From Anaerolineae bacterium (GTDB taxonomy: Bacteria > Chloroflexota > Anaerolineae > Aggregatilineales > Aggregatilineaceae): DNA of 64,000 bases. The stretch spans positions 1 to 64,000 of the forward strand of contig JAFGNU010000073.1 in NCBI GenBank assembly GCA_016926875.1, in the 5' to 3' direction. The position numbers and the translations under genes were made by a program. The notes under the pieces were generated by a model that made no database searches, was not told where the DNA came from, and saw only the letters and a program-made list of their open reading frames with translations. This document shows, one piece after another, positions 1-64,000 of this stretch. How positions within the stretch are numbered: the stretch's first letter is position 1; every line of letters begins with the position of its first letter.

Positions 1-583
1 CGTCGATCTGGCTTTCGCCGATGTCCGCCGTGCGCAGCACCCGCGCCTTGATGGTCCCCACCCCACCCACCCGTTCGCGCAGATACGGGATCACCGTGGC
101 GGCCAAAATATCCTTCATTTCTTTGGGCACACCGGGCAGGCTGATGACTGTACCCTGCCCGGTTTCCACGATATAACATGGCGCCGTGCCCAGCCGGTTG
201 GGGACCGGGATCGCGCCCGCCGGAAGGTACGCCTGGACGCGGTTATTGTCGCTCATCCGCGCCCGGAACTGGCGAAAGCGCTCCGCGATCTCATCCAGCA
301 GCTCCGGGTGAAATTCCAGTTCGCGGTCGGTCGCGTCGGCGACTGCCTGCCGGGTCATATCGTCCACCGTCGGCCCCAGCCCACCCGTTGTGATCACGAC
401 ATCTGCACGGCTCAATGACTGGCGGACCGCGTCGGTGATGCGCTGGCGGTTGTCGCCCACGGTGATCATGTAAAACACGTTCATGCCGATGTCGCGCAGT
501 TGGCGCGCGATATAGGTCGAGTTCGTATCCACGATCTCGCCCAACAACAACTCGGTCCCGATGCTGATGACTTCAACGTTCAT
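1..583 (-). CDS. cinA: CinA-like competence/damage-inducible protein, N-terminal part (truncated by window edge)
   Basis: Reverse-strand translation from ATG at 583: MNVEVISIGTELLLGEIVDTNSTYIARQLRDIGMNVFYMITVGDNRQRITDAVRQSLSRADVVITTGGLGPTVDD, typical of the CinA/MoaB-like domain. Confidence 0.93.
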   Translation of the reverse strand, partial: MNVEVISIGTELLLGEIVDTNSTYIARQLRDIGMNVFYMITVGDNRQRITDAVRQSLSRADVVITTGGLGPTVDDMTRQAVADATDRELEFHPELLDEIAERFRQFRARMSDNNRVQAYLPAGAIPVPNRLGTAPCYIVETGQGTVISLPGVPKEMKDILAATVIPYLRERVGGVGTIKARVLRTADIGESQID

Positions 584-675
584 AGTGTCTCCCACAGGTA
601 GTGATAAGAGAGCAAAAAACGCACGGCCCTGTCTTCTCAACCGTGCGTCTACACTCAGCCGTATTGTGTTCGGTG

Positions 676-1173
676 TTAGTCGGATTGGGGCGGCGACCAG
701 GTCAAATGCTCGCGAACCTGCAAGTCTGTATTGCGAATCTTCATCGCCAGGTCTGCCGCCAGGTTGCGCATCAGCCGGTAACCAAGCTGCGGGTACGTGT
801 CGCACAGCAGCATCAGCTTATCACGCGGGACGATCAGCAACTGGGTATTGTGCCGCGTGCAGCGTGCCGCTGCCGACCGCAGCCCTTGATCCACCAGCGC
901 CACCTCGCCAAATGACTGTCCGCGCCGCATGGTTGCAATCGTGCGCGGGCCAATGTCGTCATCCTCGCCGATCATCGCCGGGTCAAGCTGAATTTCGACC
1001 TCACCTTCTGCGATCACGTACAGTTCGTCACCGGCAGTGTTTTCCGCGAACACCACGTCCCCGGTCTGGTAGGTACGCTCCTCGCAGATCGACGCGACCA
1101 GTTCAAGCTGTGTATTCGTCAGTTCGTAGAAAATATCCGCATTTTTCAGTATGCTGGTGATGGGCATTGTCAA
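676..1173 (-). CDS. Cyclic nucleotide-binding (Crp-type sensor) domain protein
   Basis: GDVVFAENTAGDELYVIAEGEVEIQ...RRGQSFGEVALVDQGLRSAAARC resembles the cNMP-binding fold; no DNA-binding domain seen. Confidence 0.8.
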   Translation of the reverse strand: MTMPITSILKNADIFYELTNTQLELVASICEERTYQTGDVVFAENTAGDELYVIAEGEVEIQLDPAMIGEDDDIGPRTIATMRRGQSFGEVALVDQGLRSAAARCTRHNTQLLIVPRDKLMLLCDTYPQLGYRLMRNLAADLAMKIRNTDLQVREHLTWSPPQSD

Positions 1174-1279
1174 CTCCAGCCCCTTTGCATTATGTGGTAT
1201 CTGGGCGTGATTGTAGCACGATCACAAAAACCCTGGCAAGATTGGTATATGCAGCCGGATTAAGATCAGGGACACGCAC

Positions 1280-1654
1280 ATGACCGGCCACCGGCAAACC
1301 CTGGGCCAGCGCGCCGAAACCCTGGTAACCAGCCGCTTGCAGCGCGCCGGATATACGATCCTGGCCCGCAACTGGCGGCATGGTACGCTGGGCGAACTGG
1401 ACATCGTCGCCCGGCAGGACGATGAGATCGTGTTTGTCGAGGTGCGCGCGCGGCGTGGGCCGCTGCACGCCGCCGTCGAACAGGCGCTTGCCAGCGTGGA
1501 CGCGCGCAAACAGGCGCGGCTGGTCGCCCTGGCCGAAGCCTACCTGTCGGCGCACGACATGCACAACACCGCCTGCCGGATCGACGTGGCCGCCGTTGGC
1601 TGCCAGGATGGTAAACTGGTAGTGGAGGTGATCAAAAATGCAGTCGGCTGGTAG
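1280..1654 (+). CDS. YraN/UPF0102 family endonuclease-like protein
   Basis: GQRAETLVTSRLQRAGYTILARNWRHGTLGELDIVARQDDEIVFVEVRAR is the canonical YraN signature. Confidence 0.92.
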   Translation: MTGHRQTLGQRAETLVTSRLQRAGYTILARNWRHGTLGELDIVARQDDEIVFVEVRARRGPLHAAVEQALASVDARKQARLVALAEAYLSAHDMHNTACRIDVAAVGCQDGKLVVEVIKNAVGW

Positions 1655-2699
1655 TCAAACCATCAGCGCGCTGCCAACCGCAGCCCACCGCGCCGTGTCT
1701 GCCCGCGCACAGCCTGATACATCACCCGATCCCATCCCCGATCCGGCGCCGGACCAGATCAGCCCCCTGCCCGGCTCGCCCCTGGTTGTGATCCTCGGCC
1801 CGACGGCGTGCGGCAAAACCGCGCTTTCGATCCCACTCGCGCAGGCAGTGAACGGTGAGATTGTGTGCGCCGACAGCCGCCAGATATACCGGGGCATGGA
1901 CATCGGCACCGCCAAGCCCACGCCCGCCGAACGCGCCGCCGTCCCCCATCACCTGCTGGACGTGGTCACGCCGGACCAGACATATACCCTGGCCGAGTAC
2001 CAGCGCGCCGCTTACGATACCATCAATACCATTCACGCGCAGGGCAAGCTGCCGCTGCTGGTCGGCGGCACCGGGCAGTATATCACCGCCGTGGTCGAGG
2101 GCTGGGGCATCCCTGAAGTGCCGCCTAACCCCGATCTGCGCGCCGAACTCGAAGCGTTTGCCGAACTCTACGGCGCCCGCGCCCTGCATGACCGCCTGCA
2201 CACCCACGATCCCGCCGCCGCCGACCGGATCGATTACCGCAACGTGCGACGTGTCATCCGGGCGCTGGAAGTCTACCTGGAAACCGGCACGCCGATCTCC
2301 GTCTTGCAGCGCAAACAGCCGCCGCCGTACCGCATCCTATTGCTGGGCCTGACCCTGCCGCGCGAGGTGCTCTACCAGCGCGCCGACGACCGCATCGACC
2401 GGATGCTGGCGGACGGCCTGCTGGATGAGGTTCGCGCTCTGCTGGAAGCGGGCTATACTTGGACATGTCCGGCCATGAGCGGACTGGGCTATGCGCAGTG
2501 GCAGCTTTACCTGGACGGTGCCACGTCCTATGATGAGGCAGTCGCCGCCATCCGGCGCGAAACGCGCGCCTACATCCGCCGTCAGGATACCTGGTTCAAG
2601 GGACACGACACCGGGACATACTGGCTCGATCAAGCACAGATCATCCCGGCAGCAGTGGTGAGGCTGGTCCATCACTGGCTTGCCAACGAAGGAGCATAA
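1638..2699 (+). CDS. miaA: tRNA dimethylallyltransferase
   Basis: VVILGPTACGKTALSIPLAQ, DSRQIYRGMDIGTAKP, LLVGGTGQYI, RRVIRALEVY. Confidence 0.96.
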   Translation: MQSAGSQTISALPTAAHRAVSARAQPDTSPDPIPDPAPDQISPLPGSPLVVILGPTACGKTALSIPLAQAVNGEIVCADSRQIYRGMDIGTAKPTPAERAAVPHHLLDVVTPDQTYTLAEYQRAAYDTINTIHAQGKLPLLVGGTGQYITAVVEGWGIPEVPPNPDLRAELEAFAELYGARALHDRLHTHDPAAADRIDYRNVRRVIRALEVYLETGTPISVLQRKQPPPYRILLLGLTLPREVLYQRADDRIDRMLADGLLDEVRALLEAGYTWTCPAMSGLGYAQWQLYLDGATSYDEAVAAIRRETRAYIRRQDTWFKGHDTGTYWLDQAQIIPAAVVRLVHHWLANEGA

Positions 2700-3451
2700 T
2701 GGGCATGGCACGCAGACGAACGCAGCAGAGCAGGTGGGGCCTCGGCGGGCGGATCAGCTCAGTTGACCGCCGGACAACCGGGATCGGCGTGGCCGCCGTG
2801 ATCCTGCTGCTGGCGCTCGTTATGCCGCGCGTCTACCCGGCAGCCAAGCAAGGCCCGACGTGCTCCGACCTGGCGCCCCCGATTGGCGGCAACAACCGCT
2901 CGATCCTGGCGCAAACCGGCAGCGACCGGCAAAGCCTGGACCTGAACCTTTCCCTGGAAAACGACACCATCCGGATAAACGAACCACTCCAGGTGCGGCT
3001 GACGTTTGTCAACGAGGACAGCGGCCCGGTTATCCTGTATCTGAACCCGCTTACGCCGTCCCTCAGCCGCTACGAGGGCAGCGCAGGTATCACGTTTGAG
3101 ATCACGCGCATCGATACCAACGTGGCGCTGGTCGATCCCGTCGCGCCGCCCGCCCCGCCGACGACGTTTGATCCCGACGAAGAACTGCACCTGCTGGGCG
3201 CGCGCGCCCGCTGCACCGAAACGTTTGAGTTCTCCGCGACCAAGCTCCAGTCAATTGGACTGGCGCAGGGCGAGTACCGCATTCGCGCCTTTTATCGCAA
3301 CAACAACCCCGGCGATCCCGCCCCGATCCGTCCTGCCAACGCGACCGCCACGCCCGCCTACTTTGACCAGGGCGTCTGGACCGGGGATGTATCATCCGAG
3401 GAAGTGATCTTCACCGTCATCCAGCCGGGAGCCAGCACGCCCGTCCCGTGA
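2699..3451 (+). CDS. Membrane-anchored hypothetical protein with beta-sandwich-like extracellular region
   Basis: N-terminal TM (GIGVAAVILLLALVMPRVY) then LSLENDTIRINEPLQVRLTFVNEDSGPVILYLNP. Start overlaps the miaA stop. Confidence 0.6.
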   Translation: MGMARRRTQQSRWGLGGRISSVDRRTTGIGVAAVILLLALVMPRVYPAAKQGPTCSDLAPPIGGNNRSILAQTGSDRQSLDLNLSLENDTIRINEPLQVRLTFVNEDSGPVILYLNPLTPSLSRYEGSAGITFEITRIDTNVALVDPVAPPAPPTTFDPDEELHLLGARARCTETFEFSATKLQSIGLAQGEYRIRAFYRNNNPGDPAPIRPANATATPAYFDQGVWTGDVSSEEVIFTVIQPGASTPVP

Positions 3452-3461
3452 TGAGGCGCGC

Positions 3462-4274
3462 TTATTCTCTGCCGGGCCGCGAATCCAGGCTGCCCGCCAG
3501 CAGGTTGATAGCCAGCACCGTCAAACTGAGCGCAGCACCGGGCGCTGTCGCCACCCAGGGCGCGGTACGGAACGCCGCCCGCCCGTCGGCCAGCATCACG
3601 CCCCAGTCCGGCGCGGACAGGTCGCCCCCATAGCCCAGGAACATCAGCGCCGCGCTGTTCAGGATCGCCCAGCTCAGCATCACGCCCGCGAAGGCCAGCA
3701 GCGGCGGGGCAATCGTCGGCAGCACATGCCGCCACAGAATGCCAGCCGGTCCCGCCCCGGCAGCCCGCGCCGCTTCGATGAACATGCGGGTCCGTGCTTC
3801 GAGCACCGCCGCCCGCGTCACCCGCGCATAGGCCGGGATGCCCGCGATCCCCACCGCCAGCGCGATCTGGATCGCTCCGCTGCCCAACAGCGCCACCAGC
3901 GCCAGCGCCAGCAGCAGCGCCGGAAACGCCAGCAGCGCATCCATCAGGATCATCAGCGCCCGGTCGATCCAGCCGCCAAAGTAGCCCGCCGCCAGCCCGG
4001 TGATCAGGCCCGGCAGCAGGGTCACGCCGACTGTCAGCAGCGCCACGCCCAATGTACGCCGCCCGCCGTACAGCGTCCGGCTGTACACGTCCCGGCCTAA
4101 CAGGTCCGTCCCAAATAGATGCTGCCACGAGGGGGATACAAGCTCCGCGCCGGTTGTGGCGTCGCGCGGATCGGTGCCGGTCAGCAGGGGCGCCAGGATC
4201 GACAGCAATACGATCAGCCCTAACAATCCCGCTGCCACCCGCCGCCGGTGGTTTGTGGTTCGCGCCGCTATCAT
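3462..4274 (-). CDS. ABC transporter permease, DppC/OppC type
   Basis: PSWQHLFGTDLLGRDVYSRTLYGGRRTLGVALL plus a BPD-type permease EAA-like region. Confidence 0.92.
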   Translation of the reverse strand: MIAARTTNHRRRVAAGLLGLIVLLSILAPLLTGTDPRDATTGAELVSPSWQHLFGTDLLGRDVYSRTLYGGRRTLGVALLTVGVTLLPGLITGLAAGYFGGWIDRALMILMDALLAFPALLLALALVALLGSGAIQIALAVGIAGIPAYARVTRAAVLEARTRMFIEAARAAGAGPAGILWRHVLPTIAPPLLAFAGVMLSWAILNSAALMFLGYGGDLSAPDWGVMLADGRAAFRTAPWVATAPGAALSLTVLAINLLAGSLDSRPGRE

Positions 4275-4277
4275 GGC

Positions 4278-5201
4278 TCACCGGTCCATCCGCACGCGCG
4301 GATCGATCAGCCCGTACAGCACGTCCGCCAGCGCGTTGATCAGGCTGTAAGTCACCGCCGACAGCGCCACCAGCCCTTGAATCACCGGGTAATCGCGCGT
4401 GTCGATGGCCGCCAGCAGCACCTTGCCCAGCCCGCGCCGCGCGAAGATCATCTCGGTGATGACCGTGCCGCCCAGCAAAAAACCCAGTTGCAGCGCCACC
4501 ACCGCCGTCACCGGCAGCAGCCCAACCCGCAGAATGTGATCCAGCACGTCGCTTTCCGGCAGGCCCTTCGCCCGCGCCGTCCGTATGAAGTCCATCGCCG
4601 CCGCAGCCCGGATGCTGCCCGCCGTCACGCGCGCAATACTGCCCGCCGTGTGGAAGCCCAGCACGCACACCGGCAGGATCAAATAGCGCACGCCGCGCCC
4701 GCCCACGCCCGGCAGCACGTCGAGCACTGTCGTAAACAGGTAAATCGCCAGCGTGCCCGTCCAGTACACCGGTGTAGACAGCGCCAGCGATGCGATCCCC
4801 TCGGCGGCATAGCGCACGCCCGCCGGTCGCCCGACCCCGCTCAACACGCCCAGCCCTACCCCCAGCGCCACCGCTACCAGCAGCGCCCCACCTGCCAGTG
4901 CCGCCGTGGGACCGAGGTTTTGCGCAATCATCTCACTGACCGGCTGGCCGGATACCAGCGATTCACCCAGATCACCGCGCAGCACGTCCGCCAGATAGAG
5001 CGCGTACTGCTGCCAGACCGGGTCATCCAGGCCGAGTGCTAACCGCCGCGCCGCGATCTCGGCGTCCGACGCGCCCGCGCGGGCCATCGTCGCATCCAGC
5101 GCATCGCCCGGCAGCCAGCGCAGCACCCCAAACGCCAGGCTGACTGCCAGCCACGCGACCAGGATTGCCGCGCCGAACCGCTGCAAAGCATACGCGATCA
5201 T
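4278..5201 (-). CDS. ABC transporter permease, DppB/OppB type
   Basis: MIAYALQRFGAAILVAWLAVSLAFGVLRWLPGDAL. Start placed at 5201 because the longer ORF overlaps the upstream gene. Confidence 0.92.
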   Translation of the reverse strand: MIAYALQRFGAAILVAWLAVSLAFGVLRWLPGDALDATMARAGASDAEIAARRLALGLDDPVWQQYALYLADVLRGDLGESLVSGQPVSEMIAQNLGPTAALAGGALLVAVALGVGLGVLSGVGRPAGVRYAAEGIASLALSTPVYWTGTLAIYLFTTVLDVLPGVGGRGVRYLILPVCVLGFHTAGSIARVTAGSIRAAAAMDFIRTARAKGLPESDVLDHILRVGLLPVTAVVALQLGFLLGGTVITEMIFARRGLGKVLLAAIDTRDYPVIQGLVALSAVTYSLINALADVLYGLIDPRVRMDR

Positions 5202-5214
5202 CGCCGGGGATGAG

Positions 5215-6858
5215 TTACGAGGTAAGCTGCAAGTTGCGCAGCAGCGGCCACCAGCCCTGCGCACTGAAAATCACGCCGTCCAGCCGCGCCGATGTACCGT
5301 TCAGGTTGATGTACTCACGGATCGGCAGCACCACCGCCTGCTCCATGATGCGAAGCTGCGCCGCCGCATACAACTGCGCGCGGGCGTCGTCGGCGTTTTG
5401 CCGGATTCCTTCGGCCAGCCAGCCGTCCAGTTCGGGATCGCTGATGCCGGACCAGTTGCGCGCCCCATCGCTGCGGTAAAACTGGTCCAGGATGCTGGCA
5501 TCCACGCCAAAGTCGTACATCCCGATCAGGTTGTATTCGCCCGCGTTGGCATATTCGAGCAGCGTCGGATAATCCGGCACCTGGATCAATTCGAGATCGA
5601 TCCCCAGGTCGCGCCACTGGCTCTGGATTAACTGTGCTACGTCCGCCATCTGGTTCCAGGAAGCAAACACCATCGTCAGCGCCAGCGGTTCGCCGTCCAG
5701 GTCCAGGATGCCGTCGGCGTCCGTATCCGCATAGCCAAGCCCTTCCAGCAGCGAGCGCGCGTAGCCCGTGTCATATGGGTACAGCCGCTCAACTTCGGGG
5801 CTATAAAACGGCGTGACCGATACCAGCGGCCCGTAGGCAACCGGCGATTGTCCCTGAAACACTGCGTCACTGATCGCCGTGCGGTTGGTGGCGTACAACA
5901 GCGCCTGCCGGATCATGAATTCATCGGTCGGTGCGCGCCGGGTGTTGATAAAAAACTGCTGCGGCGTGCCCGCAATCGGCGTGCGGAGGATGCGCAGCGC
6001 CGTGTTACCGGCCAGCAGTTCCGCGTCGGTCGGCAGCAGTTCACCGATCATCTGCACATCACCACCCTCTAACGCGAGGCTGCGCGTGGGCGGATCGGTG
6101 TAGAAGCGAAATTCGACCGTGTCTACCGACTGGTCACTGGCAGGCGCATAAAACACCGGTCCCCATGCATAATCCTCGTTGCGCCGCAGCACGATCCGGT
6201 CGCCGGGCACAAATTCCACCAGCTTGTATGGTCCGGTCCCGACCTGGTGCCACTGGTACGAGTTTTTAGTCTGCTCTCTCAAAGCTGTCGGGCTGGCGAT
6301 ACCCAGGTACACCTGGCTCAGCGCATCCAGCAGCGGCGCGTAGGGTTCCGACAGGCTGAGCCGGATCGTGTACTCATCTACGATTTCGTAGCCGGTGTAC
6401 GGTCCCAGCAAAAAGCGCGCTTTCTGCGATCCGATCTCCGGGTCCATAATCCGGTTCAGGTTCGCGCCAACCGCCGCCGCATCAAAGCGCGTCCCGTCGT
6501 GGAATGTTACATCCCGGCGCAGCGAAAACGTCCACGCCAGGCCGTCGTCCGCCATCGTCCATGTTTCCGCCAGCCCAGGCACAAAGCCCATCGTCTGCGG
6601 GTGGCGGTAGATCAGCGTGTCGTAGACCGAATAAAACGGGATGCCAAGCTCGTTCGACAGGTGAATATGCGGGTCAAAGCCGGACGGGTTCAACGTCAGC
6701 CCGTAGACAATCTTATTCCCGGCGTCCTCGTCGGACTCCGCATCGTCGTGCAGGGCCAGCAGCCCTACCACTGCCATACCCAGGCAGCACACCAGCATCA
6801 GCACGCCCAACACGCCCAGGCGCGCCGGTGCACGTTTTCGGATCGGTTCAAAGCTCAT
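5215..6858 (-). CDS. ABC transporter substrate-binding protein, family 5 (peptide/nickel type)
   Basis: IVYGLTLNPSGFDPHIHLSNELG...WTFSLRRDVTFHDGTRFDAAAVGANLNRI; upstream of the two permeases. Confidence 0.93.
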   Translation of the reverse strand: MSFEPIRKRAPARLGVLGVLMLVCCLGMAVVGLLALHDDAESDEDAGNKIVYGLTLNPSGFDPHIHLSNELGIPFYSVYDTLIYRHPQTMGFVPGLAETWTMADDGLAWTFSLRRDVTFHDGTRFDAAAVGANLNRIMDPEIGSQKARFLLGPYTGYEIVDEYTIRLSLSEPYAPLLDALSQVYLGIASPTALREQTKNSYQWHQVGTGPYKLVEFVPGDRIVLRRNEDYAWGPVFYAPASDQSVDTVEFRFYTDPPTRSLALEGGDVQMIGELLPTDAELLAGNTALRILRTPIAGTPQQFFINTRRAPTDEFMIRQALLYATNRTAISDAVFQGQSPVAYGPLVSVTPFYSPEVERLYPYDTGYARSLLEGLGYADTDADGILDLDGEPLALTMVFASWNQMADVAQLIQSQWRDLGIDLELIQVPDYPTLLEYANAGEYNLIGMYDFGVDASILDQFYRSDGARNWSGISDPELDGWLAEGIRQNADDARAQLYAAAQLRIMEQAVVLPIREYINLNGTSARLDGVIFSAQGWWPLLRNLQLTS

Positions 6859-6883
6859 AACTGACTAAACTGCCTCGCTCGTC

Positions 6884-7600
6884 TTACGCCTGCGGTTGCC
6901 GCCCCACGTACAGCCCGCGCCCGGTCAACCCGTCTGCGTCATAGATCACATCCAGGCCGCTGTTTTGGAACGCTTTCAGGTATTCTTCGTGCGTGAACAG
7001 GCCGAGTTCGTGATTCTCGGTGAAATACTCGATCCCGTCCGGCGTAGCCACCAGGAAATGAAACACATTGCGGCTGATAGAGTCGTCGCGCTCGCTGATC
7101 GTTACCCGCGCCACCTTCAGGTCGGGCCGGTTTACAAAGTTGGCGTGTACGCTGCCGGGATGCCAGTCGTCCGGTGCGAACCAGGGTTCGATGATCACCA
7201 GCCCGCCCGGTTTGATATGGCGGCTCATTGTACCCAACGCTAACCCCAGCCGGTCCACTGTCCGCACGTAGCCAATCGCGCTGAACAGGCAGGTGATCAC
7301 ATCCACCTGTTCGCCCAGCTCAAAATCGACCATGTCAGCTTCGAAGAACGGCACATCCGGGCAGCGCTGCCGGGCAGCGTCCAGCAACCCAGGGCTGATA
7401 TCCAGCCCGCTGACCGTGTAATGCTGCCGCAGGTATTCAAGATGCCGCCCGGTGCCGCACGCCACGTCAAGCAGGTTTTTGCCCTCGCTGCGTCCATATT
7501 GTTCGATCCGGGTGTGGATGATCTGCGCCTCGCGCTCGTAATCTTTATAATCGTAGATGGCATCGTACCAGGCGGCTGATTTGTCGAATGAATCACACAT
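6884..7600 (-). CDS. Class I SAM-dependent methyltransferase
   Basis: NLLDVACGTGRHLEYLRQHYTVSGLDISPGLLDAARQRCPD. Confidence 0.9.
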   Translation of the reverse strand: MCDSFDKSAAWYDAIYDYKDYEREAQIIHTRIEQYGRSEGKNLLDVACGTGRHLEYLRQHYTVSGLDISPGLLDAARQRCPDVPFFEADMVDFELGEQVDVITCLFSAIGYVRTVDRLGLALGTMSRHIKPGGLVIIEPWFAPDDWHPGSVHANFVNRPDLKVARVTISERDDSISRNVFHFLVATPDGIEYFTENHELGLFTHEEYLKAFQNSGLDVIYDADGLTGRGLYVGRQPQA

Positions 7601-7759
7601 ATAGACTCCAGATGCTCACCACCAGAACATATCAAGCGCCAAGGCGCTAAGTGATTGATGGGCACACTCCCGGCGGCGCGGTAAAATCCACCGGGAAGCA
7701 GTTGGGTGAGTCTACCACTGCCCCCGCCTGTAATCAATAGATACACAGGAGCATGAGGT

Positions 7760-8665
7760 TTGTCATTTGAACCGATCCTGCTCGCGCCGGAAGAAGAACC
7801 GGAAGAGCTATACCCCTACCGGCGCGTCTGGCGGACAAGCTGGCTGGAAGTTGGCGTTCTGCTGATCGCCGTGCTGACCATCTACGTGCTGACCGACTTC
7901 CTCGGCGCCCTGCCCCCGGACCTGAGCGACAGGCTGCCCAAGCTTGGCGTCGCGCTGCTGCCATTGGCTGCGTGGTTCGTCTTTTCGTACCGGGGTGAGC
8001 GCCGCGCCCTTCAGCCGCGCGCCGGACTGGTCGGCACGTTGATCCTGGGGGCGCTGGTTGCCAATGGCATCGCTGTCCCGCTTGAAGAACGCCTCTTTAC
8101 CCCGGACCGCTGGCTGCTGTCCGCCGGTTTTTTTGGACGCGTGCTGGGTTACATGTTCACCCTGGGCGTCACTGCCGAATTCCTGAAATACGCCGTCCTG
8201 CGCTACACCGTCTGGCCGCGCCACTTTAACCAGCGCCTGGACGGGGTAGCTTATGCACTGGCGGCTGCGATTGGTTTCGCGGGCGTGTATAACGTGCGTT
8301 TTGCGCTCTATACCGACGCCACCCTGAACGCGACCGCTCTCCGTGTCGCAAGCACCACGCTGTCACAACTTGCCGTCGCGCCGGTCATGGGCTTTTTCCT
8401 GGTCGAACTGCTGATCGGGCGCAAACCGATTGCCTGGTTGCCGATAGGGCTGTTCCTGGCCTCGTTTCTCAGCGGGCTGTATTACGCCTTCCGAGGCATC
8501 GCCATCATCAGCGGTCTGAACGTCGGGGCAACAGGCAGTTCGCCGGTTCGCGGCCTGGCGCTGGCTTTTGGACTGGTAGCAATCGTGTTTATCTCGATGG
8601 CATTCATCATCGAAAGCGCGGATACCCGGATGGAAGCGCTCACCGGGCGGCGGGAGGCGCTATGA
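7760..8665 (+). CDS. Polytopic membrane protein, PrsW-protease-like
   Basis: TTG start; multiple TMs; GVTAEFLKYAVLRYTVW and RLDGVAYALAAAIGFAGVYN resemble PrsW motif regions. Confidence 0.6.
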   Translation: MSFEPILLAPEEEPEELYPYRRVWRTSWLEVGVLLIAVLTIYVLTDFLGALPPDLSDRLPKLGVALLPLAAWFVFSYRGERRALQPRAGLVGTLILGALVANGIAVPLEERLFTPDRWLLSAGFFGRVLGYMFTLGVTAEFLKYAVLRYTVWPRHFNQRLDGVAYALAAAIGFAGVYNVRFALYTDATLNATALRVASTTLSQLAVAPVMGFFLVELLIGRKPIAWLPIGLFLASFLSGLYYAFRGIAIISGLNVGATGSSPVRGLALAFGLVAIVFISMAFIIESADTRMEALTGRREAL

Positions 8666-9270
8666 GCGATTACCTGATCCGCGACGACGCCGCGCCCGGC
8701 CTGACCTTTACCCAGCGCTGGAACAGCTACCTGGCTGTGGCAACGGTGCTGCTGATGCTGGCCTTTGGCTTAACGCTGCGCAACAATGCCCTGAACGCTA
8801 CCCAAACCTTCGAAGACCTCGAAGCAGGCGTCCGGGCGCAGCTTCCGCGCGGCTGGCTGCTGGATGCTGAAAGCGCCGATTACGTCTTCCGCGCCGAAAA
8901 CCCCGACGCGCTGCCGTTCAAGACGCTGCTCCAGGTGTCGGTGCTGCCCATCGGGTCGGACGCGACACCGCGTAATGTGCTGGACATTCTGGACATCCAG
9001 CGCGCCACCCGGTTTTCCGCCTACCGCGTCATCTCGCGCACCGAGGAAACCCTGCGCGACGGCTCCGACGCAATCCGCATGACCTACGCCTACACCCAGG
9101 AAGAACGCAACCCGTTTCTAGAAAGCGTCCCCGTCGTGGTACAGGGTGTAGACGTGGTTGTTCTGCGCCGCTCACAGGCGGTCGTGATCACCTACCGCGA
9201 AGAGCGCAGCGCGTTCGAAAACAACCTGTATTACTTCGAAAACCTGCTGCAAAGCGTGGAAATATTCTGA
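8662..9270 (+). CDS. Hypothetical single-TM protein
   Basis: ATGA overlap with the upstream gene; one TM near the N-terminus; no recognised family. Confidence 0.65.
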   Translation: MSDYLIRDDAAPGLTFTQRWNSYLAVATVLLMLAFGLTLRNNALNATQTFEDLEAGVRAQLPRGWLLDAESADYVFRAENPDALPFKTLLQVSVLPIGSDATPRNVLDILDIQRATRFSAYRVISRTEETLRDGSDAIRMTYAYTQEERNPFLESVPVVVQGVDVVVLRRSQAVVITYREERSAFENNLYYFENLLQSVEIF

Positions 9271-11588
9271 TGCTGCATCGCTACCACTCTCTCCTGTTCC
9301 GGATCGCGCTCGCTATCAGCCTGATCAGCCTGCTGATCGGGCTGGGCGTGCTGCTGCCCCTACCCCGCAGCGGGCAGGCGCAGACAGGACCGGAAAACGA
9401 AGAAGAAACAGAAGCCGAGCCGCCGCCGCCCCTGGTTGAACTCAACGAAGACGTGATCAAGCGTGCGACCGTGTTCATCATGCAGACGTACAACACCGAA
9501 GGCCAGCCGAATATCTCGTGTGTCGGATCGGGCACGCTGGTCAGCGCCGACGGGCTGATCCTGACCAACGCGCACAACGCCCTGCCGAGCGAGATGTGCC
9601 CCGCCGATACGCTGGTCATCGCCGTGACCGTGCGCCTGGACGAGCCGCCGATCCCCACCTATACCGCCGAAATCGTTGATGCCAGCCGGGGATTGGACCT
9701 GGCGATCCTGCGCATCAACGGCCACCTGGACGGGCGCGGTATCGAGCCGGGCAGCTTGCAGCTCCCGTTTGTGGAACTGGGCGATTCCGAGGCCGTCGCG
9801 CTGGACGATACGATCACCATCATCGGCTATCCCAACATCGGCAATGACCCGGTCAGCGTCGAACGCGGCACGGTCAGCGGCTTCACGGCAGAGGCGCGCA
9901 CCGGTGACCGCGCCTGGATTCGCACCAGCGCCACCATTCCCGGCACGATGAGCGGCAGCGGCGCGTACAACCGGGACGGTAAACTGGTCGGCATTCCTAC
10001 CATCGCGCCCGCCCGTTCCGGCGGCGTCACGGTAGACTGCCGCGTAATCCAGGACACCAACCGCGACGGGCGTGCCGATCAAAACGATACCTGCGTGCCG
10101 GTCGGGGGCTTTATCAGCGCGCTGCGACCATCCCGGCTGGCGCGCGGACTGGTCCGGGCTACGGCGCTCGGCATCCGCCAGGGTGAAGAACTGACCGGGA
10201 GCACCGCCGCTGCCACCGCAGGCAGCCCGGTATTCAGCCGCCCGTTTTTTTCCACGCGCATCAATGAGGCGGGCGTGCCAGCCAATGTTGTCAGCGGTGT
10301 GCCGGGCGGCATCGACAGCCTGTACCTGTTCTTTGACTATGACAACATGGTTGATGGGTTGATCTACGAACTACGCGTTACCGTGGACGACGTCCCCGAC
10401 GCGATCTACAGCCTGCCGCCTGTCACCTGGAGCGGCGGCGCGCGCGGCACATGGTATATCGGCAGTTCGGGCACGCCCTGGCGCAACGGCTTTTACGATT
10501 TCCGCCTGTTCATCGAAGGGCGCGAAGCCACCAGTGCCCGCATCCTGATCGGCGGCGGCCCGCGCGACAACCCGGCCTTTTCCGACATCATCTTTGGCCT
10601 GCTGGATGCCGACGGCAACCTGGCCGGGACCAACTATGTCCTGCCCGAAGGCAGCGGCATCCAGGCGCGGTTTAACTACCGCAATATGGCACCCGGCACG
10701 CCCTGGACGCACCGCTGGTTTTACGAGGGGACCGAACTCTTCCGCAATGACGAATCCTGGGACGGCGGCGACCAGGGCACGCGCATCATCACCGCCCAGG
10801 CCGACTTTTTGCCCGGCCAGTACCGCCTGGAACTGTACATCGAGAGCGTGCTGAGCGCGACGGCGGATTTTGTGATCGCGGGCGGGGCCGAGGTGGCAAG
10901 CGCCGTCATCTTTGATAACTTCCGGTTTGCTACCGACGTGGCTGAAGGGGCGCCTGCCGGGACGATCCGCAGCGAGTTTTCTGCCGGAACCGAAAGGCTG
11001 TATACCTTTTTCGACTGGCGGCTGCTGGCGCCCGGCACCACCTGGACGCGCCGCTGGCTGGTCGATGGCGACGTGCTGTTCGAGGTCACCGGGCCGTGGG
11101 ATGCCGGGCCGGACGGGCAGAACTACTTTGTTAGCCTGGACAGCCTGGGCACGCTGCCCGACGGCACCTATGGGCTGGAGATCAGCATCGCCAACGTGGT
11201 GCTGCACAGCGTCACGGCCAAGGTCGGGCTGGGCCAGCTCCCGGTCGAAGCCTTCGCCAGCGCGGCAGGCGCGCAGATGGTCGGGCGCATCACCGACGCC
11301 GACACCGGCCAGGGCATTCCCGGCGCGATGTTCATCGTGCTGGACGCGGAATACAGCATCGAAGATTTCACCTGGACGCAGGCACAGGTGCTCGGCGTGT
11401 CGCTGGCCGACAGCCAGGGCTATTTCCAGATTCCGGCGCTGCTGCCGCGCGGCACGCTGGATGAACCGATCCTTTACAGCGTGCTCGCCCGCGCCGAAGG
11501 CTACCTGCCCCTCAGCGCGGACGGCATCATCGTGGTCGACCAGACCAAAAGCCCGGTTGAAATCAATGTCGAATTGAGTCGCAATTGA
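9270..11588 (+). CDS. Secreted trypsin-like serine protease with repeated beta-sandwich modules and a carboxypeptidase-regulatory-like C-terminus
   Basis: Signal peptide; VGSGTLVSADGLILTNAHNALPS, LDLAILRI, TIPGTMSGSGAYN (His/Asp/Ser blocks); repeated W-T-[HR]-R-W modules; VGRITDADTGQGIPGAMFIVLD. Confidence 0.8.
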   Translation: MLHRYHSLLFRIALAISLISLLIGLGVLLPLPRSGQAQTGPENEEETEAEPPPPLVELNEDVIKRATVFIMQTYNTEGQPNISCVGSGTLVSADGLILTNAHNALPSEMCPADTLVIAVTVRLDEPPIPTYTAEIVDASRGLDLAILRINGHLDGRGIEPGSLQLPFVELGDSEAVALDDTITIIGYPNIGNDPVSVERGTVSGFTAEARTGDRAWIRTSATIPGTMSGSGAYNRDGKLVGIPTIAPARSGGVTVDCRVIQDTNRDGRADQNDTCVPVGGFISALRPSRLARGLVRATALGIRQGEELTGSTAAATAGSPVFSRPFFSTRINEAGVPANVVSGVPGGIDSLYLFFDYDNMVDGLIYELRVTVDDVPDAIYSLPPVTWSGGARGTWYIGSSGTPWRNGFYDFRLFIEGREATSARILIGGGPRDNPAFSDIIFGLLDADGNLAGTNYVLPEGSGIQARFNYRNMAPGTPWTHRWFYEGTELFRNDESWDGGDQGTRIITAQADFLPGQYRLELYIESVLSATADFVIAGGAEVASAVIFDNFRFATDVAEGAPAGTIRSEFSAGTERLYTFFDWRLLAPGTTWTRRWLVDGDVLFEVTGPWDAGPDGQNYFVSLDSLGTLPDGTYGLEISIANVVLHSVTAKVGLGQLPVEAFASAAGAQMVGRITDADTGQGIPGAMFIVLDAEYSIEDFTWTQAQVLGVSLADSQGYFQIPALLPRGTLDEPILYSVLARAEGYLPLSADGIIVVDQTKSPVEINVELSRN

Positions 11589-11730
11589 ACCGCGTCCGCA
11601 GAGGTGAAAAGATCGGCGCGCGTGGGCGTATCATAAGTATAGAGCGCTGCTGCGGCCTGGTTTTCGCCCCACCGGGCGAGTATACTGATCATCACGACGC
11701 GGCTTTGGCCCAATTGGACACTGGCGGCTT

Positions 11731-14580
11731 GTGATGCGACGGTTTGCCCACTGGTTTCTGATCGGTCTGATCGCGCTGGCATGTCTTCCGGGCGCGCCCT
11801 GCGCTCGATCAGCCATGCCCATTGACGACCCGATGAGCCAAAAAATCGAGACGATCCGCGCGTCCCTGTCAGCAGAGGAACGCGTCGGGCAGTTGATGCT
11901 GGTCACGTTCCGGGGAACCGACATCGGGCCGGGCACCGCGATCCACACGTTGATTACAGAATACAACCTCGGCGGCGTGGTGCTGCTGGCCGAAAACGAC
12001 AACATCGCCGGGCCAGACGACACGCCGGGCCAGGTCAAAGTCTTGGCCGAAGACCTGCAACAGCTTGCCTACGAGGCCATCCTGGAAACAGATGGGCAGG
12101 CCAGCGGGCGATCCTTTGTCCCGTTGTTTATTGCTACCACGCACGCAGGCAACGGCCAGCCCGGCACCCAGATCGCGCTGGGCACGACCCCCCTGCCCAG
12201 TTATATGACGCTCGGCGCTACCTGGAATCCCGATTATGCCCGGCAGGTTGGCGAGATCGCGGGCAGCGAACTGAGTGCCATGGGGATCAATATGCTGCTC
12301 GGCCCGGCGCTGGATGTCGTGCAGCAGCCCCAATCCGAACACACGCTTGATCTGGGCGTGCAGTCGTTTGGCGGTGAACCGTTCTGGGTCGGCAAGATGG
12401 CCCAGGCGTATATCACCGGCGTGCACGAGAGCAGCCAGGGCCGCATTGCCGTGATCGCCCAGCACTTCCCCGGCCTGGGGCTGGCCGATACCCAGCCGGA
12501 CCAGGAAATCCCGGTCGTGCCGCGCTCTGCCGAAGAACTGCGCCGTTTCGACCTGCTGCCCTTTTACGCCGTTACAGGTGACGCCGCCAATACACCCGCC
12601 CGCGCAGAAGGCATTCAATGCGCCAATGTGCGCTACCAGGGCGAAAATATCCGCTCGATTACCCGCCCGATCTGCGTGGATGAGCAGGCCGCCGGGCAGT
12701 TGCTCAACCTGGACTACTTCCGCGACTGGCACGAGCGCGGCGTGCTCATCAGCAGTTCGTTAGGCAGCCAGGCCATCCGCCGCTATTACAACATCGACCC
12801 GTTCCCACACCGCCAGGTGGCGCGCGAAGCCCTGCTGGCCGGAAACGACATCCTCTACCTGAACGATTTTGGCCCCCGGCCTGGTGATGACCAGATCGAA
12901 AACGTGATCGACGTCATCAAGTTTTTTGCCGAGCGGTACGAAAGCGATCCCGTTTTCCGCACCCAGGTAGACCGCTCGCTGACACGTGTTTTACGGCTCA
13001 AGCTGACGTTGTATGACGGCGACCTCTCGCCGGAAAACGTCCAGACGCCCGTCAGCGACATCACCGCCGTCGGGCAGGCCGGCGCCGAACTGTATTCCAT
13101 CGCACAGCGCAGCATCACCTTGATCGCGCCGGGCCGCGAAAGCCTGCCCCCTACCCCGGCGCGCAACGACACGATCCTGATCTTCACCGACACGCGCAGC
13201 GCACAGCAGTGCTCCGGTTGTCCCATCTACGATCAGGTGCCGGTTGACGGGCTAGAAGCCGCCATCGAGCGCATGTATGGCCCATACGCGGGCGCGCAGA
13301 TTCGCCCGGAACAGATCACCAGCTTTTCGTTTGTCCAATTTGCCGCCTACTTCGGCGATGCCAGCACCTCATCGCTGGACGACGACGCGCTAAAAACCCG
13401 GCAGCTTGTCGGCGACGCGCTGCGCAGCGCGGACTGGATTGTATTCGTTTCGTTGGGCATCTCTCCCACCCGGACCGAGTCGGGTATCGTGCAGGATTTT
13501 CTCGAAACCGAAACCGCCCTGGCCGAACAGGCGCACGTCGTCGTGATCGCGCTCGGTGCGCCAACCTACCTGTCTTCAACCGAAATCGGCAAGCTCGCCG
13601 CCTATTACGGCCTGTACAGCCACACCCAGCCCGCCATTGACGCTGCCGCCCGCGCATTGTTCCAGGAAACCAGCTTCACCGGCGTGCTGCCGATCAGTCT
13701 GCCAGCGGTCGGATACGACATCTTTGAAGCAACCGCGCCCGAACCAGGCCAAACGATCCAGCTTGTGATCGAGACATTAGGGGATCGCTCGGTGCGTTCG
13801 CCAACCGACCCCACCGAGCCGCTGACGATGTTTGTGGACGAAAAACTCACCCTGCGCACCGAACCAATCGAGGACCGCAACGGGCACCCCGTACCGGATA
13901 ACACCCCGGTTGAGTTCATGCTGACCTTTATCACGGACAACCTGCAAACCCGCCAGTATGGCGCCACCCTGGACGGCGTGGCCTATACCAGTTTCACCCC
14001 CAACCGGGCGGGACATGTCCAGATCACAGCCGCCTGCGCAGACGCCACCCAGTCGTACACGTTCCAGATCATTATCACCGACGCGAGCACCGACGCCCAG
14101 GCGAACCAACCGGCTGCCGAGAACGGTTCGCCCGGCCCCGGCGAAACGCCATCGCCCGAAGCCGCGCTCACCTCCCCGGACGATACCGGCGACGACTTCG
14201 CCAGCATCCTCGGCGAACCACTCTCCCAGGCGGAAAATGAATCCGGTGCAGGCGGCGATACGTCCGGCGCACAAAACGAGTCTGACAGCCGGTGGCTGCA
14301 TGTAACCGACCTGTTCCTGTCGCTGTTTGGGCTGGCGCTGATGAGCATACTGGCGTTTTCGCTGGGACTGTCGGCCACACTCACCACCGGCGGCGGCATC
14401 CGGGTTGTGTTGGGCAGCGTCGTCGCGGGCCTGATCGGGTATATTTATTATGGTGTGAGCGCCCCCGGCGCAAACCAACTTCACACGCTGTTGGATAGCC
14501 TGGCCCCGATTGTAACAACGCTGGCCTCCGGGTTGGTAGGGCTGCTGGCTGCGTGGTGGTCGCTGCCCCACCACCGCTGA
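11731..14580 (+). CDS. Glycoside hydrolase family 3-like protein with C-terminal membrane region
   Basis: EERVGQLMLVTFRGTDI, LGGVVLLAENDNI, GINMLLGPALDV, IAVIAQHFPGLGLADTQPDQEIPVV; C-terminal TM helices. GTG start. Confidence 0.8.
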   Translation: MMRRFAHWFLIGLIALACLPGAPCARSAMPIDDPMSQKIETIRASLSAEERVGQLMLVTFRGTDIGPGTAIHTLITEYNLGGVVLLAENDNIAGPDDTPGQVKVLAEDLQQLAYEAILETDGQASGRSFVPLFIATTHAGNGQPGTQIALGTTPLPSYMTLGATWNPDYARQVGEIAGSELSAMGINMLLGPALDVVQQPQSEHTLDLGVQSFGGEPFWVGKMAQAYITGVHESSQGRIAVIAQHFPGLGLADTQPDQEIPVVPRSAEELRRFDLLPFYAVTGDAANTPARAEGIQCANVRYQGENIRSITRPICVDEQAAGQLLNLDYFRDWHERGVLISSSLGSQAIRRYYNIDPFPHRQVAREALLAGNDILYLNDFGPRPGDDQIENVIDVIKFFAERYESDPVFRTQVDRSLTRVLRLKLTLYDGDLSPENVQTPVSDITAVGQAGAELYSIAQRSITLIAPGRESLPPTPARNDTILIFTDTRSAQQCSGCPIYDQVPVDGLEAAIERMYGPYAGAQIRPEQITSFSFVQFAAYFGDASTSSLDDDALKTRQLVGDALRSADWIVFVSLGISPTRTESGIVQDFLETETALAEQAHVVVIALGAPTYLSSTEIGKLAAYYGLYSHTQPAIDAAARALFQETSFTGVLPISLPAVGYDIFEATAPEPGQTIQLVIETLGDRSVRSPTDPTEPLTMFVDEKLTLRTEPIEDRNGHPVPDNTPVEFMLTFITDNLQTRQYGATLDGVAYTSFTPNRAGHVQITAACADATQSYTFQIIITDASTDAQANQPAAENGSPGPGETPSPEAALTSPDDTGDDFASILGEPLSQAENESGAGGDTSGAQNESDSRWLHVTDLFLSLFGLALMSILAFSLGLSATLTTGGGIRVVLGSVVAGLIGYIYYGVSAPGANQLHTLLDSLAPIVTTLASGLVGLLAAWWSLPHHR

Positions 14581-14632
14581 CAAAACAGCGGGCAAACTAC
14601 TATTTTCGCTCACTCTAAAGGAAATTTGCATC

Positions 14633-16498
14633 ATGGACAAACTAACAATACGCGGTTCTAGATTGATCGACACATCCGGGCGCGAGGTGATGCTGCGCGG
14701 CGTGAACCTGAGCGGCGCTACCAAAACGCCGCCGGACGAACCCACCCACATCGCCAACAACTTTGCTCACCACCGTGATGTATCATTCATCGGGCGTCCC
14801 TGTCCGCGTGACGAAGCGCGTGAGCACTACGAGCGCCTGCGCTACTGGGGATTCAACGTGCTGCGCTTCCTGACTACCTGGGAAGCAGTCGAGCACGCCG
14901 GGCCGGGCCAGTACGATACCGATTACCTGGACTACCTGGAAGAAATGGTTGCGCTAGCGGGCGAATACGGCCTGTATGTATTCATTGATCCGCACCAGGA
15001 TGTGTGGAGCCGGATGACCGGCGGTGATGGCGCGCCGGGCTGGACGCTGGAAGCCGTTGGATTTGACATAACCCGGCTGGACGCCAGCGAAGCGGCGATC
15101 ACCATGCAGCACCGCTATCCCAATTACCCGACGATGGTCTGGCCTACCAATGCATCCCGGCTGGCCTGCGCGACCATGTTCACGCTGTTTTTTGCAGGCA
15201 GCCTGGTTGCACCGGGGATCACCATCAACGGCTTGCCCGTTCAGGACTTCCTACAAAACTCGTTCATCCGCTCGATCCAGCAGATCGCCCGGCGCGTCAA
15301 GGACATGCCGCACGTGCTCGGCTATGGTCCGCTCAACGAACCGGGCACCGGCTACCTGGGCATTCAAGACCTGAACGCCCCGCAGCCATCCCTCCACCAG
15401 TTCGAGGCGTTCCTGACGCCTGCCGACAGCATCCTGGTAGGGGCCGGATTCCCGCGCACCGTGCCACAGCTTGAGCGGCGCGATCTCACCTATGTGCCCA
15501 CCGACCAGACAACCGCCATCAACCCGGATGGCGTCTCGGCCTGGCAGGGTGCAGATATCTGGCAGCAGCTTGGCGTGTGGGGTTATGACGCCGACGGCGG
15601 CCCGGTGATCCGGCAGCCGGACTATTTCGCCGCCACAAACTTCCTGCGCGACGGGCTGATCCCCTTCAGCAAACGCTATGCGCAGGCCATGCGCGAGGAG
15701 CAGCCGGACGCGATCATCTTTCTCGAAAGCAACCCCTCCGAATCAACCGAATTCGCCATCAAGCCCGGCGAGCTGGACGCGGTCGTCCATGCGGGCCACT
15801 GGTATGACAGCCTGATGCTGCTCACCAAGCGCTTTGACGGCGAGCAAGCCTACGACCGTATAGAGGGGCGTATTGTCAGGGGACGCAGCCGGATCGCCGA
15901 CATCTACAAAGAAAACATTGCCGCGCTGTGCGCTGTTTCGCAGCGAATGGGCGGCGTGCCCACGTTGATCGGGGAATTTGGGCTGGCCTATGATATGAAC
16001 GACCAGCGCGCCTATCAAGACGGCGATTTTTCGCTGCACGAACTGGCGCTCAGCCTGTACTACGACGCGCTGGATGCCAACCTGTGCCACTCCACCCAGT
16101 GGAACTATACACCCGACAACTCCAACTGCTGGGGTGACAACTGGAACCAGGAAGACCTCAGCATCTTCAGCCGGGACCAGCAGGCCAACCCGCTAGACAT
16201 TCACAGCGGCGGGCGTGCGATCAAGGGTTTCAGCCGTCCCTACATACGCCGCGCGGCAGGCGCGATCACGCGGGTGCAGTTTGATCACACCAGCGGCGTC
16301 TTTTCGGCTTCCGTTAAGGTTGATGCCGGGATAGATGCTCCAACGCTGATCTATGTGCCGAGCATCTGGTACAGGGCAGGCTATACCGTCGAAGCAGACA
16401 GTGGGACATGCTCGCCGCAGGACGACAACCCGCATATCCTGGCCTGGCGCGGCGCAGACGCGGGTGAGCAAACGATCACGATCAGGCCGAAGTCATAG
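14633..16498 (+). CDS. Glycoside hydrolase family 5 protein, endoglycoceramidase/steryl-beta-glucosidase (GH5_12) like
   Basis: VMLRGVNLSGATKTP, TWEAVEHAGPGQYDTDYLDYL, FIDPHQDVWSRMTGGDGAPGWTLEAVG, GYGPLNEPGTGYLG, TLIGEFGLAYD. Confidence 0.88.
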   Translation: MDKLTIRGSRLIDTSGREVMLRGVNLSGATKTPPDEPTHIANNFAHHRDVSFIGRPCPRDEAREHYERLRYWGFNVLRFLTTWEAVEHAGPGQYDTDYLDYLEEMVALAGEYGLYVFIDPHQDVWSRMTGGDGAPGWTLEAVGFDITRLDASEAAITMQHRYPNYPTMVWPTNASRLACATMFTLFFAGSLVAPGITINGLPVQDFLQNSFIRSIQQIARRVKDMPHVLGYGPLNEPGTGYLGIQDLNAPQPSLHQFEAFLTPADSILVGAGFPRTVPQLERRDLTYVPTDQTTAINPDGVSAWQGADIWQQLGVWGYDADGGPVIRQPDYFAATNFLRDGLIPFSKRYAQAMREEQPDAIIFLESNPSESTEFAIKPGELDAVVHAGHWYDSLMLLTKRFDGEQAYDRIEGRIVRGRSRIADIYKENIAALCAVSQRMGGVPTLIGEFGLAYDMNDQRAYQDGDFSLHELALSLYYDALDANLCHSTQWNYTPDNSNCWGDNWNQEDLSIFSRDQQANPLDIHSGGRAIKGFSRPYIRRAAGAITRVQFDHTSGVFSASVKVDAGIDAPTLIYVPSIWYRAGYTVEADSGTCSPQDDNPHILAWRGADAGEQTITIRPKS

Positions 16499-16529
16499 TG
16501 AGGATTTACCGATCCGATAACACCAGGGA

Positions 16530-17543
16530 TTATGGCGCGGCCAGCGTCACGATCAGGGCTACAAGCACCAGGATACCGGCCAGGATCGCCAGCACCATGT
16601 TTCCCTGGGCAATCGCCAGCTCAGATGAGCGATCCAGGGCGCGCAGATCGGCCCGCCGCAAACCGGGCGCAAAACCGCGTGCGGGCAGCGTGCCCTGCCT
16701 CAACAGCGCGTCGATAAACGTCTGCACATCCGGCGGGCGGTCGTCGGGATGCATCGACATCGCCCACAATACGGCGCGCGCCGTCCGGTCGCTGATCGCC
16801 GGGTTGATGTCGCGCGGATCGCGCAGCGAGCGCGGTCGGAGAAAACGCTGGCGGGCTTCGGCGGGTGGTGTGCTGGTCAGCAGGTGGTACAGCGTCGCGC
16901 CCAGCGCGTACAGGTCGCTGCGCACGTCGGTATGGCCCATATCGCCGCCGTACTGTTCCAGCGGCGTATACAGCGCGGTGCCCCGGCCCTGCACAACCGT
17001 GATCGTCCGGCTTTCATCGGAGGACAGCAGCTTGACCAGGCCAAAATCAACCAGCTTGATCAGGCCATCGGGTGTTATCTTGATATTGGAGGGCTTGATA
17101 TCCCGGTGCAGCACGGCAAATTCCTGGGTGTGCAGGTAGCGCAGCGCGTCGGTAAGCTGCCGCGCCCATTCGAGCACCTGCCGTTCCGGTATAAATTCGC
17201 CGCGCCGCAGCGCCTGATCAATCGCTTGCCTCAAATCGTATCCTGGCACAAAATCCATAACCAGGAAGTCTCGCTCACCGTCCGAGAAAAAGTCGGAGAC
17301 TTTCGGCAGATTGGGATGATCAAGCTGGGCCAGGATGCTGGCTTCCCGCTGGAACTGGCGGCGATCCTGTTCCAGGATATCCGGTTCGATGTCCGGGTCG
17401 GGGTGAATCTCTTTGATGGCCGTATAGCGCCCTTCCAGGCGCACGTCGGCTGCCTTGTAGATGCAGCCCATACCGCCCTGGCCGATTATCTCGATGATTT
17501 TATAGCGATCGCGCAGCACATCGCCGGGCTTGAGGCGAATCAT
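16530..17543 (-). CDS. Serine/threonine protein kinase with C-terminal TM anchor
   Basis: DRYKIIEIIGQGGMGCIYKAADVRLEGRYTAIKEI, VLHRDIKPSNIKITPDGLIKLVDFGLVK. Start MIRLKPGDVL at 17543. Confidence 0.93.
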   Translation of the reverse strand: MIRLKPGDVLRDRYKIIEIIGQGGMGCIYKAADVRLEGRYTAIKEIHPDPDIEPDILEQDRRQFQREASILAQLDHPNLPKVSDFFSDGERDFLVMDFVPGYDLRQAIDQALRRGEFIPERQVLEWARQLTDALRYLHTQEFAVLHRDIKPSNIKITPDGLIKLVDFGLVKLLSSDESRTITVVQGRGTALYTPLEQYGGDMGHTDVRSDLYALGATLYHLLTSTPPAEARQRFLRPRSLRDPRDINPAISDRTARAVLWAMSMHPDDRPPDVQTFIDALLRQGTLPARGFAPGLRRADLRALDRSSELAIAQGNMVLAILAGILVLVALIVTLAAP

Positions 17544-17768
17544 CAGTTTGGCTATACTCCAATCAGTCGCCGGTGGCGAATGGATCACAATGGCAGCCGG
17601 GCAGCGCTGCCGTACAGGACAGGCTAAGTCCCCTCTGGTGGGTAATGGTAGCATGTTCCGGGCCGGTGATCACGTCGATTCGACTGCGGCTCTCATTCGC
17701 TCAGGCGGCGGTATTGGCAGGGTGCGCTCACCATAGCCCGGCGCACACAAATTGTCAAGGAAAAAGCC

Positions 17769-18431
17769 ATGTCAGATGCAGCAGATAAACCGGTACTCAT
17801 CATCCATGAGGGTGAAAAAGCAGGCCAGCGCTGGACCATCCACGAAGACGAGCTGGTTATCGGGCGCGGGGGCGAATGCGGCCTCGTATTACCGGAGCGG
17901 CAGGTATCGCGCGAGCATATCCGCATCTTCCGCGACGGCGACGCCTACTACCTGGAAGACCTGGACAGCAAAAACGGCACCTGGGTCAATGGCAAGCAAA
18001 TCCAGGCCAGCCAGATACTTTTGCGCGACGGCGACGAGATTCAGATCGCGCTGGCCGTCAAGATCACGTTCGTCGGTTCCGAGGCCACTGCCCCGCTGTT
18101 GATCGATGAACTGCCGGGCACGCTGGGCCGCCTCCAGATCAACCGCGACTCGCGGCGCGTGTTCATTACCGGCATCGAAGTCGATCCGCCGCTCAGCCTG
18201 CCGCAGTACCGCCTGCTCGAACTGCTGTATGACGGGGCGGGCGCGGTCTGCACACGGGACGAGGTGATCGCCACCGTCTGGCCGGACGCCGTCGGGGAAG
18301 GCGTCAGCGAGCAGGCTATCGACGCGCTGGTGCGCCGCCTGCGCGACCGGCTGGCCGAAGTCGACCTGGAGCACCAGTACATTGTGACGGTGCGGGGGCA
18401 CGGCTTCCGCCTTGATAACCCGGTCGACTAG
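17769..18431 (+). CDS. FHA domain protein with C-terminal OmpR/PhoB-type winged helix
   Basis: ELVIGRGGECGLVLPERQVSREHIRIF...LEDLDSKNGTWVNG (FHA); LPQYRLLELLYDGAGAVCTRDEVIATVWPD...IDALVRRLRDRLAEVD..YIVTVRGHGFRL (Trans_reg_C). Confidence 0.92.
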   Translation: MSDAADKPVLIIHEGEKAGQRWTIHEDELVIGRGGECGLVLPERQVSREHIRIFRDGDAYYLEDLDSKNGTWVNGKQIQASQILLRDGDEIQIALAVKITFVGSEATAPLLIDELPGTLGRLQINRDSRRVFITGIEVDPPLSLPQYRLLELLYDGAGAVCTRDEVIATVWPDAVGEGVSEQAIDALVRRLRDRLAEVDLEHQYIVTVRGHGFRLDNPVD

Positions 18432-18543
18432 ATCGATACCGGTTCATCACGTTCGATTTTGCCAACTCTGGGGATGACAATACCCCGTCCTCGGAGTTGC
18501 GTCTTTTGCGATTGCAATAACTACATCCGAAGGAAGGCACACC

Positions 18544-19665
18544 GTGAGCGCAACGCCGCTGACGTATGCAGAAGTGAATCTGGAACATATCGCGCACAAT
18601 GCGCGCGTTATCAAGCGCCATATCGGGCCATCCGTCGCGCTGATGGCGGTCGTCAAAGCCAACGCTTACGGTCATGGCGCGGTCGAGGTGGCACGTACCG
18701 CGCTGGCGTCCGGCGCGGACTGGCTGGTGGTCGCGCGGATCGAGGAAGGGCTTGAACTGCGAGCCGCTGGCATCACGGCGCCGGTCCTGGTGGCGGGTTA
18801 CACGCCGCCCGATGCCGTCGAAGCCGGGGTCGAACACGACCTGGCGCTGGCGGTCACCGAACCGCCGGTGGCGGAACGCATCTCACGCGCGGCGCAGCGC
18901 CAGGGGAAGACCGCGCGCGTGCATGTCAAGGTGGATTCGGGTATGGGGCGCTACGGGCTGCTGCCGGACGAGGTCGTACCGCTGTTTGATCACCTGGCCT
19001 CCCTGCCCGGCATCACTATCGAAGGCGTTTTCAGCCATCTGGCAGTAGCCGAACTCCCCGACAAGGCGTATACATGGCAGCAGTTCCACACGTTTGAGCG
19101 GGTATTGGAGCAGTTGGACACAGCGGGCTACCGGGTGCCGGTGCGCCACATCGCCAACAGCGCCGGTGCGCTTGATCTTCCGCCCATGCACCTCGACGCC
19201 GTGCGGGTTGGCGTTGCGCTGTACGGACTCCGCCCCTCAGACGAGGTTGAACCGTCCGTGCCCCTGAAACCTGCGCTGGCGTTGAAAAGTCACGTGGTCC
19301 GCGTCAGCACGCTGCCTGCCGGGTCCAGCATCAGCTACGGGCGCACGTATATCACGCCGCGCGAGATGGCGGTTGCCCTGGTGCCGGTCGGCTATGGCGA
19401 CGGGTACCACCGCCTGATTTCCAATCGCGGCGCGGTGTTGATCAACGGCAGGCGCGCGCCGCTGATCGGGCGCGTCTGTATGGACCAGTTTGTCGTGGAC
19501 GTGTCGGCGGCTGGCCGTGTGGCCGTGGGCGACGAGGTGGTGTTGATCGGGAACCAGGGGGAGGCCAGCATCCCGGCTGAAGAAGTCGCGCGCTGGGCCG
19601 ACACCATCAACTACGAGGTCACGACGGCGCTGCTGCCCCGTGTCGCGCGTGTTTTTGTGCCATAA
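18544..19665 (+). CDS. alr: Alanine racemase
   Basis: AEVNLEHIAHNARVIKRHIGPSVALMAVVKANAYGHGAVEVARTAL (PLP Lys); VHVKVDSGMGRYGL; PLIGRVCMDQFVVDV. Confidence 0.97.
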   Translation: MSATPLTYAEVNLEHIAHNARVIKRHIGPSVALMAVVKANAYGHGAVEVARTALASGADWLVVARIEEGLELRAAGITAPVLVAGYTPPDAVEAGVEHDLALAVTEPPVAERISRAAQRQGKTARVHVKVDSGMGRYGLLPDEVVPLFDHLASLPGITIEGVFSHLAVAELPDKAYTWQQFHTFERVLEQLDTAGYRVPVRHIANSAGALDLPPMHLDAVRVGVALYGLRPSDEVEPSVPLKPALALKSHVVRVSTLPAGSSISYGRTYITPREMAVALVPVGYGDGYHRLISNRGAVLINGRRAPLIGRVCMDQFVVDVSAAGRVAVGDEVVLIGNQGEASIPAEEVARWADTINYEVTTALLPRVARVFVP

Positions 19666-19724
19666 GGGGAAACGCTGGCCGTTCCGCTATGACGCCTTTG
19701 TGCTGCCAAAAACCACCAAAATCG

Positions 19725-19777
19725 TTTCGCGCTGCGCGCGAAAGGGGCTGGCGCTACGCGCCTGCTGCTGCGCAGCA
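19725..19777. repeat. Cluster of three perfect inverted repeats 3' of the TIR-FGE stop, between convergent genes
   Basis: TTTCGCGC-tgc-GCGCGAAA (19725-19743), GGCGC-tac-GCGCC (19750-19762), palindrome TGCTGCGCAGCA (19766-19777). Confidence 0.8.
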
Positions 19778-19802
19778 CCGCCCCCCCAGCGATCAGAAAA
19801 AC

Positions 19803-21860
19803 CTATAGAGAAGGGGGACGCACCAACCGAAACCCGAAGTGGTCGTTCCGAGAAGCCGGATGGTAGAGGTCGCGGGACACGCAGCGCGCGAAGTCTCGAT
19901 TGAAGAACCACGCCCCGCCGCGCACCACCCGCGAGGCGTCACTGTCCCCGTCCTCACGCCCATCGTCCGCCCGGTAGGGATACGCCTGGTATAACGTGCT
20001 GGTCCATTCCCACACGTTCCCGCTCATATCCAGCGCCCCCACCCACGACGCGCCCCCTGTCCGCTGTTCCGGGCCAACGGGTGCCGTTCCGCCCTCACAA
20101 CCAGACGTATTTGCCTGTTCACAGGTTGGTGCCTCGTTTCCCCAGGGATACAGCCACCCATCCGGTCCCCGCGCGGCGTACTCCCATTCCGCTTCGGTTG
20201 GCAAACGCCCGCCTACCCACTCACTGTAAGCCCTGGCCCCGTACCACGACACCTCTACCACCGGGTGATCCTCATAGCCTGCGTCCGCTGCCCACGTTCC
20301 CCCCTGCTGGTGAATGCGCACATAGTCGCTGTCAGCCTCGAGCCAAGTTGTTCCGCCTTCCGACTGGTTGCCCTGCGCGTTCAGAAAGGCCGCGTACTGC
20401 GCGTTGGTCACTTCGTACCGGCTGATCCAGAACGGCTCTTCAAAGCACTGCTCATTGTCTTCGACATCTTCGCCCATCTCAAAACAGCCCGCAGGCACCA
20501 GCACCATCTCCACGCCGTCGAATGTCTGCACCACCGGCTCCCAGTCATCGTTGCCCCCCTCGAATGTGCGCGCCCGGTCCAGCGCGGCTTGCCGCGGGTC
20601 GGGGGTTGTGGTGGGCGTGCTGGTGGGAGTAGAAGTATATGTTGAGGTGGCAGTGGCTGTCGCCGTGCTGGTTGGTGTATGCGTGAACGTGGGTGTACTA
20701 CTTGGCGTAGCGGTTGCTGTTAGCGTGGGCGTGGCTGAAGAGGTATTGGTGGGCGTGCTGGTTGGCGTCGGCGTGACCGTCGGCGTGAACGTGGGTGTAT
20801 CGCTGGGCGTGGCAGTAGCGGTCGGTGTGGGTGTGGCTGAAGGCGTATCGCTGGGCGTCGGCGTGAATGTCCACATCGTCGCCGTGAGCGTCTGGAACAC
20901 TACCGCCATCGCAGCATCATAGGTCAGCGTCAGGTTGGGCGTCGGCAGCGGGGTATCCGTCGCCGTTGGCGTATATGAGGGCGTATAGGTCCACAACGCC
21001 GCCGTCGCGCTGGCATCCTGGTCCGCCGCGACTTTGCTGGCCGTTACATCCATCCACACCTGGGTTTCCAGCGGCAAGGTAGGCGTTGGGGTGCTGGTCG
21101 GCGGGGGTGTATCGGACGGGGTGAGCGTCTCGGTCGGGGTATCGGTAGCAGTGGCCGTTGCCGTTTCAGTCAACGTTGGCGTTTCGGTCGGCAGCGGGAT
21201 TTCGGCGGCTTCTTCCGTCCCGGCGGCGGCGACCGCTTTGGTCTGTTCCGGCGTGGTGTCCTCGCCGTCACCATCCCCCAGCACCCCGCTCAACGCGATC
21301 ACTATCGCCGCCAGCGCCAGCAGCGCGATCACCGCGCCAGCTACCCACAGGCCCCTTGCTGACCGTTCGGGCGGCTTATCCGGCACCGGCGGGCGGCTGA
21401 TCGGCTGAGGACTCTGCGGGGGCGGTGGCTTTGGCGGCACTTCGTCCAGCAGCCGGTGGGCCGATGCATACAGCCGCGTGATCGCGCCGGTATCCCGAAC
21501 TCCCCGCGACATATCGACGTAATGCGTGCGCCGCAGCAGCGCGGCCAGATCAGGTGGCACCGGGCCGGGATAGTTGGTTTTGGGACGCACGATCACGGGC
21601 AGCACCTGCTTGTGCAGTCGCAGCGCTTCGCGGTATTCCGACTGGCAGTAGGGCGAGGCCAGCGACTCGTTCGAGATCAGGTAAACGAACAGTTCACAGT
21701 CTGCCACCTGGGCCAGGATCGTCTGCCACCAGTCCACGCCGCCGTGAATATCGTCGTCAAACCAGACGCTGTCCGGCCCATACACGCGGCGCAGCAGCGG
21801 CACCAGCCCATCAATGAACTGGCGGTCTGCCCGGCTGTAGGAAATGAAAATACGCGCCAT
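19803..21860 (-). CDS. TIR domain - TM - Thr/Pro-rich linker - FGE-sulfatase (C-type-lectin-like fold) domain protein
   Basis: [23 protein letters not shown]...[20 protein letters not shown] (TIR); [26 protein letters not shown] (TM); TPTxT linkers; [40 protein letters not shown]...[17 protein letters not shown]...[38 protein letters not shown] (FGE-sulfatase). Confidence 0.92.
20590..20875 (-). repeat. Low-complexity region encoding a Thr/Pro/Ala-rich linker (second linker)
   Basis: [43 protein letters not shown]...[10 protein letters not shown]. Confidence 0.85.
21060..21205 (-). repeat. Low-complexity region encoding a Thr/Pro-rich linker (first linker)
   Basis: [44 protein letters not shown]. 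Confidence 0.85.
21279..21350 (-). other. Predicted transmembrane segment of the TIR-FGE protein (about residues 171-194)
   Basis: [24 protein letters not shown] flanked by [10 protein letters not shown] (positive) and [12 protein letters not shown] (negative): N-in/C-out by the positive-inside rule. Confidence 0.75.
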
Positions 21861-21964
21861 GATAGCCCCCTGAACCAGCGTGCGGACACCTGTCCGGTAG
21901 TATATATCGCGCCCGATTTGCCGCCAAGCAACACAACAACACCGCCCCCACGGCAATCAGCGCT

Positions 21965-22126
21965 TCAGGGAGAAAGGGGCCGCACTATTCGGAATCCAAT
22001 GAGGTTGACCTGGTCCCCCGGAAGGCCGTAGTAGCGATACACGGCGCGCACAAAATACTGGCTGAGGTGCCACGCCCCACCGCGCAGCACCCGCACCCCG
22101 TCCGCGTAACTGATGAATATCTTCAT
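21965..22126 (-). pseudogene. 53-aa relic or mini-gene: TIR N-terminal start joined to FGE-sulfatase C-terminus
   Basis: Reverse translation: MKIFISYADGVRVLRGGAWHLSQYFVRAVYRYYGLPGDQVNLIGFRIVRPLSP*. Start matches TIR N-termini (cf. [10 protein letters not shown] of the neighbour); tail matches the neighbour's FGE end. Not in the supplied ORF track (<60 aa). Confidence 0.75.
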
Positions 22127-22210
22127 GGTGTCAGGTCACTTTGTAGCAGGTACTGCCCCTATTATTAACGGAGCCGCCGCATCAAGCAACCGCAAACCGT
22201 GAACTGCATC

Positions 22211-22248
22211 AAAAAACGCCCCCGCCGCATTGTGTGCAGCCGGGGCGC
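22211..22248 (-). terminator. Rho-independent terminator of the amidohydrolase-CYTH gene
   Basis: Minus strand: gccccgg-ctgcacacaatgcgg-cgggggcg followed by TTTTTT. Confidence 0.65.
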
Positions 22249-22292
22249 CACTCCATATGACATTAAGAACCCGCGCTAAGCCAGCAGCGCGC

Positions 22293-24272
22293 TCAGCACA
22301 GGTCGACGTACTCCATGCGCACGCGGTCCGCCTGCTCGATAGCCAGGATGTCGTTCAGGATTTCGGTGGTCAGCGCGGCTTTAAACTCCGCGTCTTTTTG
22401 CGACCACGTGCGCGACTTGATCTCGATATAACGCGCCTCGACCTGTGGTTCCACGATCCGGTCCAGGTTCGCATAAAACAACACGCCCTTATACAGGATA
22501 TGCCAGCGCAGCCGGTCCTTTTGCACTTCACATTCCCGCCGGGCCTGGAAATATTCGCGGTAAAAGCGCAGCGGGCGGTCGGCGGGCGCGATAAAGCGCG
22601 AACGCGACAGCAGCACCGCCTCGTCAAACTCGCGCTCTTTTTCGGGGATGGTGTACGTCAGCCGGGTGCGCACGCTGACCAGTTGACCGTCTTCGCTGAC
22701 CAAGTCATCCTCGCGGTAGCGAACGCGCCCCTGCTGCTCGTCCTCGAACAGGAAATAGGTGTCGTACTGCCGGTAATGCTTGTGCCGCACGATCTCCACG
22801 CTCGGATGGTCCAGCAGGCGCCGGATCAGGTCTTCGCCGTCGCCGTTGATCCGCGCCTTGACCTGAATCTCAAAGCTCTCTTCCTGCTCCAGGCCGCCAA
22901 TCGCCACCAGCTTATTCAGTACGTTGCCCTCGCGCGCAATCAGGAAGGCGTCGATCCGGCGTGCATAGTCTGCCGCCTCCCGCCGAATCTGGTCCGCGTC
23001 CAGCGTCAGCAGGGACCGGTCACGCATCAACCACTGGCCGTTGACCATCACGTGCTGCACGTCCGATGCCTGGCTGGCATACACCACCTGTGAATAAGCG
23101 CTGTTCGGATCGCGCTCAAACTTCGGCGCGTTGTGCAGCGGGTCGCGGTCCAGCACGATCAGATCAGCCCGCTTGCCCACGTCCAGGCTGCCGGTGATAT
23201 CGCCCAGGTGCATCGCCTCTGCGCCCCAGCGGGTTGCCATCAGCAGCGCATCTTTGGCGGGCAGCACCATCGGGTCGTAAGTTGCACCCTTGATCAGCAG
23301 CGCCGCCAGCCGCATCTCCTCGAACATATCCAGGTCATTGTTACTGGCCGGGCCGTCCGTGCCGACGCTCAGCCGGACACCGCGTTCCAACATCTCCTTG
23401 ATCGGCGCAATGCCGCTGGCCAGCTTCAGGTTGCTGGTGGGATTATGCGCCACCGCTACCCGGTGCTTCGCCAGCGCGATGATCTCCTCCGAATCGATGT
23501 GCACACAGTGCGCCGCGATCGTCTTGGCCCGGAAGACGCCCAGGTCTGCCACGCGATGCACCACGCGCTTCTGGTATTTCTCCCAGCTTTCATCCGCTTC
23601 CAGGCGCGTTTCGGAGATGTGAATCTGGAGCGGCACATCAAACTCAACCGCCAGATCGGCGCACGCCTGCAAAATCTCGTCCGTGCAGGTATACGGCGCG
23701 TGCGGCGCCACCGACGGCACGATCAGCGGGTGATCTTTCCACTCCTCGATAAAGCGGCGTGTATAGGCCAGGCTGTCTTCGTAGCTGTCCGCGTCCGGCG
23801 ATGGGAACTTGAGCACCGTTTGCCCGCACACGGCCCGCAGCCCGGCCTCGGCAATCGCGGCGGCGACATCGGCCTCATAGTAGTACATATCCACCGCCAG
23901 CGTCGTCCCGCCCCGGATCATTTCGGCGCAGGCCAATTGAGTCCCCAAGCGGCAGTACTCCGGGCTGACGAATTCGCGCTCGGTCGGCATCATGTAGCCC
24001 ATCAGCCACACGTCCAGCCGCAGGTCATCCGCCATCCCGCGCAGCAGCGTCATCGCCATGTGGGTATGCGTGTTTACCAGGCCCGGCAGCACAAACTGGT
24101 CCCGGCAGTCGATCACCTCGTCCGCCTCGTATTCGGCCCGGATGACCTCGGCGGGACCAACCGCCGCGATGCTGTCTCCCTGGATCGCAACCGCGCCGTC
24201 CGGGAACCGGTCCAGCGCCTTGTTCATTGTCAGAACCATACCACCAACAAGCAGCGTATCGACTTTCTTCAT
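22293..24272 (-). CDS. Amidohydrolase (MtaD-like S-adenosylhomocysteine/5'-methylthioadenosine deaminase) fused to a C-terminal CYTH-like domain
   Basis: VNTHTHMAMTLLRGMADDLRLDVWLMGYMMPTE...APHAPYTCTDEIL...IHISET...AAHCVHIDSEEI...SVGTDGPASNNDLDMFEEM; C-terminus SFEIQVKARI...YRQYDTYFLFEDEQQGRVRYREDD. Confidence 0.88.
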   Translation of the reverse strand: MKKVDTLLVGGMVLTMNKALDRFPDGAVAIQGDSIAAVGPAEVIRAEYEADEVIDCRDQFVLPGLVNTHTHMAMTLLRGMADDLRLDVWLMGYMMPTEREFVSPEYCRLGTQLACAEMIRGGTTLAVDMYYYEADVAAAIAEAGLRAVCGQTVLKFPSPDADSYEDSLAYTRRFIEEWKDHPLIVPSVAPHAPYTCTDEILQACADLAVEFDVPLQIHISETRLEADESWEKYQKRVVHRVADLGVFRAKTIAAHCVHIDSEEIIALAKHRVAVAHNPTSNLKLASGIAPIKEMLERGVRLSVGTDGPASNNDLDMFEEMRLAALLIKGATYDPMVLPAKDALLMATRWGAEAMHLGDITGSLDVGKRADLIVLDRDPLHNAPKFERDPNSAYSQVVYASQASDVQHVMVNGQWLMRDRSLLTLDADQIRREAADYARRIDAFLIAREGNVLNKLVAIGGLEQEESFEIQVKARINGDGEDLIRRLLDHPSVEIVRHKHYRQYDTYFLFEDEQQGRVRYREDDLVSEDGQLVSVRTRLTYTIPEKEREFDEAVLLSRSRFIAPADRPLRFYREYFQARRECEVQKDRLRWHILYKGVLFYANLDRIVEPQVEARYIEIKSRTWSQKDAEFKAALTTEILNDILAIEQADRVRMEYVDLC

Positions 24273-24491
24273 AAGTATCTTCCTTCCCTATGTAAAATTC
24301 CGCGTATTATAGCGTATTCCCTACCGGACGGTAGCCGCCGATCACCGCGTCCCCACACGACCGCGATGCTATCCGCCGCACCCAGATCGCCAGCTTGTTT
24401 TTCTGATTGTCGGTGCACCGCCGCCAATTGCCAACATCGCCGGGCTGGCAAGAACCCGCAGGCTGCGTACAATCATACACAAACCAGAGCC

Positions 24492-24519
24492 ATTAGCCGT
24501 TAGCTTTTGGCGATTAGCA
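24492..24519 (+). repeat. Dispersed intergenic repeat, copy 1
   Basis: ATTAGCCGTTAGCTTTTGGCGATTAGCA; ungapped alignment with copies 2-4. Confidence 0.7.
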
Positions 24520-24581
24520 GGCAGCAACCGGTTATTCCGTCCACTGCTGCCAGGCAATAACCAAAGCGCTCACCTGGCTTT

Positions 24582-24609
24582 TGCTAACCACCAATCGCTA
24601 ATTGCTAAT
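24582..24609 (-). repeat. Dispersed intergenic repeat, copy 2 (inverted relative to copy 1)
   Basis: Reverse complement ATTAGCAATTAGCGATTGGTGGTTAGCA. Confidence 0.7.
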
Positions 24610-24665
24610 AGCTGGCTGTTTGATCGGTTACAAATCATACGAAAGACAGCGAGGCAACCTGTGCC

Positions 24666-26831
24666 ATGCAGCTATTTCGACGGGATGTACTGCGTTCCCT
24701 GGAAGCCGGGATTGTCGGCCTGCTCCTGATCCAGACGGTGCGCCATGTGTTCGCTACACTCTATGCGCACGCCAGCAGCGCCGACCTGGTTGAGCGTGTG
24801 CCCAACCCGGACACGCTGAGCGATGTGCCGGGCGTGGTCAAGCTGGCGACCACCCAGGGCGAAATCGCCACCCTGATCGCGCTGCTGTTGCTGCCCCTGC
24901 TGGCGCTGATCATCAGCCGGTGGGGGATCAGCTTCCCACTGACCGTGATCCTGGCCGCGTTGGGCCGTTCGATGGCGCTCCAGGTGCCGGACCTCGAAGT
25001 CCCGATGGCGTCACTGGCTGCCGGGGCCGGGCTGCTCTACCTAGCACTGGTGATTGCCCGCCGCCCGGCGCACTTCCCTACCGTGATCCTGGCCGGGTTT
25101 GCCGCCGATCAGGTGATCCGCGCGCTGGGCGATACATATGATCGCACCTGGCAAAGCGACTACGTGGTCAGGTTCGCAGATGGTTTTGAACCGGACATGG
25201 GCCTGCTGGTATCGATCACCGCCGTGCTGCTGATCCTGCTCTCGATTGTGCTGTGGTATATCGAGCGGCGGCAGGAACTGCGCGAACGGCAGGAAGAAGG
25301 CTACGCGCCGCCTCTGCGCGGGTTGCTAAATACCTGGGGCGGGCTGGCGCTGGGCGGTGTTTTCTTTATCGAATTTACGCTGCTCTCGCTGCCCAATGCC
25401 GTTGCGCGCTGGTCAGGTACGGATTACGCCGGGCTGGTGCCCTGGCTGCTGGCAGCTACCACTCTGCCCCTGGTGCCCGAAGTACGCGACGTTGCGCGCC
25501 GCTTTGCGGGCATGTTCGACAGCGCGTGGCGCGGTTGGTTCTGGGTGCTGCTGATCTCGCTGCTGCTGGTCATCGGGCGCGGCTACGACGGCTTGCTGGC
25601 GGGCGTGGCGCTCGTCTTTGCGCAGTTCTTTGTCGGCCTGACGCTCTGGTGGCTGGTTCAAACCGGCCTGCCCCGCCGCAACTTTACCGGCCTGACGGTG
25701 CTGTTCGCGGTGGTGACGTTTGCCGTGCTGGCAACCGGCGACTACTTCACCTATGACTACGCCTATGTGCGTAACCTGTCCGATCCATATCAAAACGTAG
25801 GCGACGTGCTGCGCGCCTTTCGGGATATGGGTCTGGGCCTGACCCTGATCGCGGTGCTGCTGCTCTCGATCCCGATGATCCTGGCGCGGCGGCGCATCCC
25901 CTGGCGCGGCGGTCCTGCCGGGCATACGCTGCTAGTGCTGGCGCTGGTGCTGGGCGTGAGCTTCGCCGGGGCGGCCATCGTGGGTAACACCGTTGTTCGC
26001 CGCCCACCAAACCCGGACTGTATGCGCGTGGCAACCTACAACATTCACGGTGGATATTCGCAGTTCTTTGATTCCAACCTGGACGGCGTGGCCGAGATCA
26101 TCGAACTGGCCGGAGCGGATGTCGTGCTGCTGCAAGAAGTGGATGCCGGGCGGCTGGTTAGCTTTGGCATCGATCAACCGTATTGGCTGGCGCGCCGGTT
26201 GCAGATGGAGCACACTTTCTTCCCGCAAAACGAAGCGCTGCAAGGTCTGGCCGTGCTCAGCCGCGTACCGATTGTGGATATGGAGGGCCTGCTGCTGCCC
26301 AGCGAGGGCAACCAGGCGGCGGTGATGCATGTCACGCTTGATCCGGAGCGGCTGGTTGCAGACCCGCTGGCCGACGAGATCGGGAACCTGCACATTTACA
26401 ACGCCTGGCTGGGCTTCCGCGAAGCCGAACGCGACGGCTCCCCGGTCCCCGAAGGCGAGCAGGATCAAAACCGCCAGCTCAGCACCATGCTCAACTGGCT
26501 CGCCGGACAGCACGGTCCCGCCTGGACCGACCGGATCATGCTCGGCGGCACGTTTAACCATGGGCCGGACTCGCCGCTGTATAAAAAGCTGCGCATGGAC
26601 AACCTGGACAATCCCGCCATCAAAGACCCATTCGCCGGGCTGCGCGCCGAAAACGCAAAAACGCTCTACCTGGTGGACGGCACCACCGCGCGCTACGATT
26701 ACCTGTGGATTTTTAACCTGCCGTTCACCGGCGTGCTGGTCGATGACAGCGCCGAAGCGGCCAATACGTCCGATCACCGCCCGGCCATTGTTGCGATCAA
26801 CCGCCGCGAGGGGGTCACCTGCCAGCCGTAG
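24666..26831 (+). CDS. Polytopic membrane protein with C-terminal endonuclease/exonuclease/phosphatase (EEP) domain
   Basis: Many TM segments, then CMRVATYNIHGGYSQFFDSNLDGVAEIIELAGADVVLLQEVD...SDHRPAIVAI. Confidence 0.85.
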   Translation: MQLFRRDVLRSLEAGIVGLLLIQTVRHVFATLYAHASSADLVERVPNPDTLSDVPGVVKLATTQGEIATLIALLLLPLLALIISRWGISFPLTVILAALGRSMALQVPDLEVPMASLAAGAGLLYLALVIARRPAHFPTVILAGFAADQVIRALGDTYDRTWQSDYVVRFADGFEPDMGLLVSITAVLLILLSIVLWYIERRQELRERQEEGYAPPLRGLLNTWGGLALGGVFFIEFTLLSLPNAVARWSGTDYAGLVPWLLAATTLPLVPEVRDVARRFAGMFDSAWRGWFWVLLISLLLVIGRGYDGLLAGVALVFAQFFVGLTLWWLVQTGLPRRNFTGLTVLFAVVTFAVLATGDYFTYDYAYVRNLSDPYQNVGDVLRAFRDMGLGLTLIAVLLLSIPMILARRRIPWRGGPAGHTLLVLALVLGVSFAGAAIVGNTVVRRPPNPDCMRVATYNIHGGYSQFFDSNLDGVAEIIELAGADVVLLQEVDAGRLVSFGIDQPYWLARRLQMEHTFFPQNEALQGLAVLSRVPIVDMEGLLLPSEGNQAAVMHVTLDPERLVADPLADEIGNLHIYNAWLGFREAERDGSPVPEGEQDQNRQLSTMLNWLAGQHGPAWTDRIMLGGTFNHGPDSPLYKKLRMDNLDNPAIKDPFAGLRAENAKTLYLVDGTTARYDYLWIFNLPFTGVLVDDSAEAANTSDHRPAIVAINRREGVTCQP

Positions 26832-27095
26832 AATCCCGGCTCGGACAGCATGTCACCATTGACGGAACACGCCGGGGCCAGTATAGTTGGCCGCATGATT
26901 ACCACGATGAATATGGCGCAAGTCAGTTAGCCGGGGACCACATCCCGGCACCCCCTCCGGTTGTTCTTACGCGCCCCGGTGACCTGCCGGGAGCGCGCCG
27001 GTTCCGTTTTCCTTGTTTCCAGTCCCAATACCCAACCGAATCCGGGCGCGCACCTGCGTCCAGATTCATCCCATGTCTGCATGTAAAGGAAGGCA

Positions 27096-28376
27096 TTGAC
27101 CTTGTTCTTTTCTACCACACCCTATCACGAACAACTCGGTGACGGCCTAGTCATGAAATCGGTCGCCACACACGGCGACGTCGAGCGGTTGGCGGCCTTC
27201 AACGCCGCGATCCATGACGCGCAGGTTGACCCCATGACCCGCGCCCTGATCGAACACCACCCGCATACCCGCCCGGAGCACTGGCTGTATGTCGAAGACG
27301 AGGCCAGCGGTGCTATCGTCTCGGCGCTGTGCCTGATCCCCTGGACCTGGCGCTATGAGGATGTCACGATCAAAGCCGGGGAAATGGGCATCGTCGGCAC
27401 GCACGAAGATTACCGGCGGCGCGGCCTGATCCGTAAGCTGGTAGCGCGCTTCAAAACGCTGCTGCACGAAGGCGAGTTCGACCTGAGCCATATTCAAGGC
27501 ATCCCGTACTACTACCGCCAGTACGGCTACGAGTACGCGATCCCGCTGGAAGGCGGCTGGCATATCCAGATGCACCAGATTCCCGACGCCGACACGGACG
27601 AGGTGCCGCGCTACAGCGTCCGCCGGGCCGCGCTGGACGACCTGCCCGTCCTGATGCAGCTATACAACGACGCAGCGCAAGACCTGAGCATCTCCGCCGT
27701 ACGTGATGAAGCGGTCTGGCGCTTCCTGATCGAGCACGAGCCGGGCACCGCCAACCAGAGCGAAATCTGGTTGCTGCTGGACCATACTGGGACGCTGGTC
27801 GGATATTACCGCCTGGACCGGTTTGGATTTGGCGAGGGCTTGAACGTCATGGAAGTATCGCGCCTGAGTCACGAGGCCGCCGTCGCGCTGCTGCGCCAGC
27901 TAAAAGCAGCCGCCATCGAGCGCAAAAAACCGTATATCAAGCTCGGTGCGCCAACCAACACGGCGCTGGTCCAGGCGGCGCGCTGTTGGGATGCGCGCGA
28001 CACAGGCCGCTATGCGTGGCAGATTCACCTGGTGGACGTGGCGCGCCTGCTGCGCAAACTGGCGCCGGTCTTTGAACGCCGCCTGGACGCCAGCCCGTTC
28101 GCCGGGCTGACACAGACGATCCGGCTGGACCTGTACCGCGAAGCGTTTGACCTGCGCTTCCAGGCTGGCCGGTTGGCGAACGTGGAAGCAGTCGGCTTCA
28201 CCGACGGGGGCGATCTGCGCCTGCCGCCGCTGCTGTTTGCGCCGCTGGTGCTGGGGCATCACAGCCGTGAAGCGCTGCAAGCCATGTACCCGGACGTATC
28301 GACTTGGGGGCAGATGGGCTATCTGGCCGATGTGTTGTTCCCGAAGGTTGACTCGTTTATCTATACGATCTACTGA
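27096..28376 (+). CDS. GNAT family N-acetyltransferase (Eis-like, two-domain)
   Basis: GEMGIVGTHEDYRRRGLIRKLVARFKTLLHEGEFDLSHIQGIPYYYRQYGYEYAIPL. Confidence 0.88.
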   Translation: MTLFFSTTPYHEQLGDGLVMKSVATHGDVERLAAFNAAIHDAQVDPMTRALIEHHPHTRPEHWLYVEDEASGAIVSALCLIPWTWRYEDVTIKAGEMGIVGTHEDYRRRGLIRKLVARFKTLLHEGEFDLSHIQGIPYYYRQYGYEYAIPLEGGWHIQMHQIPDADTDEVPRYSVRRAALDDLPVLMQLYNDAAQDLSISAVRDEAVWRFLIEHEPGTANQSEIWLLLDHTGTLVGYYRLDRFGFGEGLNVMEVSRLSHEAAVALLRQLKAAAIERKKPYIKLGAPTNTALVQAARCWDARDTGRYAWQIHLVDVARLLRKLAPVFERRLDASPFAGLTQTIRLDLYREAFDLRFQAGRLANVEAVGFTDGGDLRLPPLLFAPLVLGHHSREALQAMYPDVSTWGQMGYLADVLFPKVDSFIYTIY

Positions 28377-29245
28377 TTTCTGCTGGTTTCCCACCGCGCC
28401 CTTGCTTGCGCTACCGTGAGCAGGGGCGTATTCACTATCGACCGTGCGCGCGTAATATCCAATACCAGCGATTTAGGGCGGCTGCCGGGCGCCTGCGCCA
28501 TATCGACGTGCAACGCCGGGTCAATGCCCAGCGCGTCCAACAGCGCCGTACCCAGGTCGTAGCGGCTGAGCGGTTCCGGTCCGACCACGTGCAGCAGCCC
28601 TGCCGCATCCGTGTCGGCCAGTTCCAGCAGCACATCGGCCAGGTTCACCGCCCAGATCGGGCAGCGCACCTGATCGACGAACAGGCGCAGTCTCTCGCCC
28701 CGTTCAATCGCGCGCAGCATCCACGCCACCTGCGCGTTGGCCGGATCAAAATCGTAGATCAGGCTGGTACGCACCACCAGCGCCCCCGGACAGATCGCCA
28801 GCGTATCGCGTTCCATATCCACCTTGGCGTGCCCGTAATCACTGCCGGGTGCCGGTTGGGGCGGCGAATCCTCGGTATACAGCGTCTTGGCCCCGTCGAA
28901 TACCAGGTCGGTTGACAGCGCAACCAGCCGCGCGCCCACCTCAACCGCTGCCTGGACCACGTGCCGCCCCGCCAGCCGGATCGCGTCTGCAAAGCCCGCG
29001 CCGCTGCGCTCGGTGACAGCAGTGTGAATGATGACGTCTGGACGCACGGCGCGCACCAGATCATGCACCGCGCCCGGATCGCGCAAATCCAGCCGGACCG
29101 GCCTGCCAGCGCGCACCCGGTCAGGATGCGCCAGGCAGGTGCCCGTCACGTACCAGCCGGACGCTGCCGCCCGTTCGGTCAGCGGAGCGCCGAGCGTGCC
29201 GCTGGCCCCGGTGACCAACAGCCGCCGGTCCGTGTTCTCCGGCAC
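28370..29245 (-). CDS. NAD-dependent epimerase / RmlD-like dTDP-4-dehydrorhamnose reductase family protein
   Basis: RLLVTGASGTLGAPLTERAAASGW...DLRDPGAVHDLVRAVRPDVIIHTAV; STDLVFDG. Confidence 0.85.
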   Translation of the reverse strand: MPENTDRRLLVTGASGTLGAPLTERAAASGWYVTGTCLAHPDRVRAGRPVRLDLRDPGAVHDLVRAVRPDVIIHTAVTERSGAGFADAIRLAGRHVVQAAVEVGARLVALSTDLVFDGAKTLYTEDSPPQPAPGSDYGHAKVDMERDTLAICPGALVVRTSLIYDFDPANAQVAWMLRAIERGERLRLFVDQVRCPIWAVNLADVLLELADTDAAGLLHVVGPEPLSRYDLGTALLDALGIDPALHVDMAQAPGSRPKSLVLDITRARSIVNTPLLTVAQARARWETSRNQ

Positions 29246-29248
29246 CGG

Positions 29249-29965
29249 CTACCGTGCCTCATCAAAGATCACGTCGCCCGCGTCGATTGCATCCAGGGCG
29301 TTTTGCGCGGCAGCCTGCGCAGCCAACTGCTTGCTGTGCCCAACGCCCTGTCCACACTCCACTGAGCCGATTAGCACCACTACTGTGAATTCTTTGGCAT
29401 GATCCGGTCCCCGGCTGCCAATCGTCCGGTAGACAGGTGTTTCGCCCAATGTCGCCTGGCTCCACTCCTGGAGCAGGCTTTTAGCGTCCTTATCGGTTGA
29501 ATATTCAAGGATGCTGCTCACAGCAGGGCCGAACAGCGGTTCAACCAGCCTGCGCACCGCGTCCATCCCCTGGTCGAGATATAAAGCCCCGGACAGCGCC
29601 TCGAACGCGCCGCACAAGTTCTTGGGGCGCCGCCGCCCGCCGGATTCGTCCTCGCCCCGCCCCAACAGCAGCGCTTCTCCCAGGCCAAACTGCTGCGCAA
29701 AACGGGCCAACGTTTCGGTACGCACCAGCCCGGCGCGCAGGCGCGTCAGCCGCCCCTCGTCCATTTCCGGGTAGCGATCATACAACCACGCCCCGGCGAT
29801 GAAGTCCAACACGGCATCCCCCAGGAATTCTAACCGTTCGTTATCTTCCAGCGAGTGCTCCGGGTGCTCGTTCAGGTACGAGCGGTGCGTCAGCGCGCGC
29901 TGCAACAACGACAGGTCATCAAACCGGATGCCAAACTGCTCTTGAATCATGTTTAGATCGAGCAT
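29249..29965 (-). CDS. rnc: Ribonuclease III
   Basis: LLQRALTHRSYLNEHPEHSLEDNERLEFLGDAVLDFI; C-terminal dsRBD. Confidence 0.96.
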   Translation of the reverse strand: MLDLNMIQEQFGIRFDDLSLLQRALTHRSYLNEHPEHSLEDNERLEFLGDAVLDFIAGAWLYDRYPEMDEGRLTRLRAGLVRTETLARFAQQFGLGEALLLGRGEDESGGRRRPKNLCGAFEALSGALYLDQGMDAVRRLVEPLFGPAVSSILEYSTDKDAKSLLQEWSQATLGETPVYRTIGSRGPDHAKEFTVVVLIGSVECGQGVGHSKQLAAQAAAQNALDAIDAGDVIFDEAR

Positions 29966-30173
29966 AAGCCTGTACCCCCTCGCTCTCAGTTATCCGGCCA
30001 TGCCGATAGCCGGATGACGCTATGCCATCTACAAGAACACCCGCCTGGCTGCGGGCGTTGCGGGAAAACCGGAAAGACATCAATCGTCAGCCTTCAAGCT
30101 CTTCTACAGCAGGCCGCCGATCAGGCAAGCTCAGACGGACGGGCCGCTGGACACCGGGCTTGTGGCGGGCAGT

Positions 30174-30683
30174 TCAGACAAAGTTGATCCGAATCACCAG
30201 CCGCCCCAACCGCAGTTCATCCCCATCGCGCAGAATCCGGGGTTCGCCAGGGATCAAGCGCTGCCCGTTCAGATAGGTGTTGTTCGAACTGCCCAGGTCC
30301 ATCACAGTGATGGTGTCATGTTCGCGGCTCAGCACCATATGGCGGCGTGATACGCCTGTCTCAACGGCCCCTACGGGCGTCAGGTCGATGTCGGGCTGGG
30401 ATACCGCCGGATCGTCGTGACCACGTCCCAACACCAGGCTTCCGCTGATATCTACGATCAGTTCTTCGTCCACGTCTCGAAAATGCAGTTTTAACCTGTT
30501 CTCCTGGGCAAAATAGGCTGTACCCCAGCGCCGTTGTGGCGAAAGCGCTTGGTAGGCGTCGTCATCCAGCCGGATGGTGGCGTTTGGCAGCTCGCCAAGG
30601 CCCAGCGGCAGGATATGTCCACAGGCGTAGCAATAGGTGTCCATATCGGTGTTTTCTTTTCCACAGTTAGGGCAAGCTTGCAT
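30174..30683 (-). CDS. Zinc-ribbon plus FHA domain protein
   Basis: MQACPNCGKENTDMDTYCYACGH; GVSRRHMVLSREHDTITVMDLGSSNNTYLNGQRLIPGEPRILRDGDELRLG. Confidence 0.9.
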   Translation of the reverse strand: MQACPNCGKENTDMDTYCYACGHILPLGLGELPNATIRLDDDAYQALSPQRRWGTAYFAQENRLKLHFRDVDEELIVDISGSLVLGRGHDDPAVSQPDIDLTPVGAVETGVSRRHMVLSREHDTITVMDLGSSNNTYLNGQRLIPGEPRILRDGDELRLGRLVIRINFV

Positions 30684-30802
30684 TGTTTTTTCCCTTGTGT
30701 CGCGCACCTTGATAACCAGGATCATGCCAGAAGAAAGCGCGTTCCTGTCAGAACGTGGTACAAGTATACACCGTGTTCTCGTGGTAATGGTAGCAATTTC
30801 GA

Positions 30803-31603
30803 TCAGGTTCCCAGTCCGCTGTGTGGCACCACCGCGTCGATCAGGTCGTCAAGATCGGGCACCCCGGCAGCCATGCCCATCGCCAGCCACGCCAGGAATT
30901 CAACATTGCCTGCCGGGCCTTTTAGCGGTGACGGAATCACGCCGCGCACCACGTAGCCAACCGACTGCGCTGCCGCCAGCACGTCGCGCAGCACGCGCCG
31001 GTGGATGGCCGGGTCGCGCACCACGCCGCCCTTGCCTACCTGCTCCTTGCCCGCTTCGAACTGCGGCTTGATCAGTGTGATCACGTCCGCAGTGTCCGCC
31101 AGCCAGCCCTGGATCACCGGCAGCAGCAGGCGCAGCGAGATAAAAGACGCGTCCACCACCACCAGGCTGACGTGTTCGTCCAGCGCTTCGACATAACGCG
31201 CGTTGGTGCGCTCCATCACCACCACGCGCGGATCGGTGCGCAGCCGGTAATCAAGCTGCCCGTAGCCCACGTCAATCGCGTAGACCTTTGCCGCGCCGTG
31301 TTGCAGCAGGCAGTCGGTGAACCCGCCCGTGCTCGCGCCCACGTCCGCACACACCCGCCCCTCGACCGCCAGCGGGAAGACCGCCAGCGCCCCGGTCAGC
31401 TTGTCCCCGCCCCGGCTGACAAAGCGCGGCTGCTGCTGTACTTCCAGCGGGACATCATGCGGCACACGCATCCCCGGCTTGTCGCGTATCTCGCCCCGGA
31501 CACGCACTTCCCCGGCCATGATCATCCGGCGCGCTGCTTCGCGGCTGGGCGCCAATCCACGCCCGGCCAGCAGCACATCCAACCGCACCTTGTCCGCCAT
31601 CAC
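30803..31603 (-). CDS. tlyA: TlyA-family rRNA (cytidine-2'-O)-methyltransferase/hemolysin
   Basis: S4-like N-terminus RLDVLLAGRGLAPSREAARRMIMAGEVRV; CADVGASTGGFTDCLLQHGAAKVYAIDVGYGQLDYRLR. Confidence 0.95.
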   Translation of the reverse strand: MMADKVRLDVLLAGRGLAPSREAARRMIMAGEVRVRGEIRDKPGMRVPHDVPLEVQQQPRFVSRGGDKLTGALAVFPLAVEGRVCADVGASTGGFTDCLLQHGAAKVYAIDVGYGQLDYRLRTDPRVVVMERTNARYVEALDEHVSLVVVDASFISLRLLLPVIQGWLADTADVITLIKPQFEAGKEQVGKGGVVRDPAIHRRVLRDVLAAAQSVGYVVRGVIPSPLKGPAGNVEFLAWLAMGMAAGVPDLDDLIDAVVPHSGLGT

Positions 31604-31697
31604 GATCCCCCATCTGGTTCATGTGGCCGGGGCGTATCTGCCCGCCAACGAACGCCCAACGACCGGCTCACGCCCATTGTACAGATTCTCATGCAAC

Positions 31698-31726
31698 TTA
31701 TCATCCGGCGTATTCCCTGGTATAAT
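31698..31726 (+). promoter_or_regulatory. Putative sigma70-type promoter for the UbiA-mvk cluster
   Basis: TTATCA-17 bp-TATAAT about 28 bp before the CDS. Confidence 0.5.
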
Positions 31727-31754
31727 GCGAACCTGTTGTCTGTTGTATAGGTAG

Positions 31755-32696
31755 ATGTACCAGGGGTTTACAGTGCAAGCCGTGAAAGCACCTTTCAAAT
31801 CGATCTGGGTCACCATCCCCGCGCCGGTACGCGGTCTGCTCCGCATTATGCGCCCCCGGCAGTGGGCCAAAAACGCGGCGGTATTCGCCGGAATCCTGTT
31901 CGACAAACAGATCACTGACCCGGAGCCGTTCGCCCGCGTCCTGGCGGCATTTGCCCTGCTGTGCCTGTCCGCCAGCACTATTTATATCATAAACGACCTG
32001 GTGGACATCGAGCGCGACCGGGCGCATCCTAAAAAACGTAACCGCCCGCTGCCGTCCGGCCAGCTCCCGGTGGCGTGGGCTGTCGTTGCTGCCGCGCTCC
32101 TGCCGGTGATCGCCGTCGGGGCGAGCCTGTTCTACTGCCCGGCCCTGACAGCCGTGCTGGTCACCTACCTGGGACTGCACATCGCCTATTCGTTCTGGCT
32201 GAAGAATATCGTCATCATTGACGTGTTCGCCATTGCAGCAGGCTACCCGCTGCGCGTGGTAGCGGGCATCGTCGTGATCGACGTGATGCATTTTTCGCCC
32301 TGGCTGTACGTGTGCACCGGGATGCTGGCGTTGTTCCTGGCCGTTGGCAAACGCCGCCAGGAGCTTATCATGCTGGCCGACGACGCCGAAACCGTCCGTG
32401 TCACCTATAAAGACTACAATATGCCGCTGCTGGATGATATGCTGCGGCTGGTGACTACCGGCACCGTGATCACCTACACGCTGTATACCATCGAAGCCGA
32501 AACCATCCGCAGCAACGGCCACCGGATGCTGCTCACCGTGCCGTTCGTGTTATACGGTATCTTCCGCTACCTGTACCTGATCCACGTGCGCGACGAAGGC
32601 AGCGCCCCGGACGAACTGCTGTTCAAAGACCTGCCGCTGCTCGGCGCAGTAGTCCTGTGGGTGCTGGCGGTTGGCATCGTCCTCTATGTGAGCTGA
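31755..32696 (+). CDS. UbiA-family prenyltransferase, decaprenyl-phosphate phosphoribosyltransferase-like
   Basis: LLRIMRPRQWAKNAAVFAGILFDKQITDP...TIYIINDLVDIERDRAHPKKRNRPLPSG. Confidence 0.92.
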   Translation: MYQGFTVQAVKAPFKSIWVTIPAPVRGLLRIMRPRQWAKNAAVFAGILFDKQITDPEPFARVLAAFALLCLSASTIYIINDLVDIERDRAHPKKRNRPLPSGQLPVAWAVVAAALLPVIAVGASLFYCPALTAVLVTYLGLHIAYSFWLKNIVIIDVFAIAAGYPLRVVAGIVVIDVMHFSPWLYVCTGMLALFLAVGKRRQELIMLADDAETVRVTYKDYNMPLLDDMLRLVTTGTVITYTLYTIEAETIRSNGHRMLLTVPFVLYGIFRYLYLIHVRDEGSAPDELLFKDLPLLGAVVLWVLAVGIVLYVS

Positions 32697-32700
32697 TCGC

Positions 32701-33690
32701 ATGGCCGTCACCAAGCCCGCCCAGGCGTCCGCGCCCGGCAAGATCATCCTGTTTGGCGAACACGCCGTCGTACACGGCCAACCCGCCATCGCCGTCCCGT
32801 TAAACGCCGTGCAGGTCACCGTGACCGCCGATCCCGCATCCCCCGGCAGCGGGCTGAGCGTCCACGCGCCGGATGTGGGGCACACGCTGCGCGTCACGCC
32901 AGACCATGATCCGGCAGATGATCCGCTGCATAACGCGCTCGGCTACCCGCTCCAGGTGGCGCTGCGCGCGCTGGATGTCCCCGTTCCTGACCTGGTGCTG
33001 ACGGTGCGCTCCACGATCCCAATTGCCAGCGGCCTGGGCAGCGGGGCCGCGCTGGCCGCCGCGCTGATCCGCGCCCTGGGCAGCGCGCTTGATTGCCCGT
33101 TTGATAACGAGACGTTAAACCCGCTGGTCTACGAGGTGGAAAAACGGCATCACGGCACGCCCAGCGGCATCGACAATACCGTGATCGTCACCAATCAGCC
33201 AGTGTACTTCGTCAAGGACCAGCCAATCCAGCCCTTCACCATCGCCCGGCCCTTTACGTTGCTGGTGGCCGACACCGGGCGCAGCAGTCCAACGCATATC
33301 ACAGTCGGTGACGTGCGCAAGTTGTTCGAAGCCGAGCCGGATCGTATCGGCGCCATCTTCACCCACATCGGCAGCCTCGTGGACATTGCGCGGTGGGCGA
33401 TAGAATCCGGTACAATTGGGGTGCTCGGCCCGCTCATGGACACGAACCATGCCCTGCTCCGCGACCTGACCGTCTCGTCCGACGAGCTTGAGCGGCTGTG
33501 CCACGCGGCACGGCAGGCGGGCGCGTGGGGCGCCAAGCTGTCCGGCGGCGGGCGCGGCGGCAACATGATCGCGCTGGCCGACCCGGCCCAGGCAAAACCC
33601 ATTGCCGAGGCGCTGCGCCAGGCCGGAGCCGTCAACGTGATCACCACCGTCGTCACGTCACCGGAGGATACCGATCAAACGCCAGGCTAA
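32701..33690 (+). CDS. mvk: Mevalonate kinase (GHMP family)
   Basis: ASAPGKIILFGEHAVVHGQPAIAVPLN; TIPIASGLGSGAALAAALI; KLSGGGRGGNMIAL. Confidence 0.94.
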   Translation: MAVTKPAQASAPGKIILFGEHAVVHGQPAIAVPLNAVQVTVTADPASPGSGLSVHAPDVGHTLRVTPDHDPADDPLHNALGYPLQVALRALDVPVPDLVLTVRSTIPIASGLGSGAALAAALIRALGSALDCPFDNETLNPLVYEVEKRHHGTPSGIDNTVIVTNQPVYFVKDQPIQPFTIARPFTLLVADTGRSSPTHITVGDVRKLFEAEPDRIGAIFTHIGSLVDIARWAIESGTIGVLGPLMDTNHALLRDLTVSSDELERLCHAARQAGAWGAKLSGGGRGGNMIALADPAQAKPIAEALRQAGAVNVITTVVTSPEDTDQTPG

Positions 33691-33696
33691 ACCCCT

Positions 33697-34293
33697 ATGC
33701 TGCCCATAGCCATAATCACCGCGCTGGTTTTGCTGCTGTTCATCGTCCTGGTGTCCAGAGCAGCCCTGAAGTATATCGGTGAGCATCCAGAAGCGCTGAC
33801 CACCAACTTCCCGGCTGCCTACCAGCGCTGCCATGTCACGTTTGCGCAGGTTGTCGAGCGCTATCAGCAGATCAAATCGCAGGTCACGTCCAGCAACGTC
33901 ATCACCTGGCAGGCACCCAACCAGCGCCGGTATACCATCGACTACTACGGCGTGGAAGAACGCGATCCGGCTGCCAGCCCGGACCTGTATCACCTGCCCT
34001 GGACACGCATTGGCGGGGTTGGTATCCGGATGCAGCCCGGCTTTAAGCTGGTCGATTTTAACCGGGACGGCTCAACCGACGGCCAGTACACGACCGGCTA
34101 CTCGTTTCACCTGCTGATCGTGCCCGTCAGCGGCAGCACAATCGACATCCCGATCCCGACCGATGGACGCCAGGATGCCGTCGACTTTGTGGCGCACACC
34201 GTTGCGCTGGCCGAACACCAGGGTAAACGGGTCAACGCGCTGGGCTTCGAAAAGCCGCCCGCGCCCCACAAACGCAAAATCCCCCGGTTCTGA
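33697..34293 (+). CDS. Hypothetical protein, N-terminal TM
   Basis: Open frame immediately after mvk with good codon structure; no recognised domain. Confidence 0.6.
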   Translation: MLPIAIITALVLLLFIVLVSRAALKYIGEHPEALTTNFPAAYQRCHVTFAQVVERYQQIKSQVTSSNVITWQAPNQRRYTIDYYGVEERDPAASPDLYHLPWTRIGGVGIRMQPGFKLVDFNRDGSTDGQYTTGYSFHLLIVPVSGSTIDIPIPTDGRQDAVDFVAHTVALAEHQGKRVNALGFEKPPAPHKRKIPRF

Positions 34294-34447
34294 GCACGCG
34301 GCGTTTTTGGTGCCCGGTCCAAACATAAGACCGGTGTTAGATTCCCTCCTGGTACGCGGGGCAGCGGCGACAAGTCTTGCTCTTGCCCACTCGCACAGCT
34401 ATAATTTTGATAAATGACGCACTGCAAACATTCTACACGGGTTCAAG

Positions 34448-34475
34448 GGGTGTCATCGTCTGACGCCCTCTTTGT
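34448..34475 (+). terminator. Possible rho-independent terminator upstream of rseP
   Basis: GGGTGTCA-tcgtc-TGACGCCC (one G:U) followed by TCTTTGTTT. Confidence 0.4.
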
Positions 34476-34530
34476 TTGCAGGATGTGCAGCACGCCTCGC
34501 CGCGCACTACAAGAGGTAAAGGTATAGGGT

Positions 34531-35937
34531 ATGACTGACTTCCTGTTAGGGGTAGCATCGTTCGGACTGGTGTTGATCCCGCTGATCATCATTCACGAAT
34601 TTGGGCATTTTATCGCGGCCAAACTGTCCGGCATCACCGTGCTGGAATTTGGGATCGGCTTCCCGCCGCGCGCCACGATCCTGTACAAGGGACGCGAAAC
34701 CCTGTACACCCTGAACTGGCTGCCCATTGGCGGCTTTGTGCGCCCCTTCGGCGAAGACTTTGTCAAACCCAAGACCGAGGCCGAGATGAGCCTGGACTGG
34801 CGCGAAGTCCACGAGCGCGGCATCAGCAACCCCAAGAGCGTATTTCAAGCCAATCCCTGGCAGCGCATGTTTTTCATGGCCGCCGGGCCGGGCATTAACC
34901 TGGTCGCCGCGCTGGCGCTGTTTATTCTCGTCGCGCTGATCGGGCAGCCTTTCGCCCGCGCCGATGTCACCATCTACGAAGTGCTGGCCGGTTCGCCCGC
35001 CGAACAGGCCGGGCTGCTGCCGGGCGATGTGATTCTACAGGTCAACGGTGACAAGGTGGAATCGGCGGACGAATTCAACGATATGATCCGCGACAACACC
35101 GGCGAGCCGGTTGACCTGGTTATCGAACGCGACGGTGAGCAGGTCGGCGTCTCGCTGACAGCCAGTGTGGTAGACTCCGCCGATGTTGAGCGGGTCTATA
35201 TCACGAACATCGAGCGGGATATGCCCGCCTATGACGCCGGGTTCGAAGTGGAAGACCTGATCGTCGCTGTAGACGGCGTCGAAGTCACCAGCCTGGAAGA
35301 ACTCCAGGACTATACCAAAGCACGCAAAGGCGTCGAGATCGAAGTTGCCGTGCTGCGCGGCAGTGATAAACTGGTGATCCCGGTGACGCCCAAAGAAGAC
35401 TCGGAAGGCGTCCCGCGCATGGGCATCGGCATCACCGGCGTCAAGCCTGCTATCATCGGTCTGACTGCCGTCAATCGCGACGCCGAAACCTACACAAAAG
35501 CGCTGCCCCTGGGCAAAGCCATCGAAACCGGCGTGGACGAGTTTGTCGACCTGCACCGGCTGATGGCCGACTTTGTGAAGGAGTTATTCGCGGGCAACAT
35601 GTCGGCCAACGAAGCGCGCCCGCTTAGCCCGGTCGGCATCGGCCAGATCGGCGGGCCGGTGCTGGAACAGAGCCTTGATGAAGAGGCCATGTACCCGATC
35701 GTGATGTTTGCAGCGTTGATCAGCGTGGCGCTGGCGATCACCAACCTGCTGCCGGTCCCCGGCCTGGACGGTGGACGCATCCTGTTTGTGATCATCGAGC
35801 TGATCCGGGGCAAACCGATGGAACCCGAACGCGAAGGGATCATTCACTTCATCGGCCTGCTGCTGATGCTCGCCCTGATCGCGTTTGCGCTGGTCAATGA
35901 CATCGTCAATCCAATCGATGTTGGGAACTTGAAGTAA
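34531..35937 (+). CDS. rseP: Site-2 intramembrane metalloprotease, RseP-like, with PDZ domains
   Basis: IIIHEFGHFIAAKLSGI (HExxH); AGSPAEQAGLLPGDVILQVNGDKV (PDZ); LLPVPGLDGGRILFVIIE. Confidence 0.95.
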   Translation: MTDFLLGVASFGLVLIPLIIIHEFGHFIAAKLSGITVLEFGIGFPPRATILYKGRETLYTLNWLPIGGFVRPFGEDFVKPKTEAEMSLDWREVHERGISNPKSVFQANPWQRMFFMAAGPGINLVAALALFILVALIGQPFARADVTIYEVLAGSPAEQAGLLPGDVILQVNGDKVESADEFNDMIRDNTGEPVDLVIERDGEQVGVSLTASVVDSADVERVYITNIERDMPAYDAGFEVEDLIVAVDGVEVTSLEELQDYTKARKGVEIEVAVLRGSDKLVIPVTPKEDSEGVPRMGIGITGVKPAIIGLTAVNRDAETYTKALPLGKAIETGVDEFVDLHRLMADFVKELFAGNMSANEARPLSPVGIGQIGGPVLEQSLDEEAMYPIVMFAALISVALAITNLLPVPGLDGGRILFVIIELIRGKPMEPEREGIIHFIGLLLMLALIAFALVNDIVNPIDVGNLK

Positions 35938-35954
35938 TTGCAGGACGACCTGAC

Positions 35955-36980
35955 ATGAACGCACCCGCCGACAAAGCCGCCCAGTTTGGCCGCACGTTGG
36001 ACTTGCTGCGCGATCCAGATGCGCCGTTTACCGCGGAAGCCATCTACAGCCTGTCCGATCTGGCAGGCGAACGTCTGGACGCACTGCGCGCGCGCTGGCC
36101 GGACATGCCCGCCAGCCGCCGCCACCGCCTGATCACGCGGCTGGTCGAAACGTCTGAAACAAACTTTGAGTACGACTTCAGCGCCGTGATCCGGCTGGCG
36201 CTGGATGATCCCAGCACCGAGGTCCGTAGAGCCGCTATCGACGGCGTTTTTGAAGAATGCCCCATGACCATCGTCCGGCGCCTGATCGACATGGCAACCG
36301 GCGATCCATTCTCCGAAGTACGCGCGGCGGCTGTCGGGGCGCTTGGCATCTTTGTGCTGCAAGGCGAACTTGGCAAGCTGCGCGAACCGATCAATACCCA
36401 GATTCAAGACACCGTGCTGGCGCTGCACGACAATTTGAGCGAATCCCTCGACGTTCGCCGCCGTGCGCTGGAAGCAATCGCCAACTGCGGGCGCGCAGGC
36501 GTCCAGGAGCGCATCCGCGAGGCGTATTACGCCGACGACCTGCCAATGCGCGCCAGCGCTGTATTTGCCATGGGCCGTTCGTGTGACGAACGCTGGGCGC
36601 CCCAGGTGCTCGAAGAACTGGCCAGCGACTACCCGGAAATGCGCTACGAGGCCGCCCGCGCCGCCGGTGAGCTTGAACTCCGGCGGGCGCTGCCCCAACT
36701 GATCGAACTGGCCTATGAGGACGACCGCCAGATTCAAGAAGTAGCGATCTGGTCGTTAGGCGAGATCGGCGGCAGCGCGGCGCGCGGCGCCCTGACCGAA
36801 CTGGCCGCGCTGGCCGAAGAAGTCAATGACAACGAGCTGCTAGACGCCATCGCGGAAGCGCAGGCCAACGCCACGCTGGCCGATGATGATATGCTCCCGC
36901 TGTTCGACTTTTCCTACTACGACGACGATCTGGACGAAATCGAGATCGACGACATGGATGATCTGGACGACGACCGCTGA
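35955..36980 (+). CDS. HEAT-repeat protein with acidic C-terminal tail
   Basis: Repeats such as DDPSTEVRRAAIDGVFEECP, GDPFSEVRAAAVGALGIF, DDRQIQEVAIWSLGEIGG; tail DLDEIEIDDMDDLDDDR. Confidence 0.85.
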   Translation: MNAPADKAAQFGRTLDLLRDPDAPFTAEAIYSLSDLAGERLDALRARWPDMPASRRHRLITRLVETSETNFEYDFSAVIRLALDDPSTEVRRAAIDGVFEECPMTIVRRLIDMATGDPFSEVRAAAVGALGIFVLQGELGKLREPINTQIQDTVLALHDNLSESLDVRRRALEAIANCGRAGVQERIREAYYADDLPMRASAVFAMGRSCDERWAPQVLEELASDYPEMRYEAARAAGELELRRALPQLIELAYEDDRQIQEVAIWSLGEIGGSAARGALTELAALAEEVNDNELLDAIAEAQANATLADDDMLPLFDFSYYDDDLDEIEIDDMDDLDDDR

Positions 36981-37074
36981 TCCGTGTGATCGGCTTTAGC
37001 CTACCTGTTGAATCTGACGCTCGACGGGGCCGCCCTGTTCGAGCGCCGTTATTGCACCCGGAGACGCACTGCTC

Positions 37075-37674
37075 ATGACCGACCTGACGCCGTCCAGCCC
37101 AGGCCCCGGCAAAAACGATCACCAGGACGATTCTGAACGCCTGGAAAACCAGCTCCAACACATGGCCGAGAAGCAGTTCCAACGTGATATGCGCCGGGCG
37201 GCAAACCTGCTTTCCAGTGGCAACGCGTATGACGCGATCCCCCTGCTGGAACGCTGCTATGCCTTCCGTCCGGATGACGTGGACGTGCTGACCAACCTGG
37301 GTGGGGCCTATATCCTGGCCGAAAAACACCGCCACGCCGTGCCGATCCTGGAAAAAGCCAGCGAGATCGCTTCGGATAATCCGGCAGTATGGTCTAACCT
37401 GGCCGCCGCTCACCTGGGCAAGCTGGTGACCGCCACGCGCGAGCGTCAGGACCGCGCCCTGGCCGCTTACCGGCGCGTGATCGAGATCGACCCGGCCTAT
37501 CCCAACGTGCATTACAACATGGGCCTGATCTACGTGGACCGGCGCGACTGGGATTCCGCTCACGCTGCCTTCACCCGCGCTATCAAAACCAATCCCCACG
37601 ACGGCGATGCTAAACGGATGCGCCAGCAGGTGGACGAGGTCCGCAGCCGCCCATCAAACCCCAACAACAACTGA
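37075..37674 (+). CDS. TPR-repeat protein
   Basis: NAYDAIPLLERCYAFRPDDVDVLTNLGGAYILAEKHRHAVPILEKASEIASDNPAVWSNLAAAHL...PNVHYNMGLIYVDRRDWDSAHAAFTRAI. Confidence 0.88.
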   Translation: MTDLTPSSPGPGKNDHQDDSERLENQLQHMAEKQFQRDMRRAANLLSSGNAYDAIPLLERCYAFRPDDVDVLTNLGGAYILAEKHRHAVPILEKASEIASDNPAVWSNLAAAHLGKLVTATRERQDRALAAYRRVIEIDPAYPNVHYNMGLIYVDRRDWDSAHAAFTRAIKTNPHDGDAKRMRQQVDEVRSRPSNPNNN

Positions 37675-37750
37675 TGCGGCGTTATTGGCATCGGTCGGCG
37701 CTTGTGGATAGGCGCCCGCCTGCCTGTTATAATGGCGCACCAGCACGTTA

Positions 37751-37795
37751 AGTGAACGGCTTTTAGCAGTTGGCGATCAGCGGTTAGCACAAAAC
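37751..37795 (+). repeat. Dispersed intergenic repeat, copy 3 (extended 45-bp form)
   Basis: AGTGAACGGCTTTTAGCAGTTGGCGATCAGCGGTTAGCACAAAAC; core 37762-37789. Confidence 0.75.
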
Positions 37796-37907
37796 GGGAG
37801 AACGCTTTGTTTCTTGCCTGATTCCCAGGAGTGGCAATCCGCTTCCCGCCAGCTAATCATATAAAATTGACGCTAATGGCTTTTCGTGTTCAGGAGATGC
37901 TGGTATT

Positions 37908-38204
37908 ATGTCGGATGCCCCCGCAGACGCGCCGGTCCGGCTGCACGCCGTTGTGCACGGGTACGTGCAGGGCGTGAACTTCCGCGCGAACACGCAGCGC
38001 GAAGCCGTGCGGCGTGGCCTGACCGGCTGGGTGCGCAACTGCTGGGACGGGACGGTCGAGGTAATCGCCGAAGGGCCGCGCCGGACACTCGAACAATTTG
38101 AACAGTATCTCCATCGCGGGCCGCTGGCCGCCACCGTTGAGCGGGTAGATGTGACATACGGCAACGCAACAGGCGAGTTCAGCGGGTTCCACATTCGCTA
38201 CTGA
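37908..38204 (+). CDS. acyP: Acylphosphatase
   Basis: LHAVVHGYVQGVNFRANTQREAVRRGLTGWVRNCWDGTVEVIAEGPRRTLEQF. Confidence 0.95.
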   Translation: MSDAPADAPVRLHAVVHGYVQGVNFRANTQREAVRRGLTGWVRNCWDGTVEVIAEGPRRTLEQFEQYLHRGPLAATVERVDVTYGNATGEFSGFHIRY

Positions 38205-38213
38205 CGAGGCGCT

Positions 38214-39512
38214 ATGCAAGCACACCCCCATCGCTTTGCGTGGATTACGTTGATCGGCGCGCTGGTAATTTTTTGTCTTCTGTGTATTGGGACGATTGCT
38301 TTTGTACGCTGGTTGCTGCTGGAATCACCGACCGAACTCAGCGTGACCGTCCACGTAGGGCGCGGTACGGTTGGCCTGGCAGAGCCGGAAACGTCCGATG
38401 AAAAAGCCGTCCGAGGCGAAGCCCAGCTTGGCAGCGGCGACCGGCTGAGCACCGATAACGTGTCACAGGGCTACCTGGCGTTCTCCGATCCCTATTCCGG
38501 CAAAATCCTGGCAACGGTGACGCTGCACCATGACACAATCATCACGCTTGACAGCGCCAACCGCCCGCGCTTCAGCCTGAGCGACAACGCCTACACCATC
38601 CGGCTGACAGAAGCCAACGGCCAGCTAGACGTCTGGGTGAATTCCGGCCTGACACGCGAGATCCGGTTGAATATTGAGAGTGCGCTCGGCGTAGCGCGCA
38701 TCAGCCAGAGCGGGAACTACTTCCTCGAAAGCAACCCGTCCTACTTCAAGGCTACCGCGCGCAGCGGTGCCCTTACCCTGATCGACGATAACGGCCAGAC
38801 GCAGCACCTCGCCAGCACAACCGAAGCCACCATCTACCAGGGTGACCCGGTGATCCGTCTCACACAGGCGCCGACCGACCTGCTGCCCAACAGCACCTTT
38901 ACCGAAACCAACGACTCGGCCTGGCCGGTCGCCTGGAGCTGCGCCAACTACCCGTCGCCGGACAACCCCAACGGCCCTACCGGCAAATACGAATTTACAT
39001 CCACCGATGGGCGCCCAACTCTGCACATTCAACGCCTGCAATCCAATCCCGGTCCCGGCGGCACCGGCTGCGAACAGTTCCTGGCCGGGCCGGAAGGGCT
39101 GGATGTCAGCCAATATGATAGCCTGGTCTTGCGCGCCAGCATGATGGTGCACTATCAAAAGCTCAGCGCGTGCGGCGTGGCCGGGTCCGAGTGCCCGGTG
39201 ATGCTGTACATATCCTACCTGGATCAGGACGGCAACCCCCGCGAGTGGTATCACGGCTTTTATGCTGAATATACGCCCAGTGTTGGACGCACGCGCTGCG
39301 ATACGTGCCTGGAAGAACACGAGCGCATCAACAAAGATGCCTGGTACACCTACGAATCCGGCAACCTGTTCACCGACCTGCCGGAAGGCCAGCGGCCTGG
39401 CTCGATCATCCAGGTCAGGTTTTATGCATCCGGGCACGAATACGAAATCATGATCAACGAGGTCGCACTGCTCGCCACGCTGCCCGCCGAGGAGACAGCC
39501 GCCGCGCCGTAA
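38214..39512 (+). CDS. Membrane-anchored hypothetical protein with FecR-like region
   Basis: N-terminal TM; GSGDRLSTDNVSQGYLAFSDPYSGKILATVTLHHDTIITL resembles the FecR domain pattern. Confidence 0.55.
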   Translation: MQAHPHRFAWITLIGALVIFCLLCIGTIAFVRWLLLESPTELSVTVHVGRGTVGLAEPETSDEKAVRGEAQLGSGDRLSTDNVSQGYLAFSDPYSGKILATVTLHHDTIITLDSANRPRFSLSDNAYTIRLTEANGQLDVWVNSGLTREIRLNIESALGVARISQSGNYFLESNPSYFKATARSGALTLIDDNGQTQHLASTTEATIYQGDPVIRLTQAPTDLLPNSTFTETNDSAWPVAWSCANYPSPDNPNGPTGKYEFTSTDGRPTLHIQRLQSNPGPGGTGCEQFLAGPEGLDVSQYDSLVLRASMMVHYQKLSACGVAGSECPVMLYISYLDQDGNPREWYHGFYAEYTPSVGRTRCDTCLEEHERINKDAWYTYESGNLFTDLPEGQRPGSIIQVRFYASGHEYEIMINEVALLATLPAEETAAAP

Positions 39513-39629
39513 GACGCGCTGCTCACGCGCAATTGCCCGCCGATCCCCGCCATGCTATACTCTCGACGTCCCGGCATGTACATGAACCGGTGCCGGGCCA
39601 GCGCTGCGATACGCCGCCGGAGTGAGGGT

Positions 39630-40202
39630 ATGACGCTCAACCAGGATACCATTAACAGCATTCTCTTGATCTCTATCACCATCAGCGGGGCAGTTGTAAC
39701 GGCCATCTGGATGGGCCTAATCCTGTGGACGTGGCGCGATATGCACCTGCGTTCACGTGACCTGCTGGCCCAGATCGCCGCCAGCCTGATGGTAGCCGTC
39801 CTGGGCATTTTTGGCGTGATCATCTACGTCATGCTCCGCCCGCCGGAAACGCTGGCCGAAGCCTACGAGCGCTCGCTCGAAGAAGAAGCCCTGCTTCAAA
39901 ACATCGAAGAACGCGCCGTTTGCCCCGGCTGTGGGCGTCCCACTACGGACGAATGGCAGGTTTGCCCCTACTGCCACACCAAGCTGAAAAAACCGTGCCT
40001 AAACTGCGGGCGGATGCTTGAGCTGCCCTGGAATCTGTGCCCCTACTGCGCCGCCAGCCAAGTTGACCAGGGCGCCATGATGGACGCCCCCCGCGCGCGC
40101 AGCATTGCCTCGCAGCTTGGCGCCACGCCTACCCCCCCACCCGGCTATGGCAATCTGCCTGAAGATGAGATGCTGGAGTTTATCGAAGACGACAATTACT
40201 GA
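39630..40202 (+). CDS. Membrane protein with two zinc-ribbon motifs
   Basis: MTLNQDTINS start; one or two TMs; CPGCGRPTTDEWQVCPYCHTKLKKPCLNCGRMLELPWNLCPYC. Confidence 0.75.
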   Translation: MTLNQDTINSILLISITISGAVVTAIWMGLILWTWRDMHLRSRDLLAQIAASLMVAVLGIFGVIIYVMLRPPETLAEAYERSLEEEALLQNIEERAVCPGCGRPTTDEWQVCPYCHTKLKKPCLNCGRMLELPWNLCPYCAASQVDQGAMMDAPRARSIASQLGATPTPPPGYGNLPEDEMLEFIEDDNY

Positions 40203-40238
40203 TCGCTCACTGCCTGCCAACCACCAAGGAGCCGCGCC

Positions 40239-42014
40239 ATGTTCAAACGAACGTACCGCCTTGCGCTTATGCTGTTCGTCCTCTTGATGATCCCGGTGGT
40301 GATCGTTTCTGCGCAAGAGCCGCCCGACGCCATCAACGACGCCCTGGCCGACCTGAGCGCCCGCGTCGGACAAAACCTGACCCTGGATGACCTGTCTACC
40401 TGGAACTGGAGCCAGACCAATTACCCGGATACCAGCCTGGGCTGTCCCCAACCGGACGAGGTATACGCGCAGGTGCTCACCACCGGCTACCGGTTTGAAT
40501 TCATCTACAACGGCGCGTACTATGATTACCGCGTGTCCGCCGACCGCAGCATCTTATTCCTGTGCACCAATCCGCCCGCCGAACCGGAATCGACCGAAGC
40601 CGTCAAGACACCGGCCCCCGCAACCACGCCGGTCACCATCGCCCCACCCGCTACCGTCGAGCCGACGATTCCGGGGCGCGTGGTTTGCGCGGGCGCCATG
40701 CCCACCCGGCTGATCGCGGGCACTCAGGCCACCGCGCGGGATAACGAGATTCCGAAAAACATCCGCAGCGCGCCCAACACGACCAGCGCCATCCTGGGCC
40801 AGATTCCCGGCGGCGGCGTGATCACTATTCTGGACGGGCCGGAATGCGCCGAAAACATGGTCTGGTGGCAGGTCGACTACGACACGCTGGTTGGCTGGGT
40901 ATCCGAAGGACAGAACGGCATTTACTGGTTCGAACCGTTGGCGCAGGCGCCCGACGTCTCGCCCGCCCCGGCAGATGAAACGCCCGCCCCGGCCCCGGCC
41001 ATCCCGGTGGAACCACAGCCGTATGATCTGCCTTCCAACCGCCAGGCGATCACGCCCACCAACGCGCCGCTGCTGGTCCGATTTGTCGAGCTGACGATCA
41101 ACGAGGAAGTGACCGCCCTGGACTGGTCGCCGGACGGCGGTTCGCTGGCCGCTTCGGGCGCGACCGGTATCTGGCTGTACAGCACCGCCGGGTTCACGCT
41201 GCCGCCGCGCCTGCTGCAAGACCCGAACGGCCCGGTCTATGACGTGGCATTCAGCCCGGACCGCACCACCATGGCCACCGCACACAACGACGCCAGCGTG
41301 CGCGTGTGGAATGTCGTCACCGGCGGGCAGCAGGCCGTGCTGCGCGATCATGCCCAGCCGGTGCTGGCTGTGGCGTTCAGCCCAGACGGGTCGCTGCTGG
41401 CATCTGGCGCGGGGAACCTGGCAACCGGCGAAGGCGGCGCGATCCGCTTGTGGGACACGGCGACCAGCACCCAGATCGCCGTGTTGTCAGAGCATACCGC
41501 CCCGGTCACGACTCTATCGTTCTGCCCGGACGGCACGTTCTTTGTATCGGGCAGCCTGGATACCAGCGTGCGGCTGTGGGACGCCGTCAGCGCCACGCTG
41601 GCGATCACGCTCTCCGGCCACAGCGGGCCGGTGCGGGCCATCGCGTGCAGCCCGGACGCGAATCGCATCGCTTCCGGCGGCGATGACGGGCTGCTGTACC
41701 TGTGGGATCCAACAACCGGCGACCAGGTGGCGCTCGAAGGGCACGCAGGCAGCGTGCTGGCGCTGGCGTTTAACCCTGTTGGCGACATCCTGGCATCTGG
41801 CGGTGGGCGCGTAGACGAGGTGGGCGACAGCAGCCTGCACCTGTGGGACCCAAACGCCGAAACCCAACTGGCCGTCCTGTCACCGGACGATCTCGGCGCC
41901 GCACCGGACGCGGTGATCACGGGTATCACGTTCAGCCCGGACGGCACCGCGCTGGTCGTTTGCCTGTTTGACGGGCAGGCCAGCACGATCCAGTTGTGGG
42001 GCATCACACCGTAA
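40239..42014 (+). CDS. Secreted WD40 beta-propeller protein with SH3-like region
   Basis: Signal peptide; RSAPNTTSAILGQIPGGGVITILDGPECAENMVWWQVDYDTLVGWVSEG (SH3b-like); repeated VLAVAFSPDGSLLASGAG...IRLWDTAT. Confidence 0.9.
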   Translation: MFKRTYRLALMLFVLLMIPVVIVSAQEPPDAINDALADLSARVGQNLTLDDLSTWNWSQTNYPDTSLGCPQPDEVYAQVLTTGYRFEFIYNGAYYDYRVSADRSILFLCTNPPAEPESTEAVKTPAPATTPVTIAPPATVEPTIPGRVVCAGAMPTRLIAGTQATARDNEIPKNIRSAPNTTSAILGQIPGGGVITILDGPECAENMVWWQVDYDTLVGWVSEGQNGIYWFEPLAQAPDVSPAPADETPAPAPAIPVEPQPYDLPSNRQAITPTNAPLLVRFVELTINEEVTALDWSPDGGSLAASGATGIWLYSTAGFTLPPRLLQDPNGPVYDVAFSPDRTTMATAHNDASVRVWNVVTGGQQAVLRDHAQPVLAVAFSPDGSLLASGAGNLATGEGGAIRLWDTATSTQIAVLSEHTAPVTTLSFCPDGTFFVSGSLDTSVRLWDAVSATLAITLSGHSGPVRAIACSPDANRIASGGDDGLLYLWDPTTGDQVALEGHAGSVLALAFNPVGDILASGGGRVDEVGDSSLHLWDPNAETQLAVLSPDDLGAAPDAVITGITFSPDGTALVVCLFDGQASTIQLWGITP

Positions 42015-42119
42015 CATAACAGGGCAGGGCTTTCACACCCTACCCCGTTCTGCATAGCATGCGGGCGCGCCGGATGCGGATAGCGCCCGTTTTGTCTGTC
42101 GCTGCGTGCTCTGTTGCCA

Positions 42120-43028
42120 TCACGTCAGCAGCGACAGCACTACGCTTAACGTCACAATGCTCAACAGGGTGCTGGTCAGAATCCCCGTCGTCACGAACTC
42201 GGCATCCCCGCCGAACTCGGTCGCCAGCACCCCGCTGATCACGGCGGTCGGCATACCGGACAGCGTGATCGCCACCTGGCGCGTTACCCCTTCCACGCCC
42301 AGCAGCGCCGTCAGCCCCACGGCGATCAGCGGGCCGATCACCAGCCGCATCCCTGACGCCAGCAGCACCGGTTTGACCTGGGACTTGAACGACGCCCGCG
42401 AAAGCTGAATGCCGAGCACAACCAGCATCGCCGGATTCGCCGCCTGCCCCAGCAAGCCCACCGAGCGCTGGATCGGCACCGGCATGGTGATATTGCCCGC
42501 GTTGAGAATAAACCCCACCAGCACCGCGTAGGGCAGCGGCACCGTCGCCACGTTGATCACCGCTTGCCTGGCCGACACGCTGCCCAATGACGCCAGGTAA
42601 ATCCCCAGTGTGTTCGACAGCACCACCGTTCCCATAAAAAATACCAGCGCCCGCTCCTCGCCTGCTGCACCGTAGGCAAACCGGCTTAACGGTAGGCCGT
42701 AGTTCCCGGCGTTGATCAGCACGGCGCACAGCACAAATGCGCTGCCGACCTTGCGATCCAGTCCTATCACTCCGGCGGCGCCCCAGGCCAACAGCACGAT
42801 CAGGATCGACATGGTCCCGGCAACCGCGATCAACTGCCCGGCCTCGCTGGCCGTCAAATCTGAGTTGGCAATGCGATCCAGCGCCAGGCACGGCGTGAAC
42901 AGGTAGATCACCACCCGCGACAGGGCGCGCGGATCGGGGGCAAACCGCCGGTCCAGCCAGGCGGACGCACCCGCCACCAAAAAGATGGGCAGAATCAGGT
43001 TGTACGCGACTTCAAAGAACGACGACAC
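42120..43028 (-). CDS. AEC-family (auxin efflux carrier-like) permease
   Basis: About 10 TM ORF; YLFTPCLALDRIANSDLT, VLINAGNYGLPLSRFAYG, GMPTAVISGVLATEFGGDAEFVTTGILTSTLLSIVTL. Confidence 0.88.
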   Translation of the reverse strand: MSSFFEVAYNLILPIFLVAGASAWLDRRFAPDPRALSRVVIYLFTPCLALDRIANSDLTASEAGQLIAVAGTMSILIVLLAWGAAGVIGLDRKVGSAFVLCAVLINAGNYGLPLSRFAYGAAGEERALVFFMGTVVLSNTLGIYLASLGSVSARQAVINVATVPLPYAVLVGFILNAGNITMPVPIQRSVGLLGQAANPAMLVVLGIQLSRASFKSQVKPVLLASGMRLVIGPLIAVGLTALLGVEGVTRQVAITLSGMPTAVISGVLATEFGGDAEFVTTGILTSTLLSIVTLSVVLSLLT

Positions 43029-43125
43029 GCGCAGCCCACTTTCTCAGGTGAAGGCAGATATTCAATGATAAATGAGGCGGCAGTCTACACACCGAACCGG
43101 TCGGCGCAACCCGGTGCCCGCCTGG

Positions 43126-43170
43126 ATTTTTGGCTAACCGCTGACCGCTAACTGCCAAAAGCTATTCACT
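43126..43170 (-). repeat. Dispersed intergenic repeat, copy 4 (extended 45-bp form)
   Basis: Reverse complement AGTGAATAGCTTTTGGCAGTTAGCGGTCAGCGGTTAGCCAAAAAT; ungapped match to copy 3. Core 43132-43159. Confidence 0.75.
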
Positions 43171-44645
43171 TAGCAGTCATCCACTTCACCGACACACATC
43201 ACCTTGAGAAAGTTCGTCTGGCCGCCCACGCCAAATGGCACCCCGCCCGTGATAATCACCAGGTCTTCCAGTTCCACCAACTCCATCTCGCACGCCTTGC
43301 GGACCGTCACCTCGATCATCTCGTCAATGGTTTCGAACTGCTCCACCAGGACCGGCGTCACGCCCCACACCAGCGCCAGCCGGTTATACGTCGCCTGGTT
43401 GGGAGTAGCCGCCAGGATTGGTGTATTGGGGCGCTCGCGGGCCATGCGCCGCGCCGTATACCCGGACCACGTGCTGGCCACAATCAGGCGCGCGCCGAGC
43501 AGCCGTGACAGCTCGCTCGTCACGTGGCTGATCGCTGCCGGGACCGTGCGGCGGCTCTCTTCGTGCAGTGCTTCCAGGCTCAGGCCGGGGTGCAATTCCT
43601 GGTGATCGCGGAGATACTGCTCGGCAATGTGGGCGATCCGCACCATCATTTCAACCGATTGGAGCGGGTACTTGCCAACCGCCGTTTCGCCGGACAGCAT
43701 AATCGCGTCCGTGCCATCAAAGATCGCGTTGGCAACATCGCTCGCTTCGGCGCGGGTCGGGCGCGGGCTTTCGATCATGCTGTTGAGCATCTGTGTCGCC
43801 GTGATCACCGGCTTGCCTGCCCGGTTGCAGCGGTGGATAATGTTTTTCTGGTACACCGGCACGCGTTCGGCAGGCGTCTCTACGCCCAGGTCACCGCGTG
43901 CAACCATGACCCCGTCCGAATGCTCCAGAATCGCGTCAATGTTGTTGACCGCTTCGGCTTTTTCGATCTTGGCGATCAGCGCCGCCTCGCCGTTCAGATG
44001 GCGCACCAGCCAGCCCAGCTCGCGCATATCCTCCGCCGAGCGCACGAACGACATCGCAATATAATCAACACCCTGTTCCAACGCGAACCTGACATCTTCA
44101 CGGTCTTTCTCGGTGATCGATGACAGCGACAGGTTGGCATCGGGTATGCTCACGCCCTTACGCGACTTCAACGGCCCGCCTGTCACCACTTCGCATACCA
44201 CGTCGTCACCGGCCCTGCTGCGTACTACCAGCTCAAGCTGCCCGTCATCGATCAACAGTCGGTTCTCAACGTTGAGATCGCGCAGCACGTCCGGGTGCGG
44301 CATCGGCACCACAAACGGCTGGTCCGGGTCGAGCGTCTGCCGCGCCGTCAGCGTGACCTGGTCGCCTTCGATCAGTTCGAGTGGGTCTTTTACCAGCGTG
44401 CCCAACCGCAGCTTTGGCCCCTGCAAGTCGGCCATAATCGCCACCACGGCGTTTTCTTCGGCAGCCAGGTCCCGGATGTTGGCGATATTCCGCGCGTGCG
44501 TGTCATGATCGCCATGACTGAAGTTGATCCGCGCCACGTCCATCCCCGCCCGGATCATCGCGCGCAGCATCCCGACATCCTGCGATGCCGGGCCGATGGT
44601 GGCAACAATCTTGGTGCGCTTATGGTCTTTGATCTTGGTGGCCAT
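43170..44645 (-). CDS. pyk: Pyruvate kinase
   Basis: MATKIKDHKRTKIVATIGPASQDVGMLRAMIRAGMDVARINFSHGDHDTH; GVMVARGDLGVETPAERVPVYQK; TRAEASDVANAIFDGTDAIMLSGETAVGKYP. Confidence 0.97.
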   Translation of the reverse strand: MATKIKDHKRTKIVATIGPASQDVGMLRAMIRAGMDVARINFSHGDHDTHARNIANIRDLAAEENAVVAIMADLQGPKLRLGTLVKDPLELIEGDQVTLTARQTLDPDQPFVVPMPHPDVLRDLNVENRLLIDDGQLELVVRSRAGDDVVCEVVTGGPLKSRKGVSIPDANLSLSSITEKDREDVRFALEQGVDYIAMSFVRSAEDMRELGWLVRHLNGEAALIAKIEKAEAVNNIDAILEHSDGVMVARGDLGVETPAERVPVYQKNIIHRCNRAGKPVITATQMLNSMIESPRPTRAEASDVANAIFDGTDAIMLSGETAVGKYPLQSVEMMVRIAHIAEQYLRDHQELHPGLSLEALHEESRRTVPAAISHVTSELSRLLGARLIVASTWSGYTARRMARERPNTPILAATPNQATYNRLALVWGVTPVLVEQFETIDEMIEVTVRKACEMELVELEDLVIITGGVPFGVGGQTNFLKVMCVGEVDDC

Positions 44646-44770
44646 GCCCCAACACTCCCTTTTCCTATCGACCGCGCTATAAAATACCAGACCTGAGAAG
44701 AGCGTCGCCACCCGTCCCCAGGTCTGTGTCATTTACCAGTCATCCAGCACGGCCAGATTCGTTTACAATC

Positions 44771-46093
<1,323 letters not shown>

Positions 46094-46207
46094 TCACACG
46101 AGCCGGGCACCTGCCCAGCCCCAGGCTGTTTCAGTTGGAGCGAGCCAAACCATTCCCGCCCAGGTAGTTCCAACCGGACACGGTCAAAACCAGCCAGTCC
46201 GGCGGTA

Positions 46208-47290
46208 TTACAAACCCAGGTCTTCTACCAGTTGGGCGTAGTCGAGGTGTTCGGACAATATCGCCTGGAAGCGGCTCAGCTTCCCCGGCTGGCCGAGGCT
46301 GGTCTTGCCAAAAATGCCCTCGACCTTCTCCACCGCTTCGAGCGTGCTGTCGGGCACCAGCAGCACCGCCACGCCCAGTTCTTCGGCGCGCTTGATGATC
46401 GTCTGTGCAGGCCGCATGTTGCCGGTCAAGACCAGGCACGTTGTAGATGTTTCGAGCGCCGCCGCCTGGATATCCGTGCGGTCGCCGCCGGTAAACACCG
46501 CCTTATTCGACTGGCGGCGGAAGCGCGGCGCCACCGCGTCCACCGACATCGCGCCGACGGTCATCTGTTCAACCAGCCGCTCGCGCAGGTGTTCGCCGGT
46601 CAGCACCTCGGCGGCCAGCACGTCGATCATCTCTCCCACGCTGATCGCGCGCAGGTAGTGGTCGAACGGCAGTACACCGTACACGCGCACGCCTTGCTGC
46701 GCCAGGAACGGGATCGCCTGCTCTTGAAAGAACGCCGCCTGATCGCGGGGCACGCCGTTGATCACCACGCCCAACAAGCGGTCGTCCAGGCGCCGCTTGG
46801 CCCCTAGCACATCATCCAGCACGCACATTCCGGCCAGGGTCGGGTACGCCTTGTAGTTGACCACGCTCAATACCGGCACGTCAAGCTGTTCTACCAGCGT
46901 AAGCGTATTCAGGCCGACGGCGTAACCTTCGCGCATCGTCGCGCCGCCTTCCAGGATCAGAAGATCAGTATCTTCGAACGCCTGCCGGTATGCCTCCTCG
47001 ACCTCGGCCAGCAGGTCGCGTTTCAGCGTGCCGCTCATCACCTCACCCAGCAGGGCGGGCGTGATGACAACCGGCGACAGCATCCAGGGCGCGGCGGCCA
47101 GTCCCAGCGTGCGCCGCACAAAATCGGCGTCCTCGTCCAGCACGCGGCCCCCCGCGGTAGTCGGCTGAGCGCTGACCGGCTTCAGGTAGCCAACCCGCTT
47201 GCCCGCCGCCTGCACCCGCAGTCCCAGCCCCAGGCACAGCGCGGTTTTACCTGAAAACGTGCTGATCGACGTGATGTACAGGCTTTTCAT
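46208..47290 (-). CDS. BioD/AAA_26 plus DRTGG domain protein (phosphotransacetylase N-terminal-like, stand-alone)
   Basis: MKSLYITSISTFSGKTALCLGLGLRVQAAGKRVGYLKP (P-loop); DRTDIQAAALETSTTCLVLTGNMRPAQTIIKRAEELGVAVLLVPDST (DRTGG region); no Pta catalytic domain. Confidence 0.88.
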   Translation of the reverse strand: MKSLYITSISTFSGKTALCLGLGLRVQAAGKRVGYLKPVSAQPTTAGGRVLDEDADFVRRTLGLAAAPWMLSPVVITPALLGEVMSGTLKRDLLAEVEEAYRQAFEDTDLLILEGGATMREGYAVGLNTLTLVEQLDVPVLSVVNYKAYPTLAGMCVLDDVLGAKRRLDDRLLGVVINGVPRDQAAFFQEQAIPFLAQQGVRVYGVLPFDHYLRAISVGEMIDVLAAEVLTGEHLRERLVEQMTVGAMSVDAVAPRFRRQSNKAVFTGGDRTDIQAAALETSTTCLVLTGNMRPAQTIIKRAEELGVAVLLVPDSTLEAVEKVEGIFGKTSLGQPGKLSRFQAILSEHLDYAQLVEDLGL

Positions 47291-47402
47291 CGGCTTGCCT
47301 TCTCGTATGATAAGCGCTCGTCCAACAGGAACCAGGGCAAGTCCCCAACTCACTGCCGGTGCGTTGGTTGGCAAATCCGGCAGATGCAGGCAGCCGGATT
47401 GA

Positions 47403-47416
47403 TGTAGGGGCGCCCC
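47403..47416. repeat. Half-copy of a TGTAGGGGC intergenic palindrome
   Basis: TGTAGGGGCGCCCC, about 70 bp from the full element. Confidence 0.5.
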
Positions 47417-47484
47417 GGATGCAGTTATGCTTTTACTGCGGCAGTACCTGGGTGTCGTTCTAGCATCAGCAGGTTTGTGTTGTG

Positions 47485-47515
47485 TGTAGGGGCGACTCAC
47501 CGGGTTGCCCCTACA
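47485..47515. repeat. Intergenic palindromic element TGTAGGGGC...GCCCCTACA
   Basis: TGTAGGGGC-gactcaccgggtt-GCCCCTACA, perfect 9-bp stem. Confidence 0.8.
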
Positions 47516-47621
47516 AGATCACGACACCATCAACCGCTCTCACACATGACCGCCTTATTTAGTAAAAGAGCAAGCTCTGCCCCTGTTAAATCAACTTCTG
47601 TGGTCCAGATGCGCCAGAAAC

Positions 47622-49721
47622 CTACTTCGACAGCACCAGCCGCATATCCAGCGTAGTTGCACCCTGGCCTTCTTCGTAGACCATCAAGGGGTTAATGTCC
47701 ATTTCTGCGATCTCCGGGAAGTCGGTCACCAACTGCCCAACGCGCAGCAGAATGTCAACAATCGCCGCACGGTCCGACGGCGGCGCGCCGCGCACCCCGC
47801 GCAGAATAGCCGCCGCGCGGATTTCGCCCAGCATAGCTTCGGCGTCCTGGCGGCCAAACGGCGCCACGCGGAAGGTTACGTCCTTGAGCACTTCCACCAG
47901 GATACCACCTAAGCCAAAAGTCACCAACGGGCCAAACTGCGGATCGCGGTTCATGCCGACCAGCACCTCGATGCCCCTGGTCGATACCATTTCCTGGATC
48001 AGACAGCCCCAGATGCGCGCGTCGGACTTGTAAGCTTTGGCGCTCTCGATAATCGTCGCAAACGCTGCGCGCACTTCGTCGGCGTGCTTCAGCCCAACCT
48101 TCACGCCGCCCGCGTCCGTCTTGTGCAAAATGTCCGGGCTGGCGATCTTGAGCACCACCGGGTAGCCGATCGCGTCGGCGGCCTTCACCGCCTCGTCTGC
48201 TGTCGCCGCCAGGGCATTCTTGGGCAGGCGCAGCCCGTAGGCTTCCGCGACCTTGAGGCTCTCGGCCTCGACCACGCTGGTACGGCCCTCGGCGCGCACG
48301 GCGTCAATCACTTCTTGAACCGCCGCTTTATCAACGTCGAACTGCACGATTTTGGCCCCGTCCCGGTCCCGCAGGTCGCAGTAATCCCGCATGGCTGCAA
48401 AGGCGTGCGCCGCCTGCTCCGGGAATTTGTAATTGGGTACGCCGTAGCTGGCCAGGATCACCTCGCCCGCCTGGGCGCGTTCTTCACCCATAAAAGCGCC
48501 CAGGATCGGCTTGCCAACCCGCTTGCTAAGCTGCCCGATAGCGTTGGCCGTTTCTTCGATCTCGGTCATGGCCTGCGGTGTGATGATACACAGCAGCCCG
48601 TCCACGTTTGGATCCGCCGCGATGACTTCCATCGCCGCCGCGTAGCGCTCGCCCAGCGCGTCGCCCAGCACGTCAACCGGGTTACCGGTGCTGGCTTCTT
48701 CCGGCAGGATTTCTTCCAATTTCTGGATCGTTGCATCTTCCATCTTCGCCAGCTTCATCCCGCTGCGCTCCAACGAATCGGTCGCCAGGATGCCGGGACC
48801 GCCCGCGTTGGTCACAATGGCGATCCGGTCACCTTCCAGCAGCGGCTGGTTGGCAAATGCGCGCGCGCTGTCGAACAGCTCTTCCAGCGAGTGCATCCGC
48901 AGCACGCCCGACTGGTAAAATGCCGCATCGTATGCCTGCTCCGACCCGGCCAGCGACCCGGTGTGGCTGGACACCGCGCGCGACCCGGAGGCCGTGACGC
49001 CGCTCTTGAGCACCAGGATCGGTTTCTTGCGGCTGACTTCGCGCGCCACGCGCATAAATTCCTGCCCGTTTGGTACACCCTCAATATAGGCCAGGATCAC
49101 GCGGCTTTCGGGATCATCGGCCCAGGCTTGCATCAGGTCGATCTCGCTGATGTCGGCTTTGTTACCCAGGCTGACGAACTTGCTAAAGGCAAGGTCCTGC
49201 GTCGCCAGCGACCAATCGAGGATGGCCGTTTGCAGCGCGCCGGACTGGGACATAAACGCAATACCGCCGCGCGGGGGCGTCCCGGAAGCGAAGGTCGCGT
49301 TGATGGGAGTGGCCGTGTCAATAATACCCAATACATTCGGGCCAATGATACGAATGTTGTACTGCTTGGCGATCTCGATTAGTTCCAGTTCGCGCTGCTT
49401 GCCCTCTGCGCTGGCTTCGCGGAATCCGGCGGTGATGATCACCACGGCCCGGATACCCTTTTCGCCACACTCGTGCATGACACCGGCCACATACTGCGCA
49501 GGTACCACGATCACGCCCAGATCAATTGCTTCCGGCACATCGCCTATTGTTGGATATGCCTTCAGCCCGCAAATTTCCTTGGATTTCAGGTTGATCGGGT
49601 AAATGTTACCCTTGTACCCGGATTGGAGTACATTGTTCACCACCGTATACCCAAGCTTACCGGGTTTGGAACTGGCTCCGATAATAGCCACAGACTTAGG
49701 TTTGAAAAATGCGTTCAGCAT
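47622..49721 (-). CDS. Acetate--CoA ligase (ADP-forming), fused alpha/beta subunits
   Basis: MLNAFFKPKSVAIIGASSKPGKLGYTVVNNVLQSGYKGNIYPIN; GGIAFMSQSGALQTAILDW; ATP-grasp GYPVVLKIASPDILHKTDAGGVKVGL. Confidence 0.95.
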   Translation of the reverse strand: MLNAFFKPKSVAIIGASSKPGKLGYTVVNNVLQSGYKGNIYPINLKSKEICGLKAYPTIGDVPEAIDLGVIVVPAQYVAGVMHECGEKGIRAVVIITAGFREASAEGKQRELELIEIAKQYNIRIIGPNVLGIIDTATPINATFASGTPPRGGIAFMSQSGALQTAILDWSLATQDLAFSKFVSLGNKADISEIDLMQAWADDPESRVILAYIEGVPNGQEFMRVAREVSRKKPILVLKSGVTASGSRAVSSHTGSLAGSEQAYDAAFYQSGVLRMHSLEELFDSARAFANQPLLEGDRIAIVTNAGGPGILATDSLERSGMKLAKMEDATIQKLEEILPEEASTGNPVDVLGDALGERYAAAMEVIAADPNVDGLLCIITPQAMTEIEETANAIGQLSKRVGKPILGAFMGEERAQAGEVILASYGVPNYKFPEQAAHAFAAMRDYCDLRDRDGAKIVQFDVDKAAVQEVIDAVRAEGRTSVVEAESLKVAEAYGLRLPKNALAATADEAVKAADAIGYPVVLKIASPDILHKTDAGGVKVGLKHADEVRAAFATIIESAKAYKSDARIWGCLIQEMVSTRGIEVLVGMNRDPQFGPLVTFGLGGILVEVLKDVTFRVAPFGRQDAEAMLGEIRAAAILRGVRGAPPSDRAAIVDILLRVGQLVTDFPEIAEMDINPLMVYEEGQGATTLDMRLVLSK

Positions 49722-49848
49722 ATAGACTCCTACGAGGATCACTAAGCTAATCCCAGATTAGCGTACGGCAACCGTATTTGAGTGGAGTTACAGGCCCGGA
49801 CCAGGGAACCGTGCGCAGACTCGGTATCCCCGCCTGGCTGCGTAAAAC

Positions 49849-49871
49849 CATCTCCGGCGCACCCGGAGATG
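49849..49871. other. Perfect 9-bp inverted repeat in divergent intergenic region
   Basis: CATCTCCGG-cgcac-CCGGAGATG, 128 bp upstream of the acetate-CoA ligase start. Confidence 0.6.
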
Positions 49872-50041
49872 TAGCGCGGTCATTCTTCCAGGCCACGCGT
49901 CATTATACCCCCCTCACCCCAACATGCTACAGAGGGAAGTCACCCACCTAGCAGTCAAATTACATCCCCTGGCAATTCTACCCGAGCGCGTTACAATCTT
50001 ACCCGATTTTCCAGACAACTATCAAAGAAATTGGTAAACCC

Positions 50042-51223
50042 ATGACGCGAATCTATCTCGATCACAGCGCCACCACGCCGCTCGATCCGCGCGTGCTAGA
50101 AGCGATGCTGCCCGCTTTGGGCGATCTGTATGGCAATTCGATGTCCGTGCACAGCTTTGGCCGGGACGCCGAACGCACCATCGAACAGGCCCGCGACACA
50201 ATCGCCCGCCTGCTAAACTGCCGCCCGCACGAAGTTATCTTTACCAGCGGCGGCACCGAAAGCGACAACCTGGCGCTGCGCGGCCCGGCGCAGTCTGCCC
50301 GCACGGACGGTCGCCCCTTCACGCTGATCACCACGCCGGTTGAACATGCGGCGATCACGGTCACGGCGCGGCAGCTTCAACAGGTGCTTGGCGCAGCGCT
50401 GCGGATTGTGCCGGTAGACCATTTCGGGCGCGTCTCGCCGGACGCCCTGCGCGCAGCGCTGCAAAACCTGCCGCCGGACGGTATCACGCTGGTCAGCCTG
50501 ATCTACGCCAACAACGAGGTTGGCACCCTCAACCCGGTGGCCGAGTGCGCCGCGCTTGCGCACGAGTTCGGCGCGATAGTACACACCGACGCCGTGCAGG
50601 CCGCCGGGAACTTTGCGCTGGATATTGACGTGTTGGGCGTGGATATGCTGTCGATCTCGTCGCACAAGCTTTACGGGCCAAAGGGTACGGGGGCGCTGGT
50701 GCTGCGCGACGGCGTGGACTTTCTCTCGTCGCACAGCGGCGCCCGGCATGAAGACTACCGCCGCGCCGGGACGCACAACACCCCCGGCATCGTCGGCACG
50801 GCAAAAGCGCTTGAGATCGCACGCGCCGAACTGGACGATACCACCGCCCGCCTGAGCGCCCTCCGCGACCGGCTGATCGACGGTGTGCTGTCCCGCGTGC
50901 CGGATGTTGAACTGACCGGCCACCCTGCCGACCGCCTGGCAGGCCATGCCAGTTTTGCCTTTCGCAGCGTGGAAAGCAACACCCTGCTGATGATCCTGGA
51001 CCAGCACGGCATCGCGGCCTCGTCCGGCAGCGCGTGCAAGGTCGGCAATCCGCGCCCCTCGTCTATCCTGGAAGCGCTCGGCTACGGGCCGGACTGGACA
51101 CGCGGCGGGCTGCGCCTGACGCTGGGCCGCCATACGACGCAGGACGAGATCGATACCGTGATCGACGTGCTGCCCGACATCATTGAGCGCACCCGCAAGC
51201 TGAGCGCGATTTCCATGAGCTGA
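50042..51223 (+). CDS. Cysteine desulfurase (NifS/IscS family)
   Basis: IYLDHSATTPLDPRVLEAMLP; EVIFTSGGTESDNLALRG; DMLSISSHKLYGPKGTGALVLR; GIAASSGSACKVGNPRPSSIL. Confidence 0.96.
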   Translation: MTRIYLDHSATTPLDPRVLEAMLPALGDLYGNSMSVHSFGRDAERTIEQARDTIARLLNCRPHEVIFTSGGTESDNLALRGPAQSARTDGRPFTLITTPVEHAAITVTARQLQQVLGAALRIVPVDHFGRVSPDALRAALQNLPPDGITLVSLIYANNEVGTLNPVAECAALAHEFGAIVHTDAVQAAGNFALDIDVLGVDMLSISSHKLYGPKGTGALVLRDGVDFLSSHSGARHEDYRRAGTHNTPGIVGTAKALEIARAELDDTTARLSALRDRLIDGVLSRVPDVELTGHPADRLAGHASFAFRSVESNTLLMILDQHGIAASSGSACKVGNPRPSSILEALGYGPDWTRGGLRLTLGRHTTQDEIDTVIDVLPDIIERTRKLSAISMS

Positions 51224-51229
51224 CCCCGT

Positions 51230-52306
51230 ATGAACCAGAAGCCTCGCGTAGTGGTCGCCATGAGCGGCGGGGTGGATAGTTCGGTTGCAGCGGCGCTGCT
51301 GGTCGAGCAGGGCCATGATGTGATCGGTATGATGCTGCGCCTGTGGTCCGAGGACTGCGGCGCAGGCGGATCAAACCGCTGCTGCACGCCCGACCAGATG
51401 GCCGACGCCCGCCGCATCGCGGATCAACTCGGCATCCCCTTTTACGTGATCGACACGCAGGCCGTGTTCCGAAACACGGTCGTGCAGTACTTCATCGACC
51501 GCTACGCCGCCGGGCAGACGCCCAACCCCTGCCTGGAATGCAACCGCCTGATCCGTTTTGAGTGGCTGCTGGACCATGCGCGGGCGGTCGGCGCGGACTG
51601 CCTCGCCACCGGCCACTATGCGCGCACCGCCCCCGCCCCGGATGGCTCAATTCGCCTGCTGAAAGGCCGCGATCCGCGCAAGGATCAAAGCTACGTGCTG
51701 TCCGTGCTGACCCAGGACAAGCTGCGGCAGGTCTTGTTTCCGGTTGGTGACTATGTGAAAGCCGAGGTCCGCGCCATCGCCGCGCGGCACGGGCTGCCCG
51801 TCGCCAGCAAACACGACAGCCAGGATTTATGCTTCCTGGCCGATGGGGATTATCGCCGCTTCCTGGCCGAACATGCCCCTGACGCCGTGCGCCCTGGCCC
51901 GATTTTGACCCGTGACGGGCGCGAGCTGGGCCAGCATACCGGCCTGCCGTTTTATACCATCGGCCAGCGTAAGGGACTGGGCATCAGCGCCCCGGAACCG
52001 CTGTACGTGCTCGCCATTGATCCCGCGCGCAACGCCCTGATCGTCGGCACGCGCGCCGAACTGGGCCGGTCGGCGCTGATCGCCGGGCATGTGAACTGGA
52101 TCGCAGGCAGCGTCCCGCCTGAACCGCTCCGCGCGGACGTCAAAATCCGCTACACGGCGCGCCCTGCCCCGGCAGCGGTCCACCCGCTGGACGGTCAGCG
52201 CGTGCAGGTGGTGTTTGATGCGCCGGTCCGCGACATCACGCCCGGCCAGGCGGCGGTGTTTTATGAGGGGGATACCTGTCTGGGCGGAGGGATCATCGCC
52301 TTATAG
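51230..52306 (+). CDS. mnmA: tRNA-specific 2-thiouridylase
   Basis: [83 protein letters not shown]. Confidence 0.97.
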
Positions 52307-52315
52307 GAGAGCGCA

Positions 52316-53005
52316 TCACTGTTCGGCATTACGGTCTTTTTTTATGCGGTTTTTGAGCCACTGCCCAAATTTCTCAAGTTTCCCCATTATCCAAGGAAAC
52401 AGAACAGCGATACCAATCCCCACTATCACTACAACTTGGTCGGCCTCTACTGCTGCCATTGCTAAAACAACCAACCCCACAACAATTTGACCAAGTAGCC
52501 AAGCTGCTTGTATTATCTGCTCCGACTTGTACTTGTTGTTATGTTGTGCCTTTTGGATAGCACCTAACAGGTATTCATCTTCATCATCAGGGTTCGGCTT
52601 GCCAATATAGTCAACAATCAGCTTATCCAAATACCTGCTTTCAGAAGGAGGCATATACTTGTATAGATAAGACGCATACTTCAATTGCCCATCAGCAACC
52701 CCTGGTACATCCCACCATTCCATTGGACCAACTGCCCGTTGAACAGCACGAACAAGCAAATAGTACAGGAGCAGCACTACAAAAAGTCCAACCCAATACA
52801 GGTTTCCAACTTTCGCTTTTGTAAGCGTTATTTGCAGAGAGGCAATGATTCCAAACACCCCGCTGGTAACGCTTAATATGTCCCAAGCCTTTTTATCCAG
52901 GATTCGAGCCGATTCGCGTTGGCTTTTTAGTAGTGCGCTGAGATAGTTCACTAATTCGCGTTTTCGCTCAATATTATTGTATACTTCATTATCATCGTCC
53001 ATCAT
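52316..53005 (-). CDS. Hypothetical membrane protein (about 4 TM), low-GC
   Basis: 229-aa ORF; two hydrophobic pairs (WDILSVTSGVFGIIASLQITL / LYWVGLFVVLLLYYLLVRAV; AAWLLGQIVVGLVVLAMAAV / VVVIVGIGIAVLFPWIM); visibly AT-richer than neighbours. Confidence 0.75.
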   Translation of the reverse strand: MMDDDNEVYNNIERKRELVNYLSALLKSQRESARILDKKAWDILSVTSGVFGIIASLQITLTKAKVGNLYWVGLFVVLLLYYLLVRAVQRAVGPMEWWDVPGVADGQLKYASYLYKYMPPSESRYLDKLIVDYIGKPNPDDEDEYLLGAIQKAQHNNKYKSEQIIQAAWLLGQIVVGLVVLAMAAVEADQVVVIVGIGIAVLFPWIMGKLEKFGQWLKNRIKKDRNAEQ

Positions 53006-53039
53006 TTAATACACCACCATTCCTCCAGGGAGTTACATC

Positions 53040-53243
53040 ATGCCAGATGATAAACCCAAAACCCCACCACCGCCAGACGATCCGCCAGGAGGCACTCCCG
53101 TTCCCGAAATCGATCAGCCGTCGCCACCGCCGCCACCGCCGCCAAACGATCCGCCGGGAGGCACCCCCGTTCCCGAAATCGATCAGCCGTCGCTGCCATT
53201 GGACGTGCCCGGCGATTGGCCGGGAGGCACTATCGTTGAATGA
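53040..53243 (+). CDS. Small proline-rich protein with internal tandem repeat
   Basis: MPDDKPKTPPPPDDPPGGTPVPEIDQPSPPPPPPPNDPPGGTPVPEIDQPSLPLDVPGDWPGGTIVE; GGGAG-type RBS (ccagggagttacatcATG). Confidence 0.6.
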   Translation: MPDDKPKTPPPPDDPPGGTPVPEIDQPSPPPPPPPNDPPGGTPVPEIDQPSLPLDVPGDWPGGTIVE

Positions 53244-53293
53244 GACAAAGCAGTCGATGATTTTTGCGTAGAGTAAACGATTAACTGCAAGAC

Positions 53294-54148
53294 TCAATAC
53301 ACGCTGCGCTTGATCACCTGCTGCACCTCGTCGCGCAGCAGCAGCATCACCAGCGTGCCGATCACGATATACGGGCCATAGGGCAGCGGCGTGAACCAGC
53401 GGTAGCGCCGCCGGACGATCAGGCGCCCGCCCAGGTACAGCACCGCGCCCGCCGCCCCGGTGAAGACCGTGATCAGCGATGCGAAGATAAACGCCTTCCA
53501 GCCGATCATCAGGCCGCTGAGCGTCGCCAGCATCACGTCGCCAAAACCAAACGCGACTTCTTCGTTACGTGTCAGCGCCGAAAACGCGCCGCCGCCCAGG
53601 TACATCGCAAAAAACAGCCCCAGGCCAAGCAGCCCGCCGTAGCCGTAGCTGGCAAATGTCCGGCCCTCTTCCGGCGAGATGGCCGCCACCAGCAGCGCAA
53701 AGAGACACGACGGCAGGATCACGATAAACAGGATCAGCCGGTGCTCGATGTCGATGACCGTGATCAGCAGCAGGATCGCCACGTACACAAACCAGAACGG
53801 CAGGTTTGGCTCGTCCGCCAATCCCAGCGCCATACCCGCAAACATCAGCCCGGAAACGATCTCCACCAGCGGGTAACGCCAGCCCAACCGCCGGGGGACC
53901 GGTACCGCTTCAGCCTCGCCGGACTCCGGCAGATCAGGCGTTACGGGGTCGCCGGTTGCGGGTGATTCACGCTGCCCGGTCACAAAGGCCGTGATGCCCA
54001 ACCAGGCCGATACCGGGCGCGGTATGCCGTCCGGGTAATGCGGCAGGCGCGGGTTCCGCTGGTCCGGCAGATCGTCCGCCAGGGCGTTGATCAGGCCGCC
54101 AACCAGCACGCCGACCAGTCCGGCGAAAACTGCTAACACGATTTCCAT
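53294..54148 (-). CDS. A24-family prepilin peptidase-like protein
   Basis: GGLINALADDLP; LLLITVIDIEHRLILF; GFGDVMLATLSGLMIGW (the two catalytic Asp motifs). Confidence 0.85.
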   Translation of the reverse strand: MEIVLAVFAGLVGVLVGGLINALADDLPDQRNPRLPHYPDGIPRPVSAWLGITAFVTGQRESPATGDPVTPDLPESGEAEAVPVPRRLGWRYPLVEIVSGLMFAGMALGLADEPNLPFWFVYVAILLLITVIDIEHRLILFIVILPSCLFALLVAAISPEEGRTFASYGYGGLLGLGLFFAMYLGGGAFSALTRNEEVAFGFGDVMLATLSGLMIGWKAFIFASLITVFTGAAGAVLYLGGRLIVRRRYRWFTPLPYGPYIVIGTLVMLLLRDEVQQVIKRSVY

Positions 54149-54174
54149 CTTCCGATCTCGTCCTTCCTGCCTGC

Positions 54175-54351
54175 TTATTCTAGCATACGAGGCCGTCCTT
54201 CGGGCCGATCCAGCGTGTACGGCGCGGTGGGCGTTGGCGAAACCGGCGGGGGTGGCAGCAGCCTGAACGCGCTGCCCAGCACAACCAGCGCCACGATCAA
54301 TACCACCAGAACCAGCAAAAAAACACGGCTTGCCGCCGCCCGATCCGTCAT
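54175..54351 (-). CDS. Small single-TM hypothetical protein
   Basis: MTDRAAASRVFLLVLVVLIVALVVLGSAFRLLPPPPVSPTPTAPYTLDRPEGRPRMLE. Confidence 0.45.
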   Translation of the reverse strand: MTDRAAASRVFLLVLVVLIVALVVLGSAFRLLPPPPVSPTPTAPYTLDRPEGRPRMLE

Positions 54352-54461
54352 CGTTTCACCCTCCAACACGAAGGATTATAGCAGAATTCCCCGGCAAACA
54401 GGTTCGTCAGTTTCCATGCCTGCCTATCGCCGCGACGTCAGCCACTTGTCAGGGATTCCAA

Positions 54462-54490
54462 TTGCCCCGAATGCGCTGAGATTCTATAAT
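54462..54490 (+). promoter_or_regulatory. Putative sigma70-type promoter of the NfeD-flotillin pair
   Basis: TTGCCC-17 bp-TATAAT, 50 bp before the ATG. Confidence 0.5.
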
Positions 54491-54539
54491 AAAATTGAAA
54501 CCGATCAATAACCCAGTTAATAGATAGGGACATCCTACC

Positions 54540-55151
54540 ATGTTGACCCTCACAGCTAGCATCTTCAGTGATATGTCGGGTGACAGCACGCTCAATCTGG
54601 TTTTTGCTGCCGCCCTGTTTGTCGGGCTGGTATACTCCGTGTTCCTGCTCTTTTTCCACGGGATCGGCGAAGCATTTGGTGACCTGGACATCGATCTCGA
54701 CCTGGACGTTGATGCCGACATCGATCTGGACGTCGATCACGCGGGCGAAGCAGCCGGTGTCAGTATGCTGGCCGTCGCCAGCTTCATATCGGCGTTTGGC
54801 GCCTTTGGCCTGATCGCCGTCACGCTGTTTGAAGCCAGCGCTGTCGGCAGCCTGATCACGGCCCTGCTTAGCGGGCTGGTGATGGGCATCGCGGCGCAGG
54901 CGTTTTTCGTATACATTCTGTCACCAACCGTTAGCAGCAATGTCCAGCAGACCAGTCTGATCGGCCTTGTCGGCGAGATCACCACGCCTATCCCGGCGAA
55001 CGGCACGGGGCAGATCGCGTTTGTCGCTAAGGGTAGCCGGATGACCTACTCCGCCCGCTCGACCGACGAAACACTTCTTGTTGGACGCGGTACGCCGGTG
55101 CGCATCGAGCGCATCGTCGGGGGCGTGGCGTTTGTCAGCAAAATCGATTAA
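54540..55151 (+). CDS. NfeD-like membrane protein with C-terminal OB-fold region
   Basis: Multiple TMs and C-terminal GLVGEITTPIPANGTGQIAFVAKGSRMTYSARSTDETLLVGRGTPVRIERIVGGVAFV; upstream of flotillin. Confidence 0.75.
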   Translation: MLTLTASIFSDMSGDSTLNLVFAAALFVGLVYSVFLLFFHGIGEAFGDLDIDLDLDVDADIDLDVDHAGEAAGVSMLAVASFISAFGAFGLIAVTLFEASAVGSLITALLSGLVMGIAAQAFFVYILSPTVSSNVQQTSLIGLVGEITTPIPANGTGQIAFVAKGSRMTYSARSTDETLLVGRGTPVRIERIVGGVAFVSKID

Positions 55152-55188
55152 TTCGGGTTAGTGCCTGTTGTAGAAAGGATTTAAGCTC

Positions 55189-56604
55189 ATGTCAGTAGCC
55201 GTAGGTTCATTTGTAATTCTGCTGTTTTTGTTCATCGTGTTTACGCTGGTGGCCGCCTGGGCCAGCCGCGTACGCAAAGTCGGGCCGAATGAAGTCCTGG
55301 TCATCTCCGGTAGGGGCCAGACCAACCGCGAAACCGGCGAACGAGAACCGTACCGCATCGTTACAGGCGGGCGCGCGTTCATCTGGCCGATCCTGGAGCG
55401 TGTAGATGTGCTGTCGCTGGAATTGATGACCATCGAGGTGGTTACCGACGACGTCTACACCAAGCAGGGCGTGGCCGTCACGCTCGAAGGGGTGGCGCAG
55501 ATCAAGATCGCCAGCGACAACGTGTCAATCCGTACCGCTGCCGAGCGCTTCCTGTCCAAGACCCGGATGGAGATCATCGACGTGGCGCACGAAACGCTGG
55601 CCGGGCACCTGCGCGCCATCATCGGCACGATGACCGTCGAGGAAATCTACCGCGAGCGCGACATCTTCGCCCAGCGGGTGCAGGACGTGTCGGCAGGCGA
55701 CCTGTCCAACATGGGGCTTGGCATCGATACCTTTGTGATCAAAGATGTGCGCGACAAAGAAGGCTATCTCGAAGCCCTGGGCCGTCCGCGGATCGCCGAA
55801 GTCAAGCGGGACGCGACCATCGCCGAACAGGAAGCCCGCACCAAAGAAGCCGAAGCCAAGCGTGACTATGAGCTGCAACAGGCCACCTACGATAACGAAG
55901 TCGCCCGCAGGCGCGCCGAAGCCGACCTCGCCGGAACGCTCCAGGCCAATATTACCAACCAGGCCGTGCGTGCCGAGGAAGTCCAGATCGAGGTCATCGA
56001 GAAGCAAAAGCAGATCGAGGTCCAGGAGCAAGAGGCGCTCCGCCGCGAGAAAGAACTCGAAGCGACCGTGCGCAAGCCCGCCGAGGCCCAGCAGTACGAG
56101 ATTCAAACGCTCGCCAACGCGGCTAAGTATGAAACCGAAACCCGCGCCGCTGGTGACGCGGCAGCCATCCGCCAGCGTGGTGAAGCCGACGCCGACGCGG
56201 CCCGCGCCAAAGGTATCGCCGCTGCCGAAGTCATCCGCCAGCAAGGGCTGGCCGAAGCCGAAGCGATGAACAAAAAAGCCGCTGCCTGGCAGCAGTACAA
56301 CCAGGCCGCCATCATCCAGCAGTTGATCGACGTGCTGCCGCAGGTCGCCAACGCGATTGCACAGCCACTCGCCAAGACCGACCGTATTGTCGTGATCAGC
56401 AACGGCGACGGCCCAGGTGCGGGCGCGTCCAAGATCAGCGCCGACATCACCAGCATCATCGCCCAGGTTCCGGCCACCGTCGAAGCGCTGACCGGCCTCG
56501 ACCTGACGCAGGCGCTCAGCCAGCTTCCTGGCGTGCTCAGCCAGCAAGAAACCGCCGTGCAGGGTTCCGCCAAGCCTGCCAAGGGCAAGAGTGAAGAAGC
56601 ATAG
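55189..56604 (+). CDS. Flotillin-family (SPFH/band 7) protein
   Basis: VRKVGPNEVLVISGRGQTN; RAFIWPILERVDVLSLELMTIEV; long Ala/Glu coiled coil AEAKRDYELQQATYDNEVARRRAEADLA. Confidence 0.93.
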   Translation: MSVAVGSFVILLFLFIVFTLVAAWASRVRKVGPNEVLVISGRGQTNRETGEREPYRIVTGGRAFIWPILERVDVLSLELMTIEVVTDDVYTKQGVAVTLEGVAQIKIASDNVSIRTAAERFLSKTRMEIIDVAHETLAGHLRAIIGTMTVEEIYRERDIFAQRVQDVSAGDLSNMGLGIDTFVIKDVRDKEGYLEALGRPRIAEVKRDATIAEQEARTKEAEAKRDYELQQATYDNEVARRRAEADLAGTLQANITNQAVRAEEVQIEVIEKQKQIEVQEQEALRREKELEATVRKPAEAQQYEIQTLANAAKYETETRAAGDAAAIRQRGEADADAARAKGIAAAEVIRQQGLAEAEAMNKKAAAWQQYNQAAIIQQLIDVLPQVANAIAQPLAKTDRIVVISNGDGPGAGASKISADITSIIAQVPATVEALTGLDLTQALSQLPGVLSQQETAVQGSAKPAKGKSEEA

Positions 56605-56607
56605 TCC

Positions 56608-57810
56608 TTGGTGCGCGTTTTCAAACGGCTACGAAACATAGCAGCAGGGGCAAGACGGTTGCTGTCCCTGCTGCCGTATCATGTAATTGCCCTGATCGGG
56701 ATGCTGGCGCTGACCGGGTTTGCAGGCAGCGTGCTGATCGTCTATTCGCTGCTCACGGATGAACCCAGGCCAACGCGGCCCACCGGCCCGCATCCATCGC
56801 CCACCACCAGCCCTGTTTTTACGCTCACCTCTGTTCAGCCGACCCAACCGGTTGATCTCCCCCCCGATGATCCATCCCATACCGGCCCAGTTGTGTATGA
56901 TGTCACCGGCGCTTATGCCTTCCCCATCGCCGCCGATCCGGGCCTGTACACCTGGACACATTATCACTGGGACGGCAGCAACGCGGTGGACATCGAAGCC
57001 CGCTTTGGCCTGGACTACCCGGCCTTTGTGCGTGCCACCACCGCCCCGCTGGTAGCCATCACAAGCGGCAGCGTTGAGAACTACAGCGGCAGCATCGGCG
57101 GGCAGGGGTACATGCTGCACGGTGATGATGGGTTGGATTACTACTATGCCCACATGGCCGAGCAGTTTGTGCCGGACGGCGCGCACGTGGTCGCCGGGCA
57201 GCCGCTCGGTATCATCGGCAACTCCGGCAACAGCGCGCAGTTCATCGAGCCGCACCTGCACCTGGCTATCGGCCCGTGCGATTCGCTCTGGGATCACCAG
57301 CCCGCCGTCAACGGGGCCGAACACCTCGCCACGCTCTTTAACCTGGGTTGGCAGCAGCGTTCGCCCGCCGACGTGCCATATGCCATGCCGGAAGGCTGGC
57401 CCGCTCACCACCCGGCGCTGACCGTTGTCACCCCTTACGACCAGGCGGCTGAGGCAGGACTGGCGCAGCCCGCCATCGAGCTTGGCTTCACCGGGTCACC
57501 GCCAGACAATCCGCTGGACGTGATCGCCCCGCTGGACGGTGAAATCAACGTTATCCGCTGGACCGTGCATTACGGCACGCGCATCCAGATCACCAACCGC
57601 GCCGCCGATATCACCGTCGTGATCTCCGGCGTGGAAAACTGGCTGGCGCAAGATGGCGACGTGGTCCACCGGGGACAGGCTATCGGGCGTTGGAATCCGG
57701 CTAACCGCCCGCACCTGCACTACATGATCTTTCAAAACGGCGTTATCATCGACCCCACGCCATCGCTGGATCAGCGCACCCGGCCCGCCGGGGATGTTTC
57801 AGGCCAATGA
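56608..57810 (+). CDS. M23-family metallopeptidase-like protein, two LytM-like modules
   Basis: HWDGSNAVDIEARFG ... EPHLHLAIG; second module RPHLHYMIFQNG; N-terminal TM. Confidence 0.85.
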   Translation: MVRVFKRLRNIAAGARRLLSLLPYHVIALIGMLALTGFAGSVLIVYSLLTDEPRPTRPTGPHPSPTTSPVFTLTSVQPTQPVDLPPDDPSHTGPVVYDVTGAYAFPIAADPGLYTWTHYHWDGSNAVDIEARFGLDYPAFVRATTAPLVAITSGSVENYSGSIGGQGYMLHGDDGLDYYYAHMAEQFVPDGAHVVAGQPLGIIGNSGNSAQFIEPHLHLAIGPCDSLWDHQPAVNGAEHLATLFNLGWQQRSPADVPYAMPEGWPAHHPALTVVTPYDQAAEAGLAQPAIELGFTGSPPDNPLDVIAPLDGEINVIRWTVHYGTRIQITNRAADITVVISGVENWLAQDGDVVHRGQAIGRWNPANRPHLHYMIFQNGVIIDPTPSLDQRTRPAGDVSGQ

Positions 57811-59455
57811 CAAGCGCCCTCGCCTGGTGCGTATAATGAAGTGGCTGAACCCTGATCGCTCACATCTGGAGACAAAAATCACGATGCCCGTTTTTCGCCG
57901 GACGTTTTCACTTGTACTGTTGTTCGCGCTTGCGCTGGCCGCCGTTGGGCAGGGACTCGCGCCCGCCCGCGCCCAGGATACCGGCACGATCACCATTGGC
58001 ATGACCGATCTGCCCAACACGCTCGATCCCGGCGAAGCCTACGACTTCGCAGCCTGGGAAGTGCTTTGCCACCTGTACACCGGCCTGACGCGCCAGGTGC
58101 CCGGCACGTTTGATTATGAACTGGCGCTGGCCGAGAGTTACACCGTCAGCGAGGACAGGCTGACCTACACCTTCACCCTGCGCGACGATGCCGTTTTCAC
58201 CGACGGCACGCCGATCACCGCGCAGACGTTTGTCGATTCGATCACCCGCGTCCGCGCCTTAAAAGAGGATGCCGAGCAGGCCATCGAGCCGTATGTGGCA
58301 GCCGTCGATGCGACCGGCAGCGGCGAGCTGGTCTTTCACCTGACGCGCCCGGTGCCCTATTTCCTGGCGCTGCTCGCGCTGCCGCCCTACTTCCCGGTAC
58401 ATCCCATCCTGGTCGCCAAAACCCAGCCCGTACCCTACCCGCAAGCATTGATCGGCAACGGCCCCTTCCTGCTGGAGAGCTTCACCGCCCGCACCGAGAT
58501 CGTGCTCACCGCCAACCCGGATTACGCCTACGGCCCGCCTGCCACGACATCGACCATCGTGCTGCGGCGCTACGAGAAATCGCAGGACCTGCGCGAAGCG
58601 CTGCGGGATCACAATGTTGATCTCGCCTGGCACACCCTGTTCTTGCAGGACGTGATCGATCTGGCAGCCGAAGATGACCTGACGCTGATTGAAACGCCTA
58701 GCACCCGCGTGTTTTATATGTATATGTGCCACGACCGTGACCCGTTTGACGATCCGCTGGTCCGTGAAGCGATCACGTACCTGATCGACCGGCAGAGCGC
58801 CGTCGACACGGTATTCAGCGGGCATCTCACCCCGCTAACCAGCATGATCCCGTCCGAGTTCGCAGACGCCTACGCGCCGATCTGGCCCGACAGCCGCGAC
58901 CAGGAACGCGCCGAAGACGTGCTGCGCGCGGCAGCCTACAGCCCGCGCGGCACTTCGCGCCTGACCTTCACTGTCTTGATCTCGTTTCACACCTACGGCA
59001 ACCTGTTCGTTTCCGCCGTCAACCAGCTATACCGCACCAGCTTCTCGCCCAGCGATTTTGTTGAAAGCGGCATCTACTGGGACGTCGAAACCGACGCCAT
59101 GCTGCCCGCGCTGGAACGCGGCGAGGCGCCCAATATGGTCTTCGGTTGGACGCCGATTGTGCCCCACCCGGCAGCCTACCTGCGCCCGCTGGTCCATTCC
59201 GCCGAAACAATCCCCAGCAGCGGCAGGTATGCCTCCACCGAAACGGACACATTGCTGGACGAGGCCGCGCTGCTGGATGACCCGGTAGAGCAGGGCGCGC
59301 GCTACCGCGACGTATCTGAATGGCTGCTGGCGCGCTACGACATCATCCCCCTGTGGCAGGAGCATCTCCAGGTCGTCGCCTGGAAGGACATCAACGGCAT
59401 CCAGCTAGAGCCAAACTTCTTTTTGCATTACGATCAACTGGCGCGGGCGGAATAA
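57794..59455 (+). CDS. ABC transporter substrate-binding protein, family 5
   Basis: TITIGMTDLPNTLDPGEAYDFAAWEVLCHLYTGLTRQVPGTFDYELALAESYTVSEDRLTYTFTLRDDAVFTDGTPITAQTF; signal peptide. Confidence 0.93.
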   Translation: MFQANDKRPRLVRIMKWLNPDRSHLETKITMPVFRRTFSLVLLFALALAAVGQGLAPARAQDTGTITIGMTDLPNTLDPGEAYDFAAWEVLCHLYTGLTRQVPGTFDYELALAESYTVSEDRLTYTFTLRDDAVFTDGTPITAQTFVDSITRVRALKEDAEQAIEPYVAAVDATGSGELVFHLTRPVPYFLALLALPPYFPVHPILVAKTQPVPYPQALIGNGPFLLESFTARTEIVLTANPDYAYGPPATTSTIVLRRYEKSQDLREALRDHNVDLAWHTLFLQDVIDLAAEDDLTLIETPSTRVFYMYMCHDRDPFDDPLVREAITYLIDRQSAVDTVFSGHLTPLTSMIPSEFADAYAPIWPDSRDQERAEDVLRAAAYSPRGTSRLTFTVLISFHTYGNLFVSAVNQLYRTSFSPSDFVESGIYWDVETDAMLPALERGEAPNMVFGWTPIVPHPAAYLRPLVHSAETIPSSGRYASTETDTLLDEAALLDDPVEQGARYRDVSEWLLARYDIIPLWQEHLQVVAWKDINGIQLEPNFFLHYDQLARAE

Positions 59456-59531
59456 GCGGCCCTACCCGGTTTCGCGTATCACGTGTACAATCTGGCCTCC
59501 GGTTCCATCCAACAACCTGAGGCTTTTTTGC

Positions 59532-60428
59532 ATGACAACCCTGAGCGAACACATCGACATCCTGACCGACAGGGTAATGAACGGCAGTCGCGGCCTGGAC
59601 GAAGTACTGGATTTCCTCGAACGCTGGATCAACGACCATGCTGCCACTCTCACCGCAACCGAGCGCAAGCAGTTCGACGCTACAGTAGATGCTGGCAAAA
59701 CAACCAGCATCAACTATTCCCTGGTAAACAACGTCTTGCGGCTGCACACGGCCCGGCTGCTGTATCGCTTAGATGCGCAGCAGGCAGCGCCGCCTGCCCC
59801 GGACGATAAGCTGAACCCCTACGAACAGGCGCGCGAGGATTTTCACCGGGTGTTCAAAGAAACCGAACAGGGCATCAACGAAGCGCAGATCGATCTCGCC
59901 ATCGCCAATGCGCACCAGTTTTTGGGCAACATCAACGCCAAGCGAAACTGGCTCGATACCGCGTTGAAGCACCTGCCGAGTGTCGCCGCTGTTGACCTGA
60001 CCAGTATGGCGCGCAGTATGCCAGCGATGCCGCTGCCCCGTTCGTCCTGGCTCCGGCGTATTGGCATCAACCTGATACTGCCCTCGCTCGAACGACTGGC
60101 CGAACAACACCGGGACGACCTGGCACAGATCGCCTACTCACAAGCCAACCAGATCATTCTGCTGGCACACCTGATCGGCACATCCTTTGAGTCCATCCAC
60201 GAGCGCCAGCGGGCCGGGCGGGCTTTCCGCGTCGCCGCCCATTTGATCGTGCGCAATAACGGCATGCAGAGCCACGAGGATCCCGCGCAGTTGCTCGACA
60301 TGGCCGAACCACTCCACGCTTACGAACCGGAAGCTGCGCGAGTGCTCGCCCAGCAGGCCCGCGACCTGTGCGTCGCGTCACCGGACGACGACAGCCTGGC
60401 CCGCGCCAACGCGATCCTTTACACCTGA
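59532..60428 (+). CDS. Hypothetical alpha-helical protein
   Basis: 298-aa ORF, RBS-proximal ATG, helical composition, followed by a strong hairpin terminator. Confidence 0.65.
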   Translation: MTTLSEHIDILTDRVMNGSRGLDEVLDFLERWINDHAATLTATERKQFDATVDAGKTTSINYSLVNNVLRLHTARLLYRLDAQQAAPPAPDDKLNPYEQAREDFHRVFKETEQGINEAQIDLAIANAHQFLGNINAKRNWLDTALKHLPSVAAVDLTSMARSMPAMPLPRSSWLRRIGINLILPSLERLAEQHRDDLAQIAYSQANQIILLAHLIGTSFESIHERQRAGRAFRVAAHLIVRNNGMQSHEDPAQLLDMAEPLHAYEPEAARVLAQQARDLCVASPDDDSLARANAILYT

Positions 60429-60465
60429 CCGGCGGCTGTCCACCCTGCTGCGCTCCCCGGATCAA

Positions 60466-60497
60466 AAAAGAGGAGCACCGTTGGGTGTTCCTCTTTT
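60466..60497. terminator. Bidirectional rho-independent terminator
   Basis: AAAAGAGGAGCACC-gttg-GGTGTTCCTCTTTT between convergent genes. Confidence 0.85.
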
Positions 60498-60521
60498 CTG
60501 TCAGTCGTTTAGCTACGGGGT

Positions 60522-60869
60522 TTAGCCAGCGGCGTCGTAGCCGGGGCCTTTTTCAAAGAAATCGTAGTTCGGCTGGATGTCTTCCGTCAGGTCCACGACC
60601 TCACCGCCCTCGGCCTCGTACTGCTTGCCGCCGAAGGGGATACGGCCCTGCCCCGCAGCCATCGTGTACTCGGACGGCACCTCGTCCTCGACAAAGATCG
60701 CCTCGAATGGACACTCCGGCACACACGCCCCGCAGTCAATGCAGGTGTCCGGATCGATGAAAAACCAGGGCCATTCATTCTCCGGCTTGCCGGGAACGAT
60801 ACATTCCACCGGGCATACTTCCACGCATGCGCCATCGCGCAAGCAAAGGCTGGTAATAATATGCGTCAT
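60522..60869 (-). CDS. 7Fe/8Fe-type ferredoxin
   Basis: CLRDGACVEVCPVECIVPGK...DTCIDCGACVPECPFEAIF. Confidence 0.94.
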   Translation of the reverse strand: MTHIITSLCLRDGACVEVCPVECIVPGKPENEWPWFFIDPDTCIDCGACVPECPFEAIFVEDEVPSEYTMAAGQGRIPFGGKQYEAEGGEVVDLTEDIQPNYDFFEKGPGYDAAG

Positions 60870-61027
60870 TTTAACTGCTCCTCTATCAGGTTAGTCACAA
60901 AAAGGAGATCCATCGGTAGCCGACTTATCTCACTATACCGCGATATATGGAGGCTTTCCTGTGACAAATAATAGCGAGAAACCATGACGATAAGCACAGC
61001 TTACCCCCAAACGCCCATCTTATATAC

Positions 61028-61064
61028 CAAAAACGGGCACCCAGCATTATACGCCAGGTGCCCG
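61028..61064 (-). terminator. Rho-independent terminator of the superoxide dismutase gene
   Basis: Minus strand GGGCACC...GGTGCCCG followed by TTTTT. Confidence 0.65.
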
Positions 61065-61127
61065 CCCGTGCCCAGTCAAGCGATCAGCGGTCAGGGCCGG
61101 ACCATACCGGCCAGCCGCCAGGAGTGT

Positions 61128-61739
61128 CTAACCGCGCGCCGCTCTAAAACGCTCGGCCACGTCGGCCCAGTTCACCACGTTCCACCACGCATCCACGTAT
61201 GCGCCGCGATTGTTCTGGTATTTCAGGTAATAGGCGTGTTCCCACACGTCGAGCACCAGCAGCGGGGTCACGATCCACTGGGTCAGGTTCTGGTGCTTTT
61301 CTGCCTGGAGCATCTGGAGCTGTCCCAGCTCCGGCTCCCAGACCAGCAGCCCCCACCCGCTGCCCTCAACCGCCTTTGCCGCCGCGCCAAAGTGCGCCTT
61401 AAACTTCTCGAAGCTGCCAAAGTCCTTATCGATCTGCCCGGCCAGTTCGCCGGTTGGCAAACCGCCGCCGCCGTTGCCGGGTGGGGCCATGTTCGGCCAG
61501 AAAATGCTGTGCAAAAAGTGCCCGGAGCCGTGGAACGCCGCCTCGCGCGACCAGTGTTTGACCAGTCCATAATCACCAGACTCGCGCGCCTGCGCCAGCA
61601 TTTCTTCCGCTTTATTCAGCCCGTTCACATAGCCCAGGTGGTGCTTATCATGATGCAGGCGCATGGTCTGCTCGTCGATGTACGGTTCCAGCGCGTCGTA
61701 TGCATACGGCAGCGGGGGCAGTTCGTGTTTGTTTGCCAT
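61128..61739 (-). CDS. sodA: Superoxide dismutase (Fe/Mn family)
   Basis: HELPPLPYAYDALEPYIDEQTMRLHHDKHHLGYVNGLNKA; AAFHGSGHFLHSIFWPNM; DVWEHAYYLKYQNNRGAYVDAWWNVVNW. Confidence 0.96.
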   Translation of the reverse strand: MANKHELPPLPYAYDALEPYIDEQTMRLHHDKHHLGYVNGLNKAEEMLAQARESGDYGLVKHWSREAAFHGSGHFLHSIFWPNMAPPGNGGGGLPTGELAGQIDKDFGSFEKFKAHFGAAAKAVEGSGWGLLVWEPELGQLQMLQAEKHQNLTQWIVTPLLVLDVWEHAYYLKYQNNRGAYVDAWWNVVNWADVAERFRAARG

Positions 61740-61884
61740 GAGTTTCCTCTCCTTGATAAATTCGCGTGTTTTGCAGAACGTGCGAGTGTGACCAGCCAGT
61801 GCAAGAAAACGGCGAAAAGTACATTCAGAGGGGCACCAGGTGGTAATAAAGCAGTCACGCCGTTTCCTCTATATTGGTGATTAT

Positions 61885-61925
61885 AAAAAAACGCCCGGCT
61901 CAGCGACAACCGCCGCCCGGCGTTC
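61885..61925 (-). terminator. Rho-independent terminator downstream of mreB
   Basis: Minus strand AACGCCGGGCGG...CCGGGCGTT followed by TTTTT. Confidence 0.6.
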
Positions 61926-61963
61926 TTACTCAACTTTTATGCAGCGCCTGGACTCGCCGCCTG

Positions 61964-62971
61964 CTACATCCCTTGCAGTGTCCGGCGCATAAACGCCAGG
62001 TCTTCCAACGCGCGCCCGGCCCCAACCGCCGTTGATACCAGCGGGTCTTCGGCGCGATAGGCGGGCACACCCACCGCCCGCGTGATATAGTTGTCAATGC
62101 CGCGCAGCAGCGCCCCGCCGCCTGTCAGCACGATCCCCCGGTCGATGATGTCCGAAGCCAGTTCCGGCGGGGTTTTTTCCAATACGGCTTTGGCCGCGCC
62201 GACAATCGAAGACAGCGGTTCTTCGATAGCTTCCATCACTTCGCTGGTTGTAACGGTGATCGTGCGCGGCAGCCCGCCCACCTGGTCGCGTCCCTGAATC
62301 TCCATACTCAGTTCTTCGCCAATATCCGCCGCCGCGCCGATCTGGATTTTGATCGATTCGGCGGTCGGCTCACCGATCACCAGGCTGTATTTGCGCCGGA
62401 TATAGTTGATAATCCCCTCGTCCAGGCGCATACCGCCCATCCGCACGCTGTCGGCCACAACGATACCGTTCATGGCCAGCACAGCGGCTTCGCTGGCCCC
62501 ACCGCCCAGGTTAAAGATCATGTTGCCCGCCGGGGTGCTGATCGGCAGGCCCGCGCCCAGCGCCGCCAGCAGCGGCTCCGGCAGCAGGTACGCCTCGCGC
62601 GCCCCGGCCCGCACCGCCGCCTCGTGGACAGCACGCTTCTCGACGCTTGTCACGCCATACGGCACGCTGAGCATCACCTCCGGCCCGCGAAACCGCATCC
62701 GCCCGCCAACCTTCAGGAAGAAATAGCGCAGCATCGCTTCGGTGACCTCGTAATCCGCGATCACGCCGTCGCGCAGCGGGCGCAGCACTTCGATATGCTC
62801 CGGGTGGCGCCCGTACATATCGCGGGCTTCCTGGCCCACCGCTACCACGCGCTCCTCCTCAATCGTGAGCGCTACCATCGCCGGTTCCTGGAGCACGATC
62901 TGTCCCCCGGCGTATATCATCACATTGACCGTCCCCAGGTCAACGCCAAGCTTCTTTGAGAAAAGTCCCAT
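61964..62971 (-). CDS. mreB: Rod-shape-determining protein MreB
   Basis: [90 protein letters not shown]. Confidence 0.95.
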
Positions 62972-63129
62972 GCTGTAACCGCCTTCCAGGTTCAGCGTCA
63001 CCACTCACGCTAAACATACCGCAACCTGCGCTGCGAGGCGAAAACAAAGATCGCACCGGGATCGCACGCCCTGGCGCGATGCTATTTGATTCTTCCGGCA
63101 GCACGTCTACAGGCGGCGCCAGGTTGTAC

Positions 63130-63585
63130 TCAGCCGATCTCGTCTTCGTCTTCCCGTACTTGAATCTGGTACCGGGGCCGATCCATCACCCGCTGGGCGA
63201 TGCGTGCTTCGATCTCGGCCCGGCGAAGCTCGCGCATCACCTGGGTCCGTTCGCCAGCCGGACTTGACTCCATCAACCGGCGGGCGCGTTCACGGGCAGC
63301 CCTGGCCGCTTCATAATCGATTTCCGCCGCAGCTTTTGCATCGTCTGCCAGCACGATCACCTTGTCCGGGCGAATGTCGACCACGCCGCCAAACACAACA
63401 AAACCGTGGACTGTATCGCCTTCAATGATCTGTAACTCGCCTTGATCGCGCAGCGTGGTCAGCAGCGGCGTATGGCGGGGCAGCACACCCATCTCACCCT
63501 GGCTGCCCGGCACAATCACGATGTCGGCGTTGTAGGTGTGATACAGTTCGCGCACCTGCGACACTACTCGAACCTCCAGCGGCAT
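63130..63585 (-). CDS. atpC: ATP synthase F1 epsilon subunit
   Basis: ADIVIVPGSQGEMGVLPRHTPLLTTLRDQGELQII...FVVFGGVVDIRPDKVIVLADDA; next to atpD. Confidence 0.94.
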   Translation of the reverse strand: MPLEVRVVSQVRELYHTYNADIVIVPGSQGEMGVLPRHTPLLTTLRDQGELQIIEGDTVHGFVVFGGVVDIRPDKVIVLADDAKAAAEIDYEAARAARERARRLMESSPAGERTQVMRELRRAEIEARIAQRVMDRPRYQIQVREDEDEIG

Positions 63586-63609
63586 CGTTCTCGCTCCTCA
63601 ACCGGCCTA

Positions 63610-64000
63610 TCAGCCGTTGTTTCCGGCTTCATCATACCGATCCAGTACATCCTCAATCGGGCCAGCCATATAGAACACCTGCTCCGGGATATGGTCTACT
63701 TCACCATCCAGGATCATGCGCGCGCCGCGCACCGTATCATTCACCGACACATAGCGCCCCTCGCGGCCCGTGAACTGCTCGGCCACAAACATTGGCTGGC
63801 TCAGGAAATACTGCAAGCGCCGGGCACGTCCTACCATGTGCCGGTCTTCTTCGGTCAGTTCATCGATCCCCAGGATGGCGATGATGTCCTGCAAGTCTTT
63901 GTAGCGCTGCAACACCTGCTGCACTTCGCGCGCCGTATTGTAGTGTTCCTCGCCGACCACCTGCGGGTCCAATACGCGGCTGGTGCTGGCCAGCGGATCG
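63610..64000 (-). CDS. atpD: ATP synthase F1 beta subunit, C-terminal part (truncated by window edge)
   Basis: [78 protein letters not shown]. Confidence 0.96.

Follow-up and report, generated by a model that had tools for sequence, protein, structure and literature searches.

Sensors with FGE/CLec tails that are diversified by diversity-generating retroelements (DGRs) and joined to NACHT, TIR, or other conflict domains have already been described, as have degenerate DGR loci and sets of several related DGRs in multicellular bacteria, filamentous Chloroflexi among them (PMC10907252; PMC7159879). Among known architectures, the TIR–FGE fusions (TIR_2 plus FGE-sulfatase/C-type-lectin) are the closest to the locus examined here. 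The stretch of DNA that we analyzed (the window; 64,000 nt of an Anaerolineae contig) encodes one intact fusion of this kind and, upstream of it, a 53-aa open reading frame (ORF) that has the same start and the same end but lacks the TIR active site, the linker, and the FGE core. We consider it quite likely that this ORF is what remains of a second TIR–FGE gene that collapsed by an in-frame deletion, that probably once stood in tandem upstream of the present gene, and that is now most likely without function. It would thus add one deletion relic of a DGR-type sensor gene to the known picture, ordinary in itself but useful as a marker of TIR–FGE gene turnover.

Structure of the 53-aa ORF

The ORF lies on the minus strand at 21965 to 22126, and its letters agree exactly with the preliminary description. 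An in-frame TGA is located 12 nt 5′ of the ATG, so the frame has no start farther upstream. Codons 1 to 8 (22103 to 22126, minus strand) encode the TIR start MKIFISYA, and codons 9 to 53 plus the stop (21965 to 22102, minus strand) encode an FGE C-terminal tail, DGVRVLRGG...GFRIVRPLSP. The preliminary description had reported that a TIR start and an FGE tail are joined in frame and that the ORF precedes an intact TIR–FGE gene on the same strand; both statements hold, with eight TIR residues followed by ~45 FGE residues and with a gap of 101 nt between two minus-strand genes. The TIR homology ends where the FGE homology begins. Since DGVRVLRGGAW is identical in an FGE protein of Beggiatoa (L186), the FGE homology extends from codon 9, which places the putative deletion junction, drawn from the homology limits of TIR starts and FGE tails, between codon 8 (GCG) and codon 9 (GAC) at 22103/22102 on the minus strand.

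Homology of the two ends

Residues 10 to 49 of the ORF match positions 213 to 255 (of 255) of the Pfam FGE-sulfatase model (PF03781) with an E value of 0.0024 against the whole library. The score of 18 bits falls short of the family cutoff (23.3), since the ORF contains no more than the tail; a full C-type-lectin/FGE domain above the curated cutoff is thus lacking. The scaffold RV.RGG.W ... R ... P ... GFR.V is present, and all of the columns that are invariant among the tails of the same genome are kept. A tblastn search with the 53 aa, suggested in the preliminary description, recovered FGE tails of intact genes at about 40 to 55% identity (E values down to 6.8e-11), and related tails of intact genes were found in many genomes of the order. 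When the six frames of the window were searched with a tail HMM built without the ORF, the ORF scored 55.5 bits, compared to 11.7 for the best hit in ten shuffled windows. The leave-one-out score of its tail (56.1) is in the middle of the range, with 25 of 60 intact tails scoring lower, and the tail shows no visible decay.

The other end is far shorter, and the fact that the TIR half comprises only eight residues counts against a deletion origin. Pfam detects no TIR domain in the ORF, and the full TIR fold with its catalytic region (PF13676) is missing. The eight residues fit the TIR-domain starts of the same genome, among them MRLFISYA in a TIR–FGE gene on contig C63. The brevity of the match would also suit a truncated FGE gene end that gained a TIR-like start by chance, a reading that is hardly credible: the window contains the motif M.{0,3}[ILV]F[ILV]S[YH][ASRKT] two times, as expected, once in the ORF and once in its neighbor, compared to only two hits in total over all frames of 200 shuffled windows, and here it directly adjoins the FGE homology, next to a TIR–FGE gene. 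The homology of neither half of the ORF is due to chance. The two parts could nevertheless derive from two different genes.

Probable origin by deletion

The preliminary description explained the fusion by the in-frame collapse of a TIR–FGE gene. This is the simplest way to account for a TIR start joined to an FGE tail, and our results support it. The parent, a second TIR–FGE gene, would have preceded the present one, probably in a tandem arrangement, and a single in-frame deletion would have taken out the sequence from after TIR codon 8 up to the last ~45 FGE codons, about 2 kb for a parent similar to the neighbor. What stayed behind would be a start codon with a short open frame and an FGE tail that has not decayed. 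A clean deletion is expected to leave nothing else behind, and no other convincing TIR or FGE remnant was detected in the 429-nt intergenic gap. There is also no upstream sequence common to the ORF and the neighbor or other TIR genes.

We infer the deletion rather than observe it because no full-length sister was found in the 154 genomes of the order or in the GTDB scan. Paralogous TIR–FGE genes are abundant, but no direct ortholog was found in these 154 genomes or in the GTDB scan; the latter returned only distant FGE tails, from Beggiatoa and Pleurocapsales, and a search of IMG/VR gave no full-length sister. No mini-ORF of the same composition was seen in the 154 genomes, where some but not all short frames were inspected individually; those inspected either reach contig ends or have additional FGE sequence on their upstream side.

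Among 72 tails compared at nondiversified positions, that of the neighbor is the nearest to the tail of the ORF (0.767, tied with one other), and two intact TIR–FGE genes stand in tandem on contig C63 of the same genome. Together, these observations make a tandem origin plausible. The former tandem array proposed in the preliminary description is therefore partly borne out, but no relative with a second full-length copy was found.

Since the tail is undecayed and of midrange HMM score, the event was recent or else the tail is under constraint. The latter would fit a functional ORF, and a translated, selected microprotein, e.g., a competitor or modulator of the neighboring TIR–FGE protein, would agree with the open frame, the intact scaffold residues, the midrange score, the coding-like GC content by codon position (64/42/76%), and the location 101 nt ahead of the neighbor. 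We nonetheless regard it as unlikely. The ribosome-binding site is weak, with a Shine–Dalgarno pairing of −2.3 kcal/mol compared to −5.3 kcal/mol for the neighbor (several normal genes of the window pair equally weakly), and a homologous mini-ORF was not seen in the 154 genomes. An FGE tail is part of a single domain core and not a fold of its own. A single-sequence structure model of the ORF alone is all helical and not FGE-like (pLDDT, 69; pTM, 0.36), with no confident fold, and is uninformative. A more specific version, in which the ORF is a retained and translated minimal variable-tail peptide from a DGR-diversified immune sensor that acts on the neighboring protein, is very improbable. 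The relic now is most likely inactive, as it has no TIR catalytic region, FGE core, convincing ribosome-binding site, or recombination partner.

An assembly artifact, in which the assembler would have collapsed a second gene of full length, is conceivable for a draft genome in 104 contigs that is 86% complete, but we consider it improbable. No word of at least 14 bases from the 400 nt around it is repeated in the window, blastn of the region against the rest of the genome gave no match, and the frame is kept across the join. Without shared sequence around the junction, there is nothing to collapse an assembly graph, and misassembly via repeats was rejected on these grounds.

Genomic context

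The intact neighbor (19803 to 21863, minus strand) encodes 686 aa, with Pfam matches to TIR_2 at residues 5 to 125 and to FGE at residues 452 to 682 on either side of a low-complexity linker. A promoter-like site, TTGGCG-17-TATACT (21899 to 21927, minus strand), recognized by consensus match only, is found before the neighbor and 3′ of the stop of the 53-aa ORF. On the other side, 166 nt separate the ORF from an amidohydrolase gene (22293 to 24272, minus strand; domain and homology searches), which lies outside the system and served as a flanking synteny anchor. A terminator-like hairpin with a T run (22211 to 22250, minus strand), predicted from sequence and fold, follows the amidohydrolase gene and separates it from the ORF. 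At its C terminus, the amidohydrolase matches CYTH weakly, and the protein is 74 to 81% identical across all of the family genomes searched.

In eight fetched relatives, the amidohydrolase gene adjoins an FHA gene (17769 to 18431 here), the two being separated by about 100 to 280 nt or by ~1 kb of unrelated inserted sequence; in the remaining relatives fetched, there is no FHA gene nearby or the contig ends there. None of the stretches fetched from the relatives gave a tblastn match to the alanine racemase, to the TIR–FGE gene, or to the 53-aa ORF, and the racemase is encoded elsewhere in relatives. The block consisting of the alanine racemase, the TIR–FGE gene, and the 53-aa ORF (18544 to 22126) is thus absent between the FHA and amidohydrolase genes in comparable relatives. 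Of the genomes compared, only this one thus has the block, and the state before the deletion is not visible in the relatives. The comparison of this locus among relatives, proposed in the preliminary description as a way to find a second full-length TIR–FGE copy, revealed none where the FHA/amidohydrolase region was comparable.

Probable traces of DGR activity in the tail

Another contig of the same genome (C13) carries a DGR (L122:184-6758), which comprises a TIR–NACHT–FGE target gene, an A-rich template repeat (4571 to 4693) that reads NNNQNNARCAYRNNNNPNNRNNN, and a reverse transcriptase (6084 to 6728) near the contig end. The target has 1,402 aa, and a DUF559 nuclease-like domain interrupts its FGE part. 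A comparison of template and target shows differences at only 1 of 73 non-A positions but at 14 of 32 A positions, and this concentration at A is the hallmark of adenine-directed mutagenesis. The template aligns without gaps with the tail of the 53-aa ORF and with that of the neighbor.

This alignment, together with the codons at the diversified positions, suggests that the segment RVLRGG...GFR of the 53-aa tail (21989 to 22093, minus strand) is a probable fossil DGR-type variable region. Pyrimidines occupy the third base in 13 of 14 diversified codons, compared to 8 of the 21 others (Fisher P = 0.0015); in the neighbor's tail, the corresponding values are 14 of 14 and 8 of 21 (P = 0.0002), with the codon tests in both cases having been chosen after the C13 template had been seen. 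A third-base bias is also seen among synonymous codons: the three Leu codons at diversified positions of the 53-aa tail are CTC, CTT, and CTC, whereas CTY makes up 15% of the Leu codons in the genes of the window. A restriction to NNY is expected of a past target whose template carried AAY codons, and the 53-aa tail displays it; NNY-rich tails are also found in genomes with no detected reverse transcriptase, so the pattern is suggestive rather than proof. This codon signature of the two tails is new in the present analysis and had gone unnoticed in the preliminary description.

The 3′ end of the neighbor (19827 to 19931, minus strand) is likewise likely to be a fossil variable region. All 14 of its diversified codons are NNY, and it is identical to the C13 template at 62 of 73 non-A but only 10 of 32 A positions. 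The DNA identity between the neighbor and the C13 gene is 43% in the upstream FGE part and 84% at non-A template positions, an excess that is partly due to selection, as the variable region includes the conserved FGE scaffold. There is little excess of this type in pairs that involve FGE genes without the NNY pattern. For the variable tail of the neighbor, no template of its own was found.

The tandem TIR–FGE pair on contig C63 (L124:2642-5385) is a mosaic of the reverse kind, with 83% DNA identity in the upstream FGE part and 22% at A (DGR-diversified) positions, as if the tails had been rewritten independently after duplication.

Like the neighbor, the parent of the 53-aa ORF would probably have had a C-type-lectin FGE tail that was once diversified by a DGR. 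In its gapless alignment with a template/variable-region pair and its NNY diversified codons, the 53-aa tail resembles described DGR targets with FGE/CLec tails (PMC10907252; PMC7159879). Unlike those targets, it has neither a matching template nor an adjacent reverse transcriptase, and it differs from the C13 template at 22 of 73 non-A positions; it is thus at most a fossil target. The reverse transcriptase on C13 is the only one found in the genome, and a template may be missing from an assembly that is 86% complete. Parts have also been lost from DGR target loci in Thiohalocapsa PB-PSB1 (PMC10907252), but there the loss is by transposons and MITE-like arrays, whereas the present locus, where no mobile element was seen, points to a deletion within a gene.

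Comparison with a genuine template

The preliminary description had also suggested that the ORF may be retained as a recombination donor for the neighbor. The idea that it rewrites the neighbor's C terminus, as a donor or as a DGR template repeat, gains some appeal from its position next to a gene whose variable tail is of the DGR type and from the C13 template, which is the other orphan FGE-tail reading frame found in the genome and is a genuine DGR template. The likeness ends there. The C13 template is A-rich (32 A's) and is identical to its own target at 72 of 73 non-A positions; the 53-aa tail is neither, having 16 A's in 120 nt and diversified codons that read CAC CTC AGC TAT.... It does not combine A at the diversified positions with near-identity elsewhere. 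The two neighboring tails are identical at 76 of 117 positions (65%), differ at 30 of 104 non-A positions, and share no run longer than 9 bases; blastn found no other copy of the 53-aa tail in the genome, and the sole reverse transcriptase found is on another contig. Since a template or donor requires near-identity with its partner and the 53-aa tail has none, the suggestion is not supported. Judged by A content, identity to the partner, and length of shared runs, this reading is already contradicted, and we give it next to no credence.

Rather than a working cassette, the 53-aa ORF is best regarded as a likely deletion relic in a genome where TIR–FGE genes occur in tandem, where their C-terminal tails appear to have been rewritten independently, and where another contig carries a DGR with a TIR–NACHT–FGE target. 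These features make the lineage suitable for testing whether shared templates diversified TIR–FGE sensors in trans in the past. A related genome contains two more N-rich template-repeat frames (L166, G011:C341; L176, G011:C439), one of which lies beside a reverse transcriptase. Further local FGE expansion is evident on contig C60 of the same genome (40000 to 49500; L121), where the gene for an 854-aa protein that has a TIR start and contains two FGE tails lies beside a 304-aa FGE gene.
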